DNA of 64,000 nucleotides, taken from Bacteroidia bacterium (GTDB lineage Bacteria; Bacteroidota; Bacteroidia; NS11-12g; UBA955). The notes under the pieces are model-generated. The model searched no databases. It was given only the letters and a program-made list of their open reading frames with translations, and was not told where the DNA came from. Location of the stretch: NCBI GenBank assembly GCA_023653095.1, contig JAMNXP010000001.1, positions 512,853-576,852 of the forward strand, given 5' to 3'. Position 1 is the first letter of the stretch; each line of letters opens with the position of its first letter. Below are positions 1 through 64,000 of the stretch, one piece after another. A program made the translations under genes and the position numbers.

Positions 1-2
1 AA

Positions 3-2051
3 GGTGATTTAGTAAATAAATGGAAAACAGAAATCTCTAATTTTATGTGGAACCACTACATAAATTCGAGTGAACCTTTAAGCCAAAAATTGAACTATTT
101 CGTGCCCATGGCACAAACCTTTGCTCATTGGAAAAGTACTTACCAATTGCCGTACACCTTACAAATAAGCAATGTAAAACCCATAAATTGGTTAGAATGG
201 TTAAACACGGTAAAGACGCCAAATTTCCTAAAACAAGCTACAAAATTTAGCGAAATCAGTGACCCACTCAAAGAAATTAACTCAGAAGTCTTGGGCAAGT
301 CAAAAATCAAAAAGGAAAACACACCAATAATAGAAAAGAAAGAAGCCCCATATCCAAGCTTTTTCAATGAGTTGAATTGGGAGGTTTTAGGTCCAAATGA
401 TGCGTCACCGACTTATATTGTATACCTGATATCTGCTTATAAAGAATGGAAATCAGCCTTTTTAGAGATGGATGGGGACCTAGTTTCTGAGAGTTTCAAA
501 GAACAATTATTCCTGGTCACACTGGTAAGCAGTGAAACCCGACTTAGTCAATTCATTGCTACCATTTTTAATGGTTGGGAACAACAATCAGAATTTATAT
601 CCTTAGAAATAAAACAAGCGTTAAAATCAACCATCCTATTTATTCATGATGAATTAAAAAAAGTGATAAAATCCACCCCCAATGAAAATGAGTTATTCCA
701 AACATTGGTGGCATTGAGAATATATCATGCATTATTTGGTTCAAATACAGGATTGTTTTATCAAAAGGAGTGGCACACATCCATTATTCAAAAAATCAAT
801 GAAGAATCCAATCAGACATCTGAGAGTGCAAAAGAACTGATTGCTGAATTTTTCCAGAATTTAGAGAAGAAAATCAGTTATTCGCTGTTAACAGAGAGTC
901 ATGAATGGTACCATAAATTAGAGCAAGTCAATACCTTAACGACGGCGCCGGTGAGCGGAATTCTTGCTTTGTTCGAAATAATATTTAATGAAATATCTGG
1001 TTCATCAAATACTGAAAACACATCTTTTCAACATCCTATTCAAGAAATTGATCAGTGGTTACATCAATTGCGAAAATTCAGTTTTAATCAGTGGTTGCTA
1101 GATTATTGGCTACCTAAAACAGTGATTCGTTATTCAGAAATCCAAGGAACCAATCAAGAGATGGAAGATTTGGTGATTTTCGAAAATTGGACACTGAATT
1201 TTTTACAACTTTTTGAAAGAGGCCCACAAAAACATGAAGGGAGCCCTATTGAACAATTGCTAGTTTCTTTAATCAAATCTCAGAAAAAAGAATACACAGA
1301 AACAGCCACTGATGAGGTTAATAAATTCAAAACCGAAGTGCGTGAAAAACTAAATGAGCTTTGGAAAAGGGAAATTGAGCCCTTGCAACAGACTCAAAAG
1401 TTATTGACCGATCCAGTTCAAAAAGAAATCTTAAAATTACAGGAATTAGGTGAGAGAATAGAAATACCCATCAAAGTAAACTTTGAACAGAAAAAGGCTT
1501 CGGTTAATGAGCAAATTAAATCAGAAATCAATCGTGGCACCAGATATACGGCCAATTTATGTGGTATGATGTTGCTTGCTCCATTTTGGGGTACTTTATT
1601 TAGACGATTGGAATTGCTCGAAAAAAACGAATTTAAATCATCGGAGCATAAATTATTGGCCTATCAAACCATTCTTGCCATTGCAAGAATTGAAGAAGAA
1701 ACGCCTTTAGAGCTTCAAGATCTAATTCCCAGAATTATAGTTGGTATTCCACCGGAAAATGAACTTAGTGGTTTGCCTGTGCTAACTTCAGCACAAATTG
1801 AAGAAATTACCAAATTCATTTCAGCCGTTAGAAGTCAATGGCCGGTGATGATCAATTTTAGCAACCGCGGATTTATTGAATCTTTCCTATTGAGAAGAGG
1901 AACCGTTTGGAAAGAGTCTGACAGCAAATGGATGATTGAAGTTGAAGGGTACGGTTCAGATATCATCATGCAAACTCTTCCTTGGGGATATGCCACCATG
2001 AAATTCCCATGGACATCATACATGATTTTTACGGAGTGGAAGGCTCCTTAG
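3..2051 (+). CDS. Contractile injection system tape-measure protein (5' partial)
   Basis: In phage-tail-like injection systems this protein sets tube and sheath length. The reading frame is open to the left edge of the window (residues GDLVNKWKTE precede the first ATG at 45), so the gene very likely starts upstream. The C-terminal part carries the family signature: a motif of the form LLAPFWGTLFRRL, then at the very end LPWGYATMKFPW followed by a short aromatic tail. This matches the CIS tape-measure family (Afp14-like) as I know it. The middle is charged and helical with little other similarity. It would be the last gene of an injection-system operon to the left. Its 3' end overlaps the convergent TPR lipoprotein gene by 23 nt, leaving no room for a separate terminator. 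Family recognised from motifs only; no search was run. Confidence 0.8.
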   Translation, partial: GDLVNKWKTEISNFMWNHYINSSEPLSQKLNYFVPMAQTFAHWKSTYQLPYTLQISNVKPINWLEWLNTVKTPNFLKQATKFSEISDPLKEINSEVLGKSKIKKENTPIIEKKEAPYPSFFNELNWEVLGPNDASPTYIVYLISAYKEWKSAFLEMDGDLVSESFKEQLFLVTLVSSETRLSQFIATIFNGWEQQSEFISLEIKQALKSTILFIHDELKKVIKSTPNENELFQTLVALRIYHALFGSNTGLFYQKEWHTSIIQKINEESNQTSESAKELIAEFFQNLEKKISYSLLTESHEWYHKLEQVNTLTTAPVSGILALFEIIFNEISGSSNTENTSFQHPIQEIDQWLHQLRKFSFNQWLLDYWLPKTVIRYSEIQGTNQEMEDLVIFENWTLNFLQLFERGPQKHEGSPIEQLLVSLIKSQKKEYTETATDEVNKFKTEVREKLNELWKREIEPLQQTQKLLTDPVQKEILKLQELGERIEIPIKVNFEQKKASVNEQIKSEINRGTRYTANLCGMMLLAPFWGTLFRRLELLEKNEFKSSEHKLLAYQTILAIARIEEETPLELQDLIPRIIVGIPPENELSGLPVLTSAQIEEITKFISAVRSQWPVMINFSNRGFIESFLLRRGTVWKESDSKWMIEVEGYGSDIIMQTLPWGYATMKFPWTSYMIFTEWKAP

Positions 2052-3177
2052 TATCTTGTTTCTGAACGGCTGTTTCATTTTTATTGAGTAAATATCCACC
2101 ACCCTCAGATAGTTTTTGATCATTTAAAGCACCCTCTACATCACCCAATCTGGCTTTTAAAATTGACCGAAACTTATATGCTTCCGAGTAGTTTTTTCTC
2201 AATGAAATTGCATCTGTAAGTGAAAGTATGGCTCCAGCAGAATCACCTAAATACACCTTATTCTTGGCAAGATAATAATGAAATTCAGGGATGCTATCTG
2301 CCAACTCTGCAAATTCGTTATAAATGGTATTGGCTTGTTCAAATTTTTCCATTCCATCAAACGCTCTTGCCTTGTTAATAATAAGAGGAATGTAATTTGT
2401 ATTTAATTGCAATCCTTTTTCGGCATAAGCAATAGCCATTGAAGGTTCATCGGTCATAAGGTAATAATCAGAAAATGCACTGTATACCATAGGATGATCT
2501 TGTGAAAATAAACGAGCTCTATCTAAAAAGTACAGTACAGAGTCTAAAAGTGGTTTCTCCATGTAATTTCTCGCCTTTAATAAATTGGCTTCCCAATTTT
2601 TGGGTTTTCTACCCAAGACATGATTGATATCACTTAAACTTCTATCATATAAACCCAACTCAAAAAATGCACTTGCCCGAGTTAAACGATAAAGCAAAGC
2701 GGTGTCATTCAACTGAATGCACTTCGTAATCAACTGAATGCCCTCCTCATAATTACCCGTTGCTACTTTTAGTCGACCCAATTCATTTAAAGCTTCTTCA
2801 AAAACCAACTCATCGATTTGTGCTGATTTGAAATCATATTCAGCAGATTCATAATTTTTTTGTGACATATACACTTTGCCTCGACTGAGATAGGCATTTC
2901 CATAAAATGGATCTATTTCGATGGCCTTCGAAAAATTTGCTAAAGCCCCATCCATATTATTAGATTTAATGTCAATTACCGCTAAGTTGTAATATGCCTG
3001 TTTATTTTTAGGATATATCTCCAATAATTTTTGATAGGCTGTTTTTGCTTCTTCATACTTCTCAGCTTCAAACAGTTCGTTAGCCGCCGCCAACATGACA
3101 TCTTGTGCTTTATTTCCGCAGAATGTAAAAAACAGCGACAAAAGCATGAATGAGAATAATTTTATAGCGCGATTCAT
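2029..3177 (-). CDS. TPR-repeat lipoprotein
   Basis: A protein of 382 residues that begins with a lipoprotein signal (basic MNRAIK, hydrophobic stretch, Cys at about residue 20), so it is probably anchored to the outer or inner membrane facing the periplasm. The rest, from about residue 27 to 365, is a run of tetratricopeptide repeats with typical spacing, for example AEKYEEAKTAYQKLLEIYP and KQAYYNLAVI. TPRs are protein-interaction scaffolds, and no catalytic domain is visible. The gene is divergent from the GH18-like gene and convergent with the injection-system tape-measure gene, so a role with that machine is possible but unproven. The C-terminal tail is polar and disordered. Confidence 0.8.
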   Translation of the reverse strand: MNRAIKLFSFMLLSLFFTFCGNKAQDVMLAAANELFEAEKYEEAKTAYQKLLEIYPKNKQAYYNLAVIDIKSNNMDGALANFSKAIEIDPFYGNAYLSRGKVYMSQKNYESAEYDFKSAQIDELVFEEALNELGRLKVATGNYEEGIQLITKCIQLNDTALLYRLTRASAFFELGLYDRSLSDINHVLGRKPKNWEANLLKARNYMEKPLLDSVLYFLDRARLFSQDHPMVYSAFSDYYLMTDEPSMAIAYAEKGLQLNTNYIPLIINKARAFDGMEKFEQANTIYNEFAELADSIPEFHYYLAKNKVYLGDSAGAILSLTDAISLRKNYSEAYKFRSILKARLGDVEGALNDQKLSEGGGYLLNKNETAVQKQDTKEPSTP

Positions 3178-3187
3178 CTTCTTTTTT

Positions 3188-3219
3188 TTGTGGGATATTT
3201 GTGGATATCTCTATTTTTG
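3188..3219 (+). promoter_or_regulatory. Bacteroidota-type promoter for the GH18-like gene
   Basis: A TTG at 3188-3190 and a TATTTTTG box at 3212-3219 are separated by 21 nt. This matches the Bacteroidota sigma-factor consensus (TTTG, 19-21 nt, TAnnTTTG). Transcription would start near 3226, downstream of the ATG at 3201, which favours the ATG at 3246 as the true start of the following gene. Confidence 0.55.
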
Positions 3220-3245
3220 TATTACTTTTGACCTCCCACACCCAA

Positions 3246-5150
3246 ATGCATAGAAGTCTAGGCCAAATATACAATTTAATCCTTCACAGAAAAACTCTAT
3301 TGGTTGCAGTTCTATTGCTTTGGTCTGGTTTGGCTTGGACACAGAATAATGAGGAAGAAATAAAGAAGGAAGCCAAAAAAATTTCCGAAAAAATCAAAAC
3401 GGGAAAAGAAAAAAGCGGAAAGTTAAAAACCTTTGTTTTAGACACCATTCCTGCTTACACAGATGAGTTTGGTGATTATCTCAAAGAAATCGTAGAAAGA
3501 CAAAATAGATTTGATTACTTAGATCAAGTCCCCAAAAACAGTGTCAAAGAAAATGTTGTTTTAACTAAGCCACGCAGATACCAAGAACTCGTTGAACAAT
3601 TCAATAAACCTGGAATGAGTGAATCTGAATGGACAGGTATAGAATACCCAGCATTTGCAGAAAAAAGACAAAGAAAAAATTTCCTTAAAGAAATTTATGC
3701 GTTTCATGGATTTTGGGAAGGAAACTCCTACGAGTTATATGATTTCAATGCAATTTCCAGGATTGGATATATTGGTTTTCAAATAAATAGCAAAAACGGA
3801 AGACCAACCAAATTACCAAATTGGGTTAACTCAAATTTGGCAAAACGATGTTCCCAATATCAAGTAGCACTTGATTTGGTTTGTGTGATTGCATCAAGAA
3901 GTGAGACAGAATCCTTTCTTTCAAACCAAAAAGCTTGGGAAGTATTTGCTGATTCATCCATACAAGCACTGTCAAAAAACAATGGATCAGGTTTGGTCAT
4001 TGACCTTTACGGTGTAAGCGATAAAACTCAAAAACAATATAAAGAATTCATCAAGTTTATCAAATACAGACTGGGTGAAGTTTCCAATAGATTAGAACTT
4101 TCAGTTATTCTTCCTTCTCACGACATCCAAAATGCCTACTCTGCCCAAGACATTGCAAATATTTGCGATCGTGTCATTTTGTTTACCTCTGATTACAATA
4201 ACTACAGCGGCATTCTATGTTCCGCAATAAGTCCTTTAGTTTCAAATCGCCCAGACGGATTATCGGTTGATAAAACCTTCAATGATTATATTAGACGAGG
4301 GGTTCCGACTAATAAAATGGTTTTAGTTACTGATTTATCTGGAAAACAATTTACCCAGAAACAAATCAATACACGTAGTAACGACGGTACATTTTTTGGA
4401 ATCGTACCGTTTACCACCTTCGAAGAAGATTATTGTGTTAGGTTTAGACCTCACGCCGAGGAAGATAATTTAAGTCAGTATATTTCTTTTAGTAGCGGAA
4501 CAGATTGGTTCATTACTTGGGGTGAAAATTTAAAGAGTTTGTCACTGAAAGCAGATTATATTAATAAAAAAGATATTAAAGGCGCCGGTTATTATCATGT
4601 TTCTGGAGCTATGAGTAAAAGCTCAAAATTCTGGCCCCTGGTTTATAAAAAGTTTGCAGTTCCTGAAACCCTAGCAGAGAACAACCTTACTGAGAGTTTC
4701 ATGTCAATACCAGATGGAGCGAACATTGATTCTATTTTATCTGTTAACCAAGCCTTGGTAATGAGTGCAATCAATTTAGCGAACAATCCGTTTCTTCCTG
4801 AGAAGCCAGAAACCAAGCAAATTGAAAAAGCCAATCTTCAAGCCGTTGAATATAAGGAAATTGGACGTGTAGTAGCCATGTTTTTTACCGTGTTGCTTAT
4901 TAGTTGTATGATAGCACTTTCTGTAGCCATGTTTGATGAAAAAGTAAGAATGGTTTTACTGTATGAGTACAGCTATTATTTTGTGGTGCCTAGCATCATG
5001 CTAATTGTTGCCATTACGTTTAGACTGACCGGCTTTATTTTAAATACGGGGATGGAATTTTTAGTCGGTGGATTATTTGGATTGTTACTTAACTTTTTGA
5101 TCCAATCGTTTTTGAAAAAACGAGAAAATGCGTATGAAAACACGCCTTAG
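3246..5150 (+). CDS. GH18-like (probably inactive) membrane-anchored protein
   Basis: A 634-residue protein with an N-terminal hydrophobic signal at about residues 17-32, a glycoside-hydrolase-family-18-like barrel at about residues 150-460, and three C-terminal membrane helices (about 540-562, 576-598, 606-624). The barrel shows the family landmarks: an early FHGFWEG strand, the beta-4 strand GLVIDLYGV and a late VILFTSDYNNYSG strand. In active GH18 enzymes the beta-4 motif ends in D-x-E. Here Asp253 is followed by Tyr255 where the catalytic Glu should be, so hydrolysis is unlikely and a glycan-binding role is more plausible. The ATG at 3201 gives 15 extra residues but lies before the predicted transcription start. 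The next gene overlaps its 3' end. Confidence 0.7.
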   Translation: MHRSLGQIYNLILHRKTLLVAVLLLWSGLAWTQNNEEEIKKEAKKISEKIKTGKEKSGKLKTFVLDTIPAYTDEFGDYLKEIVERQNRFDYLDQVPKNSVKENVVLTKPRRYQELVEQFNKPGMSESEWTGIEYPAFAEKRQRKNFLKEIYAFHGFWEGNSYELYDFNAISRIGYIGFQINSKNGRPTKLPNWVNSNLAKRCSQYQVALDLVCVIASRSETESFLSNQKAWEVFADSSIQALSKNNGSGLVIDLYGVSDKTQKQYKEFIKFIKYRLGEVSNRLELSVILPSHDIQNAYSAQDIANICDRVILFTSDYNNYSGILCSAISPLVSNRPDGLSVDKTFNDYIRRGVPTNKMVLVTDLSGKQFTQKQINTRSNDGTFFGIVPFTTFEEDYCVRFRPHAEEDNLSQYISFSSGTDWFITWGENLKSLSLKADYINKKDIKGAGYYHVSGAMSKSSKFWPLVYKKFAVPETLAENNLTESFMSIPDGANIDSILSVNQALVMSAINLANNPFLPEKPETKQIEKANLQAVEYKEIGRVVAMFFTVLLISCMIALSVAMFDEKVRMVLLYEYSYYFVVPSIMLIVAITFRLTGFILNTGMEFLVGGLFGLLLNFLIQSFLKKRENAYENTP

Positions 5151-5697
5151 TATTCTTACCTTAACTGCGCTCATTATCCTTTTGGGAAGTTGTTCTCATA
5201 AAAACTTTTCATACCAATTTGTATCTAGATACATCACTGATTCTAACTGGTTGTACCAATTACAATTTGTTCCAAATAAAACTTTGGTTTTACAATCGGG
5301 TAAAAAAAATGTAGACTTTGCCGTAAATGCGGGTGGACATTTCATTATTCGTAAACGCGAAATAGATGAATTCATATTTACACCCATTACTACAGGTGTT
5401 CTGGTAAAATTCCAAAAAGATACCGCTGTAGTTCAATTTTCAGAGGATCCCGATGGATATCTGACTTTCGCAAAGGATAAAAAAGAAGACCTTTTCTATC
5501 TAGTTCCTGATACTATCATTGACGAACGATTTGTAATTTATTATCAAAATAGACTGTGTGTTACCAGTAAAAAAGACCCTAAAATCAGACTACAAGTTCA
5601 AGGAGTGGAAGTTTCAAAAGTCAATAAAAATAGGGTAATCCAAAAAGGAATTAGAGCTGAAAAAATGATCAATAAAAAGGAAGAAATTCCTGATTAA
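5128..5697 (+). CDS. Small lipoprotein of unknown function
   Basis: A 189-residue protein with a clear lipoprotein signal peptide ending in LLGSC (Cys at about residue 22), followed by a soluble beta-rich domain. I do not recognise the family. Its start overlaps the end of the GH18-like gene by 23 nt (an ATG at 5134 is equally possible), so the two are probably translated together and may act at the same membrane. Tail-to-tail with the Npt-like transporter gene 12 nt away. Confidence 0.7.
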   Translation: MRMKTRLSILTLTALIILLGSCSHKNFSYQFVSRYITDSNWLYQLQFVPNKTLVLQSGKKNVDFAVNAGGHFIIRKREIDEFIFTPITTGVLVKFQKDTAVVQFSEDPDGYLTFAKDKKEDLFYLVPDTIIDERFVIYYQNRLCVTSKKDPKIRLQVQGVEVSKVNKNRVIQKGIRAEKMINKKEEIPD

Positions 5698-5709
5698 TCT
5701 AATCATCTA

Positions 5710-8049
5710 TCAGTTTTTTAGACTGTCAAACAACAATTTATAACTCGACTCACAATAGGCTTGAAAATCTCTATTTTCTTTGTCTAAGTTGATGAATTTC
5801 TCTTTTTGATTCAGCCAATTTACCAGTAATTCTGTTTTAATAAAGACCTCTTTAGAATTCTTGTAATTGAGTGACTTTTCAAATTGTTCTAGGAAATTAC
5901 CTGCAATTGAAATTTTGGGTTCCGTTGCAAAGAAAAGTGCTTTTTTCGATGTAGTTTGAAATGCACGAACAAAGTCTTCGTGATGAGAATTTTTATTCAG
6001 TATTCTAAGAGCCCAATATTTCGCCGATAAAGGTACTTGAGCATAATCGCGCATCACAATGTCTTTCAATCGATCATCAGAATTGAACTGATGAGCAGGA
6101 ATATACTGACGCCACCGTTTAATTTTACTCTCAAGTGTATTTGATTCGAAAATGGGCAACAAATATGGTTTTAATAACTGTGGAAGTACAGTATCTAATA
6201 ATTCCATGGCAAACTGCGCATCATCAGCACTTGACTTATCTCCTGTCATAAACCCTTCAATGACTTCCATCTCTTCCCTACTGTACTTCCAAGACAAGAG
6301 GGTAAATACTTGTTTGATGTACATGTCACGGGCTTGCTTCAGCGATAAGTATAGATAATATTCTCTTAAGTCCTCACCTCTTAGATCTTCAATACTCAAA
6401 TCTATCCAAACCAAAGCCTCACCGATATCCATCAACATGATATTGAATTTCGTTTCAATTTCACCATGTAAATCGAGATTCTCATTGAAATAACGGCTTA
6501 AAATATCTGCCTTAAAAGGCAGTGAGGCCGCCCGAGCTAATTCTAATAGCTCTTCTATCTTTGAAATTTGTATAGGTAAGTTCTGAACAGTTTTAGCCTG
6601 AACCAGAATATCTGAATGGTAGAATTTTTTTATGGCTTCTTTAGTCTCGATACTTGAGGTATCTGTTTTATCTTCAGAAACCTCAATTTGAGTAAAAATG
6701 GGTTTTACCGACAACCTGTCTTCGGCAACACTCTTTAAATAAGTTGATAATCTTACGGTGTACCGTTTTGAAACTCTGTTTGTTCGAGTTACCCAAAATA
6801 GAGCTACCATTAAAATCATTATTACAACTAAAACCAAAAACTCCGTACTCTCGGCATCTGGATGAAGTTGCGCAGCGATTAACAATAAAAATGCAGCTAT
6901 TGCCGTAGCAATTTGAGATACAACCCCTTCAATTGCCGTTTGCAATCCAGCTTTTTCTGCTGGTTTGGCTACTTGCATCATGATTCTAGACGCTGGTGCT
7001 TCAATGGTTCTTCTGAATACTCGTTCAAACCACTTTAAACTCAAAATGAAATAAATCAATGACACCATGGGTAAGTTCAATCCAAAGTGTAAGATTATCA
7101 CCAGCAAAGCCACAGATAATAAAACCCAAGAAAAAACCATCAAAGACTTTCGAGTTGTCAGTTTACGAATGATTTCTGCTGATAAAATAGAGCCTAAAAG
7201 TTCACCTGATTTCACCAGTGCAAAAAAGGATGACACGACATCTGAGGTTTTTGTATTACTAAAAAAGGCGATTTTTCTTACGGCAACTATATAAGTAAAA
7301 TCTACCCAATAAATCATTAAAACAGAAATACCTGTGGCGATTATAACCACTTTAAAGAAAGGAATTTTCCAAAGACTTTTAATCTCAACTTTATCTTGCA
7401 ATGAGTATGTAGACCTGCTTCCTGTTGTTTTGATATATTCAACTACAGACAATCCCAAAAGGGGCAACATGGCCAATGCACCGACTGCAAACAATGCCAT
7501 AGAATTTCCAAATAAGTCTACAATGGTGGGAGTAATCAAGAAAGCCAGCATTGCTGCCAATGTCTCACCAATTCCCAATTTAGCAACCCATTTTTTACCT
7601 TGTACCACACCAAGAACTTGGAAACAATTTGTAGCAATATTTAAAGCAAAAACTGCGCTAAAGGGTATCACTAAAGTAAAACTAGCTATACCAATGATTT
7701 TCCTTAAAATTCCCTCTTCCGGAATATGTTGATTGATAATTAATAGAAAAAACAACCACAAAGCAAACAAAATGGTAATGATAAAGTGTGACTTTATTGC
7801 ACCGTAATCTTTCTGAATTCTTTGAAATAGCTTTATTAAAAGAATTCCCCCGAGTCCCGAAGAAAGGTAGGCATACGGAACTTCAGCTATTTTCAGAGCT
7901 CCTAACATAGATGAGTAGGCCGCAACAAAGAAAAAAGCATTGGCCAATCCGCTAAAAAAAGATTGTGCAATCAATCGCTTCAATAGCCATTTTTTGTCGG
8001 AGTCTAAATCTCCATAAATGAGTTTAGATATTTGAACCGTTGATATCAA
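5710..8049 (-). CDS. ATP/ADP-antiporter-like (Npt-type) membrane protein with cytosolic C-terminal domain
   Basis: The N-terminal half (about residues 1-430) has about twelve hydrophobic segments and resembles the nucleotide transporter family of ATP/ADP antiporters (Npt1/Npt2) of intracellular bacteria and plastids and its MFS-like relatives in free-living Bacteroidota. One example is the stretch VVQGKKWVAKLGIGETLAAM between membrane segments. The C-terminal half (about 430-779) is soluble and helical, perhaps HEAT-like. It is the last gene of a four-gene operon; its ATG overlaps the TonB-receptor stop codon by 4 nt, so the two are translationally coupled. The substrate cannot be read from the sequence. 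A divergent MFS exporter is the main alternative. Confidence 0.65.
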   Translation of the reverse strand: MISTVQISKLIYGDLDSDKKWLLKRLIAQSFFSGLANAFFFVAAYSSMLGALKIAEVPYAYLSSGLGGILLIKLFQRIQKDYGAIKSHFIITILFALWLFFLLIINQHIPEEGILRKIIGIASFTLVIPFSAVFALNIATNCFQVLGVVQGKKWVAKLGIGETLAAMLAFLITPTIVDLFGNSMALFAVGALAMLPLLGLSVVEYIKTTGSRSTYSLQDKVEIKSLWKIPFFKVVIIATGISVLMIYWVDFTYIVAVRKIAFFSNTKTSDVVSSFFALVKSGELLGSILSAEIIRKLTTRKSLMVFSWVLLSVALLVIILHFGLNLPMVSLIYFILSLKWFERVFRRTIEAPASRIMMQVAKPAEKAGLQTAIEGVVSQIATAIAAFLLLIAAQLHPDAESTEFLVLVVIMILMVALFWVTRTNRVSKRYTVRLSTYLKSVAEDRLSVKPIFTQIEVSEDKTDTSSIETKEAIKKFYHSDILVQAKTVQNLPIQISKIEELLELARAASLPFKADILSRYFNENLDLHGEIETKFNIMLMDIGEALVWIDLSIEDLRGEDLREYYLYLSLKQARDMYIKQVFTLLSWKYSREEMEVIEGFMTGDKSSADDAQFAMELLDTVLPQLLKPYLLPIFESNTLESKIKRWRQYIPAHQFNSDDRLKDIVMRDYAQVPLSAKYWALRILNKNSHHEDFVRAFQTTSKKALFFATEPKISIAGNFLEQFEKSLNYKNSKEVFIKTELLVNWLNQKEKFINLDKENRDFQAYCESSYKLLFDSLKN

Positions 8050-10730
8050 AACCTGAAGTTTAGGGCTAAATGTATGTTTCGGCCGGGTTGAGGAACCAGA
8101 GAACTTTGAGAACCAGCAGCAGATCTAATACCAGGTGCAGCATAATAGTGATTCAATAAATTCCTTCCAATTACTTGAAATGTAATATTCTGTAACACAT
8201 CTATTTTTAACGCTGCATTTATTAGTTGGTATCCAGGAATAGTGATCAGTTGAGCAGTATTTGCTAAACTAGTGCCTTTACCAGTGTATTTATTGCCCAC
8301 CACATTCGAAGAAATATAGAAATAAATTTTATCCTTCAAAAATTTCGTGCCCACTCCTGCATAAAATGTAAAATCAGAAATTTGAGCTGTTTTTAAAGTG
8401 GTAATTTCATCTGGATTGGTGGAAGATGGCGTTAAGAAAACAGAATGATTAACTGTTGCATTGGTATTGAAATCAATAAAGCGATTGATTTTCAACTGGG
8501 TGTTCATTTGCCCACCAATAACTTCATTGGTGGTATTAGGCCAGTTTCCATATTGATCTAATCCCTTCACTTTATTGGTGATTAGCATGTCTGCATAGGT
8601 TGATTTATATACCACCCATTCAGTGGTGAACTTTCCTCCTTTTAACACATGTGTTACATTGAATTCTATGTTCTTAACAGTTTCTGGAGCCAAATTATCA
8701 GGGGGGATTCTGCTTACAGATGAAGAGAATCTCACAAAGCTTGGAAAGGCGAACATAGCTTCCGAGTATATCAACTTGAAAACCCAATTTCCTGGGTAAT
8801 ACACCGCACTTAACCGTGGATTAAACTTACCATAAGAAACTTTACTGTCTTCGTTTACCCATGTATAATCATATCTTCCACCTGCATTGATATTGATTTT
8901 CTTTGCTGTATTGGAATAGGTAAATGACCCAAATCCGCCTCCTTCAAACATGGCAGGATTGTTTCCTCCTGGATTTGAGGGAACTGTACCGTTAAACATC
9001 GCATTATCTGATGTAGTGGAAGTTAGATAATTGGATTGGAAGATTCCATTTCGTATCTCTAAGCCCACCAATAAATCAAATTTATCACTGATAGTGTATT
9101 GAGCACGAAATTCGTCTCTAAATTGTTTACACTGTTGGAAGTAGGAAGTTCTGACCCATTCTGGATTTACTCTATTGGGATTAAAAAAATCTATCAATTC
9201 ACGCCTATCTTGAGCATAACCATTGAAGGTGGTAAGTCTTGAGTTCGCTCCAAAATCAGAAATTCGGTAGTACGCAGTATTATAGAAAAACCATTTATCA
9301 CCCAATTTTTTTGAATAACGCGATGAAATAAATTGCTGCCTTGCTTGCCAATTAGTTAATAATGCGTTAACTGAAAAGAATTTATCAATATAATCAGGTG
9401 AAGCGCCCTCATTTCTATCTTCTATGTGTAAATCAAGAATGAGGTCACCCAATGTTACTCGAAGATTTGTAAATAATCCAACGGTATTATCTGCGAACAA
9501 CGTGGGATCCGCTGATTTATTATAGGAGCCAGGAATATTGGGAATTTCATGATATTTCAACTGATCCAATCGCTTGGCTTCATCAATGGCGAACTGAGTA
9601 GGAATAATTGAATCTCCCTTTATTTGGTGATATGTTCCAGTAGGATCTTTTGTGGTGTAAATATTTTTGATAGAATCTTTGGTGGTTGCCAGTGACAACG
9701 TTTTACGGTAGTGGTTTGGTCCAAAATCAGCTTCAGTCCATTGCCCATCCCAATCTGAATATTTGCTTAGATTATTCTCATCGCTTTGAAATATCTTCCC
9801 ATTCAATTGAATCACTACCCCATTTTTCAGTTTCACTGCAGTGGTGCCTTCAAGCGCCTGAGTGTTGAAAGCCCCTGTATTAATGCGCCCAGACATCATG
9901 AATTCGGTTTTGGGTTCGCTTTCGAAGGATGATTTGTTCGATTTAAACAAGGTACTTCCCCCTTTGGTCACAATGTTCAATACCCCAGAAAATGCATTGG
10001 CTCCGTATAATGAAGATGCCGGACCATAAATCATTTCAACACGTTCAATGGATTCAACGGGAAGTTGCTTGCCGAGATACGCAAATTGCGTCCACATTTC
10101 ATTGGCCTCTACCCCATTAATAACTACCAATAAACGGTCAGACATGTTGGCTGAACGATAACCTCTTACAAAAACAGATTTATTTACAAGTCCATTTGTA
10201 CGAGAAACATCCATACCTGGAAGATCATCAAGCATTTCTTCTACCGTCAGATATCCGCGTTCAGCAATGTCTTTAGAAGTCAAAACTACAATAGTTGCAG
10301 GGGCAAGTTCTTGTTTTTCAGCTTTTTTCGAAACAGAAGTAATAGTGTTGGTTTTCATGGAAGCTCTAACATCATCAAGGGCTTTTCTAAATCGAAGAGG
10401 ATCATCAATTTTAGGCTCGTAATCATCTTTGATGGTAAGCAATTCACGCAGATACCATTTGGCTCTTTCCGATGAATCTATGGCTAGCAACGATTTTGAG
10501 AGCATGGCATAGGCTTCAATTTTAGAAGGTCTGCTATATCCAGAAGACTCCAAACAAATATTTACAGCATCAATAGCTTGTTGAAATCTACCAATTTCGT
10601 ATAGATATTTTACTTCATCTAAATTTCGATCACAGCCGCTTTGTGCTTGAATATTTTGCGTTGAGAACGCGAGGAAACATCCCCCGAAAAAAACAAAAAT
10701 AGACTTAAATTTCTTTGATAACATCTCCAA
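8046..10730 (-). CDS. TonB-dependent outer-membrane receptor
   Basis: An 894-residue outer-membrane protein. A signal peptide (to about residue 29) is followed by a short helical TPR-like stretch (about 35-120) in place of the usual carboxypeptidase-like domain of SusC proteins. A plug domain (about 135-255) carries hallmarks such as VEEMLDDLPGMDV, VFVRGYRSANMSDRLLVVIN and YGPASSLYGANAFSGVLNIV. A long beta-barrel ends in the C-terminal aromatic residue (LNFRF) needed for barrel assembly. It would import a scarce ligand using TonB energy, or serve as a surface receptor. There is no SusD partner. It starts 1 nt after the stop of the nSTAND gene, inside the same operon, which is an unusual company for a receptor. 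Confidence 0.88.
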   Translation of the reverse strand: MEMLSKKFKSIFVFFGGCFLAFSTQNIQAQSGCDRNLDEVKYLYEIGRFQQAIDAVNICLESSGYSRPSKIEAYAMLSKSLLAIDSSERAKWYLRELLTIKDDYEPKIDDPLRFRKALDDVRASMKTNTITSVSKKAEKQELAPATIVVLTSKDIAERGYLTVEEMLDDLPGMDVSRTNGLVNKSVFVRGYRSANMSDRLLVVINGVEANEMWTQFAYLGKQLPVESIERVEMIYGPASSLYGANAFSGVLNIVTKGGSTLFKSNKSSFESEPKTEFMMSGRINTGAFNTQALEGTTAVKLKNGVVIQLNGKIFQSDENNLSKYSDWDGQWTEADFGPNHYRKTLSLATTKDSIKNIYTTKDPTGTYHQIKGDSIIPTQFAIDEAKRLDQLKYHEIPNIPGSYNKSADPTLFADNTVGLFTNLRVTLGDLILDLHIEDRNEGASPDYIDKFFSVNALLTNWQARQQFISSRYSKKLGDKWFFYNTAYYRISDFGANSRLTTFNGYAQDRRELIDFFNPNRVNPEWVRTSYFQQCKQFRDEFRAQYTISDKFDLLVGLEIRNGIFQSNYLTSTTSDNAMFNGTVPSNPGGNNPAMFEGGGFGSFTYSNTAKKININAGGRYDYTWVNEDSKVSYGKFNPRLSAVYYPGNWVFKLIYSEAMFAFPSFVRFSSSVSRIPPDNLAPETVKNIEFNVTHVLKGGKFTTEWVVYKSTYADMLITNKVKGLDQYGNWPNTTNEVIGGQMNTQLKINRFIDFNTNATVNHSVFLTPSSTNPDEITTLKTAQISDFTFYAGVGTKFLKDKIYFYISSNVVGNKYTGKGTSLANTAQLITIPGYQLINAALKIDVLQNITFQVIGRNLLNHYYAAPGIRSAAGSQSSLVPQPGRNIHLALNFRF

Positions 10731-13700
10731 TTATTTTAACGCTTTACTAAGCCATTCAGAAGACAATAAACTGTATTTCAATACTTTATCTTCACTCCAA
10801 GATAATACACCTCCATGATCATTCTCTATTGAAATCCATTCCATTCCATAAATCCACGACTTATGAATATCCAGACGCAAGGCATCTGACGAAATATTTC
10901 CGCTTCGAACATCTTCCATGGTGATCATTCTTAAGGTATGATCATAGCCAGCGCTGATGATGGTTTCATCGTGATTGAGGTTATTCACCCACATGATTTC
11001 CGAAATTCTGGAAAGATGCAAACGAGGGAAATCATTGTCTTTAATACCATTGACTTTTATCAACTCTCCATCTTGAAGATTGCCAATGACCATTTTTCCG
11101 TTATTCGTACCTAGTACAAATCCAGACTCAGTTTGATTTATTGAAAGAGCCGTTATGTTCTCAGTGAAATCTTTTCTCCAAGCAGCATTTCCTGAATTTT
11201 CAAAATCAGCAATGGAATTGAAGCAGCTAATTTGGTTGCTGTTGTTGCAACTTAAGACTTTTCCTTTTGGTGAAATGTAAAATAATTTGACATCCTTAAT
11301 GAATTTAGGTGTTCCCTTAAAATTCTGAAATGCCCAAACATGACTTCCGTTGGAAACATATAAATTTCCACCCTGCTCATGAATGATAGCATGAGTTGTT
11401 GGACGAGAATCTTTGAAAATATTCTGTTTAAAATTTAACTTCCCGTTGCTAACCGAATACAATGAAAATTGTCCATCGTTAAAAACAATGACAGCCTCTT
11501 TAGATTGATTGACAAATCTCAGACCTGCAACATTTTTAGGAAGCTCTGTGGAACCCATAGGGGAAATTGCACCGTCTTCTATTTTTGATACAACGGCAAC
11601 ACGTGCTTCATCAACACTAAGAATGAACTTATCTGAAATTGAGGCAACTTTAATTGCTGCCTTATGACTGTGCAACTCATTTTTTCTTTGCATTTTATGC
11701 GTCCAGCCCAGATACAATGCATTGATAATGCTGTTCTTTGATTCTGAACCGCCCATTTTTTTATTGATCTCATAAGCAGATTTTGCCAATTCTAAACTTT
11801 GCTCATATTCATTTTGGGCAAATTTGGAGGCAGCAGCCAAAGCTTTAGCATCAGCATCCGACAAAGTTTTGAGTTGCTCCGTTTTTTCCTTTTCAGTTTT
11901 GGCAATTAACTCGGCTTTTTGGGCATTAACTTTTGCAATTTCAGCGTCATTACGAGCAATTTGTGCTTGAATCTTCTCTTGATTCGCCCTTTCTTTTTCA
12001 GCTAACGCTTGATCAGTTGCCGCTAATGCCTTTTTATAGTTCTCTTTAGATTCGTTCAAAGCCACCTTAAGAGCATCACCCTTTTTCACCAATTCCGCTT
12101 TGGAAGCTTCTACTTTGATCATGGCTTTATTCAAATCAACCAAACGATCATCGGCTTTTTTCTTTTCAACGGCCATTCCCTTTTGAGCTATAGTAGCCTG
12201 TTTACGAGCCGTATTTGCCCAAAGCGCCATTGACACCGCAACCAATGCCACCGAACCTACAGTAATAGCAAAAATTCTTGCCCTTTTAAGTCGGGCTTTT
12301 TGTTGAAATTCTTTGTATTCTTCTTCCCTTTGTTGTTCTGCTATGGAATAATCTAAAAACAACATAGTTCGAGCAAACTCGTTGTTTATTCTAGACGCCC
12401 ATAATTCATTGGGATTGTTATCGTTTTTCCATTTTATAGCTAAAGAAAGTTCAGGATTTCTCCACAAACCTCCACGTCTATTTTCGTATTGTTCAGCGGC
12501 CTCTGTAAGTCGCAAATACATCTGAATGGCTTCGTTTTCTTCGTCTACCCAAGCCTGAAGACGAACCCAAACGCGCATAAAACTCTCATGCGAAATATCT
12601 AAAATACTGTTCGTATCGATGGTTGTTCCTATCTCTGGAGTTAAAAATGCCCTTCCCTGTTTTCTGAAAACATCAACCACATCGGTAATTTGCTGGATGG
12701 ATGTACCAGTCAATGTTTCGACCTCCTTTACTTGAGTGGGACGTCTTATACCTCTATTATCAGTACTTCTGTCTGTCAGCGTTTTAAATATTGATTTACA
12801 CAATATTTGTTGATCTAAATTCAGTTCATCGTAGGCTTCTTCAGCGTGCTGCGATAATGCCGACTTTAAAGTTCCAATGGCTTCGTATTGATCAACGTTT
12901 AGTGGTCCACTGGCACCTTGCTCTTGCCAATAATCCCAAATTCGCATTAATGCATGCTGAAGTATGGGTAACTGATCTGGATTATCTCCTAAGTCATTTA
13001 GCAACCTATTAACCAAGGCGGGTTCAATTTCTGCACCACCCACTGCAATAGGACCCGTTATCACTTGCTTAACCTCTTCTCTGGTCATGCGTGGAATTAG
13101 GTAATGTCCGTCATTGATTGCTTCGGGAAGTCCTTTGAAATTGGTACAATCACCCAAGAAATCGCTTCTCATGGTGAGCACAACAAAAACCGGTAAATCT
13201 CTTCGTTCGTTGGCCTTCAACAATAAATTAATGAATGTTACTGAGTCTGAAAACCCTTTATTTTCTTTTTCGAATTTGCTGAATCTAAAGATTTCCTCAA
13301 ATTGATCTATCAAAATCAACAGATTCTCGCCAGATTGACCCATGTTTTGTTCATAAAACTCAATCAAGCCGTTTTCCGTTCTTCTCAAACCTGCTTCAAC
13401 GATGTCTGAATAATCAGTGCCATCAATGCCAAGTTGTGAAAGAAAATCTTCATTTTCAATAGCCAAACTTTTGGCTAAATTCCCAATTGGATTGTTGCCG
13501 GGACGCATGGTAACCGTCTTCCAAGTGGAGCCTCTCTGCGCCATAAATCCGCCATAAAGCGATGGCAACAAACCTGACTTAACCAACGATGATTTTCCAC
13601 TACCTGAGGTACCAATTACGGCTAGAAATCTATTTTTTCTCAGTTTGGATATTAAATCATCGACTTGATTTTCCCTACCAAAAAATAGAATATGTTCGTC

Positions 13701-13778
13701 TTCCTCAAAAGATCTTAATCCTGGAAACGGATTGCTGATTTTCGAACTATTTAAAGTACTTATAGTTGAGAGAGCCAT
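10731..13778 (-). CDS. nSTAND-type NTPase with membrane helix, coiled coil and beta-propeller
   Basis: A 1015-residue signalling ATPase. An opening NPFPGLRSFEEDE motif, typical of the nSTAND1 family, precedes a Walker A (GTSGSGKSS, residues 56-64) and a Walker B (LLILIDQFEEIF, about 150). A winged-helix region follows to about 470. A single hydrophobic segment (ARIFAITVGSVALVAVSMAL, about 495-520) and a long Lys/Ala/Glu coiled coil (about 525-650) lead to a WD40-like propeller (about 690-1015). STAND proteins act as switches that oligomerise on sensing a ligand, often in immunity or programmed death. The gene overlaps the upstream TIR-like gene by 19 nt and abuts the TonB receptor gene. The sensor would be the propeller; the trigger is unknown. 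Confidence 0.85.
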   Translation of the reverse strand: MALSTISTLNSSKISNPFPGLRSFEEDEHILFFGRENQVDDLISKLRKNRFLAVIGTSGSGKSSLVKSGLLPSLYGGFMAQRGSTWKTVTMRPGNNPIGNLAKSLAIENEDFLSQLGIDGTDYSDIVEAGLRRTENGLIEFYEQNMGQSGENLLILIDQFEEIFRFSKFEKENKGFSDSVTFINLLLKANERRDLPVFVVLTMRSDFLGDCTNFKGLPEAINDGHYLIPRMTREEVKQVITGPIAVGGAEIEPALVNRLLNDLGDNPDQLPILQHALMRIWDYWQEQGASGPLNVDQYEAIGTLKSALSQHAEEAYDELNLDQQILCKSIFKTLTDRSTDNRGIRRPTQVKEVETLTGTSIQQITDVVDVFRKQGRAFLTPEIGTTIDTNSILDISHESFMRVWVRLQAWVDEENEAIQMYLRLTEAAEQYENRRGGLWRNPELSLAIKWKNDNNPNELWASRINNEFARTMLFLDYSIAEQQREEEYKEFQQKARLKRARIFAITVGSVALVAVSMALWANTARKQATIAQKGMAVEKKKADDRLVDLNKAMIKVEASKAELVKKGDALKVALNESKENYKKALAATDQALAEKERANQEKIQAQIARNDAEIAKVNAQKAELIAKTEKEKTEQLKTLSDADAKALAAASKFAQNEYEQSLELAKSAYEINKKMGGSESKNSIINALYLGWTHKMQRKNELHSHKAAIKVASISDKFILSVDEARVAVVSKIEDGAISPMGSTELPKNVAGLRFVNQSKEAVIVFNDGQFSLYSVSNGKLNFKQNIFKDSRPTTHAIIHEQGGNLYVSNGSHVWAFQNFKGTPKFIKDVKLFYISPKGKVLSCNNSNQISCFNSIADFENSGNAAWRKDFTENITALSINQTESGFVLGTNNGKMVIGNLQDGELIKVNGIKDNDFPRLHLSRISEIMWVNNLNHDETIISAGYDHTLRMITMEDVRSGNISSDALRLDIHKSWIYGMEWISIENDHGGVLSWSEDKVLKYSLLSSEWLSKALK

Positions 13779-15166
13779 GCTTTAACTTGATTAATTTCAA
13801 TCGTTTCAATTTCCTGGTGAAGTATATCAGATCCTTTATGTTTGATACCTCGAATGATAACGGCGGGAAAATCTATTTTTTCTCGGCCATAAGCTCTTGC
13901 TCTCATTACCTCATTGGTTCTCATTTTTAACCATTTATCAGAACCTGAATTCTTCAGAAAAATCAGAGCGTCTGCCGAAATCAAATGGTTCATATGATGG
14001 GTTCTAATTGACTTTTCATCGGGTTCAAACGCAGAAAACAGAAAAGTAATTTCCTCGTTTTGTTGGTTGTTCATCCAATGGTCTATGTCAAGTTTATCAT
14101 TATAATCACAAATCACATAAACTTTCTTACCATTGAGCCTTTTAACTTCTTCTTTTTCCTTTTTAATGATGTTTATCTCCTTCTGAAGATTCTCTTTTAT
14201 AACATTTTTGAACAACTCAATGAACCCAACAACCACCTCGGCTGATCCAATATTTTTCATGGTTGTCTTAGCATCAATGAGCAGTTCTGCCTGTCTATCA
14301 GAGGTGGCCACTGCATTGTCAGGAACCCACAAAAATCTCCTTCCTGGCTGGGTAGAAAAAACTTCCTCGGCAATATCGTTTTGAATTTCTACAATACTTC
14401 GGTTTGAACCTTGTGGAATTGTGCCATATTCGCTTCCTAACATGTGAATACTGATATTCGATTTCACCAAATACTTGCGAATTTCGGCTGTTGCCGATGT
14501 CACGTGATGAGTGAGTTCTTTCTCAGGATAAACCGTGATTCCCATAGAAACCAGTTCTCGCTTGAGTTGATCTCTATAAACAACCAAATCCTGGCTACAT
14601 TCTGACAGGTAAACGCTAATTCCGTTAGTTTCCTGCTGCACCAAAATTTCTTCTTGGGATATCTTTAGTTGTGCAATATCGTTGGCAATATCATCAATTT
14701 TTGACCAAAAGAATTTTTCTGTTTCTTGGGACTTTGGTTCAAATCTGGTTGCTCTAAAAGTTACATTATCTTGAGACCAAAAATGATACATTTGATCAGC
14801 TTGAATGGCTAAAGGATATAAGGCCGGATTGATACTTGCATTGCAAACTACAAAAACCTTAGACTCATTATTCATCGCAGATGACTGAATCACATCACAA
14901 CAAACCTCTACACAATCTTGAGACCGAATAAACCACTGCGAGTAAACTGGAATAATCACTTGATACGCTTTGGGTTCTCTCTGACTTCCGCCCACCAAAT
15001 CTTGAGGAAAAAGAACATCTATCTCTGGCGTTCCCTTCAGAATTTGACCGATTTTTACAGACAATCCTTTGTAAAACGCTTCTATCCAGCTCATAGTATT
15101 CTCATCAATCGACTTTTGATTGTCCATTTGATGTGCAACTATTGCTATTTTAATCAACTCAGCCAC
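13760..15166 (-). CDS. TIR/DUF4062-like domain protein, first gene of the nSTAND operon
   Basis: A 468-residue protein with what look like three Rossmann/TIR-like units. The N-terminal unit (residues 1-170) opens with KIAIVAHQMDNQ. The middle unit (about 185-290) has ISVYLSECSQDLVVYRDQLKREL and SIVEIQND, the arrangement of a TIR or DUF4062 domain, where the Glu could be the NADase residue. The C-terminal unit (about 345-468) starts KKVYVICDY. Such domains are usual effectors or adaptors of STAND proteins. Translation starts at a GTG 7 nt after a -7 box, and the gene overlaps the nSTAND gene by 19 nt. Whether it cleaves NAD cannot be decided from sequence. Confidence 0.65.
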   Translation of the reverse strand: MAELIKIAIVAHQMDNQKSIDENTMSWIEAFYKGLSVKIGQILKGTPEIDVLFPQDLVGGSQREPKAYQVIIPVYSQWFIRSQDCVEVCCDVIQSSAMNNESKVFVVCNASINPALYPLAIQADQMYHFWSQDNVTFRATRFEPKSQETEKFFWSKIDDIANDIAQLKISQEEILVQQETNGISVYLSECSQDLVVYRDQLKRELVSMGITVYPEKELTHHVTSATAEIRKYLVKSNISIHMLGSEYGTIPQGSNRSIVEIQNDIAEEVFSTQPGRRFLWVPDNAVATSDRQAELLIDAKTTMKNIGSAEVVVGFIELFKNVIKENLQKEINIIKKEKEEVKRLNGKKVYVICDYNDKLDIDHWMNNQQNEEITFLFSAFEPDEKSIRTHHMNHLISADALIFLKNSGSDKWLKMRTNEVMRARAYGREKIDFPAVIIRGIKHKGSDILHQEIETIEINQVKAWLSQL

Positions 15167-15173
15167 TTAACAT

Positions 15174-15204
15174 CAAATCTAATGATTTTAGTGATATGTT
15201 ACAA
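15174..15204 (-). promoter_or_regulatory. Promoter of the TIR-nSTAND-TonB-Npt operon
   Basis: Read on the minus strand: TTG (15204-15202), 20 nt, TAGATTTG (15181-15174), then 7 nt to the GTG start at 15166. A complete Bacteroidota promoter, placed so that the mRNA begins at or almost at the start codon. Confidence 0.6.
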
Positions 15205-15207
15205 GTG

Positions 15208-15470
15208 GTGTTCGGTGGTCAGTGGTCAGCTGTCAGCTGTCAGCAATCAGCCATCAGCCATCAGCCGTCAGCTCTCAGCTGTCAGCTCTCAGCCGTCAGC
15301 GGCGGCTCTGCCGCTAAGCTGCGCCGAAGGCGCAAGTCCCAGCGAAGCGTGAGTCCTAGCGAAGCGTGAGTCCTAGCGAAGCGTGAGTCCTAGCGAAGCG
15401 TGAATCCCAGCGAAGCGTGAGCTTAGCGCAGCGTGAGTCCCAAAGTCTCAAAGTCTCCGGCGAAGCCGTC
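15208..15470. repeat. Compound intergenic repeat, copy 1
   Basis: The gene-free stretch between the TIR gene and the ZIP gene is filled by three blocks. First come about ten degenerate heptamers of the type GTCAGCT (15215-15298). Then two GC-rich hairpins follow (GCGGC-tct-GCCGC and TGCGCC-gaa-GGCGCA, 15300-15335). Last are five to six copies of a 17-mer close to AGCGAAGCGTGAGTCCT (15338-15440). The same order and orientation occurs at 18990-19130. No reading frame here looks like a gene. Confidence 0.85.
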
Positions 15471-15471
15471 A

Positions 15472-16299
15472 TCACCCCAACCCCACGTCTAACGACATCA
15501 TCAAAACAAAGCCGAACATCAAGCCTAAGGTAGCCTTGTCTGTGTGGCCGTTGCTGTGCGATTCGGGGATAACTTCTTCTACGACAACGTATATCATGGC
15601 GCCGGCAGCGAAGGCAAGCGCGTAAGGTAGAATGTCTTGTGCCCACATAACCAGGGCAACACCTAAAATGGCCGCAATGGGCTCAACTACGCCAGATAAC
15701 TGTCCCCAGAGAAAAGACTTCATTCGGGAAAGTCCATATCTGCGAAGGGGAAGTGAAACCGCCATCCCTTCGGGAAAATCTTGAATTCCAATACCAATGG
15801 CCAAAGCAATAGCACCGGTGAGATCTGCGCCTGGAATGCCTTCGGCAACGGCTCCAAAAGCAACGCCAACGGCGAGTCCTTCGGGGATGTTGTGGAGGGT
15901 GATTGCCAAAACCAGCAGAACGGTTTTATTCCAATTGGTCTTAACTCCTTCGGCTTTGGTGATGGGTTCATTTAAGTGCAGGTGCGGCAGCCACTGATCC
16001 AATCCAAAAAGAAAAAATGCGCCGCCTAAAAATCCGATACCAACGGGAATCCAAGCGCGAGAAGCGCCCCAAGTGGTTTCGGCCATTTCGAGGGCTGGAT
16101 TTAATAAGCTCCAAAAACTGGCTGCGAGCATCACTCCACCGGTGAATCCGAGCAGGGTGTCCATAAAACCGCGTTTAACATCTTTGATGAAAAAAACAAC
16201 CGATGCCCCCAATGCGGTTAGAAACCAGGTGAACATTGACCCTGTGAATCCTTGCATTATGGGCGACATGCCTTCGAAAAAATGCGTCAGTGAATTCAT
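15472..16299 (-). CDS. ZIP family metal transporter
   Basis: A 275-residue membrane protein with eight hydrophobic segments that imports divalent metals such as zinc. The metal-binding helices are clear: TLHNIPEGLAVGVAFG in segment IV (HNxPEG) and IQDFPEGMAVSLPL in segment V, where Gln/Asp replace the usual His. A late VEEVIPESH segment is also a family mark. It belongs to the GufA/ZupT-like branch. The gene stands alone with a repeat cluster directly after its stop codon. Confidence 0.9.
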   Translation of the reverse strand: MNSLTHFFEGMSPIMQGFTGSMFTWFLTALGASVVFFIKDVKRGFMDTLLGFTGGVMLAASFWSLLNPALEMAETTWGASRAWIPVGIGFLGGAFFLFGLDQWLPHLHLNEPITKAEGVKTNWNKTVLLVLAITLHNIPEGLAVGVAFGAVAEGIPGADLTGAIALAIGIGIQDFPEGMAVSLPLRRYGLSRMKSFLWGQLSGVVEPIAAILGVALVMWAQDILPYALAFAAGAMIYVVVEEVIPESHSNGHTDKATLGLMFGFVLMMSLDVGLG

Positions 16300-16321
16300 A
16301 GTAAGGCAAGATACACTTTAT

Positions 16322-16933
16322 TTAATGCATTCGGTCTCCGCGAAGGTCTAAATTCGACAAAATATCAGCTTCTATCTGCAGCCATTCTTGCCAACGGGCT
16401 TTGACCACATCTTCAGGATAAAACTCTTTGGCTAGATCAATGAACATGACGTAATGTCCGGCTTCAGATACCATGAATTCGTAGTAAAAAGATCGAAGTG
16501 ACTCATCGCTACAGTACAGATTTAGCAATCTGAAACGCTCGCAGCTGCGGGCTTCGATGAGCGCGAAAACCAACAGTTTTTCCAACAAAATCATCTTATG
16601 GTCGCCCATTCTCATGTTTTGCTGTAATCCGTTGACGTATTCGTCTTTGCGCATTTTACCCAGCTTGATGTCGCGCTTATCCATTTCTTTGAGAACTCTG
16701 CGAAAGTGCCCCCATTCCTCGGCTACCAAGGGTGTTACCTCTTTTACAATTCGCTCCAAATGCGAATATTTTACAATCAGAGAGATTCCCGAAGTTGCCG
16801 CTTTTTGCTCGCAGAAAGCATGATCAATGAGAATTTCCTCAATCGACTTTTCAGCGATGTTGACCCATCTGGGGTCAGTGGGCAATTTCAGGCCCAACAT
16901 TCTTACGGCTTCGAGGTTCTGCTCAGCAGACAT
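16322..16933 (-). CDS. miaE: tRNA-(ms2io6A)-hydroxylase MiaE
   Basis: A di-iron, ferritin-like enzyme that hydroxylates the isopentenyl group of 2-methylthio-N6-isopentenyladenosine at tRNA position 37. Iron ligands are visible in the pattern E-x2-H repeated: EEWGHFRRVL and EAGHYVMFI, plus LIEARSCERF. The length of about 203 residues is normal for the family. I place the start at the ATG at 16933 (MSAEQN); the longer frame begins with TTG. The start overlaps the end of rpiB by 11 nt, so the two are co-translated. Confidence 0.9.
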   Translation of the reverse strand: MSAEQNLEAVRMLGLKLPTDPRWVNIAEKSIEEILIDHAFCEQKAATSGISLIVKYSHLERIVKEVTPLVAEEWGHFRRVLKEMDKRDIKLGKMRKDEYVNGLQQNMRMGDHKMILLEKLLVFALIEARSCERFRLLNLYCSDESLRSFYYEFMVSEAGHYVMFIDLAKEFYPEDVVKARWQEWLQIEADILSNLDLRGDRMH

Positions 16934-17360
16934 TTCCTTCAATTTTATTCACACGATTGGCGTGTCTTCCGCCTTCAAACTCGGCAGCCAAATAGGCATC
17001 TACAATGGCAAAAGCTGTTTCTTTTGAGATGAATCTCGCTGGTAGGCAAATGACATTGGCGTTGTTGTGCTGTCTTGCGAGGGACGCTAATTCGGGTTCC
17101 CAAGCCAAAGCCGCTCTAACACCTTGATGCTTGTTGGCCGTGATGCAAACGCCGTTTCCGCTTCCGCAAATGAGGATACCCAGGGTATTGGGCTCATCCA
17201 CCACCGATTCAGCCACACGGTGCGCATAGTCAGGATAATCAACGCTATCGGCAGAGTCTGGACCCATGTCTTGTGGTTGATGTCCTTTTTCCAACAAATA
17301 AACCAACAGGTCGTTTTTTAACTCAAAACCTGCGTGATCGGAGCCAACTGAAATATTCAT
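16923..17360 (-). CDS. rpiB: Ribose 5-phosphate isomerase B
   Basis: A 145-residue enzyme interconverting ribose 5-phosphate and ribulose 5-phosphate in the pentose phosphate pathway. The family core is evident: start ISVGSDHAGFELK, then YPDYAH, and the catalytic ILICGSGNGVCITANK loop. In many RpiB proteins the Cys of GTGxG acts as base; here it is ICGSGNG. A -7 box lies 4 nt before the ATG, within the end of tatC. Overlaps miaE. Confidence 0.95.
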   Translation of the reverse strand: MNISVGSDHAGFELKNDLLVYLLEKGHQPQDMGPDSADSVDYPDYAHRVAESVVDEPNTLGILICGSGNGVCITANKHQGVRAALAWEPELASLARQHNNANVICLPARFISKETAFAIVDAYLAAEFEGGRHANRVNKIEGNVC

Positions 17361-17364
17361 GCTT

Positions 17365-17372
17365 CAAATTTA
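17365..17372 (-). promoter_or_regulatory. -7 box of rpiB adjoining the start codon
   Basis: TAAATTTG on the minus strand, 4 nt before the ATG, overlapping the tatC stop codon. A transcript from here would begin at the ATG (leaderless). No clear -33 TTG is visible. Confidence 0.4.
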
Positions 17373-18209
17373 ATCTTGTGCTTTGCGTTTCTCTACTCTT
17401 TTTGCAATTTGGATACCCACAACATATAAAGACATGAGCGGAAGTCCCAATAAAAGCTGAGAAAACATATCGGGCGATGGCGTAGCAATACCTGCAATAA
17501 TAAATATGATTACCGCAGCATACCTCCAGTATTTTTTCAATAAATCAGAGGTTACTAAACCTATGCTAGCCAAAATATATATGAGAACAGGCAGTTCAAA
17601 TACCAGTCCTGTTGCCAAACTCATGAAACTCACAAACCCGGTCACTGATGAAATGGTGATGATATTTTGTATGTTCTCGTTCAAAGAATAGGTTAATAAA
17701 AAATTAGTGGCGACGGGCACCAACAAAAAATAAGCGAATGCCACACCCGTGAAAAACAAAAGTGACACTACAAACAAACTTCTTTGAACTCGTTTCACTT
17801 CTTTGAGATTAAGCGCAGGGCGCACAAACGCCCATAACTGCCATACAACCATAGGAAAGCTCGCAATGGCACCCACCACAAACGATATTTTAAAAGCACT
17901 CACAAATTGACCTTGAATTTGTTGACTTTGCATGGAAAGCTTGGGAGGCGTCCAACAAAGGGCATCGGAATTGGTGAATAATCGGCCAGCTTTGCAGAAG
18001 AATTCATATCCCCAGAAACCGGGCTCGAAGGGTGACATCACAATCAGATTGAAAATGTCTTCCACAAATACGAAGCAAATGATGGTAGCGACAATGAGGA
18101 TGTAGGCAATTTTCACCAGACGTGCACGAAGCTCATCGAGGTGATCAAAGAACCCCATACTTTTGTCATCGGGGTAAAGTTCGTCAGCGTCTACCTGATC
18201 GAGTGGCAT
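17370..18209 (-). CDS. tatC: Twin-arginine translocase subunit TatC
   Basis: Core receptor of the Tat pathway that exports folded proteins across the inner membrane. A cytosolic N-terminus with the conserved MGFFDHLDELRARLVK stretch is followed by six membrane segments, including the family mark FxxxVLIPF-like region and PSPDMFSQLLLGLPLMSLY near the end. 279 residues is slightly longer than E. coli TatC because of a periplasmic loop at about 65-100. The ATG is preceded by GATCTTTG 4 nt upstream, similar to the box of fabG. Confidence 0.95.
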   Translation of the reverse strand: MPLDQVDADELYPDDKSMGFFDHLDELRARLVKIAYILIVATIICFVFVEDIFNLIVMSPFEPGFWGYEFFCKAGRLFTNSDALCWTPPKLSMQSQQIQGQFVSAFKISFVVGAIASFPMVVWQLWAFVRPALNLKEVKRVQRSLFVVSLLFFTGVAFAYFLLVPVATNFLLTYSLNENIQNIITISSVTGFVSFMSLATGLVFELPVLIYILASIGLVTSDLLKKYWRYAAVIIFIIAGIATPSPDMFSQLLLGLPLMSLYVVGIQIAKRVEKRKAQD

Positions 18210-18228
18210 TTTGCAAAGATCGTGAAAA

Positions 18229-18972
18229 TTACATCAACATACCGCCACAAACCGACAGAGTTTGTCCAGTAACGTATGAACTCATATCTGAAGCCAGGAA
18301 CATGCACACATTGGCAACATCGTCTGGGGTACCACCGCGTTTCAACGGAATAGTATTTATCCAACCTTGCTTTACTTCTTCATTCAAGACGTGGGTCATT
18401 TCGGTCTCAATAAAACCTGGAGCCACCGCATTGCATCGCACATTTCTAGAACCCAATTCTTTGGCAATACTCTTGGTAAATCCAATCATACCCGCCTTCG
18501 ACGCCGCATAGTTTGCTTGTCCGGCGTTACCTGTAACACCCACAACTGAGGTCATATTGATGATAGAACCAGCCTTATTTCCCAAGAAATGTTTCAACAT
18601 GGCTTTGGTTAAATTGAACGCAGATTTTAGGTTGGTATTGATGACTTCATCCCACTGTTCTTCGGTCATACGGAGCATGAGCGTATCGCGGGTAATTCCA
18701 GCGTTGTTAATGAGGACATCAACACGGGAAAAATCGGCAATGACTTGAGTGGCCAACTCTTCGCTTTGTTTAAAGTCGGCCGCATTGCTTTGGTAACCTT
18801 TTGCTTTTATGCCGTATTTTTCGATCAATTCTTTTTCAAACGCTTGTGCTTTTTCAACAGAGCTAGCGAAGGTAAAAGCGATATTACATCCATTTTTTGC
18901 AAAAACTTCGGCGATGCCTTTCCCGATTCCACGAGAAGCACCGGTAATGAGCGCGGTTTTTCCGTTAAGCAT
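18229..18972 (-). CDS. fabG: 3-oxoacyl-ACP reductase FabG
   Basis: An NADPH-dependent reductase of fatty-acid elongation, short-chain dehydrogenase family. TGASRGIGKG near residue 11 binds the cofactor. NNAG (about 88), the catalytic Ser of NMTSVVG and YAASKAG (Tyr-x3-Lys, about 153) complete the active site, and the C-terminus VTGQTLSVCGGM is typical of FabG. 247 residues is the standard length. Followed by tatC 20 nt downstream. Confidence 0.93.
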   Translation of the reverse strand: MLNGKTALITGASRGIGKGIAEVFAKNGCNIAFTFASSVEKAQAFEKELIEKYGIKAKGYQSNAADFKQSEELATQVIADFSRVDVLINNAGITRDTLMLRMTEEQWDEVINTNLKSAFNLTKAMLKHFLGNKAGSIINMTSVVGVTGNAGQANYAASKAGMIGFTKSIAKELGSRNVRCNAVAPGFIETEMTHVLNEEVKQGWINTIPLKRGGTPDDVANVCMFLASDMSSYVTGQTLSVCGGMLM

Positions 18973-18976
18973 TTTG

Positions 18977-18984
18977 CAAAGATA
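18977..18984 (-). promoter_or_regulatory. -7 box of fabG adjoining the start codon
   Basis: TATCTTTG on the minus strand ends 4 nt before the fabG ATG (CAAA between them). This places the transcription start on the ATG. A clear -33 TTG is not seen. Confidence 0.4.
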
Positions 18985-18989
18985 GTGGA

Positions 18990-19130
18990 AATCGGTTTTC
19001 GGTGATCAGTGATTGGTGATCAGTTTTCGGTGATCGGTGGTCGGTGGTCGGTGGTCGGCTTTGCCGCTAAAAAAGGCGAAGCGTGAAACCTAGCGAAGCG
19101 TGAGTCCTAGCGAAGCGTGAGTCCTATCGA
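18990..19130. repeat. Compound intergenic repeat, copy 2
   Basis: Degenerate heptamers of the GGTGATC/GGTGGTC type (about 18993-19067), a GGC-tttGCCGCTAA element, then 17-mers close to AGCGAAGCGTGAGTCCT (19078-19130). Same order as copy 1 at 15208. The last, truncated 17-mer contains the TAG stop codon of the AlkB-like gene. Confidence 0.8.
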
Positions 19131-20170
19131 ATCCGTTCATTCATCACCCAAAACCACAACGGAAAAATGATGCTCAACACCATCATGCCGGGATAACCAG
19201 TGGGCATTTGTGGGGCATCGTCTGCGCTGATGAGGGTTTGGTATTTTTTGTTGGTTTTGTAATGATGGTATGAATGTCGAGAGAGTTCAAATAAAATGAG
19301 ACGACCTATTAAATGGTCTGAGTTCCAAGAATGGTGGTGCTCTACCCTTTCGTAGTAGCCCGATTCGAGTTTTTTGCGCATCAATCCGTAGTGCTCAATG
19401 TAATTGATGGTTTCAAGGAGTATGGCGCCAACCAAGGCTGCTGCCCAGACGGCGAGAACGACAAAATATCCCCCGAAAAAATAAACCACAACCAAAAAGG
19501 CCAGCTGAATGAGTTGAAATTGAAGCATCTCATTTCGAAGGCTGAAGCGGGAAAAACCGTTGCGCTGAAGTCGATCAAACTCGAGGTGCCAAGCGCTGAC
19601 CCAGGTCTGGAACATGGAGCGAATCCAAAAAATCTGAACGGGCTCGTTGAAGCGGGCGGTAGACGGGTCTTCGGGAGTGGCCACCGACTTGTGATGTCCG
19701 CGGTTGTGCTCAATGAAAAAGTGCATATATAGGGAACTCAGCAGCAGCGCTTTAGCCAAAAATTGTTCCATTTTGTTGGTCCGATGTCCGAGTTCGTGCG
19801 CCACATTGATGCCAAAAGATCCGCACAAAATACCCATTGCGAAGATACGCCCGAGGATTTCGGAAGTGCTGAGTTGATCTTCGGGGGACGCGTGGACGTT
19901 CAACTTCATGGTGTAGGCAAAGTAGGCCAAGGTGAACCATTGAAAAGGCACCACGAGGTAGAGAATCCAGTCGTAGAGCGGATCTTTGGCCCGAAGTTCC
20001 AGTTCATCTTCGTTAATTTTGGCTTGTTTGACACCCAATATCCATTCGAGTAGCGGAATAAATCCAAACACAAACACGGTTCCGAACCACGTCAACCAGC
20101 CGTTCTGCGTGAGCGACACCCAAATTGCGGCGGCAGGCACAAAGGTGAAGAGGTATTTGAGGGGTTTCAT
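19124..20170 (-). CDS. AlkB-like alkane/fatty-acid monooxygenase
   Basis: A membrane di-iron enzyme of 348 residues with five to six hydrophobic helices. All histidine boxes of the alkane 1-monooxygenase family are present: HELGHR, HNRGHHKSVAT, a central NYIEHYGL and RHSYHHY. It would hydroxylate alkanes or related hydrocarbon chains at a terminal carbon, using rubredoxin as electron donor. No rubredoxin gene is adjacent, so the physiological substrate is open. Divergent from recG. Confidence 0.88.
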   Translation of the reverse strand: MKPLKYLFTFVPAAAIWVSLTQNGWLTWFGTVFVFGFIPLLEWILGVKQAKINEDELELRAKDPLYDWILYLVVPFQWFTLAYFAYTMKLNVHASPEDQLSTSEILGRIFAMGILCGSFGINVAHELGHRTNKMEQFLAKALLLSSLYMHFFIEHNRGHHKSVATPEDPSTARFNEPVQIFWIRSMFQTWVSAWHLEFDRLQRNGFSRFSLRNEMLQFQLIQLAFLVVVYFFGGYFVVLAVWAAALVGAILLETINYIEHYGLMRKKLESGYYERVEHHHSWNSDHLIGRLILFELSRHSYHHYKTNKKYQTLISADDAPQMPTGYPGMMVLSIIFPLWFWVMNERIR

Positions 20171-20243
20171 GGGTTAAGTGATGGTATATTTTGCAATTAA
20201 GGAAATATTTTTGTTTTGCACAATATTCAAATGTATGGCTTAG

Positions 20244-20276
20244 TTGAAACTCTAACAGCTGTTTCCCCTATTTTTG
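20244..20276 (+). promoter_or_regulatory. recG promoter
   Basis: TTG at 20244-20246, 22 nt, TATTTTTG at 20269-20276, then 4 nt to the ATG at 20281. Predicts a leaderless transcript. Confidence 0.5.
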
Positions 20277-20280
20277 CATC

Positions 20281-22383
20281 ATGCCCACCTCGCTCGATAC
20301 CAAAATTGAGTTTCTCAAAGGTGTTGGTCCCGCCAAAGCGCAGGCCCTCAATACCGAGCTGGGCATTTTTACCGTGGCTGACCTCCTCAGTCATTATCCC
20401 TTTCGACATGAAGATCGATCGCAGATTATGGCCGTGGCCGAACTGAAGAACTTTGTAGATATTGGAGTGCAACTGGTGGGGAAAATCATTCCCGAAGGAC
20501 TTACCGGTCAAGGGCCGGGGCGAAGATTTACTGCGGCTTTTAGAGATGCTACCGGCGAGTTGGACCTGGTCTGGTTTCAAGGTGCACAATGGATAGAAAA
20601 ATACCTCAAACCCAATGAAACCTACCTTCTGTATGGAAAGGTCAATGATTTTAAGGGTAAACTGAGCATAGTTCATCCTGAACTCGAAGTTCTAACCGCT
20701 GATTTTCAACCTTCGAGCTTGGGACTTGTACCCGTATACCCTCTCACAGAGTCGCTCAAACGAAAGCGAGTAGATAGTAAAATGTTGGCTCAACTGACGA
20801 AGATGGTGGTGGGGCAATCAGACTTCGCCATTGGAGAGAATCTTCCGCAGGAAATATGCAAGAAATTTCAATTTCCGAGCCGTACCGATGCGCTCCGAAT
20901 GTTGCATGCTCCCAAAAATGTAGCGTCCCTCGAAACAGCAAAAAAAAGACTCAAATTCGAGGAATTGTTTTATCTGCAGCTCAGACATCTACAACTGAAA
21001 GGAAACCGAAATAGGACGTATAAAGGAGTCATTTTTGACCAAGTTGGGAAACATTTCAACGAGTTTTATCAGAATCATCTTCCGTTTGAATTGACCAATG
21101 CTCAGAAACGAGTGATCAAGGAAATCAGACAAGACGTTCGCACTGGAAAGCAGATGAACCGGCTGCTTCAAGGGGATGTGGGCTCCGGAAAAACCATGGT
21201 AGCTACGCTGTGCATGCTGCTCGCACTTGATAATGGATTCCAAGCCTGCATGATGGCGCCCACCGAGATTTTGGCTACTCAACATTATTTTTCGGTGAGT
21301 GAATCGCTGTTGCCTTTGGGACTTAGAGTTGAATTACTGACGGGATCCACCACAAAAAAACGTAGAAAAGAACTTTTAGAAGCCAATGCCTCCGGCGAAA
21401 TAGATATTTTAATTGGCACACATGCTTTGTTGGAAGAAGATGTGGCTTTTCAAAACCTCGGATTTGTGGTCATCGATGAACAACATCGATTTGGTGTAGC
21501 TCAACGGGCTAGGCTCTGGAAAAAAGGAAAAGTGTTACCACACATCTTGGTCATGACTGCTACTCCCATACCCAGAACGCTGGCCATGACTGTTTATGGC
21601 GATTTGGATGTGAGTATCATAGATGAACTTCCCAAGGGAAGAAAACCCATCAAAACAGTGCACAGGAATGAAGCCATGCGAACCTCGGTGATGGATTTTA
21701 TCAAAGATGAAATTGCCCGCGGCAGACAGATATATTACGTATTCCCGCTGATTGACGACTCTCCCAAACTGGAACTTAAAAGCTTAATGTCGGGCTACGA
21801 CATGGTAACAGAATTTCTTCCGCCGCCCGATTTCAAATACAGTTTGCTTCACGGAAAGATGAAACCGTCGGAAAAAGACAGCGAAATGTCGAAATTTAAA
21901 AACGGCGCTACCGATATCATGATTGCTACCACGGTGATTGAAGTGGGTGTGAATGTGCCCAACGCATCGGTGATGGTCATTGAAAATGCGGAGCGATTCG
22001 GATTATCGCAGTTGCATCAGCTGAGGGGACGTGTGGGAAGAGGCGCTGAACAGAGCTATTGTATATTAATTACGGGACATAAACTTTCCGAAAATGGCAA
22101 AAAACGCATTCAAACCATGGTGCGCACCAACGATGGATTTGAAATTGCCCAGGTGGACTTGGATTTAAGGGGTCCGGGCGAGTTGGATGGCACCAAACAA
22201 AGCGGCATTTTAGACCTTAAATTGGCCGACATCAGGCAGGATGAAGCCATTTTAATCGCTGCACGACATGAAGCCGTGAATTGGCTCGAAAAAGACGAAA
22301 TGTTGATGCTGCCAGAAAGCGAACCCATCAGATACGAATTATCAAAAACACCCAACAGAACAATTTGGTCTAAAATTTCTTAA
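20281..22383 (+). CDS. recG: ATP-dependent DNA helicase RecG
   Basis: A 700-residue branch-migrating helicase that regresses stalled forks and processes Holliday junctions. The N-terminal wedge/OB domain (to about 250) includes LKGVGPAKAQ. The helicase core follows with Walker A GDVGSGKT (about 298), DEQH (about 398), MTATPIPRTL and the C-terminal QLRGRVGRG. Length and order are as in other RecG proteins. It stands alone before mlaE, 26 nt away. Confidence 0.96.
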   Translation: MPTSLDTKIEFLKGVGPAKAQALNTELGIFTVADLLSHYPFRHEDRSQIMAVAELKNFVDIGVQLVGKIIPEGLTGQGPGRRFTAAFRDATGELDLVWFQGAQWIEKYLKPNETYLLYGKVNDFKGKLSIVHPELEVLTADFQPSSLGLVPVYPLTESLKRKRVDSKMLAQLTKMVVGQSDFAIGENLPQEICKKFQFPSRTDALRMLHAPKNVASLETAKKRLKFEELFYLQLRHLQLKGNRNRTYKGVIFDQVGKHFNEFYQNHLPFELTNAQKRVIKEIRQDVRTGKQMNRLLQGDVGSGKTMVATLCMLLALDNGFQACMMAPTEILATQHYFSVSESLLPLGLRVELLTGSTTKKRRKELLEANASGEIDILIGTHALLEEDVAFQNLGFVVIDEQHRFGVAQRARLWKKGKVLPHILVMTATPIPRTLAMTVYGDLDVSIIDELPKGRKPIKTVHRNEAMRTSVMDFIKDEIARGRQIYYVFPLIDDSPKLELKSLMSGYDMVTEFLPPPDFKYSLLHGKMKPSEKDSEMSKFKNGATDIMIATTVIEVGVNVPNASVMVIENAERFGLSQLHQLRGRVGRGAEQSYCILITGHKLSENGKKRIQTMVRTNDGFEIAQVDLDLRGPGELDGTKQSGILDLKLADIRQDEAILIAARHEAVNWLEKDEMLMLPESEPIRYELSKTPNRTIWSKIS

Positions 22384-22409
22384 ATAATCAGTAACTTCAC
22401 CCCTCGAAA

Positions 22410-23174
22410 ATGAACTTTTTTACCGAAATCGGTCGATTCATGATTTTCATGAAATACGTCATGAAAAGACCTCAAAAATGGTCGGTTTTTTGGAAGATTA
22501 CCTTCCGAGAAATGCACAACATTGGCATCGAATCGTTGTTGGTTGTTACTTTAATTGCGTTCTTCTTGGGCGCAGTAACCACCATTCAAACGGCCAACCA
22601 ATTGTTAACGCCCAGCGATCTATTCCCTACCCAATTGATTCCAAAGTTTGTGGTTGGATCTGTGGTGAGTACCAGTGCCATTCTTGAATTGGCGCCCACC
22701 ATCACCTGTTTGGTGTTAGCGGGTAAGGTTGGTGCGAACATTGCATCAGAAATAGGCAACAAGAAAATCTCTGAACAAATTGATGCTTACGAAGTTATGG
22801 GAATCAACAGCGCTTCTTTTGTGGCCTTGCCCAAAATTGTTGCAGGATTGATTATGATCCCTTCGTTGATTATTGCGGCGAACTTTTTACTGATGACCGG
22901 CGGTGCCGTTGCTACAAAATTCACTTCTGCCCTATCCTTTGACGATCTAATTGAGGGTGCTAGAATGGTTTTTCATCCTGAATATGTTCAAATCATGATG
23001 ATCAAATCGTTCATTTTCGCCTTTATTATCACCAGTCTGAGCTCCTATCAAGGTTATTACACCGAAGGCGGCGCCTTGGAAGTAGGTGCAGCCGGCACTT
23101 ACGCAGTTACACGTATTTGTATATTCATCTTGTTTTTTGACTTAGTAATTGCGCAGATTTTCTTGGGATTATGA
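22410..23174 (+). CDS. mlaE: MlaE-type phospholipid ABC transporter permease
   Basis: A 254-residue inner-membrane permease of the MlaE/YrbE family, which moves phospholipids between inner and outer membrane. Visible marks are FFLGAVTTIQTANQL, the central ELAPTITCLVLAGKVGANIASEIGNKKISEQIDA block and a late SSYQGYYTEGGALEVG. It overlaps the ATPase gene by 4 nt (ATGA). The substrate-binding MlaD/MCE gene is not in the window, as is common in Bacteroidota. Confidence 0.92.
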   Translation: MNFFTEIGRFMIFMKYVMKRPQKWSVFWKITFREMHNIGIESLLVVTLIAFFLGAVTTIQTANQLLTPSDLFPTQLIPKFVVGSVVSTSAILELAPTITCLVLAGKVGANIASEIGNKKISEQIDAYEVMGINSASFVALPKIVAGLIMIPSLIIAANFLLMTGGAVATKFTSALSFDDLIEGARMVFHPEYVQIMMIKSFIFAFIITSLSSYQGYYTEGGALEVGAAGTYAVTRICIFILFFDLVIAQIFLGL

Positions 23175-23902
23175 TAACGGTAGAATCAGTGGGGATTACT
23201 TTGGGAGGACGAAAAATCCTGACCAACATCAATGCGACTTTCCATCCTGGTGTCCCAAATTTGGTCATAGGGGCTAGCGGAAGCGGAAAAAGTGTGTTTT
23301 TAAAGTGTTTGGTGGGACTTCTAACTCCCCAAGAAGGTAAAATCTTGTATGATGAACAAGATTTCTTGTCGCTCGAATACGACCAAAAACAAGAACTTCG
23401 AAAGCAAATTGGAATGCTCTTCCAAAACAATGCTTTGTTTGACTCACTCACCGTTGAAGAAAACGTAGAATTTCCTTTGAAAATGTTCTCAGACATGTCC
23501 AAAGAGGAACGAAAACACCGCGTCAATGAGTGTTTGGCAAAAGTAAATTTGGTGAACTCCAATCATAAATTCCCTTCCGAAATATCGGGTGGAATGAAAA
23601 AACGGGTAGGCATTGCACGCGCCATCGCATTACCCATCAAATATTTATACTGTGACGAACCCAATAGCGGACTTGACCCGTTGACCAGTAGAGTCATTGA
23701 TGAACTGATTTTACAAATCACCACTGACTTGAATATCACCACGGTTATAAATTCTCACGACATGAAAACGGTTAATGACATTGGCGAAAACATCATCTTC
23801 ATTTACCAAGGACAAAAATGGTGGGAAGGGAATAAATCGATTTTGTCATCCGCTCGAGAAGAAAACCCTGAGTTAGATAACTTCTTTAGAGCGAGTTTTT
23901 AA
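23171..23902 (+). CDS. mlaF: MlaF-type ABC transporter ATPase
   Basis: Energises the MlaE permease. ABC-ATPase motifs in order: Walker A GASGSGKS (about 34-41), Q-loop LFQNN (about 85), signature SGGMKKRVGIARA (about 137), Walker B YLYCDEPNSGLDP (about 160) and the switch His in NSHD (about 195). 243 residues. Translationally coupled to mlaE. Its TAA stop shares a 4-nt palindromic TTAA with the stop of the convergent solute-binding gene. Confidence 0.93.
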   Translation: MITVESVGITLGGRKILTNINATFHPGVPNLVIGASGSGKSVFLKCLVGLLTPQEGKILYDEQDFLSLEYDQKQELRKQIGMLFQNNALFDSLTVEENVEFPLKMFSDMSKEERKHRVNECLAKVNLVNSNHKFPSEISGGMKKRVGIARAIALPIKYLYCDEPNSGLDPLTSRVIDELILQITTDLNITTVINSHDMKTVNDIGENIIFIYQGQKWWEGNKSILSSAREENPELDNFFRASF

Positions 23903-25578
23903 CTTTTCGAAACCCGTCTCAAATCCAGACGGTTGATAGGGTCATTGCTCAATCCCTTGACGTTCTTCTGCATCAATCTCAAACTTTTATCAAAATAAAG
24001 CAGTATAAAAGGAGCTTCATCGCTCAAGATTTTATTGGCTTTATTGATGCTTGCGTTTCGCTTTAAAATATCTTCTGGAGTTCTCACAACTCCGGTAGAA
24101 ATCTCATCGTACAATTGATCAAATTCTTTCGAAACGAAGCGGGTATAATTCGGTCCAAAGGGCACCAAATAGGGCGAATAAAAACAACCTAAGTAGTTTT
24201 CAGCATCTGGATAATCAGCAATCCACGAACCTCTGAACATACCCAAATCACCCTTTTCTCGCAGCTGTCTCAACATTCCCCCGGTCTGCAGCTCAATGGC
24301 CACATCTACGTTCAACGTTTTCTTCCACGTATTTTGAAGCATCACGGCAATGTCTAGGTAATCTGCGGTGGTAGTTAAACTGATTTTTGCGAATTTTTTG
24401 GGATTTTTAAAGTATTCACTTTTTTGAAATTCACTTAAACTATTCTCATGCTGCTTTGCAGTCGTTATTTCATCACCCAACAACGATGGAGGAACAAAAC
24501 CATAAACATTATTTACTGCCTCACTTCCCAATCCGTTACGGAAAAACCTCAAAATTTCTGGTCGATTTACGGATAATTGCAACGCTTTTCTCAAATGTTT
24601 ATCCGTGAAGGGATTAGGCTTCCCCTTCAACGTATCCCCCAAGTAAAATCCAATGTATTCGGTATTTAAAAAGTCAGTCACCACGGCATTGATTCTCTTT
24701 TGGTAATCCTCTTTGATGCTGCCGTCTTGATTGAGAAGTTTGTTCTTAAACGATCCATCAATACCGTTGAAAAAATCATATTGTCCCGCCATAAACTGCA
24801 TGAATGCGGTTTGTTTGTTTTTCACAAAGGTCACATTGACGGCATCCAACAATGGCAAACGTTGATCGCCATCAAACACAAAATACTGGGGATTCTTGAG
24901 CATAACCAACTTCACGTCGGTTTCCCACCTTCTCAAATAAAAGGGTCCAGCACCCACGGGTTGTTGCGACAGTCTACCTTCAGACCAATTTTGGGTGAAT
25001 TCTGGAACAATCCAACAATAGTTTGTAGCCAAAAGTGATAAAAATGCGGGGGCGGGTTCTTTGAGGGATATCTGCACGGTGGAGTCGTTCACAACCCTCG
25101 GTGCTTTATCCACATTGTTCATGACCCACATACCCGGAGATCCATTTTTGGGATTCATCAAGCGATTCAGGCTGTATACCACATCGTTAACTGTGACTTT
25201 TGAAAATTGAGGACTCAATTTACCATTTTGATTGGGTTCCACGAATGAAAAAAAGGCATCTGTGCGAATCACGAACTTATACACACGTCCGTCGGGACTA
25301 ATTTCCCAGTATTTACTGAGCCTTGGAACGGGCTGCAGTTTATCGTCTAATGCCACTAAACCCTCGTAAATTTGGGATCCAATCCATATTTCAGACTGTG
25401 ATTTGATGTAAATAGGATCTAGGGTATTGACCGAAACATCTTCATTGTAGCGAAAAACCTGGGCCTCCGAAATTTTATCCACATTTTTACAACGATTAAA
25501 ACCAAAAATCGTGAATAAAACGATGAGGGCAATGTTTCCAAATGTGCTGTGAGTTGAGATAACTTTGTTTGTTCGCAT
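23899..25578 (-). CDS. ABC transporter substrate-binding lipoprotein, family 5 (peptide/oligosaccharide type)
   Basis: A 559-residue periplasmic lipoprotein; a hydrophobic signal is followed by a Cys at about residue 30 (FGFNRC). The family-5 fold is recognisable from [31 protein letters not shown] near the N-terminus, [15 protein letters not shown], and late [13 protein letters not shown]. Such proteins capture peptides or similar ligands and deliver them to an inner-membrane ABC permease. No permease genes are adjacent. A possible -7 box TACTTTTG lies on the minus strand at 25611-25604. Confidence 0.85.
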
Positions 25579-25650
25579 ACTACGAAAGACTTCGGGTATG
25601 AGGCAAAAGTAAACTTTTTAAACAATAGCACCACTGAAAACACTTGTAAA

Positions 25651-26448
25651 ATGGGAAAAATCATAGCCATCGCCAATCAAAAAGGAGGAGTAGGAAAAAC
25701 CACTTCGGCCATCAATTTAGCCGCTAGTTTGGCCGTTCTGGAATACAAAACACTGCTGGTAGATGCAGATCCTCAAGCAAACTCCACTTCGGGAATTGGC
25801 ATGAACCCAAAGAACATCAAATTGGGTTTGTATGAGTGTTTGGTTCAAGATATCCGTCCCCAAGACGTCATAATGTCAACCGAAACCCCGTTTCTTGACA
25901 TCATGCCTTCAAACATTGACTTGGTGGGTGCTGAAATTGAATTCTTAGATCTTCCCAACCGCGAAAAAATCATGGAAGGACTATTGAAACCGCTTAAAAA
26001 TCAATACGACTTCATCATCATTGATTGTTCTCCTTCTTTGGGATTGATAACCACCAACGCCTTGGTAGCGGCAGACAGCGTGGTAATTCCCGTGCAATGC
26101 GAATATTTCGCTTTGGAAGGATTGGGCAAACTGCTTAATACCATTAAAATCATCCAAAACCACTTAAACAGACACCTTGAAATTGAGGGTATTTTGTTGA
26201 CCATGTACGATGCGCGTTTGCGCCTATGCAACCAAGTAGTTGACGACGTAAAAACTCACTTCCAAGACATCGTATTTGATACCATCATCCAGAGAAACAC
26301 TAAATTAGGGGAAGCCCCAAGTTTTGGTGTCCCTGTAATTTATCACGACGCCGATAGCAAGGGCTCGATCAACTATTTGAACCTTGCAAAAGAAATATTA
26401 GTTAAAAATGGAATTATTGACACCACTGAAGAAACCTCTGTAGCATGA
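25651..26448 (+). CDS. parA: Chromosome-partitioning ATPase ParA (Soj)
   Basis: A 265-residue Walker-type ATPase that segregates the chromosome with ParB. The deviant Walker A KGGVGKTT is at residues 11-18, followed by [12 protein letters not shown] and [13 protein letters not shown]. No N-terminal HTH extension is present, which is the chromosomal type rather than the large plasmid type. Overlaps parB by 4 nt. Confidence 0.95.
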
Positions 26449-27344
26449 CACAAACCCCATTAAAGAAAAAGCCCGCTGGCCTAGGCCGTGGATTGAGCGC
26501 ATTATTAGAGTCCGCAGAATCAGAAAACACAGGTTCAAATGCAATTTCCTTAGGAAGCATTGCAATGATCCCCATTTCCAATATTGAAGCAAACCCTTTT
26601 CAACCTCGTACCGACTTTGAACCACAAGCCTTAGAAGAACTTGCATCATCTATTGGCATTCACGGGGTAATTCAACCCATCACCGTTCGTAAAATGGGCG
26701 GTGATAATTACCAAATCATCAGCGGCGAACGCAGAACCCGCGCAGCTATGATGTCGGGATTGACCCAAATCCCGGCCTACATTAGAACAGCAAACGATCA
26801 AGGCATGCTTGAAATGGCCTTGATTGAAAACATCCAACGTAGCGAACTAAACGCCATTGAAATAGCACTCAGTTATCAACGTCTTATAGAAGAATGTAGC
26901 CTAAAACAAGAAGAATTGGGCGAACGCGTGGGTAAAGAGCGAAGCACGGTAACGAACTACTTGAGATTGCTTAAACTTCCCGATGAAATTCAAATTGGAA
27001 TCAAGGAAGGTAAAATTTCTATGGGACACGCTCGTGCCATGATCAACCTACCTACCGAAGAGCATCAAATGGCACTTTACCGCGACATCATTGAGAATAA
27101 AATGTCGGTGCGCGATGTTGAATCAGCCGTAAAAGAAAAGAAGCAAAATCCAGAGAAAGACTTTGGACTGATCACCGGTACTGATTGGGATCCAGAAATT
27201 GACCGCATCACCGAAGAATTTCACCGTAGGTTAAAGTCGGCAGTGCATTTAAAGAATGGCTCAAAAGGAAAAGGTAAAATCGTTATTTCTTACAAGAATC
27301 GTGAAGATTTAGAGCGCATTCTTGACCTGATTCATGAGATTTAA
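26445..27344 (+). CDS. parB: Chromosome-partitioning protein ParB
   Basis: A 299-residue CTP-dependent clamp that loads on parS sites. Marks: [31 protein letters not shown] (the CTP/Arg patch), [17 protein letters not shown], and an HTH at [21 protein letters not shown]. The C-terminal dimer domain follows. No consensus parS was spotted near the gene. Its end overlaps the DUF5683 gene by 11 nt. Confidence 0.95.
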
Positions 27345-27831
27345 GGGAATAATTATATTGGCCATCTTGTTGTGTCATTCAGTTGACACACAGGCCCAGT
27401 CTGCTGATTCCATTCAAACTCAACCAAAAGTACATTCTCCGCATCTCGCATCGGTTTTATCTGCTGTGTTGCCAGGGGCTGGACAAGTCTACAATCAAAA
27501 GTATTGGAAGTTGCCCATCATTTATGGGGGATTGGCCTTTACGGGATATCAATTTGTACAAAATCGACAATTATTGCTGGATAGAAACCAACAATTTAGA
27601 GATTTGTATGCCGCTGGCTCCCAACCCACCCCACAACAAATGGATGAGCGCGACCAATATAGAGAGTTGCGTGACGGATACGGTATTGCGTTTGTAGCCA
27701 TTTATGCTTTACAGATTATTGATGCTACCGTTGATGCTCATTTTTTCAAATTCGATGTAAACCAAAAGCTGAGTTTACAGTTGTTACCCAATAACGGCAA
27801 CTTGGCTCAGATTCAATTTCAAATTCAATAA
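27334..27831 (+). CDS. DUF5683 family protein
   Basis: A 165-residue protein with an N-terminal signal peptide (cleavage near TQAQ), two further hydrophobic stretches and the family mark SVLSAVLPGAGQVYNQKYWKLPIIYGG. This family commonly follows parB in Bacteroidota; function unknown. It overlaps parB and its stop codon overlaps the ATG of the next gene (TAATG), so parA, parB, this gene and the TPR gene form one operon. Confidence 0.82.
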   Translation: MRFKGIIILAILLCHSVDTQAQSADSIQTQPKVHSPHLASVLSAVLPGAGQVYNQKYWKLPIIYGGLAFTGYQFVQNRQLLLDRNQQFRDLYAAGSQPTPQQMDERDQYRELRDGYGIAFVAIYALQIIDATVDAHFFKFDVNQKLSLQLLPNNGNLAQIQFQIQ

Positions 27832-28151
27832 TGACCCGATTAGAACAACTACAATCATTCTTGAAAGAAAGCCCCAACGATGCATTTTTGCATTATGCTA
27901 TAGCTCAAGAACACAAGTCTATGGGCAACAAAGAACTGGCTTTAGAGAAGTATCAATATCTGATAGAAAATCACCCCAACTATGTTGCAACTTATTATCA
28001 TTTGGGGAAATTGTACATAGAATTAGGGCAAAAAGAAACCGCACTATCTTGCTTTGAGACCGGAATCATCAAGGCAAAAGAGTGCGGTGAACAACATTCC
28101 TTATCTGAACTTCAAAGTGCGAAGTTGGAATTGGAATACGACGAGGATTAA
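27831..28151 (+). CDS. Small TPR protein
   Basis: A 106-residue cytosolic protein made of about two tetratricopeptide repeats (DAFLHYAIAQEHKSMGNKEL and YVATYYHLGKLYIELGQKE). Probably a protein-binding adaptor. Fourth gene of the parAB operon. The stop shares a TTAA palindrome with the convergent Bax-inhibitor gene. Confidence 0.8.
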   Translation: MTRLEQLQSFLKESPNDAFLHYAIAQEHKSMGNKELALEKYQYLIENHPNYVATYYHLGKLYIELGQKETALSCFETGIIKAKECGEQHSLSELQSAKLELEYDED

Positions 28152-28900
28152 TCTCTGCTTTGCAATTTTGCTAACAAGCGCAAGATTTCGATGTACAACC
28201 AAATCAAGGTTGCCAACAATCCAACACCTGCATACCATTCCATATATTTAGGAGCGCCTGCGTTTGAAGCTTCTTCAATGAAGGTAAAATCCATGATCAA
28301 GTTGAAAGCGGCAATACCAGCAATTAAAACGCTCAATCCTATTGACATTGGGCTGCTGCCAGCATAAAAGTTTGACAATCCGTGAACACCAAACAAATTC
28401 AACACCATCATCAATAAGTAGAAAATTCCTACACCTGCTGTAGCGATGTAAATTACTTTGGTAAACATAGGGGTTGCGCGCAAAACATTGGTTTTATAAA
28501 GAACCAACATCAAAGCGAAAATACCCATGGTAATAGCCACTGCCTGCATCACGATGCCTGGGAACATAGCTTCAAAAAACATAGAAAGAGCGCCTAACAA
28601 TACACCTTCAGCAGCTGCATAAACCGGTGCTAAATAAGGTGACCAAGACTTCTTAAAACTCATGATTAAGATACTAATCAAACCAATGATTAATCCACCG
28701 TACATGTAGGTTTGAACTCCGTTGTTGATCGCATATTCTGGATCTCCACCCATTTTATTCCAAATCCAAACGGCAGGAGCCAACAAGGTTAGAAATAAAA
28801 CGATTGATTTGTCAACGGTACCTTTTAGTGTCATACTGCCTTCGTAAGAACCGCTGCGGGTTGCTGAGAAAGCTTTTTCAGAAAATAATGGACTAGACAT
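28148..28900 (-). CDS. Bax inhibitor-1 (YccA/TMBIM) family membrane protein
   Basis: A 250-residue protein with about seven membrane segments, preceded by a cytosolic SATRSGSYEGSMTLKGTVDK stretch typical of the actinobacterial/Bacteroidota branch of the family. Members act as pH-sensitive calcium leak channels. I set the start at the ATG at 28900 (MSSPLFSEKAF), because a TATATTTG -7 box at 28923-28916 overlaps the longer open frame that starts at 28918. Confidence 0.88.
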   Translation of the reverse strand: MSSPLFSEKAFSATRSGSYEGSMTLKGTVDKSIVLFLTLLAPAVWIWNKMGGDPEYAINNGVQTYMYGGLIIGLISILIMSFKKSWSPYLAPVYAAAEGVLLGALSMFFEAMFPGIVMQAVAITMGIFALMLVLYKTNVLRATPMFTKVIYIATAGVGIFYLLMMVLNLFGVHGLSNFYAGSSPMSIGLSVLIAGIAAFNLIMDFTFIEEASNAGAPKYMEWYAGVGLLATLIWLYIEILRLLAKLQSRD

Positions 28901-28915
28901 AATTCTATAATGAAT

Positions 28916-28923
28916 CAAATATA
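28916..28923 (-). promoter_or_regulatory. -7 box of the Bax-inhibitor gene
   Basis: TATATTTG on the minus strand, 15 nt before the ATG at 28900; a TTTG lies 16 nt further upstream. It decides the start codon of the gene. Confidence 0.45.
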
Positions 28924-28930
28924 GGAAAAA

Positions 28931-31900
28931 TCAACGAAGCAAATGCACGGTTCCGCTGAACTGATAGATTTCTTCTTTGTAATCTTTGAAGGAAATCTTG
29001 TAAACATAAACACCATCTGGTACGTTTTGGCCGTTGTAAGTTCCATCCCATCCTTCAGATTCATTGCGGTATTCAGCAAGCTTTTCTCCCCAACGATTGT
29101 AAATGCTGAATTGGTAATCTAAAACTCCTGAAATAACGGGCTTAAAAATTTCGTTTGCGCCTTTCCCATCAGGTGTAAACGCATTAGGAACAAACATCAC
29201 AGGATCAAAATACAACAAAATATCGTTGCTCCAAGAAACCCGATTTCCACCCAATTCGTAGGCTTTGATTCTGTATTTTTGTCCAAAATGTTCCTCTCCG
29301 TTATTGAAACTATCTGAGGTGCTATTGGGATAGGTCTGGTAGAGTTCATATCCCGATTTATTGATTAATTCCCGGTAAAGTTCATATTTCTCAACAGGCC
29401 AACCAAAATAAGGGGTGAAAGTAAACGACATGCTCATGGGACCCGTTCTTTGTCCAGTTAAAAGAATGCTCGTATTTACAGGGCTATATAGCGTATCACC
29501 ACACTGATTCAAAATCATGGCCCTATAATCGTAGGAAAAGGCATCGGGTTTGGCATCTAAATCTTGATATTCAGTATTGTTGATAGGCCCCTGCCCTACG
29601 TTCCAGAATTGCCCACTGTTGAAAGGTCTTCGTTGAATATAAACCGGACCATTGGGTCTTGGAGAATTCTTCAATTCATATTGAACTAAAATCTTACCGT
29701 CTTTATCAGGAGGTGGTGAAACCGTCACTAGGCGACTTTCCACCCATGGATTATCATAATATACATTCCATGAAATGCTATCACCAGGACAACCTTTGTC
29801 AGAAATTTCCCTAACTGTTAGATTCCTTATTGGCAGAGAAACATCCCAATTCACTGAACCAACGTTTCCAGTTCCTGCATCGGTTGACCATGTGCCGCCG
29901 GTCAATTTCCAAATGTATGAGCTACCCGAATTCCCATTGATGACATACTTAATATTGTTTATATTGGGATTGCAAATTACCGAGTCACCCACCAAAAGTG
30001 TGTTTATGGGTTTAGGATTGATGGTAATTTTGGATTCATCCCAAGGTCCAGGACAACCAAACTTTGAAATGATGCGTGCTCTGATGGTAAATGTTCCAAA
30101 TTGCTGTAGGCTGATTTCTAGTTTTCCGGGTTTAGGTTTACCCGTTCCACCCGAAGGAATTTGGTTTAATGTCAAACCTGTATTAGGTGTGATTTGAAAC
30201 TCAACAACATCCCCAAAATCGATGCCAGCCAAGGTTGAAAAATCAATCAATGAAAAAACTTGACCGTTCTGTTGACATTGTTCAGGTTGCACATCAGGGA
30301 AAAGATTGGAAGTTGGCGTTGGATGCAGAACCACATTCAATCTATACAATGAACTTTGGCAAACTCGTTTGTTGATGGGATCGTAACCCGTAGACCGAAC
30401 TCCTACCCAAGCATTCCCAGCCACACCCCAGTCGGCGGTTATTTTATCCGTATTTTGTCCTGAGGCAATACTTCCCCCGGAAATAGACCAAGCATAATCT
30501 TCGCCGCTGATTTTATTGACCCTGTAAGGAACATTGGAGGTCAATTCGCACAAGGATGAATCTCCAATGGGCGGCTGTCCGAGCAAAGCATGCGTCATGA
30601 GTACATCAAAATAAGCCGTGTCTTTACATCCAAAAATATTGGTAGCAATGACCATGACCCTTCCAGGCCCAACATCTCCCCAATCAATCAGAGCTCTACC
30701 CTTGCTTGGAGAAGAAACTTTACGGGCATTTGTTGCAAAGAATTCATAGGTATAAAGTGATTCGATAGAATCAATGTAATACTCAATATTATCGTTGTTT
30801 GGACAAACATTGGTTGGTCCTTTGATGATGGGCTTTCCCGCCGCGGTCATAGTGATTTTTAAGGTATCACCTCCACTTTTACATCCTGAACTATTCATTT
30901 GATAGCAAATTAGATATCGCTGCCCTGTAAAGTTTTCGTCCCAAACAATACTGATAGTTTTATCCGCAGAATTTTCGCTAATTGATTTCGCACCTTTTAC
31001 CTCCCAGATGATTTTTTCAGTTGCAAAAGATCTATAAGTATACTTAACTGATAAACAACACCACGGTTCTCCTTCAAAAAATGGGTTAATAGGAGGAGAA
31101 GAAAGATTGACTAAAAGAGAATCTGCGATGATTGAGCAACCGTAAGTATTCGTAGTTCTAAGAAACACTTTTCCTGCATTTGAATTGCCCCAGTTAATTA
31201 CAATTTTGGTTGAAGTATCAGAGCCAATGATTGTACCCCCTGTTACGCTCCATTTCAGAATATTTTTATAGTCGCGTTTATTTGCCGTGTAAACTACTCC
31301 TTGTTGATTTTGGCAGACACTTGATGGTCCGCTTATTTTTTCCTGGGGACTAAAGGGCTTGTATTTTATCAGGACGTTCTGATTGATGAATTTGGACGGA
31401 CATCCATCGTCATAAGCCTCAAAAATCACCCGGAAGGTATCGTTGGTGTTTACATTGCATCCAGGGTTCCAGCAGAATTGAGAAGTTATGCTTGCTTTTC
31501 CTGCAACGGGCAACGAAGGATTAAATGTAGCCTTAGGTCCGGTGTAGCTTGAAGAACCCGTAATGATATCGCCATAAGCCTTAAGGGTAACTACGTCATC
31601 AATATCTTTGGCATCTACTGCTTTGACATCAAAACAAATGGGCTCACCCAATTCCAATTCCCAATAGCGCTTTCCCTTAGAATATTCAAGTGTGGGTTTA
31701 TTATTGGGAGAACAGTTGATAACCAAAATTTGAAGGTCTAACCTCACCGTGGAAATTGCGACCCCATTTCTCCACTCTGTAACTTCAATTGCAACGGCAA
31801 ATCGACCTGCAATAGTAGACATGTAAGTGGTAAGTCCGTTAAACGCATCAATGCTGGCAATTCCGGCGCTTCCAAACGGTTTGGTTGCTGAATAACCGGT

Positions 31901-32638
31901 ATTATAGTCTACCACGGGGAAAGGCGTGGTCATGGTAGATGGGCACGTTTGCAAGGTAGGATTGTTCATATCAGCACCTTGCCAAGGCGTTACCAATTTA
32001 TAGGAAAGCGAATCTCCATCTGGGTCAAGAGCACGATTTCTGATGGTGATGGTATCGTTTCGGCAAATAAAAGGAACGGGAACATCTTGGAAATAGGGTG
32101 AACTATTTTTTATGTTGGTTGGAGGAATAAACCCGTAATAGGTTTGTCCTTGGTAGGCCTCACCAAATTGGTTTCGGAGGTTGTTTTGAGTGTTTCGGCA
32201 GCAGCGCTCCCATTTCAGGTGATAACCGGTGTTGCTGTTGGGCAAGCTGATGGTTGATTCATAAATTCCCTGCTCCAAACACGCCGAAGCTATTTCTGGG
32301 CAATTGGTATTGCCCACGGGCTGCACTTTTTTCTTGGCTAAGAGTTTGATGACGTAAGTGGTATGAATCTTTTTATCACCCTTGTAAACACATAAATCTA
32401 ATTCTGGATCAAAAGGCACTTCTTCATTGGTGCCGTCTTTAGCACAATCTCGGTAAACGAAAAATGTAACTCTGTATTGGGTGTTGGTGCCGTTGGTACC
32501 CAGCCATTCATAAGTCAGAAAACCACCCACCAAGTGCGAAGCATTGGAAATTCCTGCCCCCGAAAAAGCGAGCAAAATAATCCAAAATTTCAAGGTCAAA
32601 AAGCTAGGTTTTCTCAATGGTTTTAAGGCTATTTTCAA
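28931..32638 (-). CDS. Large secreted protein with PKD-like modules and type B T9SS sorting domain
   Basis: A 1235-residue secreted protein. A signal peptide (to about residue 35, ending near SNAS) is followed by SHLVGGFLTYEWLGTN and a long run of immunoglobulin/PKD-like beta modules. Recurring ISGPSSVCQNQQGVVYTANK-type units are visible from about residue 430. The last 85 residues (VMFVPNAFTPDGKGANEIFKP to the end) are the gliding-motility-associated C-terminal domain (CHU_C, type B sorting signal) used by the type IX secretion system. Translation appears to start at TTG; an in-frame stop lies four codons upstream. Likely a surface adhesin; its ligand is unknown. Confidence 0.88.
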   Translation of the reverse strand: MKIALKPLRKPSFLTLKFWIILLAFSGAGISNASHLVGGFLTYEWLGTNGTNTQYRVTFFVYRDCAKDGTNEEVPFDPELDLCVYKGDKKIHTTYVIKLLAKKKVQPVGNTNCPEIASACLEQGIYESTISLPNSNTGYHLKWERCCRNTQNNLRNQFGEAYQGQTYYGFIPPTNIKNSSPYFQDVPVPFICRNDTITIRNRALDPDGDSLSYKLVTPWQGADMNNPTLQTCPSTMTTPFPVVDYNTGYSATKPFGSAGIASIDAFNGLTTYMSTIAGRFAVAIEVTEWRNGVAISTVRLDLQILVINCSPNNKPTLEYSKGKRYWELELGEPICFDVKAVDAKDIDDVVTLKAYGDIITGSSSYTGPKATFNPSLPVAGKASITSQFCWNPGCNVNTNDTFRVIFEAYDDGCPSKFINQNVLIKYKPFSPQEKISGPSSVCQNQQGVVYTANKRDYKNILKWSVTGGTIIGSDTSTKIVINWGNSNAGKVFLRTTNTYGCSIIADSLLVNLSSPPINPFFEGEPWCCLSVKYTYRSFATEKIIWEVKGAKSISENSADKTISIVWDENFTGQRYLICYQMNSSGCKSGGDTLKITMTAAGKPIIKGPTNVCPNNDNIEYYIDSIESLYTYEFFATNARKVSSPSKGRALIDWGDVGPGRVMVIATNIFGCKDTAYFDVLMTHALLGQPPIGDSSLCELTSNVPYRVNKISGEDYAWSISGGSIASGQNTDKITADWGVAGNAWVGVRSTGYDPINKRVCQSSLYRLNVVLHPTPTSNLFPDVQPEQCQQNGQVFSLIDFSTLAGIDFGDVVEFQITPNTGLTLNQIPSGGTGKPKPGKLEISLQQFGTFTIRARIISKFGCPGPWDESKITINPKPINTLLVGDSVICNPNINNIKYVINGNSGSSYIWKLTGGTWSTDAGTGNVGSVNWDVSLPIRNLTVREISDKGCPGDSISWNVYYDNPWVESRLVTVSPPPDKDGKILVQYELKNSPRPNGPVYIQRRPFNSGQFWNVGQGPINNTEYQDLDAKPDAFSYDYRAMILNQCGDTLYSPVNTSILLTGQRTGPMSMSFTFTPYFGWPVEKYELYRELINKSGYELYQTYPNSTSDSFNNGEEHFGQKYRIKAYELGGNRVSWSNDILLYFDPVMFVPNAFTPDGKGANEIFKPVISGVLDYQFSIYNRWGEKLAEYRNESEGWDGTYNGQNVPDGVYVYKISFKDYKEEIYQFSGTVHLLR

Positions 32639-32716
32639 ACCACTAAATTAGACAATTTTTTAGGCATTTTAGTTGCCAACGCACGTCATTTTTCTGAAAT
32701 AACCTAATTTCGCGAC

Positions 32717-33787
32717 ATGCATTACAAACCCGATTGCCTGCATTTTTTGGGACATATACCTTGTAAACCCCACAAAAAGCACGGATATCACTGCGAAAAC
32801 TGTCCCGAGTACACACGAATCGAGAAACGCATTTTGATAATAAAACTGGGTGCGATGGGCGACGTAATTCGAACAACGCCCTTGATTACTCGATATAAAT
32901 CGCTTTATCCCAACGCAAAATTCACTTGGATTACCCTGTTTCCAGATATCCTCCCAAAGGGAGAAATCCACGAAATCTATAAATTGAGCGTTGAGGCACA
33001 ACTTTATGTCACCAACGTTGATTGGGATATTGCCATCAATTTAGATAAGGAAAAAGAAGCGTCGGCCTTGTTAAAAATGGTCTCTGCGAAAGAGAAATAC
33101 GGTTACATTTTGAAAGATGGCGCCACTCAGCCTGCCAATGAATTGGCCCAGCACAAATTTGATACGGGCTTGTTTGACGATGTCAGCAAATCGAACACCA
33201 AAAACTACTGCACGGAGATTTTTGAACTTTGCGGAATGGAATACCACGGAGAGCCATACCTTCTTGATAATCATTCAGATAAAGGATACACATGGAATCT
33301 TCCAACAGATAAAAAAATCATTGGTTTGAACACCGGTTGTGGAGATCGATGGACCACCCGATTGTGGAGCATTGAGAAATGGGTTGATTTGGCCAAAAAG
33401 ATACAAGATGCGGGGTATTATCCTTTGCTTTTGGGCGGTAGTCAAGAGCACGAGCGAAATTTAGAAATTCAAGAAGGCAGCGGCGCTCCTTATTTGGGAC
33501 ATTTTTCTTTGAGTCATTTCATCAACTTGATTGAACATTGCGATGCTGTGGTTACTCAAGTTACCATGGGGATGCATTTAACTTTGGGATTGGGCAAAAG
33601 AATTGTACTAATGAACAACATTTTTAATGCCCATGAATTCGATTTATTCAACAAAGGTGAGATTGTTCAACCATCGAAGGAATGTCAGTGTTTCTATTTG
33701 GGTAAGTGCAAGTTAGGCACATCGTGCATGGAAGATTTAACCTCTGAAACCGTGTTTGAAAGTTTGCAGCGCGTATTAAAAAAGTAA
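32717..33787 (+). CDS. Glycosyltransferase family 9 (heptosyltransferase-like)
   Basis: A 356-residue GT-B enzyme that adds a sugar during lipopolysaccharide or surface-glycan synthesis. The GT9 start LIIKLGAMGDVIRTTPLI lies at about residue 41, and the nucleotide-sugar site contains GLNTGCGDRWTTRLW. It is preceded by a Cys/His-rich leader (CLHFLGHIPC, HCENC) and the tail has CQCFYLGKCKLGTSC; together these could bind a metal. This leader is familiar from other Bacteroidota GT9 proteins. Last gene before the tRNA-Met island. Confidence 0.88.
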   Translation: MHYKPDCLHFLGHIPCKPHKKHGYHCENCPEYTRIEKRILIIKLGAMGDVIRTTPLITRYKSLYPNAKFTWITLFPDILPKGEIHEIYKLSVEAQLYVTNVDWDIAINLDKEKEASALLKMVSAKEKYGYILKDGATQPANELAQHKFDTGLFDDVSKSNTKNYCTEIFELCGMEYHGEPYLLDNHSDKGYTWNLPTDKKIIGLNTGCGDRWTTRLWSIEKWVDLAKKIQDAGYYPLLLGGSQEHERNLEIQEGSGAPYLGHFSLSHFINLIEHCDAVVTQVTMGMHLTLGLGKRIVLMNNIFNAHEFDLFNKGEIVQPSKECQCFYLGKCKLGTSCMEDLTSETVFESLQRVLKK

Positions 33788-33792
33788 AGCTT

Positions 33793-33823
33793 TTTGCAAA
33801 TTGGCAGAAAATCGCTATTTTTG
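33793..33823 (+). promoter_or_regulatory. tRNA-Met promoter
   Basis: TTTG (33793-33796), 19 nt, TATTTTTG (33816-33823): a perfect match to the Bacteroidota consensus, with the tRNA beginning 15 nt downstream. Confidence 0.7.
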
Positions 33824-33837
33824 CACCCTGAAAATCA

Positions 33838-33911
33838 GGCGAGGTAGCTCAGGTGGTTAGAGCGCAGGATTCATAACCCTGAGGTCGGGGGTTCAATTCC
33901 CCCCTTCGCTA
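33838..33911 (+). tRNA. tRNA-Met (anticodon CAT)
   Basis: A 74-nt cloverleaf can be folded by hand. The acceptor stem is GGCGAGG with CTTCGCT (two G-T pairs). The D arm starts GCTC, the anticodon stem is CAGGA with loop TTCATAA (CAT at 33872-33874), and the T arm is GGGGG-TTCAATT-CCCCC. CCA is not encoded. The acceptor has a G-T end pair rather than the open C-A pair of an initiator, so elongator Met is more likely; a lysidine-modified Ile tRNA is possible. Its 3' half is the integration target of the islands to the right. Confidence 0.92.
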
Positions 33912-33912
33912 C
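33869..33912. repeat. Attachment-site repeat, copy 1 (inside tRNA-Met)
   Basis: 44 nt from the anticodon loop to just past the tRNA end; repeated without mismatch at 45585-45628 and in decayed form at 51430-51469. The sequence after it (terminator hairpin and on to about 34000) is also duplicated after copy 2, but not after copy 3. Confidence 0.85.
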
Positions 33913-33913
33913 G

Positions 33914-33943
33914 AAAAAAAGCCTCCAATTTGGGGGCTTTTTA
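33914..33943 (+). terminator. Intrinsic terminator after tRNA-Met
   Basis: GCCTCC, loop, GGGGGC followed by TTTTT and preceded by an A-tract (so it could work in both directions). A near-identical copy lies at 45630-45659. The rest of the gap to 34178 holds a TCTGTGCCATGTTTGGG element, also found after copy 2, and a weak inverted pair of CCCCTA/AGGGGT (34023 and 34084). No gene is seen. Confidence 0.7.
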
Positions 33944-34178
33944 GTTTAAAGGTGAGGGTTGAGAGTTTATTATTTGCAATGTTTTCTGTGCCATGTTTGG
34001 GTGGAATAATCAGACAACCCAACCCCTATTCGTCAGACTGAAATTGACCCCATCGTCAAAGACAAATCAATAATGAATAATTAGGGGTTAAATTGGGTAT
34101 TATTGGTTGTGAGTGGTTCCGACGAAGATGATTCAGTTAACCTTGACAAAAAGGGTTTGTCGTCAGCGTTTTTTCCGG

Positions 34179-35777
34179 TTATATGCCGTTTTTCTGTCCA
34201 CCGTCAAGTTTGTATAATATTATTCCGATTAATGCTCCGCTTAAAAGTCCGCCAATATGTGCTGCGTTGTCAATGCCACCTGTCAAGCCCCAAAGTAAAT
34301 TTATACCAACATAAATTCCAATCTTTATTAGTATTCCTTTTTTACCTCCTTTTGGAAATGCGTTTGTTAAAAGTAGTCCAAGTATTGCACCGTAAAGTCC
34401 GAAAATTGCACCTGATGCACCAACACTTATTGTATTTGGATACCACCAAATACTTGCAAGGCTTCCGCAAAGTCCGGACAAAATATACAAGGTGAAATAA
34501 TTTTTTCGTCCGAGTAATGGTTCAACAAAAATGGCTGCAATTACAAGTCCTGAAATGTTTAGACACAAGTGCATAATACCACCGTGCAAAAACATACTTG
34601 TCAAAAGTCGCCACCATTCTCCACCAGTTGTTTCAAGTCGTCTGTTTGCACCCCATTGAAGTAACTCCATTCCATCTGGTGATATTATGTAAATACCAGA
34701 AAATACCATGAATAATAAGACAAGAATATTTAGGTCTAAAATTATTGAAGTTGCAAAATGGTCGCCTTTTGGAACAAGATAGTTTAGCATATCAACTAAA
34801 TCGTCTTGCTTTGGCTTCTTACTTGTTAAAAGTCTTTTCTTTTCTGTTTCGCTGTAACCTGGCCAAATTAAGGCGAACAACAAAACTCCAAGTCCAATAC
34901 CAAATGAACCGAATATCCAAGCAAATTTATTTCCGTTTCTGTCCCCGTATTTTTCTTTGATAGGTTCCAAAACAATAAAACTATCATCTGCTGTTTGTTT
35001 AGTTCTTGCTTCTATTGCTTTCAAATAATTTTGTCTATCGTCCGATGTCGGTTTCCTTTCAAAATGGTCTAATGAATGAAATTCATATTTATTCATTTTC
35101 TCAATGCAGTCATTGTAAAACGCTTGATACTTTTTCTCTTTTTCTTCGCTACTAATTTTGTTGCTTATCTGCTCTTTAAAATTTACACCATACCAATATT
35201 TGGGGATGTCATTAATTCTTTCCGATGTGTCTTTAAGAATTGGGGTAACGAAAAAGATGTCAAAGTTTAAGTATTGGTTATATTTTCCGCTTTGTCTGAA
35301 GTCTGTGTGTGTGCCTCCAAAATAATTAGCCACAGAAAAATTTTTCAACCTATAGTAACGTGATTTTTCAACTTTTGCTATATCACTAATTGTCGATAAA
35401 TTTTGAAGTTTTCCAGTTGCTGTTGTTAAGTAACCTTGCGATACAAATAGCATTGCTGTCATAACACCCCAAGAAATTATTTGAAAGAAAAATCTGCCTT
35501 TGTCTGTGTCGCCTTTGAATGTTAGAATTCTAAAACGTTGTCTTAACCAAAGTGTAATTGGTATCCAAGGAAAAATTAAAGGAAGCCATAAAACCAAAAT
35601 TTCTTCCTTGATGTCAATGATTGTGAATTGTAGGCAAAAAAGCCATCTAATAAATCCAAGTCCGAAAACTGTCCCTAATGTTACAGCTAAAAATGTCGGA
35701 AGAATGTGTTTAAGTTTTGTAATGTATATTTCCAATGGTCTGTCGTTGTTATTTGTTGTGTCGTCATAAAATAGCAT
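34179..35777 (-). CDS. Rhomboid family intramembrane serine protease
   Basis: About 532 residues. An N-terminal membrane segment pair and a soluble insert (about 150-300) precede the six-helix rhomboid core. The core has the WR motif in GGEWWRLLTSMFLHGG, the catalytic GASGAIFGL (Ser at about residue 454) and the partner His in AAHIGG (about 506). It cleaves membrane helices of client proteins. The frame extends upstream to 35867, but that extension is made from the palindromic attC-like site, so I start at the ATG at 35777. This ATG lies inside the site's own GTTATATGC core. Confidence 0.85.
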   Translation of the reverse strand: MLFYDDTTNNNDRPLEIYITKLKHILPTFLAVTLGTVFGLGFIRWLFCLQFTIIDIKEEILVLWLPLIFPWIPITLWLRQRFRILTFKGDTDKGRFFFQIISWGVMTAMLFVSQGYLTTATGKLQNLSTISDIAKVEKSRYYRLKNFSVANYFGGTHTDFRQSGKYNQYLNFDIFFVTPILKDTSERINDIPKYWYGVNFKEQISNKISSEEKEKKYQAFYNDCIEKMNKYEFHSLDHFERKPTSDDRQNYLKAIEARTKQTADDSFIVLEPIKEKYGDRNGNKFAWIFGSFGIGLGVLLFALIWPGYSETEKKRLLTSKKPKQDDLVDMLNYLVPKGDHFATSIILDLNILVLLFMVFSGIYIISPDGMELLQWGANRRLETTGGEWWRLLTSMFLHGGIMHLCLNISGLVIAAIFVEPLLGRKNYFTLYILSGLCGSLASIWWYPNTISVGASGAIFGLYGAILGLLLTNAFPKGGKKGILIKIGIYVGINLLWGLTGGIDNAAHIGGLLSGALIGIILYKLDGGQKNGI

Positions 35778-35857
35778 ATAACGGTTTGCGTGCAGGCGAC
35801 CGTAGCCCTGTGTTGCGCCTGCGGCAGGGCTATGGCGCTTGCACGCTGTTTTGCGGT
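35774..35857 (-). repeat. attC-like palindromic site a
   Basis: Strong imperfect hairpin: 35788-35810 pairs with 35825-35846 around a 14-nt GC-rich loop. Minus-strand order: AAAAC side, hairpin, then AACCGTTATATGC joined to the rhomboid start codon. Same layout as sites b-d. Confidence 0.6.
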
Positions 35858-35869
35858 CGGCTTTCATGT

Positions 35870-36745
35870 CTATTCGTCTTTTGCAACTCCATATGATTGC
35901 ATTATTAATTCTTTCAACAAGTCTTTATTTTTTGATATATCGTTTTTGTCAACACGAATTCTGTATCTGCCCCACTTGTTGTCATAGTCCATTGTGTCAA
36001 GCTTCGCATTGTCTAATTTTTCCTGAATTTCAGGTGAATGTTTAAGTCTTATTTCTAATAGCAAACTGCTTTTCTTTGCTCTAAAAATTGCAAAATTGTT
36101 TGGCTGTCCATTTTTTGCTAACCCTATGTAATACTTATTATATTTCAATTCAAGTCCTGGACTAAACTCCTTGACAATTTCCAAAAGTGTGTCCGCCAAT
36201 GCTACAGTTTGTTTTGTCCCTTTAATTGTTTCCCAATAATTACGGTCAGTCACTTCTTTGGTTTCTTCGTCTTCTTCTACAAGTCCAAGATTTACTTCGT
36301 CTAATACTGTTGTAAAAATTAATGATACTTCATTTTCTGAAAATTGGTAGGCTGACATTTGAATTGCTATTAGTGGAATAAACCCATTAAACAGTCCAAT
36401 TACATTTAAAAATCTACTTGTAATGTCTTCAGCTATAATTACAGCACAGTGGTCGTATTGTGGATATCTTTTTCTTTCAATATCCCAATACTCAATTGTT
36501 CTTATGATGTGGCTCTCGTCAACTTTTCCGAGTTGGATTTCAACTTCGTATCTTCTTTTACTCTCTGCGTCTTGTAAAAGTAAATCAAGTCTACCTGCTT
36601 TTGGGTGAATACGTTCTTTGTCTTTAAGAATAAGGTCACCAAGTCCTAAAATTGTCGGGTCGTCAGCAATTACTTTTTGAACCCAAGTTTCATTTAATTC
36701 TTTATGTGTCAAAAGATTTAGTTTTTCAGGTCTTACCAATTTCAT
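35870..36745 (-). CDS. PD-(D/E)XK nuclease-like protein with DUF5655 domain
   Basis: A 291-residue protein. The N-terminal half resembles a PD-(D/E)XK nuclease: GRLDLLLQDAESKRRYEVEIQLGK, with the Asp and the E-x-Q-type active-site strand (Gln where Lys or Glu is usual). The C-terminal part (from GTKQTVALADTLLEIVKEFSPG to RYRIRV, about 185-275) is a DUF5655-type domain. Probably a DNA-binding or DNA-cutting accessory protein; a substituted active site leaves activity uncertain. It forms its own cassette, between attC-like sites a and b. Confidence 0.65.
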   Translation of the reverse strand: MKLVRPEKLNLLTHKELNETWVQKVIADDPTILGLGDLILKDKERIHPKAGRLDLLLQDAESKRRYEVEIQLGKVDESHIIRTIEYWDIERKRYPQYDHCAVIIAEDITSRFLNVIGLFNGFIPLIAIQMSAYQFSENEVSLIFTTVLDEVNLGLVEEDEETKEVTDRNYWETIKGTKQTVALADTLLEIVKEFSPGLELKYNKYYIGLAKNGQPNNFAIFRAKKSSLLLEIRLKHSPEIQEKLDNAKLDTMDYDNKWGRYRIRVDKNDISKNKDLLKELIMQSYGVAKDE

Positions 36746-36786
36746 ATTGTCGTTTTAATTGTTTGTTGTTGTTTTCTTAAGCTGCC

Positions 36787-36920
36787 GCATAACGGTTTTC
36801 AGCTATACGCAGGCAGGGATTTTAACCACTGAACTTCCTACGAAGAACTGAACTTTAATTTTACTACTTAACTGTCCTACGAAGCTCGAAACCCCTGCTT
36901 GCGTATAGGTGATGTTATGC
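36787..36920 (-). repeat. attC-like palindromic site b
   Basis: Bounded by GCATAAC (36787-36793) and GTTATGC (36914-36920). Inner arms AGCTATACGCAGGCAGGG (from 36801) and CCCCTGCTTGCGTATAGG pair as a long hairpin. Located 41 nt before the nuclease-like gene. Confidence 0.6.
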
Positions 36921-37051
36921 CCTGGCGTTCTTGCCGCCCGTGGCTTGCAACCAACTGTCCGAATGTTTTTGTGTCGGTTTGTGTGTTGGCGTTTTTAAAA
37001 TTTTTAGAAGGGAAGGGGATTTTTAATTTTTTCTTTTCAGCGTGGGACAGG

Positions 37052-37110
37052 CATACTCTTTGGCAAGCTTTGGTTTGCGTGTCGGCTTGCGGGGCTTGCC
37101 AATGTGTATG
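37052..37110. repeat. Long hairpin behind the Detocs-like operon
   Basis: Arms of 17 nt (37052-37068 and 37094-37110) pair at 15 of 17 positions, starting CATAC and ending GTATG. It lies 18 nt past the stop of the receiver-nuclease gene. It has no T-tract, so it is not a classic terminator; it may be an mRNA-protecting structure or a recombination relic. The rest of the gap (36921-37051) is GT-rich with no gene seen. Confidence 0.5.
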
Positions 37111-37127
37111 ACTGTGAAGGGTTGGCA

Positions 37128-38126
37128 TTACTTTAATTTATTGTTTATTACTCTAATACAAACGATTGGTTCTTTGCTTTGTTGGCTAAATTCAGCTTCA
37201 ATCTTGTGCTTATCTATTTCAACTCCATCTTCAACAAGTATCAAAAACAACAATGCTTTGACATTTGCGTTGTTACTATAAAATGATTTTAGACCTTCAA
37301 GAGTCTTTAAAGTATCGTTTTTCTTTCCAGTACTGTCAATATATTTTGCTTCAACGATTAAGGAATTGCCTTTTATGGAAAAGTCTGCATTTTTTGTGTT
37401 TCCATCAAAAACAACTGCAATATTTTCCGCTTCAAGACTTGGCAACCAAGGTCGTAAGACCAAGTGTGTTAGATTTTGAAAATCGTATTCGCTAGATATT
37501 TTTATAGATCCGACATTAATATTTTTTGCTTTAGTTCCATTGGAAAACTTGCTAGGGACATCTAAAGATTTTTCAACAATTGTTGCAATATTATTTGCTA
37601 TCTCCCTCCAACTAAAACCAATTAAAGTGTTTGGTAGGGAATTGTTTTCAAGGTAATCTATGACTATGTCAGATTGATTGGAAAATGAGGCACTGATAAA
37701 CTGTTGTCTGATTTTAACTAAATGAAAAATAATTGATTTCAATTGGTCTTCCCAATTAGAAGAGCTTTCTTCATAGTCAATTAAATTCCACAATTTCTTA
37801 CTAAAGTCCTGATGGTGTTCTTCTACTTGATCTTTATAACCAGAAATACCAACAATATGTATAGGGGGATGAATTGAAGGATTTATTTCTATATCATTAA
37901 GAAATCCTGTTGCATTTTTAGCATTGCTTTCACCAGTTTCTTCAATTGGAAGAACTAAATCTAATATCATTAAATCAAAATATTCTTGATAGAGTATTTT
38001 CTTTGCTTCCTTGACACATTTAGCTTGTACAATGTCTTTTTCAAGTATATCGTGATTATCAAGAATAGTATTAAATATCTTTTCTCGTTTTGACTGCAAA
38101 TCATCAACTATTAAAATACGTATCAT
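37128..38126 (-). CDS. Receiver domain fused to PD-(D/E)XK nuclease (Detocs-like effector)
   Basis: A 332-residue protein. The N-terminal receiver (1-130) has IVDD (Asp8/9) and the phosphoacceptor in LMILDLVLP (Asp56). After a helical linker, the C-terminal part (about 215-332) carries a restriction-endonuclease-like core: KNADFSIKGNSLIVEAKYID, with Asp and the E-A-K triad, then a helix and FLILVEDG. Phosphorylation by the neighbouring kinase would be expected to release nuclease activity. Overlaps the lone-receiver gene by 4 nt. In the described Detocs systems the effector slot usually holds a PNP-type ATP nucleosidase; here it is a nuclease. Confidence 0.75.
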   Translation of the reverse strand: MIRILIVDDLQSKREKIFNTILDNHDILEKDIVQAKCVKEAKKILYQEYFDLMILDLVLPIEETGESNAKNATGFLNDIEINPSIHPPIHIVGISGYKDQVEEHHQDFSKKLWNLIDYEESSSNWEDQLKSIIFHLVKIRQQFISASFSNQSDIVIDYLENNSLPNTLIGFSWREIANNIATIVEKSLDVPSKFSNGTKAKNINVGSIKISSEYDFQNLTHLVLRPWLPSLEAENIAVVFDGNTKNADFSIKGNSLIVEAKYIDSTGKKNDTLKTLEGLKSFYSNNANVKALLFLILVEDGVEIDKHKIEAEFSQQSKEPIVCIRVINNKLK

Positions 38127-38572
38127 TTTTCAAATGTTTTTAGTAGTTGACAAATCTTGTCTTTCCAATCTTCATTTAATTGTGAGTAGAAAACATAGCC
38201 AATATAGTTGTCTGAAAATTCCTTTCTTAATTCACTATCAAGTTCTGTAATTTTAGTACCATCATCAAAACTGCCGTGCATTGTTACTACAATAGCTTTG
38301 GTAGGTATGTCACGTAAATACATTTCCTTTAAAATATTTTTACCAGCTAACGGCATCCAATCACCACCACTATCTTCGGAAGAAATATCATAATTCGGCA
38401 TACTAATATCCAAAAGCAAAACATCATAATTATTATGATGTTTAATAAGCTCTTTTAATCCGCTTATGTATGAGTTTTTTGATTCGATTTGACAATCGGA
38501 AAATTTCTCTAAAACAAACTTATTGATTTGAGCTTGTTTAAGTGGATGGTCTTCTATGAATAGTATTTTCAT
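38123..38572 (-). CDS. Stand-alone receiver protein (Detocs DtcB-like)
   Basis: 149 residues, a single receiver domain with acidic IEDH near the start and phosphoacceptor Asp55 in LLLDISMP. A loop of about 10 extra residues (SSEDSGGDWMPLAG) follows beta-3. No output domain. In Detocs the equivalent protein is described as a phosphate sink that keeps the effector silent. Overlaps both neighbours by 4 nt. Confidence 0.75.
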   Translation of the reverse strand: MKILFIEDHPLKQAQINKFVLEKFSDCQIESKNSYISGLKELIKHHNNYDVLLLDISMPNYDISSEDSGGDWMPLAGKNILKEMYLRDIPTKAIVVTMHGSFDDGTKITELDSELRKEFSDNYIGYVFYSQLNEDWKDKICQLLKTFEK

Positions 38573-41500
38573 TGCTTTAAATCTTTAATATCGATAGAAA
38601 GTATAACCAAAAACAAATTTTCATCTTCTGAAATACTTGTTTTAAGACATTGATTTTTTGAACACCTTAAATCAGATGTTAATATTTTAAATGCCTTATG
38701 ATAACCTGACTTACCTTCATTAAGAAGTTTGTCTGTATCAGGAGTGTTTCCATTCCAAATTGATTTTAGTGCTTCTATAGAGTTTTTGTCGGTTATTTCA
38801 TTTTCAATAACGATATTTAATTTATTTTCTTCTTCAAGATCAGCCGATATCTTACATTTCAAATCAAATGCATTTTCACTAGAATGTTTTATTATGTTTT
38901 CAAGAAATATTCTAATAAGATCGGCAAAATGTGTTTTATAAACCCCTTTTAAACTACAGTCTGATTTTACTTCTCTTGCTAGAATTAGCCTTTTTTGCCA
39001 ACTGCTTTTGCTTGTGTATTCCGCTACAATATTGATTAACTCAGAGAGTTTAAAATCCGCAGCCTTAATTTCACTTCGTTTAAACCACCTACTAATTTTT
39101 TGTATAACAGTCTGGATTTCGGTAGAACAATTTTTTATTGATTTCAGAATAGGTTCACTATTCTGTACACCTAATTGACCTACAATTTGTCTTTCCAATT
39201 CATCAAAGTATGAATTGAACTGGTTAAGAATATCGTTTTGAATTTTATTTCTGATTAATTCCAAATTTTCATCTGTCCTATACCATAGCACATCAAAAAC
39301 ACCCTGAACAAATTCTTCAAAACTTTGACTATAAATAGAAGCCACAGAATGATACCATAATTCGTTTAAATCAAATTCATAATTAAACCAACCTTCATCA
39401 TTAACTTCAGGTTTATAAACTTGAAGATGCTTTTTAATCAAATCAAAAATAACTCCATCAATTTTGCTCGCAAAATCAGCTAATGTAATTTGAATTTGTT
39501 CTTTTTGAGCTTGACTTATTTGACTAGAGTTATTATAAACCAAATCCCAGTAAACATTTCTGCGATATTTTGAACTATTTCCTTCTTTAAGAGTAATTAA
39601 CTGGTGGTTTTCAAAAATTGGACGCAATTCACCTATTAAAACACCGTGACGAATTCGAGTACTTAAGTAAGCGACAATTCCGAACTGGCTATTTAGAAAT
39701 TTATCTTTTACAGCATTAAATAGTTCCATATAGATGTCAAAAACAGGATTATTTGAGTATTCTATTTTTTCAAGTTCCGTGTTTTCTTGAGATGAATATG
39801 TTATTAAGTTTCCCCCTTTTAAAATAAATACTTTGCCTTTATCAGTAATTCTTGAAATAACTTCAAATCGCTCATAAATTGCTTTATACTCTTGTAACTC
39901 ATTCTCAATTATTCCTTGCTCATTCACATAAATTTTACTTTCATCTAAATCCATTAAGCCCTGCTGAATAACAAGAATGTTCTCAATATTTTTAATCTCT
40001 GAAACTATATTTTTGTTTTTGGGTGCTTTTTCCCTAATAAAGTTTGCTATTGTTAACCTTTCTTCTAATCGTTCTTTAGAATTGTCAATAAATGTTGAAT
40101 GCATCAATACTCTAGGGCTACAAGTAAATTCTAAGAAGAATATAAATTTCTTCTCATCAAATTCTCCAATTCTGTTAAGGAGTTGAGAAGGTTTTTCTGC
40201 ACCACAATTATTGTTGAACAACTCAAATGCAATATGTGTTTCTACAACATCAGCATCTAATATTGTGTAAAAGATAGGTAGATCAATGCCCTTTTCTACA
40301 TTACGAAACTTTTTTGAATGTATTTCGTCTAGTAGTTCTCTAAATTCAATTTTGTCAATTATGTGATTGTTGTAAAAGAAACTATCTACAAACAAGTCGA
40401 TACATTTATTAGGTTGGTCTAATTTCAGATAACACTGAAAAAGATTAACAATTGCAGTTTCTAAAATAGGAGCTGTATCCTTGTAATTATTGATTAGAAA
40501 TTGCCATTCAATAGACGCATTTATGAAATCATTCTTTTCTTGGTACTTACGTGCAAGCTCAACCTTAAATTTCCCTTCAGGAATTTTCTTTTCATATTTT
40601 ATTAAATAATCTAAGCCTTTTAACCGTTCGCTAAAAAACTCTACCGTAATGGAGTTCGGGAATTTTCCAGAAAGCATATTTAAGAAATATTGCTTCTCTG
40701 CATCTTCGGTAAATACGTCATATATAATTGGGTTCGCGATATTGTATGACAACCGTGAAAGCAACTTTCTTTCCTTTTTTCCCTGTGTTTGAAAATAAAC
40801 GAAATCAGTTATCCCATAACTTAGTGAGCAACTCGTAATATTATTTGCTATTCTTAACAAGTTAAGTGCTGCTTGGTCAGGGTTGGTTGTCACTGATATG
40901 ATTTTGAATAAATCATTCAGTATTTCGTTTTGAACACTTTTTTTGTTCCCTACAGGAACAAAACTCTTCTTCTGATATATTAACGACTTGATGTAAAGTA
41001 CATATAAGTCAAATTGAGTTGGATTTGTCAACAGTAGTTTTTGAAGTTCCTTTTCTACAACATCATATAAGCCACTAGTGTAATTATCAATAATTTTGAT
41101 TTCGTCTTGACTCTTTTTAATATCAAAGGCAGGGAAAAGGGTTTCACCTGAAAGTAGTTTGAGTTTATATAAGATAGGATCGTCTATCTTTCGAAGCAAA
41201 TAATTAATGCGATTCTGAAGATAACCTTTAAGGGCAATTTTTTTATCCTTTTCCTCATCCAAGTAACTAGAAACAGCAAGTAGATTTGTTAAGACCTTAG
41301 TAATGTTTAAGTACCTATCTATGATACTGTGTTGAAAGTCAAGAGCAATTATTTCTCCATAATTATTGAAATCAAGATGATTGAGGAATGTAAGTTTAAA
41401 TCTGTAATAGTTTTGGAATGCCTCTTTCGTATCACTCTCCTTGAGGTTGTTCAAAGAAATTTCTAAATCATTGAAATATCTATTAATTGAAAGCGAATGC

Positions 41501-42102
41501 TCTGCTCTCAGGCTTAAATAATGTGCTAAATGCTTGGTTGTGCCCTCTGTATCATTTGATTCATTGAATTGACTAAGAAATTCCTTGTTTTCTGATGCTT
41601 TTCCTGATAGTTCTTTCAGAACGAAACGATTTTCTAAACTCCACAATGAAAAGCAAATATCATTTTCAATTTTCGCTAATTGTTTTTCTGCATTTTCATA
41701 ATCTCCAATTAAAAGGTATGTTTCATAAGTTTCTTTGTATTTTAAAAAGAGATTTATTTCAAACTTATATTGTCTTATGCCAATAAGTACTAGATTTAAT
41801 TCGGATGCTAATTCTACAGATGTTAGCCCTTTATCTGTGTATAGTCCAATTATGGGGCGTTCTTTTAATTTTCCAAGTTCAGAATAGCCTTTTGGTAAAG
41901 GATTGCCTATCAAAAGTTCTGTTCTCGTTTTATGAATATTTTTAGTGAGAAAATCAAAAGCATTACATAATTCAGGGTATATTAAACTTTGCTTTAGTTT
42001 AAAATAAGCAATATTGCGATTTTTTTTCTCCCCATTAATTTGAGAATAATTTGCCCTTGCATAAGCTTTACCCACCGATATGTGTTTTTTTGTTTTCTTC
42101 AT
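38569..42102 (-). CDS. Large sensor histidine-kinase-like protein (Detocs DtcA-like)
   Basis: A cytosolic 1177-residue protein without membrane helices. About the first 700 residues are helical, TPR-like repeats, likely the infection or stress sensor. A conserved-looking RIRHGVLIGELRPIFE stretch (about residue 817) could hold the phosphoacceptor His, as the usual H-box is not obvious. The C-terminus (about 1000-1177) is a HATPase domain with N-box LENIIKHSSEN (about 1068) and a G-box GKSGYHKAFKIL (about 1134). It starts 10 nt after the restriction enzyme gene and overlaps the receiver gene by 4 nt. Confidence 0.72.
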   Translation of the reverse strand: MKKTKKHISVGKAYARANYSQINGEKKNRNIAYFKLKQSLIYPELCNAFDFLTKNIHKTRTELLIGNPLPKGYSELGKLKERPIIGLYTDKGLTSVELASELNLVLIGIRQYKFEINLFLKYKETYETYLLIGDYENAEKQLAKIENDICFSLWSLENRFVLKELSGKASENKEFLSQFNESNDTEGTTKHLAHYLSLRAEHSLSINRYFNDLEISLNNLKESDTKEAFQNYYRFKLTFLNHLDFNNYGEIIALDFQHSIIDRYLNITKVLTNLLAVSSYLDEEKDKKIALKGYLQNRINYLLRKIDDPILYKLKLLSGETLFPAFDIKKSQDEIKIIDNYTSGLYDVVEKELQKLLLTNPTQFDLYVLYIKSLIYQKKSFVPVGNKKSVQNEILNDLFKIISVTTNPDQAALNLLRIANNITSCSLSYGITDFVYFQTQGKKERKLLSRLSYNIANPIIYDVFTEDAEKQYFLNMLSGKFPNSITVEFFSERLKGLDYLIKYEKKIPEGKFKVELARKYQEKNDFINASIEWQFLINNYKDTAPILETAIVNLFQCYLKLDQPNKCIDLFVDSFFYNNHIIDKIEFRELLDEIHSKKFRNVEKGIDLPIFYTILDADVVETHIAFELFNNNCGAEKPSQLLNRIGEFDEKKFIFFLEFTCSPRVLMHSTFIDNSKERLEERLTIANFIREKAPKNKNIVSEIKNIENILVIQQGLMDLDESKIYVNEQGIIENELQEYKAIYERFEVISRITDKGKVFILKGGNLITYSSQENTELEKIEYSNNPVFDIYMELFNAVKDKFLNSQFGIVAYLSTRIRHGVLIGELRPIFENHQLITLKEGNSSKYRRNVYWDLVYNNSSQISQAQKEQIQITLADFASKIDGVIFDLIKKHLQVYKPEVNDEGWFNYEFDLNELWYHSVASIYSQSFEEFVQGVFDVLWYRTDENLELIRNKIQNDILNQFNSYFDELERQIVGQLGVQNSEPILKSIKNCSTEIQTVIQKISRWFKRSEIKAADFKLSELINIVAEYTSKSSWQKRLILAREVKSDCSLKGVYKTHFADLIRIFLENIIKHSSENAFDLKCKISADLEEENKLNIVIENEITDKNSIEALKSIWNGNTPDTDKLLNEGKSGYHKAFKILTSDLRCSKNQCLKTSISEDENLFLVILSIDIKDLKQ

Positions 42103-42112
42103 TATTAAAATA

Positions 42113-43048
42113 TTATCTCGGTCCCATAAACCTATCTCCGTTAAAATGTATCATATGGTCAGGCACTTCCATTAGCCAAACTTCTGTTTCCCAAGCAATG
42201 TTGTTTGAGTGTTTTTTAAACTCTAACATATCAGGAAAAGCAGTTACATAGACTTTTCCGACTTTACAGTTTTTTAAAAAATCTTCCAGTTCTAAAAGTC
42301 GTTTCGGAGAAACAGGGCCGTGTGAAGTAACAGCTTCAATTAGAAACAACCACTTTCTTTTGTTGTCGTAGATTACAACATCAGGCAGTTTGCTATGCTG
42401 GTCAATCGGAATGCCTAAATCTTTTAAACCTTTCTCGTCAACAAACAGATCTTTCTTTGCTGTGTCACCTAAATAAAGAAGTGTTCCACCATTGGCAAAC
42501 CTTGGGGCGAACTGTTCAACTATTGCGGCTTGAACTTCATTGTGTTTCCCCGCAGAAAGTTTTAGAATTTCACCGTTTTGAAGTACTACTGGAATTTGAA
42601 TCAATTCTCGTTCTTTCAAATAGACCTCCGAAAGTTTGCCAACGGTATCAATGAAGTTTTTCAAGGCATTCTTCCATTTTCTTGTTTTGTATGTTTTTAC
42701 GACTTCCAAAACTTCGGAAGTCAAAGCATAATGTGCTCTAGGGCTATTAACAGGTAGTGTTGGGTCGTCTGGATTGTAATCAACTACTCTTGCCTGTACA
42801 AATTGGTGAAGCACTTGTCTTCTAAATGTTTCTCTTGTATTTGGGGCGTATGATTTACCGTAATTTTCATTCACGAAAGTCATAATGCCTTTTGTAACTC
42901 CTAAACTTTGACGTGTTGCTTTAGCCCATTTGTCATTTTCTTTGATGTTACAAATCGCTAAAAATGTCAAAGCCGCCATTTCGTTGTATTGTGCTGGTGG
43001 CAGTCCTAACGCTTTTAATATCTCTTGTGCTTCTTCTATTTTACTCAT
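42113..43048 (-). CDS. BsuBI/PstI-type restriction endonuclease
   Basis: A 311-residue type II restriction enzyme; family members cut CTGCAG. N-terminal helical DNA-reading domain (to about 140), then the catalytic part with LPDVVIYDNKRKWLFLIEAVTSHGPVSPKR (Asp and Glu of the PD-(D/E)XK-type site, about 225-255). Length agrees with the family. Begins 1 nt after the methylase stop codon. Confidence 0.88.
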   Translation of the reverse strand: MSKIEEAQEILKALGLPPAQYNEMAALTFLAICNIKENDKWAKATRQSLGVTKGIMTFVNENYGKSYAPNTRETFRRQVLHQFVQARVVDYNPDDPTLPVNSPRAHYALTSEVLEVVKTYKTRKWKNALKNFIDTVGKLSEVYLKERELIQIPVVLQNGEILKLSAGKHNEVQAAIVEQFAPRFANGGTLLYLGDTAKKDLFVDEKGLKDLGIPIDQHSKLPDVVIYDNKRKWLFLIEAVTSHGPVSPKRLLELEDFLKNCKVGKVYVTAFPDMLEFKKHSNNIAWETEVWLMEVPDHMIHFNGDRFMGPR

Positions 43049-43049
43049 A

Positions 43050-44648
43050 TCAGTTCATTATTACTTCCAATTCAAAAATCTCGTTGACAATGCTGTTTAC
43101 ATTATTTATTGAGTAGTCATTGGATAGTATGATTTTATTGCCTATTTCTTTTATGTTGTTTAATGGTGGAAATCTCATTTCTCTCAATTCTGTAGCACTT
43201 ACATTTACATTACCGTTAAAGATTTGGAAGTATGTGTCAAACAATTCGCTGTTGAGCAATGCACAAAGTCCAACTACTTCGTCTCTGTCTAAATGCCCAT
43301 CCTTCCTGTATATGTAGTTTACTTTGTTTTCAACTCCGATATAATCCGATTTGGCATAGTTGCAGAAATAAGGTGCTGCAATTAATCTGCTTTTGTCGTC
43401 TTTGGTGCTAAATCGCCTTAAAAGAATATAGTTCTTGTTGGGAATCAACAAAGATTTTGAACAGCTCTCTATTCTTATGAATTGCCCTTTTTCTTTGAGA
43501 TGTTTTGGCCATTCCAAAATCATTTTGTTCACGTTGTGAAGCCAAAATAAAGGAGCTAAAAATACTGTCCCGTTTTCGTAATTATTTTGGATATTATCTA
43601 ACGAACGGAACGAAACAACGGGACCAGTTGAAATTTTTATATTGAAATCCGTCAAAACATTTTCCCAAGAAGAAACTAAACTCAAAATGCTTTCTTCTTT
43701 GTCGCTTGTCGGCAAATGCAAAATTTTCTCCTTTGAGTTAAGGTCAATGAGTTCTTCAGCATTGAAATATTTTATTGATGGCTCAAAAATGTCTTTAATT
43801 CCAGCACTTGAAGAAACAAGTACTTTCTTTTTTGAGTCTATTCCTTCTCTGATTGCTTTAATTACAACCGTTTCTTGCAAAACACTGTCACGATTGAACG
43901 TGTCTTTTCGAGAATTGAATAAGTGTATCTTTTCAATCTGAACTGTATTGAAAAACAACTCTCTAAACGCTTTGAAATAGTTACCAGAAGCAAAACTTCT
44001 CGGTGTAATAAAAACTAGTTCGCCATTTTCAGAAAGTAATTTAGCAGCAATTCCCATAAAAAATGAATAGATATTGGGTTGTCCGCTAACTAATTCTTGC
44101 GAAGCAATTACCCTTTTATCATCTTTAGAAAGCTTAAAATAGGGTGGGTTCGAAATGATGATGTCGAAATTTTTATCTACGCCCTTTGTTTCTTCAAACA
44201 AACTTGGTAATCTATTTTTTTTAAGAACAGTTGCATTTTCCAAAACAAAATCAGTGCAGTGCAAAGTATAGTTAAATTGTATTCCTTTATTTGAAAGCCA
44301 ATTTTTGAGGTAATCAAGTGCTTTTTGTGAATATGGAATTAACTCTCGGTCGGTCTCATAAGCTACTAAATCAATTTGTTCAATTCCGTTCTGTGATTCT
44401 ACTAAATGCTCAATCAAAGCACAAGATAAAATAGTTGTACCGCAACCAGGGTCTAAAATTTTGATTCTTGTTTTTGAAAGGTCGCAAAAAGAAGCTAGAA
44501 GTCGAGCGATTGGAGTAGGAGTAAAAAATTGCCCGTTGACTTTCTTGTGCGTAGTTGTTACTTGTTGAGTGTAATAAATACCTATCCTGTCTGCAAAGTC
44601 ACTTGGCAGTTCTTGTTTGTATGGTTCGATATTTATTATTTTACTCAT
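43050..44648 (-). CDS. N6-adenine DNA methyltransferase of the PstI-type system
   Basis: Protects host DNA from the cognate endonuclease. 532 residues. SAM-binding GQFFTPTPIARLLA and ILDPGCGTTILSCAL (motif I, about 60-75), catalytic NPPYFKL (motif IV, about 170), then a target-recognition domain to the end. The start is the ATG at 44648 (MSKIINIEPY); the longer frame begins with TTG. Overlaps the controller gene by 8 nt. Confidence 0.9.
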   Translation of the reverse strand: MSKIINIEPYKQELPSDFADRIGIYYTQQVTTTHKKVNGQFFTPTPIARLLASFCDLSKTRIKILDPGCGTTILSCALIEHLVESQNGIEQIDLVAYETDRELIPYSQKALDYLKNWLSNKGIQFNYTLHCTDFVLENATVLKKNRLPSLFEETKGVDKNFDIIISNPPYFKLSKDDKRVIASQELVSGQPNIYSFFMGIAAKLLSENGELVFITPRSFASGNYFKAFRELFFNTVQIEKIHLFNSRKDTFNRDSVLQETVVIKAIREGIDSKKKVLVSSSAGIKDIFEPSIKYFNAEELIDLNSKEKILHLPTSDKEESILSLVSSWENVLTDFNIKISTGPVVSFRSLDNIQNNYENGTVFLAPLFWLHNVNKMILEWPKHLKEKGQFIRIESCSKSLLIPNKNYILLRRFSTKDDKSRLIAAPYFCNYAKSDYIGVENKVNYIYRKDGHLDRDEVVGLCALLNSELFDTYFQIFNGNVNVSATELREMRFPPLNNIKEIGNKIILSNDYSINNVNSIVNEIFELEVIMN

Positions 44649-44964
44649 TTCGTAATGTTTTGATGTACGCAACTTTTTCTTCTGCGACTTTCAGAATATT
44701 CAAGTCTGCTTCTTCATCCAATATTTTGTAAGCAATCTGGTCACTCAAAAATTCTTCGAGCAATTCCTTTTCGTTAACTTCAAAAAAGTCAGCGATATTT
44801 TTGATTAAATGTTTTGTCGGCTGTCTTTGGTTACGTTCAATTTTAGCAAGTAGAGAAGGGTCAATTTCAATATTTGCAGCAACTTCTCTCAAAGTCATAC
44901 CAGCAGTTTCTCTCAGTTGTCTGAGTTGCTCTCCAATTGTTGTATGTTTTTTCACGATTGCCAT
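44641..44964 (-). CDS. XRE-type controller protein of the restriction-modification system
   Basis: 107 residues with an N-terminal helix-turn-helix (GEQLRQLRETAGMTLREVAANIEIDPSLLAKIERNQRQP, about 10-50) and a helical tail. Such C proteins time the expression of the methylase before the endonuclease. First gene of a run of six that continues through the Detocs-like genes. Confidence 0.85.
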   Translation of the reverse strand: MAIVKKHTTIGEQLRQLRETAGMTLREVAANIEIDPSLLAKIERNQRQPTKHLIKNIADFFEVNEKELLEEFLSDQIAYKILDEEADLNILKVAEEKVAYIKTLRNE

Positions 44965-45310
44965 TCAGGACAAATTTTGTCCAAATATAAGAACTCTTTT
45001 TAAATGGACATAAAAAGTCCACAAAAAGTTTTACACATCTTTAGTCGAGCGTTGGAAAATTTTAGCTCTTTTGGTTTTGTGAAGGGTGGGCTTGTGTGTC
45101 GGACAAAACCAAATGTGCTAAAATGTGCGGCTGGCAAGAAAAAATTAAAAACGCGGGTCGGCAAAAATTTTAAAAAATTGAGTGTCGGCTCGTTGATAAG
45201 TGTCAGTTTGTTAAAGCACGCTTTTAATTCTGTCCGTTTAAATTGTCAAGTTGCAAAATCTCCGTTTTTCAGTCGTCACTTTCAGGGTTGCACTGTCTTT
45301 TTACGCTTGG
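44965..45310. other. Gene-free island spacer
   Basis: GT-rich, low-information DNA with several TGTCGG words, similar in style to 36921-37050. A 124-codon plus-strand frame (45004-45378) is judged spurious. It should hold the promoter of the six-gene operon, but no clear TAnnTTTG box was identified. Confidence 0.5.
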
Positions 45311-45412
45311 GCATAACTCGATTATTTACGAAACTATCACAATCGCATAGGAATTGCAAAATAATTATAGATTACTGATTTTCTGACATTTGCGAAAATT
45401 GCAAATTTCGTA
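45311..45412. repeat. Island right-end repeat, copy 1
   Basis: Starts GCATAAC; about three quarters identical to 51297-51400 over about 100 nt (shared blocks include CTATCACAATC and ATTGCAAAATAATTATAGA). Between here and the att repeat at 45585 lie two GTGCCA words (45482 and 45495), also seen after att copies 1 and 2; they could be recombinase arm sites. Confidence 0.65.
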
Positions 45413-45584
45413 TTCACGATTTTATAAAACACCCAATTACTTCGTTATTCCTTCAATTCAGAAGATAGGTGTTTCAGTCTGTGCCAGTTTTTTGTGCCAT
45501 TTTTTCATCATAAATCCCAAAAAATCCTGAATTATAGAACAAAAATAAGATTGAATATCAATTACTTACAAAATATACCACAAT

Positions 45585-45628
45585 ATTCATAACCCTGAGG
45601 TCGGGGGTTCAATTCCCCCCTTCGCTAC
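45585..45628. repeat. Attachment-site repeat, copy 2 (tRNA-Met 3' fragment)
   Basis: 44 nt identical to 33869-33912: anticodon loop, T arm and acceptor 3' strand of tRNA-Met. The 5' half of the tRNA is missing, so this is not a working tRNA gene. A copy of the terminator hairpin follows at 45630-45659. Confidence 0.9.
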
Positions 45629-45629
45629 T

Positions 45630-45659
45630 AAAAAAAAGCCTCCAGTTTGGGGGCTTTTT
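45630..45659 (+). terminator. Terminator hairpin copy behind att copy 2
   Basis: GCCTCC, loop, GGGGGC then TTTTT; the duplicate of the hairpin after tRNA-Met, with one loop difference. Here it could stop transcripts leaving island 1 or, read on the other strand, those from the Fic gene. Confidence 0.6.
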
Positions 45660-45753
45660 AGTTTAGAGGTGAGGGTTGAGAGTTTATCTTGTGCCTAATT
45701 TCTGTGCCATGTTTGGGTTCAGCTCTTGGTTATTGTCTCCAAAAACCTTGATT

Positions 45754-46851
45754 TCAGAAATCTGCAAGTTCGTAGTTTGTGCTTCGCCCACCTTGTTGCT
45801 CTTGACGTAATATTCCTTTGGCCATTAAATCCTTAATGTCACGCAATGCAGTATCGGGTGAACATTTGGCAATCTTTGCCCACTCTGATGATTTCAGTTT
45901 TCCGTCAAATCCTTCAAAAAGTTTATTTAACATTAATCTTTGTCGTGCGTTGAACTCACTACTTTCGTGAACTTTCCAAAACTCAATTTTTCGCAATATT
46001 TTTTGCATCGTAGCCTCTGTTGTCAATAGAGAATTTCTAAGGCAATGCAAAAACCAGCCTAACCATTCTGTAATATCGCTAGTACTATATTGAACTTTTT
46101 GTAGAATCTGGTAATACTGCTTTCGTTCAACCAAAATTTGGCTTGACATACTATAATATCGTTCCGTTGTCCTATCTGCACGGGCAAGCATTAAATCCGA
46201 AATTGCTCTAGCTATTCTCCCATTACCATCGTCAAATGGGTGGATAATGATAAACCAGAAATGGGCAATTGCAGATTTTATAACCGGGTCCATTTTATCA
46301 TGATCGTTGAACCATTTTAAAAAACTGTCCATTTCTTCTTTAACTCGGTTTGCAGGAACCGCTTCATAGTGAACTTTTTCTTTTCCCATCGCACCTGAAA
46401 CTATATGCATTTCACCTGTGCGATAGCTTCCTACTTCTATTTTGTGCATTCCGCTGTGTCCTGTCGGAAATAGTGCCGAATGCCAGCCAAACAATCGCTC
46501 GTTTGTCAGTGATTTTAGATAATTTTGGGTTGCATCAAGCATCATTTCAACAACTCCTTCCACGTTTCTGTTTGCAGGAACAAGTCCGGCTATATTAATA
46601 CCTAGTCTTCTTGCAATGGATGAACGCACTTGGTCATAGTCGAGTTTTTCTCCTTCTATTTCAGATGATTTAATAACGTCAAGGGTCAAAGTAGTAAGTG
46701 TCGCTTCCTCTTTGGTGGCAAAACCCAATGTATTCATCTGTCCTACGATCTTACCTTGCAGGTTGCGGACTTCACCAAATATGGCATTGATCTCAGTTTC
46801 CCGCCAAGTAAAATCTGTCCAATTTTTGTATTCGTAAATGTATTTAGCCAA
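45754..46851 (-). CDS. Fic family AMP-transferase with N-terminal inhibitory helix and winged helix
   Basis: 365 residues. The N-terminal DUF4172-type region contains SSEIEG (about 60-65), matching the (S/T)xxxE(G/N) inhibitory helix. The catalytic loop HPFDDGNGRIARA (about 204-216) is complete, so the enzyme should transfer AMP (or a similar group) to target proteins. The C-terminal region (about 300-365) resembles a winged helix (LKSSEWAKIAKCSPDTALRDIKDL), which may autoregulate the gene via the dyads just upstream. Translation seems to start at TTG. Possible toxin-like role. Confidence 0.88.
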   Translation of the reverse strand: MAKYIYEYKNWTDFTWRETEINAIFGEVRNLQGKIVGQMNTLGFATKEEATLTTLTLDVIKSSEIEGEKLDYDQVRSSIARRLGINIAGLVPANRNVEGVVEMMLDATQNYLKSLTNERLFGWHSALFPTGHSGMHKIEVGSYRTGEMHIVSGAMGKEKVHYEAVPANRVKEEMDSFLKWFNDHDKMDPVIKSAIAHFWFIIIHPFDDGNGRIARAISDLMLARADRTTERYYSMSSQILVERKQYYQILQKVQYSTSDITEWLGWFLHCLRNSLLTTEATMQKILRKIEFWKVHESSEFNARQRLMLNKLFEGFDGKLKSSEWAKIAKCSPDTALRDIKDLMAKGILRQEQQGGRSTNYELADF

Positions 46852-46867
46852 TTTTGCGAATAGATGT

Positions 46868-46929
46868 TGCGGTAAATATAAGCATTATTCTCCGCAAAAA
46901 TGCGGCAAATATTTTAATTATTCTCCGCA
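46868..46929 (-). promoter_or_regulatory. Two tandem dyad operators upstream of fic
   Basis: Two copies of a unit of about 29 nt, TGCGGYAAATAT ... ATTATTCTCCGCA (46868-46897 and 46901-46929), each with TGCGG/CCGCA ends. They lie 17-78 nt before the Fic start and are likely repressor sites, perhaps for the Fic protein's own winged helix. Confidence 0.6.
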
Positions 46930-47044
46930 TGTCACACCAGTTTTTGATCATCTATCTGAGTCGTCACATTATTCATACCCCTGTGGTAAGAGTTCTATTA
47001 TTACCTGCAAATTCAAATTTGACTTAATACGCAAGGTTATAAAT

Positions 47045-47101
47045 AGCTAATATATTATCTATTTTGAATATTATTTAGTACTTTTGTCTAATATATTGGC
47101 T
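47045..47101 (+). promoter_or_regulatory. Operator of the hipBA pair
   Basis: Inverted repeats AGCTAATATATTA (47045-47057) and TAATATATTGGCT (47089-47101) separated by 31 nt; the second ends 3 nt before the ATG at 47105. Typical position for binding by a HipB-type repressor. Confidence 0.6.
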
Positions 47102-47104
47102 ATT

Positions 47105-47392
47105 ATGTTAAAATTTGGCGTCAATAAGAATCCAACGGATGTTTTGGTAGATCTTCCTGTAAAGTATAAAACTTTAAGGAAGCAGATGGGTTTAACTCAG
47201 GCTGAATTGGCCAAACGGTCGGGTGTTTCGTTGGGAAGCATCAAACGATTTGAATTAACTGGACAAATTTCGCTGGAGTCATTATTAAAACTTGCTCACG
47301 TTTTAAATCGGTTAAACGACTTTGAACTCATTTTCAAACCATTGGATAATTTAGAAAAGATAGAAAAATTATTCAGCGATAAAACGAGGTAA
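47105..47392 (+). CDS. HipB-like antitoxin/repressor (XRE family)
   Basis: 95 residues with a helix-turn-helix (YKTLRKQMGLTQAELAKRSGVSLGSIKRFE, about 20-50). It should bind the operator in front and neutralise the HipA-type kinase. Start set at the ATG at 47105 (MLKFGVNKN), just after the operator; an ATG at 47084 lies inside the operator. The gene ends 2 nt before hipA. Confidence 0.85.
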   Translation: MLKFGVNKNPTDVLVDLPVKYKTLRKQMGLTQAELAKRSGVSLGSIKRFELTGQISLESLLKLAHVLNRLNDFELIFKPLDNLEKIEKLFSDKTR

Positions 47393-47394
47393 TT

Positions 47395-48624
47395 ATGGAA
47401 CACGTAGAAAAAATATTTGTATTTATTCAATTGAACGAAGAAGAAATTCCAGTGGGAGAATTAGTCAGTAAAGGAAAAAATATTTATTTCAAGTATAATG
47501 CTGATTTTGTAAAAAGAGGTTTAGAAATATCACCGATTAAACTGAAACTAAACAATATAATCAATACAAATGATCCCATACCGTTTGATGGACTGTATGG
47601 TGTCTTTGCGGATTCCTTACCCGATGGTTGGGGGAAATTATTATTGGATAGAGCTCTAACTTCGAGAGGCGTTATTGTTGATGACATTACAGTTCTGGAT
47701 CGTTTAGCGTATGTAGGAAGCAGCGGAATGGGTGCATTGACTTATAAACCGGAGTTGGAACAAGAGCAGCTAGAAGTATTTGAAGTTGAACTAGATAAAA
47801 TTGCAAAAGCCACTCATCAAATTATTTCTGGGACAGCAACCGATGTTTTGGATGATTTGTTTAAACTAGGAGGATCATCAGGTGGTGCTCGTCCAAAAAT
47901 ATTGGTAGGATATAATCTTATAACTCAAAATATCATTGGTTCCAATAAAACGTTGCCCAATGATTACGAGCATTGGCTCATTAAATTTCCCTCGTCGTTT
48001 GATCGTCCGGATATAGCAAATATTGAATTTGCGTATTACAAAATGGCTTTAGATGCTGGTATCGAAATGAGCGAGTCCAAACTTTTTCAAGGACTTTCGG
48101 GACAAAGTTATTTTGGAACAAAACGCTTTGATCGAATTGGGAATAAGCGATTGCATTTGCATTCTGCTGCTGGAATAATGCACGACAATTTTAGACTGAG
48201 CAATATGGATTATGGCGATTTAATGGATTGTGCCTTTCAATTGGAAAGAGATGTTCGTGCTTACGAAAAAATATTGCGCCTGGCTGCTTTTAACGTATTT
48301 GCACACAATCGAGATGATCACAGTAAGAACTTTGCTTTTTTAATGGATGCTGATGGAACTTGGAAAGTAGCACCTGCCTATGATTTGACTTTTTCCACTT
48401 CGGGACATGGCATGCACAGCACATCCGTTGCTAGAGAGAGCAAAAATCCCACGAGAAAACATCTCATGGAATTGGGGGAATATTTTAATATAAAAGACGC
48501 TAATAAAATCATTGATGAAGTGCAAGCTGTTGTTTTCAATTGGGAAATCTATGCAAAACAATGTGATGTGAGCCACGAGTCAAAAAACCGGATTAAAAAA
48601 ACCATAAATAGCATTAAAAGTTAA
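47395..48624 (+). CDS. HipA-like Ser/Thr kinase toxin
   Basis: 409 residues. N-terminal domain (to about 110) with VFADSLPDGWG, then the Gly-rich loop GGSSGGARPK (about 159-168) that carries the autophosphorylation site in the family, the catalytic FNVFAHNRDDHSKNF (about 298-312) and the metal-binding AYDLTFS. HipA kinases phosphorylate translation factors (glutamyl-tRNA synthetase in E. coli) and cause dormancy. Forms a toxin-antitoxin pair with the gene before it. Confidence 0.9.
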   Translation: MEHVEKIFVFIQLNEEEIPVGELVSKGKNIYFKYNADFVKRGLEISPIKLKLNNIINTNDPIPFDGLYGVFADSLPDGWGKLLLDRALTSRGVIVDDITVLDRLAYVGSSGMGALTYKPELEQEQLEVFEVELDKIAKATHQIISGTATDVLDDLFKLGGSSGGARPKILVGYNLITQNIIGSNKTLPNDYEHWLIKFPSSFDRPDIANIEFAYYKMALDAGIEMSESKLFQGLSGQSYFGTKRFDRIGNKRLHLHSAAGIMHDNFRLSNMDYGDLMDCAFQLERDVRAYEKILRLAAFNVFAHNRDDHSKNFAFLMDADGTWKVAPAYDLTFSTSGHGMHSTSVARESKNPTRKHLMELGEYFNIKDANKIIDEVQAVVFNWEIYAKQCDVSHESKNRIKKTINSIKS

Positions 48625-48697
48625 TTCGGATAAATCAACTTTCGGCACCCATAAAACTGTCAAGTGGCGAAGAAACCCCACCTATTGCCAATAGCTA

Positions 48698-49221
48698 TTA
48701 TGTAGCATTTTTTATTTCAATCTTGTTTGTTTCACTATCATAGGTCATAGTTAAGTACCTGTCCCAATTCGAAAATTCTTCACAAGTAAATTCAAGTTTT
48801 TCGTTGCCCATTGTTTAAATACAATGTTGTCCATTTCTATTGGACTTTCAATAGGTTCTATTTCTTTTATACTTGTTGTAACTTTCTTAATACTGTAGTA
48901 GTCTGCAAGAATAAAATCACCATTAGGGGTTGTTGTAAAGTTTTGAAATTGCGGTTGGTCTTCAAACTCTTTCAGTTCGCCGGTTTTTCTGTCAAGCTGA
49001 TATAAGTAGTCCGATGTTAAAACTAAAACTATTTCTCTGAATTTCGAAACTCCAACTTGCCTTGGGAAGCCACGAAATTGTCCGCACCATTCTGAGTAAT
49101 CGTCATTGGTAAACTTTATAAAAGTCCAACTTTGAGAATTCCACACACTTTCATTGTCGTAAATTCTTTCCGTGTATTCACCTGAAAATGGTTGACTAAT
49201 TATTTCTGCTTCGATTATCAT
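48698..49221 (-). pseudogene. Unknown small protein, probably frameshifted near its end
   Basis: The open frame (49221 to 48751, 156 residues) starts MIIEAEIISQPFSGEY and shows mixed beta strands; I do not recognise it. Its last 20 residues look unlike protein, while the next frame reads NEKLEFTCEEFSNWDRYLTM and continues to a stop at 48698. A 1-nt shift at about 48810-48830 would join the two into about 174 residues. Either a frameshift mutation or a sequencing error. It forms a single-gene unit behind attC-like site c. Confidence 0.5.
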
Positions 49222-49243
49222 AGGTGGTGTCCGTATTTAAAAT

Positions 49244-49380
49244 GCCATATTACGTGTTGGGCGCTTGGCTCAGTGGGGGGGATTTCGGAGCAAAAACTGT
49301 CAATACCACAAAAGTTGATGATAAGTAGAATGTTCCATAGACCGCGTCACCCGCCATTGAGCCAAACGACAGTTATGGGC
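49244..49380 (-). repeat. attC-like palindromic site c
   Basis: Ends GCCATATTACGTG (degenerate core) and GTTATGGGC. Arms GCGCTTGGCTCAGTGGG (from 49261) and CCCGCCATTGAGCCAAACG pair as a hairpin. The core lies 22 nt before the start of the gene at 49221. Confidence 0.55.
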
Positions 49381-49387
49381 TGCCTTT

Positions 49388-50356
49388 TTATTCAAATCGA
49401 TTTTTATTGTCATTTAACCACTGTTTTTCAATGTCCCACAATAGTTCCCATTTACTTGTCATTAGAGTATTGTATAATTTTCTTATGGTTTCAATTTCTT
49501 TTGAAAAGGCAGATAGAAAATTCATCGCTACTGTCAACTCTGTGTTGTTTTTTGACAAGATAAACTCAATAGTTCGCTTTTTGGCTACAAGCTCTTTAAC
49601 TCGTTTTTCAACAAATGGAACTACATGTTTATCGCCATACTTTATTACTCCTTTAAGGCCAAGATATTTCAATTTGCCATTTTCAAGCTTGCTTATGAAT
49701 AAAGGCAAATAGGACTTGTCTGATAATTTCAAAATTGCTCCCAGTGCTGTCGCTGCAACTTCTTGTTTTTTATGGTCAACTAATTGCAGGAGATACGGTA
49801 TGCTCTTAGATGTCCCAATAAATCCAATGGTAGAATTTGCATAGGCCAATTGATATTGGTCTGAACTTGTCGTAATGATTTCAATTAATTTATCTTCTGC
49901 TTTTGAGTTGTCTGTATTTTTCAAACATTTTATTGCACCGTCTCTGACTAAATGCTTTTTACACGTGGTAAGTGCCAGAATATTGTCAATGTTTATGTCA
50001 CCTGGAATTTTACTTTTTAAGCATTCTATATTCCATAATATTGTGTATAATATCCATTCTTTTTTCTCAGTTGCGAGTCTGTCAATGCAATATTTCAATA
50101 TCGTAATTTGTCTTGTATTTGAGTAAATATTGAATAAGATCCAATAAGCATTTTGTTTTAAGCCTTCCTTTTTAGTTTTCTCAATAAAGATCTTTAATTG
50201 GTCAATGTATTCAAGATTGTTAATTTGTCTTGCTTCGTCATGTGCTTTTTTAAAAGTCGCATCAGGATTTGATTGTCGTCCGCCACCTGGCATATCTATC
50301 ATATCATCTGAACGGTCCGCCATTCTTTCTAATAAGTCTTGAAGATATTTGTCCAT
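49388..50356 (-). CDS. HEAT-repeat protein
   Basis: 322 residues built of repeating helix pairs (for example QLAYANSTIGFIGTSKSIPYLLQLVDHKKQEVAATALGAILKLSD, about 165-210), i.e. HEAT-like. No catalytic motif. Probably a binding scaffold; the ligand is unknown. A cassette between attC-like sites c and d. Confidence 0.65.
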   Translation of the reverse strand: MDKYLQDLLERMADRSDDMIDMPGGGRQSNPDATFKKAHDEARQINNLEYIDQLKIFIEKTKKEGLKQNAYWILFNIYSNTRQITILKYCIDRLATEKKEWILYTILWNIECLKSKIPGDINIDNILALTTCKKHLVRDGAIKCLKNTDNSKAEDKLIEIITTSSDQYQLAYANSTIGFIGTSKSIPYLLQLVDHKKQEVAATALGAILKLSDKSYLPLFISKLENGKLKYLGLKGVIKYGDKHVVPFVEKRVKELVAKKRTIEFILSKNNTELTVAMNFLSAFSKEIETIRKLYNTLMTSKWELLWDIEKQWLNDNKNRFE

Positions 50357-50378
50357 TGTCGTTGTCTTTTTTAGGGTT

Positions 50379-50512
50379 GCCCATAACGGTTTACAGCTAC
50401 TAGAAGTAAGCGATTTCGAATCACTAAACTATCTGCCAGCACTGAACAATAAACGAAGCAAAAAGCTTCATTTAAACACTAAACCGCCAAATTCTTGTGG
50501 GTGCTGTTATGC
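50379..50512 (-). repeat. attC-like palindromic site d
   Basis: Ends GCCCATAACGG (50379-50389) and GTTATGC (50506-50512), with CAGC/GCTG as next inner pair and a GATTTCGAATC dyad inside. The core lies 22 nt before the HEAT gene start. Confidence 0.6.
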
Positions 50513-50525
50513 ATTCTTATTTCAT

Positions 50526-51272
50526 TCATTGTAACATTTTTACGTCTTTAATTTCTCTTTTCTTGAAAATTCCCAAATTCGAGAAATCACTTGTTTTAAG
50601 TAGTCTTGTTGGTTCAAATGTAAAATATACCAACCCGTCTATTTGAAGTGAGTCATTTCGAATTACTGTAACCTTGTCAATTGAAGTCTTGTTCGGATTA
50701 CGAAGAAGAAAAGCCGGTATTTCTATTTGTCTTAATATTCCTTTTAAAGAGTCCGATTCTATTAACTTAATGTTCCCTTTTAGAAAACCTACTTCATTTT
50801 TTTCAGTCGGTAGATTAAAATTTTCTTTTTCAATTCCAATAATTATGAGACTATCTTTGGTTTCTCTAAAGCCTGAAAATTTATATGTCAAATTGTGAGA
50901 AGTACCAATTTCATATGAATATAAATCAGTATTGATAATAATTCCTTTGAATTGCGAAATTACTGTTGAAACATATTTCGGAATTCTCGTACCACCTTCT
51001 TTTAAACCAATAACAAAAAGAGTGTCTTTGGTCGGATTTCCAATTAAAAAACTAAATGAAATTTTTTCTGCATCTCTAATGTCTAAAGATTCATTTTTAT
51101 CCAAAATAGTTATCCCGTATGTTGCTCCATCATTTAATGTACTCCAAGCCCCATATTCAATTAAAGTCTTGTCCGAATTTTCGATTCCCTGAATATAAAG
51201 TTCTGACAATTCATAACCACGGTGGCAACCAGTCAAAAGCAAAAGTCCAAATATGTAAATTGTGAGTTTCAT
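50526..51272 (-). CDS. Lipoprotein of unknown function
   Basis: 248 residues with a lipoprotein signal ending LLLLTGC (Cys16), then a beta-rich periplasmic domain. Not recognised. It is the first cassette of island 2 read from the right: a GTTATG core (minus strand, 51302-51297) lies 24 nt before its ATG, and site d follows its stop codon. Confidence 0.7.
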   Translation of the reverse strand: MKLTIYIFGLLLLTGCHRGYELSELYIQGIENSDKTLIEYGAWSTLNDGATYGITILDKNESLDIRDAEKISFSFLIGNPTKDTLFVIGLKEGGTRIPKYVSTVISQFKGIIINTDLYSYEIGTSHNLTYKFSGFRETKDSLIIIGIEKENFNLPTEKNEVGFLKGNIKLIESDSLKGILRQIEIPAFLLRNPNKTSIDKVTVIRNDSLQIDGLVYFTFEPTRLLKTSDFSNLGIFKKREIKDVKMLQ

Positions 51273-51296
51273 TCTAGTCGGTCTTTAATCATGACA

Positions 51297-51400
51297 CATA
51301 ACTTGATTATATACGAAGCTATCACAATCATATTAGTATTGCAAAATAATTATAGAGTACTAAATTTCTCGCATTTACGGAAATTGCAAATTGCGGAACA
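51297..51400. repeat. Island right-end repeat, copy 2
   Basis: Homologous to 45311-45412, same orientation, beginning with CATAAC and ending about 30 nt before att copy 3. Confidence 0.65.
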
Positions 51401-51429
51401 ACATTTAAAAAGACACCTAATATTGATAC

Positions 51430-51469
51430 AACCCTGAGGTCGGGGGGGGGGCAATTCCCCCTTCGCTAC
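51430..51469. repeat. Attachment-site repeat, copy 3 (decayed tRNA-Met fragment)
   Basis: 40 nt matching the T arm and acceptor end of tRNA-Met, with the T loop damaged by a run of ten Gs. The terminator seen after copies 1 and 2 is absent, as expected if chromosomal DNA resumes here. The rest of the gap to 51635 shows no further gene. Confidence 0.8.
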
Positions 51470-51635
51470 AAAGAAAGGTCATCATTATGGTGGCCTATTT
51501 TTATGTGATTTTTGTAATTCAAAATAATAAGTTCCGCTCAATTTTGTTAACTTTACGAAGTTTCCGTTTCAATCTACAAAAGCCCAAATATTCTTTTTTG
51601 CAAGTCGATTCAACAGACATTTCAAGTAAATTTAT

Positions 51636-52664
51636 ATGGAAGAAGTTAAAAACAATAACATCACCGAACAAGTTAAGTTTCTAATCAATCAAAGCAAAAT
51701 CAAAGTTGCTAATGCTGTAAATACTGAAGTTTCGTGGTTATATTGGCAAGTTGGAAATAGAATAAAACATGAAATATTACAAAATCAACGTGCCGAATAT
51801 GGTAAGGAAATAATATCATCACTGTCTATTAGTTTGTCGCTTGAATACGGAAGAGGATGGAGTAAGCGGCAATTACATCATTGCGTTCGTTTTGCTGAAG
51901 TTTTTTCAGATTCTGAAATTGTGTACACACTGTGTTCACAATTGAGTTGGTCACATTTACGACTCATTATTCCCATTGATGAGCCACAAAAACGAGATTT
52001 TTACATTGAAATATGTAAACTAGAAAAATGGAGTGTTAGGGTTTTTCAAGAAAGAATCCAGTCTATGCTCTATGAACGCACAACAATAAGTAAAAAACCA
52101 GAAGTCATAATTCAATCTGAATTGGAACTCCTGAGAAAAGAACAGAAAATTAGCCCTAATTTGGTATTTAAAGATCCTTATATCCTTGATTTTTTGGAAC
52201 TTCAAGACACGTTCTCTGAAAAGGATTTGGAGACATCGATTCTAGCAGAATTACAGCGTTTTATAACTGATCTTGGAACTGATTTTGCATTTCTCGCCCG
52301 ACAAAAACGAATAACAGTTGATCACACTGATTATTACATGGATTTACTATTCTATCATCGACGATTAAAATGCTTAATTGTAGTTGACTTAAAAATAGGA
52401 AATTTTGAAGCATCTTTCAAAGGTCAAATGGAATTATACCTCCGCTATTTAGAAAAACACGAACAGATTGAAGGTGAAAATTCACCCATTGGATTGATCC
52501 TATGTTCAGGAAAAAATGAAGAACATATCGAGTTAATGCAATTAGACAAAAGCAATATTCGTGTTGCTGAATATTTAACACTATTGCCTTCAAAAGAGTT
52601 GTTAAAACAAAAATTACAACTAGCGATTGAAATTGCTAAGAATCGAATTGAAATTAATGAATAA
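51636..52664 (+). CDS. YhcG/DUF1016 family PD-(D/E)XK nuclease-like protein
   Basis: 342 residues. N-terminal DUF1016 domain (SWLYWQVGNRIKHEI, YGRGWSKRQLHHCVRFAEVF, LSWSHLRLIIPI; about 1-150) and a C-terminal nuclease domain (about 175-320) with YYMDLLFYHRRLKCLIVVDLKIGNFEA, where Asp and the D-x-K pair stand in the active-site strand. The family is frequent in islands next to restriction genes; exact role unknown. It lies just outside att copy 3, so it may belong to an older insertion. Confidence 0.88.
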   Translation: MEEVKNNNITEQVKFLINQSKIKVANAVNTEVSWLYWQVGNRIKHEILQNQRAEYGKEIISSLSISLSLEYGRGWSKRQLHHCVRFAEVFSDSEIVYTLCSQLSWSHLRLIIPIDEPQKRDFYIEICKLEKWSVRVFQERIQSMLYERTTISKKPEVIIQSELELLRKEQKISPNLVFKDPYILDFLELQDTFSEKDLETSILAELQRFITDLGTDFAFLARQKRITVDHTDYYMDLLFYHRRLKCLIVVDLKIGNFEASFKGQMELYLRYLEKHEQIEGENSPIGLILCSGKNEEHIELMQLDKSNIRVAEYLTLLPSKELLKQKLQLAIEIAKNRIEINE

Positions 52665-52671
52665 TCATACT

Positions 52672-54090
52672 ATGCAACTCTTCCCCACCCTATGCAGCTT
52701 TGGCGCTGCTCAGAAAGTTACCGGCTCTAAACACCTGATTACCAGCATCACAGGAGAAAAAATCTTGCTCGATTGCGGTTTGTTTCAGGGCGAAGGGAAA
52801 GATAGCGACGAAATGAATAGACACTGGGGATTCGAACCTCGTGAAATTGATTACGTGATTCTTTCGCATGCCCATATTGACCATACAGGCCTGCTTCCTA
52901 AATTAGTAAAAGACGGTTTTACTGGTCCCATTTTTTGCAATTCTGGAACCAAAGACTTGTGCGAAATCATGCTTTTAGATGGTGCGTTTATTCAAAAAAG
53001 TGACCTAAAAAGAGTCAATAAGCGACGACTTGAAAAAGGACAACCCACCATTGAGGCACTGTATGACGAAGACGATGCTTTCCAAGCAATTAGCCAAATG
53101 TCTGTAGTGGATAACGGAAAGCCTTTTAAAGTGGGAGATTCCACCTGGGTCACCTTAATCTTAAATGCCCATATCCTAGGAAGTGCCGCCATTCATATGA
53201 AACTTCTTCCGCTGGAAGGCGATGCCATAACTTTTACTTTTACGGGGGACATTGGACGCGATAGCGACCAAATTTTGGACGGACCTTTCCCATTCCCACA
53301 GTCTGACTACATTCTCTGTGAAAGCACCTACGGCGATCGTTTGCACTCTGTTAACGAAGACGTAAAAGATCAGCTATTGAAAATTGTACATGAAACTTGC
53401 GTGGAAAAAGGTGGAAAGGTCATTATTCCTGCATTTTCGGTAGATAGAACCCAAGAATTGATTTATCTGTTAGATCAATTGAGCTTCGAAAAAGCACTCC
53501 CAACCATACCGGTATATATTGATAGTCCTTTGAGTGTTAAAGCCACAAACATCATGGCAAAACACCAAGAAGAATTCAACCCAGAAATCCTGCAATACAT
53601 CATTAAAGACGGTAATCCGTTTGATTTTCCTCAGCTGCATTATGTAAGTAAAGTAGAGGACTCAAAGGCCATCAACACTCATGAAGGTCCGGCAATCATC
53701 ATTTCGGCCAGTGGCATGGCCGAGGCTGGAAGAATCAAACACCACATCATGAACAACATTGAAAACCCCAATAATACCATAATAATTGTTGGCTATGCAA
53801 CCCCTTACACCCTAGCAGGGCAATTGATTCAAGGAAAAGAAGAAGTGCGCATCTTCGGAGACTTATTTCAAGTAAATGCCAGGGTAGAGCGCATGGGTAA
53901 TTTCAGTGCTCATGCTGACTATTTGGAAATGATAGACTTTTTGTCTTGTCAAAAAATTGAAGATGTAAAAAAAGTATTTTTGGTTCATGGAGACACCGAT
54001 GTGATGGATATCTTCGCTGAAAAATTAAAGAACAAAGGCTTCAAAAAAGTCAATAAAATGATTTGGGGAGAACCCGTTGAATTGAGATGA
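52672..54090 (+). CDS. Beta-CASP metallo-beta-lactamase-fold RNA-processing hydrolase
   Basis: 472 residues. Zinc-binding SHAHIDHTG (His66, His68, Asp70, His71), a beta-CASP cap, DSPLSVKAT and the late ISASGMAEAGRIKHH and FSAHADYLEM motifs are those of the CPSF-73/YSH1-like bacterial branch. It likely cleaves RNA as an endo- or exonuclease. Start at the ATG at 52672, 7 nt after the YhcG stop; the longer frame adds residues read from within the YhcG gene. Overlaps the next gene by 4 nt. Confidence 0.9.
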   Translation: MQLFPTLCSFGAAQKVTGSKHLITSITGEKILLDCGLFQGEGKDSDEMNRHWGFEPREIDYVILSHAHIDHTGLLPKLVKDGFTGPIFCNSGTKDLCEIMLLDGAFIQKSDLKRVNKRRLEKGQPTIEALYDEDDAFQAISQMSVVDNGKPFKVGDSTWVTLILNAHILGSAAIHMKLLPLEGDAITFTFTGDIGRDSDQILDGPFPFPQSDYILCESTYGDRLHSVNEDVKDQLLKIVHETCVEKGGKVIIPAFSVDRTQELIYLLDQLSFEKALPTIPVYIDSPLSVKATNIMAKHQEEFNPEILQYIIKDGNPFDFPQLHYVSKVEDSKAINTHEGPAIIISASGMAEAGRIKHHIMNNIENPNNTIIIVGYATPYTLAGQLIQGKEEVRIFGDLFQVNARVERMGNFSAHADYLEMIDFLSCQKIEDVKKVFLVHGDTDVMDIFAEKLKNKGFKKVNKMIWGEPVELR

Positions 54091-55607
54091 AAAAATTACT
54101 CCTAACCCTTTTCCTTGTCATTACCAGTTGGGTCAATGCACAAACTACGAAACCAATTTCTTTCACACCTGACTTAAGCAATCCCAAATTTGAAAAGGGC
54201 AAATGGACAGGTGAATTGAATGCTGGAGGCATGTTGTTGGCCATAACTTTGAACCTGTTTAAATATCCCATAGAATCCCCAGAATTAAAATATCAAGCCA
54301 AATTAGACGTGCCACTTCAAGGGGTGAGAAATTACGCAGCATCTTCGGTAAAAGTAAAAAGTAGGTCTATTTATGTGAGCTTTGACGGATTCGGGGCTCA
54401 ATTTGAGGGGGAACTTAAAAACGGTGAAATTCAAGGCAAATGGACGCAAAGCAAATACAGTATTCCACTCACTCTGACCTATGGCTCAGCACCAGAGTTA
54501 AAACGTCCCCAGACACCCAAAACTCCTTTTAATTACGTATCCAGAACGGTACACTTTTCCAACCAAAAGGGCACCGTGAGGTTTGAAGGTACATTGACCC
54601 ATCCCCAATCTGATTCTATAAAGAACTTCCCTACCGCGGTTCTGTTCACCGGAAGCGGACTTCAAGACCGGGATGAGAGTTTTGTGGGACATAAACCGTT
54701 CGCAGTGATTGCGCATCACCTTACCCAAAATGGATTTGCGGTATTGAGGGTGGACGATCGTTGCGCAGGACGAAGCGTCTGTGCGCCGGGTTCCAATAAT
54801 TTCACCACCCAAGAACTCATTGACGATGACGGATATAGCTATGCGCGTTGGGCCTTGGATTCTATTTGCGGAAATCAACCCCTCTTTTTAATTGGACATT
54901 CAGAAGGTGGAGCCCTTGCGGCTGGGGTAAATCTCAAATTAAAAAGCGCTGGAGTTGCCAACCAGATTTATTCCATCGGATTGGCGCCTGCATTGGTTAG
55001 CGGATTTGAAATCAACGCCTATCAGAACCGGTTGGTATTCGGAAAAGTAGTTTCAGACTCGTTGGTTCTAAATGATTTAGAATATTTGCACCGCGGAATC
55101 ATCTCTTCCATGTTAGAACAGGGCACTTTTGAAAATTTCGACAGTCTCAAGGTGGTGAAAATCATTGAAACGGAACTAAAACTGGTCTCAAAAAAATCTC
55201 GAAATATGGCCAATAAAAGCTTCAAGAAAAATGCAGGAATCCCATTAAAATCTAGTTTAATTCAATCGTATACAAACCCAAAATTAACTTCTGCCTGGTT
55301 CAAGGAATTTCTTAAGTTCAATCCGGGTGAATTGTGGTTTGAACTCAATGAGGGCCTGATTCTTCAGGGTGGCATGGACAAACAAGTACCGGCATTTTTA
55401 AACAATAGAGCATTGGGAAAGCATGCGGAAAGCTTGATGCATGTGGACAGACCAACTACTTTGACTTATACAGAATTTCAAGGTTTGAATCATCTGTTTC
55501 AGCCCTGCAAAACGGGTGATGTTGGAGAGTATGCTCAAATTGAAACCACCATCGATGAATTGGTTTTAACTGAACTCTCCGCTTGGATGAAAAACAGAAT
55601 GAACTAG
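54087..55607 (+). CDS. Secreted alpha/beta hydrolase
   Basis: 506 residues with an N-terminal signal peptide (cleavage near VNAQ). A beta-rich lead domain (to about 150) precedes an alpha/beta hydrolase core with VLFTGSGLQDRDE, the nucleophile elbow GHSEGG (Ser272) and a late His in GLNHLFQP. Likely an esterase or peptidase in the periplasm. Its stop shares a CTAG palindrome with the stop of pdxA. Confidence 0.85.
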   Translation: MKKLLLTLFLVITSWVNAQTTKPISFTPDLSNPKFEKGKWTGELNAGGMLLAITLNLFKYPIESPELKYQAKLDVPLQGVRNYAASSVKVKSRSIYVSFDGFGAQFEGELKNGEIQGKWTQSKYSIPLTLTYGSAPELKRPQTPKTPFNYVSRTVHFSNQKGTVRFEGTLTHPQSDSIKNFPTAVLFTGSGLQDRDESFVGHKPFAVIAHHLTQNGFAVLRVDDRCAGRSVCAPGSNNFTTQELIDDDGYSYARWALDSICGNQPLFLIGHSEGGALAAGVNLKLKSAGVANQIYSIGLAPALVSGFEINAYQNRLVFGKVVSDSLVLNDLEYLHRGIISSMLEQGTFENFDSLKVVKIIETELKLVSKKSRNMANKSFKKNAGIPLKSSLIQSYTNPKLTSAWFKEFLKFNPGELWFELNEGLILQGGMDKQVPAFLNNRALGKHAESLMHVDRPTTLTYTEFQGLNHLFQPCKTGDVGEYAQIETTIDELVLTELSAWMKNRMN

Positions 55608-56668
55608 AAGTCTATTCTAAATCTTTCTCTGCGCAATTCAGCATAAGGAAGCGGATTTTCGAAGTCTTTTCCGAATTGTTTGCGGTTTTTAACAATCAAA
55701 ATAGCATCAAAAATGGCGTTTTGCATGCTGAGCGTTTCTGCTTCGCCTTTTCCAGCCAAACTATAGGCGGTTCCGTGATCAGGACTGGTTCTTACTAGAG
55801 GCAAGCCGGCGGTGAAGTTCACTCCATCGTAGAATGCCATTGATTTGAAAGGAATCAACCCTTGATCGTGGTACATGGCTAGCACTGCATCAAATTGCTT
55901 GTATTGTCCACCTCCAAAAAATGAATCTGCGGGATACGGACCGTAAACCAATCTTCCTTGTTCGAAAACGCTTTTCACTGCGGGCGCAATGATTTCTTGC
56001 TCCTCTTTGCCCAATAAACCGTTATCACCAGCATGCGGATTCAATCCCAAGACGGCAATACGGGGTTTAACCAAATTGAAATCTTCGCGCAACGAATTAT
56101 AGACCAAATCTAATTTGTCTATGATGAGATTTTTACTGATTTTTTTTGCAATTTCTGCAACTGGAACGTGTTCAGTAGCCAAGGCAACTCGTAGATCTTC
56201 GCTTTCCAAAAACATGCAGTAATTTTCAACGTTGAATTTCTTGGCTATATATCCAGTGTGTCCAGAAAATCCTTTTTCATGTTCTGCGACGGTTGATTTA
56301 TCTAAGGGCGCAGTTACCAGAGCATCTAGGTTCTGAGCATCGTCGAGGGCTTTTTGTAAGCTCAACAAAGCTTCTTTTCCTGCTGAAGCAGAAGGCTTTC
56401 CCGGTTGTATTTCAAGGGTTTCATCAGAAGATATGACCAAGTTCAACTTACCTGTTTGGGCTTCAGATGCAGACTTCACCAATTGGTACATGGGTTTCTC
56501 CAAATTCAAGAGCTTTTTATAAAATGCGAAACTCTTTGGGGAAGCATACAAAATGGGCGTACAGTACTTGAAAATCAAATCATTGGAAAATATTCTGAGA
56601 ATGATATCGAGTCCTACACCGTGAGGATCGCCTTGAGTAATACCTATTTTTATGTTGTTTTCTGACAT
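55604..56668 (-). CDS. pdxA: 4-hydroxythreonine-4-phosphate dehydrogenase PdxA
   Basis: Oxidises 4-phosphohydroxythreonine in the pyridoxal phosphate pathway. 354 residues. Marks: ITQGDPHGVGLDIILRI at the start, TAPLDKSTV, GHTGYIA, LNPHAGDNGLLGKEE, PYPADSFF and MYHDQGLIPFK, including metal-binding His residues. Single gene, divergent from ddl. Confidence 0.95.
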   Translation of the reverse strand: MSENNIKIGITQGDPHGVGLDIILRIFSNDLIFKYCTPILYASPKSFAFYKKLLNLEKPMYQLVKSASEAQTGKLNLVISSDETLEIQPGKPSASAGKEALLSLQKALDDAQNLDALVTAPLDKSTVAEHEKGFSGHTGYIAKKFNVENYCMFLESEDLRVALATEHVPVAEIAKKISKNLIIDKLDLVYNSLREDFNLVKPRIAVLGLNPHAGDNGLLGKEEQEIIAPAVKSVFEQGRLVYGPYPADSFFGGGQYKQFDAVLAMYHDQGLIPFKSMAFYDGVNFTAGLPLVRTSPDHGTAYSLAGKGEAETLSMQNAIFDAILIVKNRKQFGKDFENPLPYAELRRERFRIDF

Positions 56669-56771
56669 TTTGAGGGGCGTTTAACCGTATATACCCAAAT
56701 TTTTAAATACGGTACTGCAAAATAACGATAAAATCCCGAGTTCATAATCGATGAATCGAGGGAATTCTACC

Positions 56772-56779
56772 TAATTTTG
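56772..56779 (+). promoter_or_regulatory. -7 box of the double ddl gene
   Basis: TAATTTTG ending 5 nt before the ATG at 56785; a leaderless transcript is predicted. A -33 TTG is not seen at the usual distance. Confidence 0.4.
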
Positions 56780-56784
56780 TTGAA

Positions 56785-59490
56785 ATGGCAAAAATCCGTG
56801 TTGGAATAATTTTTGGCGGCCCTTCGAGAGAGCGCGAAGTTTCGTTTGCTGGCGGACGTACCGTATACGACAACCTTGATAAATCGGTATTTGAACCGGT
56901 TCCACTTTTTGTTGACAGTTTCGGATCGATGGTGATTTTGAATTGGGAAAACATTTACAAAGGCAGTATCCGCGATTTTTATCCACCGGTAGAATTTCTA
57001 CCTGAATTGCCTCATGGTTTTCAATTGTATGCAGAGCAGCTTGATTCCGTGTATGACCCAATCAACGGGCATACCGTTAGAATGGCTATGTTAGAAACCA
57101 TTGGTCAACCCATTGCTCTCGAAGACTTGAAATATGCCATTGATTTTGCATTTTTAGCCTTGCACGGCACCTTTGGAGAAGACGGAAGCATTCAAGGTTT
57201 GTTGGAATGGCTAGGTATCCCCTACTCGGGTTCGGGCATTTTACCTTCGGCCATTGGAATTAATAAATCGGTTCAGAAGAAACTTCAATCTCGATCAAAT
57301 CTGTTTGTCAATCAATTTTCGAGCATCAAACAGGAACAATGGATCAATTCAGATACGGTTGAAAAACATCAATTATTTCAAGAATTGATCAGCCTTTTGG
57401 GAGATAACATGGTAGTAAAACCTGCTCACCAAGGTTCGTCTTTGGGCGTAAGTATTTTGAAAGAATGTAATTTTGAGCAGTTTTGCGAAGCCGTTGATTT
57501 GGCTTTCTTCAAAACCTTTATGGATCCTGAAGAATTCAAATCAAAACCTGCTGATCAGCAGATTCAGTGGATCAAGGAATTTACTGATTTCAGAAGTGGC
57601 CTGGGGTTACCCTTGTGGTTGAATGACCAAAAAGTAATGCGTCCAGATGAGTTATTGAAACTCATTTTACGCGCTGAGGAAACCATCGAATTAAGAGCAT
57701 TTGACAGTGAATCTGAAGTACTCGTAGAATCTCTGATTGAAGGAAAAGAGTTTTCATGCATCGTGGTGGAGAAAAATTCACGCGACATCATTGCCCTTCC
57801 TCCCACCGAAATCAGAAAGTCAGGCGCCCTGTTTGACTACAGAAGTAAATATTTGCCTGGGCTCAGCAACAAGGTGACCCCCATTGAAATTGAAGATGCT
57901 TGGATTGATAAAATTCGCAAAGCCTGCTGTGAATTGTATCGCGAACTTGAATTTGAAGTATATGCGAGAATTGATGGTTTTATTTCTTCTTCGGGGGACG
58001 TTTTCCTGAACGATCCCAACACCACCAGCGGTATGATGCCCAGCTCGTTTTTCTTTCATCAGGCTGCCGAAATTGGATTGAATCCCAGTCAATTTATATC
58101 CTTCATCATTGAAACGTCCCTCAGAAATAGAATTGAAAAACATCCTAACGGTAATAAACACATAGAACTGAAACAGCTCATGTTAGACCTGATTCACAAT
58201 CCCTCGAAAAACAAAACGAGAAAACGCAGAATTGCGGTTATCATGGGAGGTTACAGTTTTGAACGACACATCAGCATGGAGTCTGGTAGAAATATTTACG
58301 AGAAGATCAGTTCCAGCGAAGATTTTGAAGCATTGCCTTTGTTTTTAGCGGGAGATTCTAGTGGATATGAACTCTACAGATTGCCTCTGAATGCCATGTT
58401 AAAAGACAACGCCGATGACATTAGAGATAAGGTTTTGAACTTTAAACCTCACCCCGTTTTGTCAAGCATTCAGCAAGAAGCTGAAGGAATCACGCTGAAA
58501 TACAATCCGTCGGGCGCGCAATTCAAACCAGAAAAAATAACCTTACACGAGTTAAAAAATGAGGTGGAAGGTGTGTTTATAGCCTTGCACGGAAGACCGG
58601 GTGAAGATGGAACTTTACAAAAAGACCTGAGCGATTATGGAATTTATTTCAATGGTTCTCAATCACATAGCTCTGAAATCACCATCAATAAATACCACAC
58701 CAATCAAAAGTTGAAGCAACTGGGATTTTTGGTAGCGCAGCAAAAAATGCTTTCAAAAGTTGAATTTAGCGGCAATCCAACCGAATCAGTAGAAAAGTTG
58801 GTTGCAGAATTTGGACTTCCATTGATTGCAAAACCAGCAGATGATGGTTGTTCAGCAGCGGTTCGAAAGATTAAGTCGGTTAAAGAGTTAGAAGATTTCT
58901 GCACTTTGATTTTCAGAGATTCTATTGAACTAGATTCAGTGATTTCAGCCCGACTTGGAATTTCCATTTACGATGAACTTCCTCGGAAGTCTGAATTGTT
59001 GATTGAGCAGTTCATAGACAAAGGCAATTGTGAACGCTTTTTGGAAGTTACCGGTGGTATGCTTACACACATAAACGAAGATGGAACCTTGAGGTATGAA
59101 ATGTTTGAACCATCTGAATCATTGGCAGAATCTGAAATTTTGAGTTTGGAAGAGAAGTTTTTGGCTGGAGAAGGACAAAATCTCACTCCATCGAGGTTTT
59201 CAAAAGATGCAAAGGAACAGGAACGAATCTCCAACGAAGTCAAAGGCACTTTGGAAAAAGTGGCGCGCGCATTGGATGTGACGGGATATTGCAGAATTGA
59301 TGCGTTTGTGAAAATTTACAGCGATGGTAAAGTGGAAACGTACATCATTGAAATCAACTCTTTGCCAGGCATGACGCCAGCAACCTGTATTTATCATCAG
59401 GCGGCAATAAACGGCTACAAACCGTTTGACTTCATCAAAGGCATTCTGCATTTCGGACAGAAATATCAACAAATTGGAAGCGCACAATAA
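56785..59490 (+). CDS. ddl: Tandem D-alanine--D-alanine ligase (two ligase units fused)
   Basis: 901 residues, about twice the usual length, because two complete Ddl units are joined. Unit 1 (1 to about 470) has GGPSREREVSFAGG, LHGTFGEDGSIQG and KPAHQGSSLG, but its metal-binding loop is NDPNTTSGMM rather than E-I-N. Unit 2 (about 478-901) starts MGGYSFERHISMESG and has LHGRPGEDGT and a standard EINSLPGMTPA loop, but its ATP-grasp loop is KPADDGCSAAV. Joins D-Ala to D-Ala for peptidoglycan. The two units may have divided tasks, or one may be regulatory. Followed by a PASTA gene. Confidence 0.9.
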   Translation: MAKIRVGIIFGGPSREREVSFAGGRTVYDNLDKSVFEPVPLFVDSFGSMVILNWENIYKGSIRDFYPPVEFLPELPHGFQLYAEQLDSVYDPINGHTVRMAMLETIGQPIALEDLKYAIDFAFLALHGTFGEDGSIQGLLEWLGIPYSGSGILPSAIGINKSVQKKLQSRSNLFVNQFSSIKQEQWINSDTVEKHQLFQELISLLGDNMVVKPAHQGSSLGVSILKECNFEQFCEAVDLAFFKTFMDPEEFKSKPADQQIQWIKEFTDFRSGLGLPLWLNDQKVMRPDELLKLILRAEETIELRAFDSESEVLVESLIEGKEFSCIVVEKNSRDIIALPPTEIRKSGALFDYRSKYLPGLSNKVTPIEIEDAWIDKIRKACCELYRELEFEVYARIDGFISSSGDVFLNDPNTTSGMMPSSFFFHQAAEIGLNPSQFISFIIETSLRNRIEKHPNGNKHIELKQLMLDLIHNPSKNKTRKRRIAVIMGGYSFERHISMESGRNIYEKISSSEDFEALPLFLAGDSSGYELYRLPLNAMLKDNADDIRDKVLNFKPHPVLSSIQQEAEGITLKYNPSGAQFKPEKITLHELKNEVEGVFIALHGRPGEDGTLQKDLSDYGIYFNGSQSHSSEITINKYHTNQKLKQLGFLVAQQKMLSKVEFSGNPTESVEKLVAEFGLPLIAKPADDGCSAAVRKIKSVKELEDFCTLIFRDSIELDSVISARLGISIYDELPRKSELLIEQFIDKGNCERFLEVTGGMLTHINEDGTLRYEMFEPSESLAESEILSLEEKFLAGEGQNLTPSRFSKDAKEQERISNEVKGTLEKVARALDVTGYCRIDAFVKIYSDGKVETYIIEINSLPGMTPATCIYHQAAINGYKPFDFIKGILHFGQKYQQIGSAQ

Positions 59491-59492
59491 TG

Positions 59493-59500
59493 TAAATTTG
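59493..59500 (+). promoter_or_regulatory. -7 box before the PASTA gene
   Basis: TAAATTTG 9 nt before the ATG at 59510, with a TTG 16 nt upstream (59474-59476). Allows separate transcription from ddl with a very short leader. Confidence 0.4.
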
Positions 59501-59509
59501 CGGTAGATT

Positions 59510-60127
59510 ATGTCAAATAGTTTCAATCCTTCGAAAAACCTATTGGTAAATATTGGATTTGCTTTAATGGTTGGATTACTTTTACTTTTCATGGCCATCC
59601 AAGGTCTGGGTTGGTACACCAACCATAGCGAGAGAATTAAGGTCCCCAAGTTAACCGGAAAATCATTTGACGAGGCCAAGATTGAATTGGATCTTTTAGG
59701 ACTGAATTGCGTGATTATTGATTCGGTGTACAGCGAGAAACTACCCGCCTTTTCTGTAGTAGAACAAAATCCGCCCATCGATATGGAGGTTAAACCCGGA
59801 AGAACCATTTATCTGACTATCAATAGCGGAAACAAACCTAAAATTAAGGCACCAAAGTTGACCGATATGAGCATCACCTTGGCTAAGGCTGTATTGAAAA
59901 ACAGAGGTTTCGAGTTGGGCAGCATTTCATACACCTACGATGAAATTGGGAACAATCTTGTAGTTGAGCAATTTTATCGCGGTAAAGCTTTAGAAGCAGG
60001 CACACTGCTCCCCAAAGGGTCAACCATTGACCTTAAAGTCGCTTCTACGGACAGACAATATCAAACTACTACAGATTCTACTGGAATCATCAACGATGAA
60101 GGTGTATCTGAAGATTTTGGTATTTGA
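59510..60127 (+). CDS. Membrane-anchored PASTA-domain protein
   Basis: 205 residues: one N-terminal membrane helix (about 12-32), then two PASTA domains (about 44-110 and 112-180; VPKLTGKSFDEAKIELDLLGL and APKLTDMSITLAKAVLKNRGF). PASTA domains bind peptidoglycan fragments or help cell-wall enzymes. No kinase or transpeptidase domain is attached. Its place behind ddl fits a cell-wall role. Confidence 0.88.
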   Translation: MSNSFNPSKNLLVNIGFALMVGLLLLFMAIQGLGWYTNHSERIKVPKLTGKSFDEAKIELDLLGLNCVIIDSVYSEKLPAFSVVEQNPPIDMEVKPGRTIYLTINSGNKPKIKAPKLTDMSITLAKAVLKNRGFELGSISYTYDEIGNNLVVEQFYRGKALEAGTLLPKGSTIDLKVASTDRQYQTTTDSTGIINDEGVSEDFGI

Positions 60128-60224
60128 CCATGGTTCTGATCTTTTTAAAAGATTACAATAAAATTGAGTAGAAACACAATATTTTCAACGAAATTGCGTT
60201 AATGCGTGGATACGCAACTGAGTC

Positions 60225-62168
60225 GTGAGATTGTTTAATTCAACATACCTAGTTAAATCCCTTTTGGGAATTGGACTTTTCATGGGTTTTTCTCCGCTTG
60301 TCAAAGCGCAAAATTTGTCCGTTGTTCCAATCATGGAAACTCAAAGGAGCAGATCCATTGAAATACATAAAAATCAATCCATTCTAGCTTGGCAAATTAC
60401 AGATACATTGAATCTTCCCTTTTTCGAAGACTTTGCTGATAACGAAGGGTTTCCCAGAAAAGAATTTTGGACCGATAAACAGGTTTGGGTAAATAATGGC
60501 TTCCCAATGGGAGCTCCCAATCAAAATGTTGCCACCTTTGATCATTTAAATCAGTTTGGCAAGCCCTACAGTTCCCTATCTAAGAATTATTCAGTTTACG
60601 CCGATAGTTTAACGAGCCAGCCCATCAATCTTCAATTTTATAAATTAGGAAATACAACATACCCCTACAAATTGACTGATAATGTGGTGTTGAGCTTCTT
60701 TTACCAATCCATGGGAATTGGAGATCAACCTGAACCCGAAGATTCCTTGATTTTATTCTTCAAGGGACAAAACAACCAGTGGCATAAGGTTTGGGGTGTA
60801 TCGGGTCATGCAAGAAAACCCTTTGAAGAGGTTTTTGTATCATTGAACAAGCAGGAGTTTTTCATTCCTGATTTTCAATTTCGTTGGGTTAACTACACAA
60901 AAGCAACCGGTAATTTAAATCACTGGCACGTTGATTACATCCGAATGGATAAAAATAGATTCAAAGGATTCAATGATATTGAGGATGTAGGTATTGTGAC
61001 TGCGGGTACCGGATTGTGCTTTGATTATTCCAACATTCCCTACAGCCATTATAGGTTGAACAAAAACGAAAGTCAAGGAAACGGTGCTTTTGTTACTGTA
61101 AGAAATCTAAATGAGGCTGCTACTGTTCAAACGCGTTATTCTTTGAAGGTTTTTAATCAATACCAACAAAAACTATTTGACCAAGATTTTGCCATGAGTT
61201 CGAGAAATATTCTTCCCATGGCAGACTCAACGGAACCATTCAACACTCCCTTTTTTGATACCCTTTCAGGTCCTACTCCATTGCTGAGTTACAATTTCTT
61301 TATAAATCCTCAAAGTAACGATCTTACCCCCATCAACTACAACACCAAAAAAGACAACAATCGGTACACCCTGAATCATCAATTTCAACCCTGGTATTCC
61401 TACGATGATGGATCTGCTGAAGGTGGATTTGGATTGGATTACGCTTATTTAGGAAACATTAAAGGGCAGTTCGCCATGGAGTTCAATACCTTAAGTAATG
61501 ACACTCTCCGAGGATTGTCTATGTACTTTACCCAAACTAAGGAAGACGTAAGCTTTAGGAGCTTCAAACTTAGAATTTGGAAAAAACTATCACCCATTGG
61601 AGGAAAAGACATTGAAGATCAGCTCATTTATGAGTTTCCAGTAGATAGACCCATTTACAGAGACAGCACCAATCATTTTGCTTATTTCTTCTTCGATACT
61701 GCCATCTTCCTTCCAAAAGGAACCTATTACGTGGGTTGGCTTCAAAACATGCCTTACATTCTAAATGTGGGCTATGACAACAATTATCGTTACCAAGGAA
61801 AAGATCAATACAATCCGCACCTTTTTTATAATCTCTTGGGAAGTTGGGAACGTGCAGACTACAGCATCAAGGGTACTCCAATGATCCGAATGATGTTTGG
61901 TGAGCGCGCAAACTATTCATTTTCAACACCTAAAATTGAAAAGCCTACCGTTAGAGCATATCCCAATCCAGCGAAAAACTTTATCACCGTTGAATCGGTG
62001 AATGCGGTGGTTTTATCTGTGCATATTCTTGATGCGGCCGGACGTTTGGTGAAAATTGCGGATCAGCAAAACCACATAGACATCAGTTTACTTCCGTCAG
62101 GAACTTATTACGCAAAAGTATTTACGGTTGACGGCCGACAAAACAGCGTCAAATTTCACAAACTTTAA
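60225..62168 (+). CDS. Secreted protein with type A T9SS sorting domain
   Basis: 647 residues, GTG start, signal peptide ending near VKAQ. A large beta-rich middle with no domain I recognise; the last 75 residues (AYPNPAKNFITVES to KFHKL) are the type A C-terminal sorting signal of the type IX secretion system (PxPNP-like start, GTYYAKV near the end). Probably attached to the cell surface. Directly followed by the multihaem cytochrome gene, 3 nt downstream, so the two may be co-expressed. Confidence 0.88.
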   Translation: MRLFNSTYLVKSLLGIGLFMGFSPLVKAQNLSVVPIMETQRSRSIEIHKNQSILAWQITDTLNLPFFEDFADNEGFPRKEFWTDKQVWVNNGFPMGAPNQNVATFDHLNQFGKPYSSLSKNYSVYADSLTSQPINLQFYKLGNTTYPYKLTDNVVLSFFYQSMGIGDQPEPEDSLILFFKGQNNQWHKVWGVSGHARKPFEEVFVSLNKQEFFIPDFQFRWVNYTKATGNLNHWHVDYIRMDKNRFKGFNDIEDVGIVTAGTGLCFDYSNIPYSHYRLNKNESQGNGAFVTVRNLNEAATVQTRYSLKVFNQYQQKLFDQDFAMSSRNILPMADSTEPFNTPFFDTLSGPTPLLSYNFFINPQSNDLTPINYNTKKDNNRYTLNHQFQPWYSYDDGSAEGGFGLDYAYLGNIKGQFAMEFNTLSNDTLRGLSMYFTQTKEDVSFRSFKLRIWKKLSPIGGKDIEDQLIYEFPVDRPIYRDSTNHFAYFFFDTAIFLPKGTYYVGWLQNMPYILNVGYDNNYRYQGKDQYNPHLFYNLLGSWERADYSIKGTPMIRMMFGERANYSFSTPKIEKPTVRAYPNPAKNFITVESVNAVVLSVHILDAAGRLVKIADQQNHIDISLLPSGTYYAKVFTVDGRQNSVKFHKL

Positions 62169-62171
62169 GAA

Positions 62172-64000
62172 ATGAAAAGAATTGTAACATTTACAGCCAT
62201 TGTAAGTGCATTCTTTGTTTTTTCTTGTCAATTTTTTCAATCAAACTCCAGCAGTGAGCAAACTGACTCATTGGCTTTTTGGAATCTGCATGATACCGTT
62301 GACTATGTGGGCATGAAAGAATGTCAAACCTGCCATTCCAACGTTCACGAAACCTTCATTCACACGGGAATGGGAAAAAGTTTCGGAGCTGCCACACCCG
62401 AAAAATCCAGTGCTCAGTTCCCCTTAAATGGAGAGGCAATCTTGGTATTTAAAGGCGACAAGGCATCCCCCGTGATAAAAGACCCCAAAACCAACCGTTG
62501 GTATCAAGCCTTTTGGAACAAGGATAGTTTATTTATTGCCGAACACACCCTAATGGGCGGTCAAATAGTGGGTTCAAGAAAAGAGCATATTCCTTTCATT
62601 ATTGGAAGCGGACAACACACCAACAGCCATTTCTGGCAGGACGGAAAGTACTTATACCAAGCGCCCCTCACCTATTACACTCAAAAAGGCATTTGGGATT
62701 TACCACCGGGATTCAAAGAAAACAATTCGGGATTTTCACGAAAAATTGACGTGGAATGCATGAGTTGCCACAACGCCATGCCTGCAGTGAATAAGAATTC
62801 CAAAAATTTCTTCGAAAAGATTCCCTTGGGCATTGATTGTGAACGTTGTCATGGACCGGGTGAACTGCATGTAAATCTGAAAAAACAAGGAATTCTGGTT
62901 GATACATCGAAGGAAGCTGACCGAAGCATTGTGAATCCCAAAAGACTATCGTATCAAAGGCAGGTAGACATTTGCCAAAGATGTCATTTGCAGGGGAACA
63001 ATGTTCTTAAACCCGGCAAGCACTTCGAAGACTTCAGACCCGGAATGAAGTTATCTGACGTGTTTGAAGTTTACATGCCCAAATACCAAAACAACGATTA
63101 CTTTGTCATGGCTGGGCATTCTGATAGATTTCAGCAAAGTGCTTGTTTCATCTCATCGAACCCGAAAAACACGGAGGTCTATGATAAAAAAGTGAACTTC
63201 ACTTGCATCAGTTGTCACAATCCGCACGTTAGCGTAAAAGCTACGCGTATTCAATCGTTTAACAATACCTGCAACGGTTGCCATCAAGCTGAGAGTAAAA
63301 AGAGTGAATTAAAGGGCTGTTCTCTTTCCTCGAAAAAACAAATCCACCAAAACGGCTGTGTGGGATGCCATATGCCCGGCAGCAGCGCTGAAGACATTCC
63401 TCACGTGATGGTGCATGACCACAAGATTCAGCGTCCCCAAAAAACGGGAAACCTAGATGCATCGAAGGGAGCCTTGTTGGGATTACACGCCGTAAACAAT
63501 AAAAATCCGAAATCAGCAGATCAAATTAGAGGGTACATCAGCTATTTTGAGAAGTTTGACAACAAACCTTTGTATCTGGAAAAGGCAGAGCAAATGTTAG
63601 AATCAGAAAATGAGATTGAGGCGCAAATTCATTTGAACTTTGTACAACGTAAATTTAAGGAGGTAGCAGATCTTGCAATGAAAGAAAATGATGCAATCTC
63701 TGAATTGAAAGATGCTTGGACAAACTACCGAATTGCCAAAAGTTTTGATGAGTTGAAAATGCTCAATAAAGCACTGCCTTATTACAAAAGCGCCCACGAT
63801 TTGATGAAATTAGACCTCGATTTTGGATCAGAGTACGCCAATGCATTAATACGCTCCAAGCGACTTCCGGAAGCTGAAACATTGTTAAAATCTCAGTTAA
63901 ACAGAGCTCAAAAGCATCCATTGACATGGATCAATTGGGGCAGCGTTAACTTTTTAAACAACAAATTGACTGAGGCTAAGCGGGCTTATTTAAAGGTTTT
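62172..64000 (+). CDS. Multihaem cytochrome c lipoprotein with C-terminal TPRs (3' partial)
   Basis: Open from the ATG at 62172 to the window edge (609 codons). A lipoprotein signal (MKRIVTFTAIVSAFFVFSC, Cys19) is followed by seven CxxCH haem sites: CQTCH, CMSCH, CERCH, CQRCH, CISCH, CNGCH and CVGCH. TPR-like helices occupy the last 150 visible residues. The layout matches the tetratricopeptide cytochrome c_554-type family; the enzyme or electron partner is not in view. Likely a periplasmic or surface electron-transfer protein. Confidence 0.9.
   Translation, partial: MKRIVTFTAIVSAFFVFSCQFFQSNSSSEQTDSLAFWNLHDTVDYVGMKECQTCHSNVHETFIHTGMGKSFGAATPEKSSAQFPLNGEAILVFKGDKASPVIKDPKTNRWYQAFWNKDSLFIAEHTLMGGQIVGSRKEHIPFIIGSGQHTNSHFWQDGKYLYQAPLTYYTQKGIWDLPPGFKENNSGFSRKIDVECMSCHNAMPAVNKNSKNFFEKIPLGIDCERCHGPGELHVNLKKQGILVDTSKEADRSIVNPKRLSYQRQVDICQRCHLQGNNVLKPGKHFEDFRPGMKLSDVFEVYMPKYQNNDYFVMAGHSDRFQQSACFISSNPKNTEVYDKKVNFTCISCHNPHVSVKATRIQSFNNTCNGCHQAESKKSELKGCSLSSKKQIHQNGCVGCHMPGSSAEDIPHVMVHDHKIQRPQKTGNLDASKGALLGLHAVNNKNPKSADQIRGYISYFEKFDNKPLYLEKAEQMLESENEIEAQIHLNFVQRKFKEVADLAMKENDAISELKDAWTNYRIAKSFDELKMLNKALPYYKSAHDLMKLDLDFGSEYANALIRSKRLPEAETLLKSQLNRAQKHPLTWINWGSVNFLNNKLTEAKRAYLKV

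Follow-up and report, generated by a model that had tools for sequence, protein, structure and literature searches.

A tandem D-alanine:D-alanine ligase fusion found instead of the single ddl gene in nearly half of the sampled Bacteroidia

The fusion gene and its surroundings

The window, the whole 64,000-nucleotide stretch of Bacteroidia DNA that was analysed, contains one open reading frame of 901 amino acids plus a stop codon (positions 56785..59490, + strand, as are all features located below), in which two D-alanine:D-alanine ligase (Ddl) units follow each other. Pfam recognises two stretches of the protein as Dala_Dala_lig_N (E 2.1e-44) and four as Dala_Dala_lig_C (E 2.7e-52), well above chance expectation, giving two sets each of the N- and C-terminal Ddl domains in one chain, as the initial annotation had read it. 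The whole fusion scored 340.9 bits against the NCBIfam Ddl model, unit 1 alone 204.6 bits and unit 2 alone 142.8 bits. Unit 1, the putative D-Ala:D-Ala ligase half, was assigned to 56785..58206 (aa 1-474) from Pfam, NCBIfam and an alignment with E. coli DdlB. Unit 2, a diverged ATP-grasp half with an apparently rebuilt acceptor pocket, was assigned to 58207..59487 (aa 475-901) from Pfam, the DdlB alignment, and residue counts in 99 fusions (see below). The boundary between the units is our own choice, taken from the DdlB alignment, which further revealed an insertion of about 60 aa in unit 1, ahead of the VESLIEGKEFS segment.

The assembly that holds the window comprises 2.04 Mb in 14 contigs, and is 74.8% complete. 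The closest titled record is a contig of a metagenome-assembled genome (MAG), CAMDUE010000015.1, with 93% identity across the entire protein; its Chitinophaga pinensis label looks doubtful. Full-length copies are present in the window's own family, order, and class, and the fusion is therefore no assembly artefact. A longer version of the protein was considered for one locus (L103), where the frame extends to 1389 aa. The extra N-terminal 480 aa have no Pfam match, and an ATG lies directly before unit 1, so that the extension was set aside as a chance one.

The fusion gene is flanked on one side by pdxA, on the opposite strand, and on the other side by a small gene for a PASTA-domain protein of 205 aa (59510..60127; Pfam PASTA, 4.7e-22), which begins 19 bases past the fusion stop codon. 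The PASTA protein has a hydrophobic N-terminal stretch, judged by eye to be a membrane anchor. Of the 145 fusion loci with room for a downstream gene, 100 have a same-strand PASTA gene at that place (45 without), and at one locus (L104) the order Ddl-Ddl-hydrophobic stretch-PASTA is encoded as a single frame of 1200 aa. PASTA genes were absent from the 11 loci examined in the single-Ddl genera of the window's family, and from 31 loci of the truncated form described below. The linkage was rejected as a mark of the fusion alone, because 10 of 30 single-Ddl loci in the class also have a PASTA gene, in either orientation. The association may point to a possible coupling of Ddl with a protein that binds the wall.

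Distribution of the fused and single ligases

Ddl is essential for peptidoglycan, is a classical drug target, and is usually portrayed as a single-unit enzyme that forms dimers. The survey of relatives that the initial annotation had called for showed that the fusion is widespread. In the window's own family, 65 of 70 genomes gave a match: genera g1 and g5 to g14 have the fusion, complete or fragmented, and the matches in genera g2 to g4 are weak ones, to single Ddl proteins. At E 1e-30, the fusion was matched in 61 of the 108 genomes of the order and in 179 of 395 sampled Bacteroidia genomes, four genomes with the truncated form of family f68 included. A single-Ddl query at the same threshold matched 168 of the 395. 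No genome fell into both sets, compared to 76 expected if the two were independent, an expectation to be read with the relatedness of the genomes, which makes them non-independent. The fusion and the single Ddl are thus mutually exclusive, and the fusion stands in the place of the single ddl gene. Of the remaining 48 genomes, 31 were recovered with a second single-Ddl query (E 1e-8), which left 17 with neither form; 14 of these 17 are less than 90% complete, the rest being G130 (91%), G455 (96%), and G461 (91%, in 1670 contigs). In a sample of the phylum, six of 296 genomes matched the fusion at E 1e-40, all six from Bacteroidia; the phylum and class samples were drawn differently, so that 6/296 and 179/395 are not comparable. 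Three families (f46, f61, and f63) contain both Ddl types, in different genomes, which suggests replacement, in either direction.

The presence of a further ddl gene was examined in 24 genomes, 20 with the fusion and four with the truncated form, 23 of which are at least 90% complete. Matches were judged by the range of the profile that they cover and by the length of their frame; among the matches listed (to E ~6e-10), no other one resembled a whole Ddl in both, and none of the 24 genomes rose above the cut-off when single stretches were scored. The non-fusion matches to the Ddl family listed in these genomes begin at profile position 19 or later. Those with a start at 19 belong to frames 937-971 aa long, which, at a guess, resemble carbamoyl-phosphate synthetase. 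MurF was found in all 24 genomes, of both types, and scored over its cut-off in 23. In the window's own genome, one candidate for a second ddl (G000 C14; L002, 1084-2058, 324 aa) was rejected: it matches the Pfam C-terminal Ddl domain only (54.4 bits), has no match to the N-terminal domain, and reaches 63.1 against a TIGR01205 cut-off of 245.65. Two further matches to the C-terminal domain lie in frames of 562 and 452 aa. At 74.8% completeness, the absence of another ddl from this genome is weak evidence by itself; together with the wider survey, the fusion is most probably the sole D-Ala:D-Ala ligase gene of its host.

Named hosts among the best 80 of at least 501 matches include Pontibacter and Rufibacter species, as well as MAGs labelled Saprospiraceae, Chitinophagales, and Sphingobacteriaceae. 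One of these 80 matches is labelled Saccharibacteria, and may be mislabelled. Spread by mobile elements was considered and rejected. The 20 phage records that matched did so only in part, each over less than 80%, and no relative turned up when viral contigs were scanned twice. Nine matches to plasmid records likewise all fell short of 80% coverage; one of them is a truncated form from Bernardetia, on a 602-kb record.

Active sites, structure, and the truncated form

Residue conservation was analysed in 99 distinct full-length fusions of the class, defined as frames of at least 850 aa with a match that runs from query residue 10 or earlier to residue 880, after removal of identical or contained sequences. 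The set leaves out copies broken by contig ends or frameshifts (e.g., L055), and loci fetched later; 92 of the 99, without seven near-duplicates, make up alignment A1. Residues are numbered after E. coli K-12 DdlB, and their positions are given the roles (metal ligands, triad, and acceptor pocket) that they have in the DdlB literature.

In unit 1, the serine loop GSSLG (57433..57447, aa 217-221) is intact, as had been noted, with S150 kept in 99/99 fusions. Ten further canonical residues, E15, K97, E180, E187, K215, Y216, R255, D257, N272, and S281, are also present in every fusion, and K144 in 98, with one arginine. The metal loop NDPNTTSG (58009..58032, aa 409-416) is indeed changed, by E270D, A271P, and P275S. 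It is not lost: the change is conservative, N272 is retained, and D270, P271, and S275 are found in all 99 class fusions and in all 38 fusions of the window's own family. Unit 2 shows a different set of substitutions. Its metal loop EINSLPG (59350..59370, aa 856-862) is standard, with E270 and N272 kept in 99/99, and E15, K97, K144, E180, E187, K215, R255, and D257 are equally invariant. The change reported in its serine loop GCSAAV (aa 688-693) was confirmed as S150C and G153A relative to DdlB (GCSAA, 58846..58860), with cysteine in 99/99 and alanine in 96/99. Two unit 2 changes were overlooked by the initial annotation: the omega-loop (59155..59160) retains K215 and carries Y216F, and 59383..59388 encodes S281T followed by a residue 282 that is cysteine in 92/99 fusions. 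C150, F216, and T281 are fixed in 99/99 fusions of the class, and none of these three residues, nor D270, occurs in the 41 single Ddl proteins compared. Because they are fixed even in the most distant of the 99 fusions, which is only 39% identical to the window protein, the motif changes are old and have been selected. With C150 and F216, and in spite of its conserved E15, unit 2 was not filed as a D-Ala:D-Ala ligase.

The two units have been conserved to a similar degree. A comparison of the window with its 93% relative gave a dN/dS of 0.046 (unit 1) and 0.048 (unit 2); dS is 0.74 and 1.10, respectively, the latter near saturation, which makes the unit 2 ratio a rough one. In 1500 random pairs drawn from the 99 fusions, unit 1 has a mean identity of 0.522 and unit 2 one of 0.536, and 143 of 431 unit 2 positions are invariant across 38 family members. 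Unit 2 is, thus, under purifying selection similar to that on unit 1. The description of the altered motifs as damaged was not upheld, since both halves also keep the other catalytic ligands examined.

A structural model of the full-length fusion has a mean pLDDT of 89.6 and a pTM of 0.88, values that support a definite arrangement of the halves against each other. Foldseek and VIA-align 2 returned Ddl and Van ligase structures only, among the 50 matches listed. The unit 1 model aligned best to the Thermus Ddl (6u1d; Z 37.7, 323 residues, 2.1 Å), and the unit 2 model to Salmonella DdlA (3q1k; Z 38.3, 337 residues, 3.0 Å) and LmDdl2 (1ehi; Z 38.1, 342 residues, 2.8 Å), two scores that are ties. 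Five conserved residues are named at the Ddl homodimer interface in one report (PMC6899670). They were converted to DdlB positions 70, 74, 88, 92, and 96, at which DdlB has the same five residues, and were counted in 34 of the 99 fusions, hand-picked for spread. Position 74 is glycine in 32/34 unit 1 sequences and in no unit 2 sequence (12 lysine, five glutamine, five glutamate, and others), and position 92 is alanine or serine in 32/34 unit 1 sequences versus 18/34 of unit 2. Position 88 is isoleucine, leucine, or valine in 33/34 unit 1 sequences and mixed in unit 2. At positions 70 and 96 the two units resemble each other, which is no argument either way. With small residues retained at 74 and 92 in unit 1, and not in unit 2, dimerisation of the usual Ddl kind probably persists through unit 1, and unit 2 may attach through a different face. 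A pseudo-heterodimer, in which unit 2 replaces the homodimer partner, is less likely with the small residues at 74 and 92 gone; of the other three positions, 70 and 96 are alike and 88 is mixed.

A tree of the same 34 fusions (34 unit 1 and 34 unit 2 sequences), four f68 proteins, 41 single Ddl proteins, and E. coli DdlA and DdlB, set unit 1, f68, and unit 2 jointly apart from the single enzymes with a support of 0.98. This topology agrees with an origin by tandem duplication, to be read with the long branches, for which long-branch attraction is possible.

Family f68 provides a natural truncation of the fusion. A shorter protein was found in 80 of its 81 genomes and 35 of its 36 genera, in one frame of 553-677 aa in 78 of the 80 and in fragments in the other two. 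It consists of a complete unit 1 followed by a tail of about 100 aa. D270 is present in 30/30 aligned f68 proteins, as is P275, by which the f68 loop differs from that of the fusions, with S275. A profile of the tail, built from 30 members, matches the unit 2 N-terminal lobe in 91 of the 99 fusions (E <=1e-3; best E 5.7e-12), in the window at 58285..58503 (aa 501-573; E 6e-6), compared with a best E of 0.25 against unit 1; the eight fusions missed at E 1e-3 are mostly the most distant ones. The entire ATP-grasp part of unit 2 is missing, and the GGxS-E loop was not seen in the tail on inspection by eye. Alignment A2 contains 28 of the 30 f68 loci. AlphaFold2 predicted the remnant to be a well-folded lobe (tail pLDDT 90-97; pTM 0.89 for the whole protein). 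In the four f68 genomes of 81 that were checked, no other Ddl was found among the matches listed. A relative of the truncated form, 623 aa long and with aspartate at position 270 by eye, is encoded by Bernardetia sp. Wsw4-3y2 (NZ_CP147018.1). It is the only annotated relative seen, and bears the plain name D-alanine--D-alanine ligase.

Since f68 keeps unit 1 as its only Ddl unit, with no other Ddl in the four genomes checked, a unit 1 with D270 very probably is a working Ddl that makes D-Ala-D-Ala alone. The same family shows that unit 2 can lose its catalytic part; a portion of its N-terminal lobe was retained, presumably as a support for unit 1.

Possible roles of the two units

The favoured reading, to which we give about an even chance, is that of a tandem Ddl with a division of labour, in which unit 1 makes D-Ala-D-Ala, and unit 2 is a docked, ATP-Mg2+-binding partner that acts mainly on unit 1. 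Unit 1 would run the reaction of two D-Ala molecules with ATP, and its E270D substitution, to judge from the unit-1-only family f68, would be a tolerated, fixed change. Unit 2 would form another Ddl fold and dock on unit 1, partly via its N-terminal lobe, as the pTM and the sequence comparisons suggest. With its ligands kept, it would still bind ATP-Mg2+, and probably the first D-Ala, in front of a second-substrate pocket apparently rebuilt by S150C, Y216F, and S281T. Most likely it would mainly stabilise or regulate unit 1, and any ligase activity of its own would use another acceptor.

The conservation of its ligands would suit a sensor and a working enzyme equally well. A possible but less probable alternative is that unit 2 is an active ligase with a different second substrate. 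It would form D-alanyl-phosphate and couple this to D-lactate, to a D-amino acid other than D-Ala, or to some other acceptor, and one polypeptide would yield two products. The ATP, Mg2+, and first D-Ala ligands examined are kept in 99/99 fusions, and the substitutions are concentrated in what we take to be the second-substrate pocket. That the residues for phosphoryl transfer are so strictly conserved favours a chemical role. According to a study of lactic acid bacteria, phenylalanine versus tyrosine at the 216 position decides between depsipeptide and dipeptide activity (PMC5996685), and unit 2 shares this phenylalanine, in 99/99 fusions, with the Phe-type D-Ala:D-Lac ligases (Leuconostoc LmDdl2 and Lactobacillus Ddl). 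LmDdl2 is also one of the two tied structural matches of the unit 2 model. Beyond this phenylalanine, however, unit 2 carries S150C and S281T, which were seen in none of the 41 single Ddl proteins compared, and it scores only 58.2 bits against a cut-off of 550 for the NCBIfam D-Ala:(R)-lactate model (NF000206). D-Lac stems are not known to us from this phylum, and the loss of the catalytic part throughout f68 argues against an indispensable second product.

The remaining explanations give the two halves equal or inseparable tasks, or unit 2 none. That both make D-Ala-D-Ala, the fusion being a device for gene dosage or stability, would agree with the Ddl fold and the majority of catalytic residues retained in both units, and is nevertheless improbable, as S150C, Y216F, and S281T would be needless in a redundant copy and are fixed in all 99 fusions. 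Still less probable is an obligatory complementation, in which the halves share one reaction path, like those of carbamoyl-phosphate synthetase, each performing a step or completing the active site of the other. The initial annotation had raised both mutual complementation and distinct substrates. Distinct roles are supported by the different fixed substitutions that two homologous ATP-grasp halves carry in one chain in 99/99 fusions; an obligatory complementation is unlikely with f68, which lacks the unit 2 active site and, in the four genomes checked, any other Ddl among the matches listed. The absence of some canonical residues from unit 2 might also be read as the mark of an artefact or a decaying pseudogene copy, a reading that the class-wide occurrence in one frame, the unit 2 dN/dS, and its 143 invariant positions leave with almost no probability.

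Both halves have the fold and the ATP and Mg2+ ligands of single Ddl enzymes (E. coli DdlA and DdlB; TIGR01205; PF01820 and PF07478). The fusion differs from these in its two units per chain, its insertions, E270D in unit 1, S150C, Y216F, and S281T in unit 2, and the absence from unit 2 of small residues at two homodimer-interface positions. The large subunit of carbamoyl-phosphate synthetase likewise joins two homologous ATP-grasp halves in a single chain; it belongs to another family, and among the Ddl fusions one lineage, f68, does without the second active site. A parallel is found in plants. In two reports, At-DDL, like its moss homologue, is described as a fusion of two putative DDL enzymes that is found throughout the plant lineage (PMC9954125), and the moss Ddl as closest in sequence identity to homologues from the Fibrobacteres-Chlorobi-Bacteroidetes group (PMC9434261). 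The plant proteins, known to us by these descriptions, thus have two DDL units per polypeptide, as does the bacterial fusion. The two-unit DDL as such was already known from plants; no description of a bacterial double Ddl was found in the literature searched. A joint proposal, that unit 2 is an active Phe-type ligase with an acceptor other than D-Ala, supplying a second, unrecognised precursor in much of Bacteroidia, and that the plant two-unit DDL descends from this fusion and not from a duplication of its own, is unlikely.

Nearly half of the sampled Bacteroidia (179/395) match a two-unit Ddl or its truncated version, with a unit 2 active site that is fixed and non-canonical. The natural series of a single unit, two units, and one unit with a remnant offers a handle on the task of the second unit, and the fusion provides a bacterial counterpart with which the two-unit plant DDL, itself unexplained, can be compared. 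Should unit 2 prove active on a different acceptor, the picture of precursor chemistry in a large Gram-negative class would need revision.

Downstream neighbours of the double Ddl and replicon of a truncated form

In one genome, the double Ddl and the PASTA domain share a single frame of 1200 aa (locus L104, 2242-5841, + strand), in which a linker rich in proline and alanine leads from the two Ddl units to a hydrophobic stretch and on to the PASTA domain, as if the two adjacent genes had merged. In the window, the next gene beyond the PASTA-domain gene (60225-62168, + strand) encodes a 647-aa protein with a Por_Secre_tail, the secretion-system C-terminal sorting domain. The truncated Ddl of Bernardetia sp. 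(NZ_CP147018.1, 82783-84654) belongs to a replicon of 602 kb whose record designates it a plasmid.

Other ligase-like frames

A MurF search of 24 genomes revealed a second match in 21, in a frame of 791-927 aa, which we take to be probably the MurF-alanine racemase fusion known from this phylum. The genome of the window encodes a 324-aa ATP-grasp protein on contig C14 (locus L002, 1084-2058, + strand), whose likeness to Ddl is confined to the C-terminal part, the Ddl N-domain being absent; the neighbouring gene appears PhoH-like. Genome G066 contains a frame similar to this protein in size and range.

Cysteines of unit 2

Unit 2 carries a cysteine at position 150 of E. coli DdlB (aa 689, 58849-58851) in all 99 distinct full-length fusions, and another at position 282 (aa 868, 59386-59388) in 92 of the 99. 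The two cysteines could conceivably form a redox switch within the acceptor pocket.
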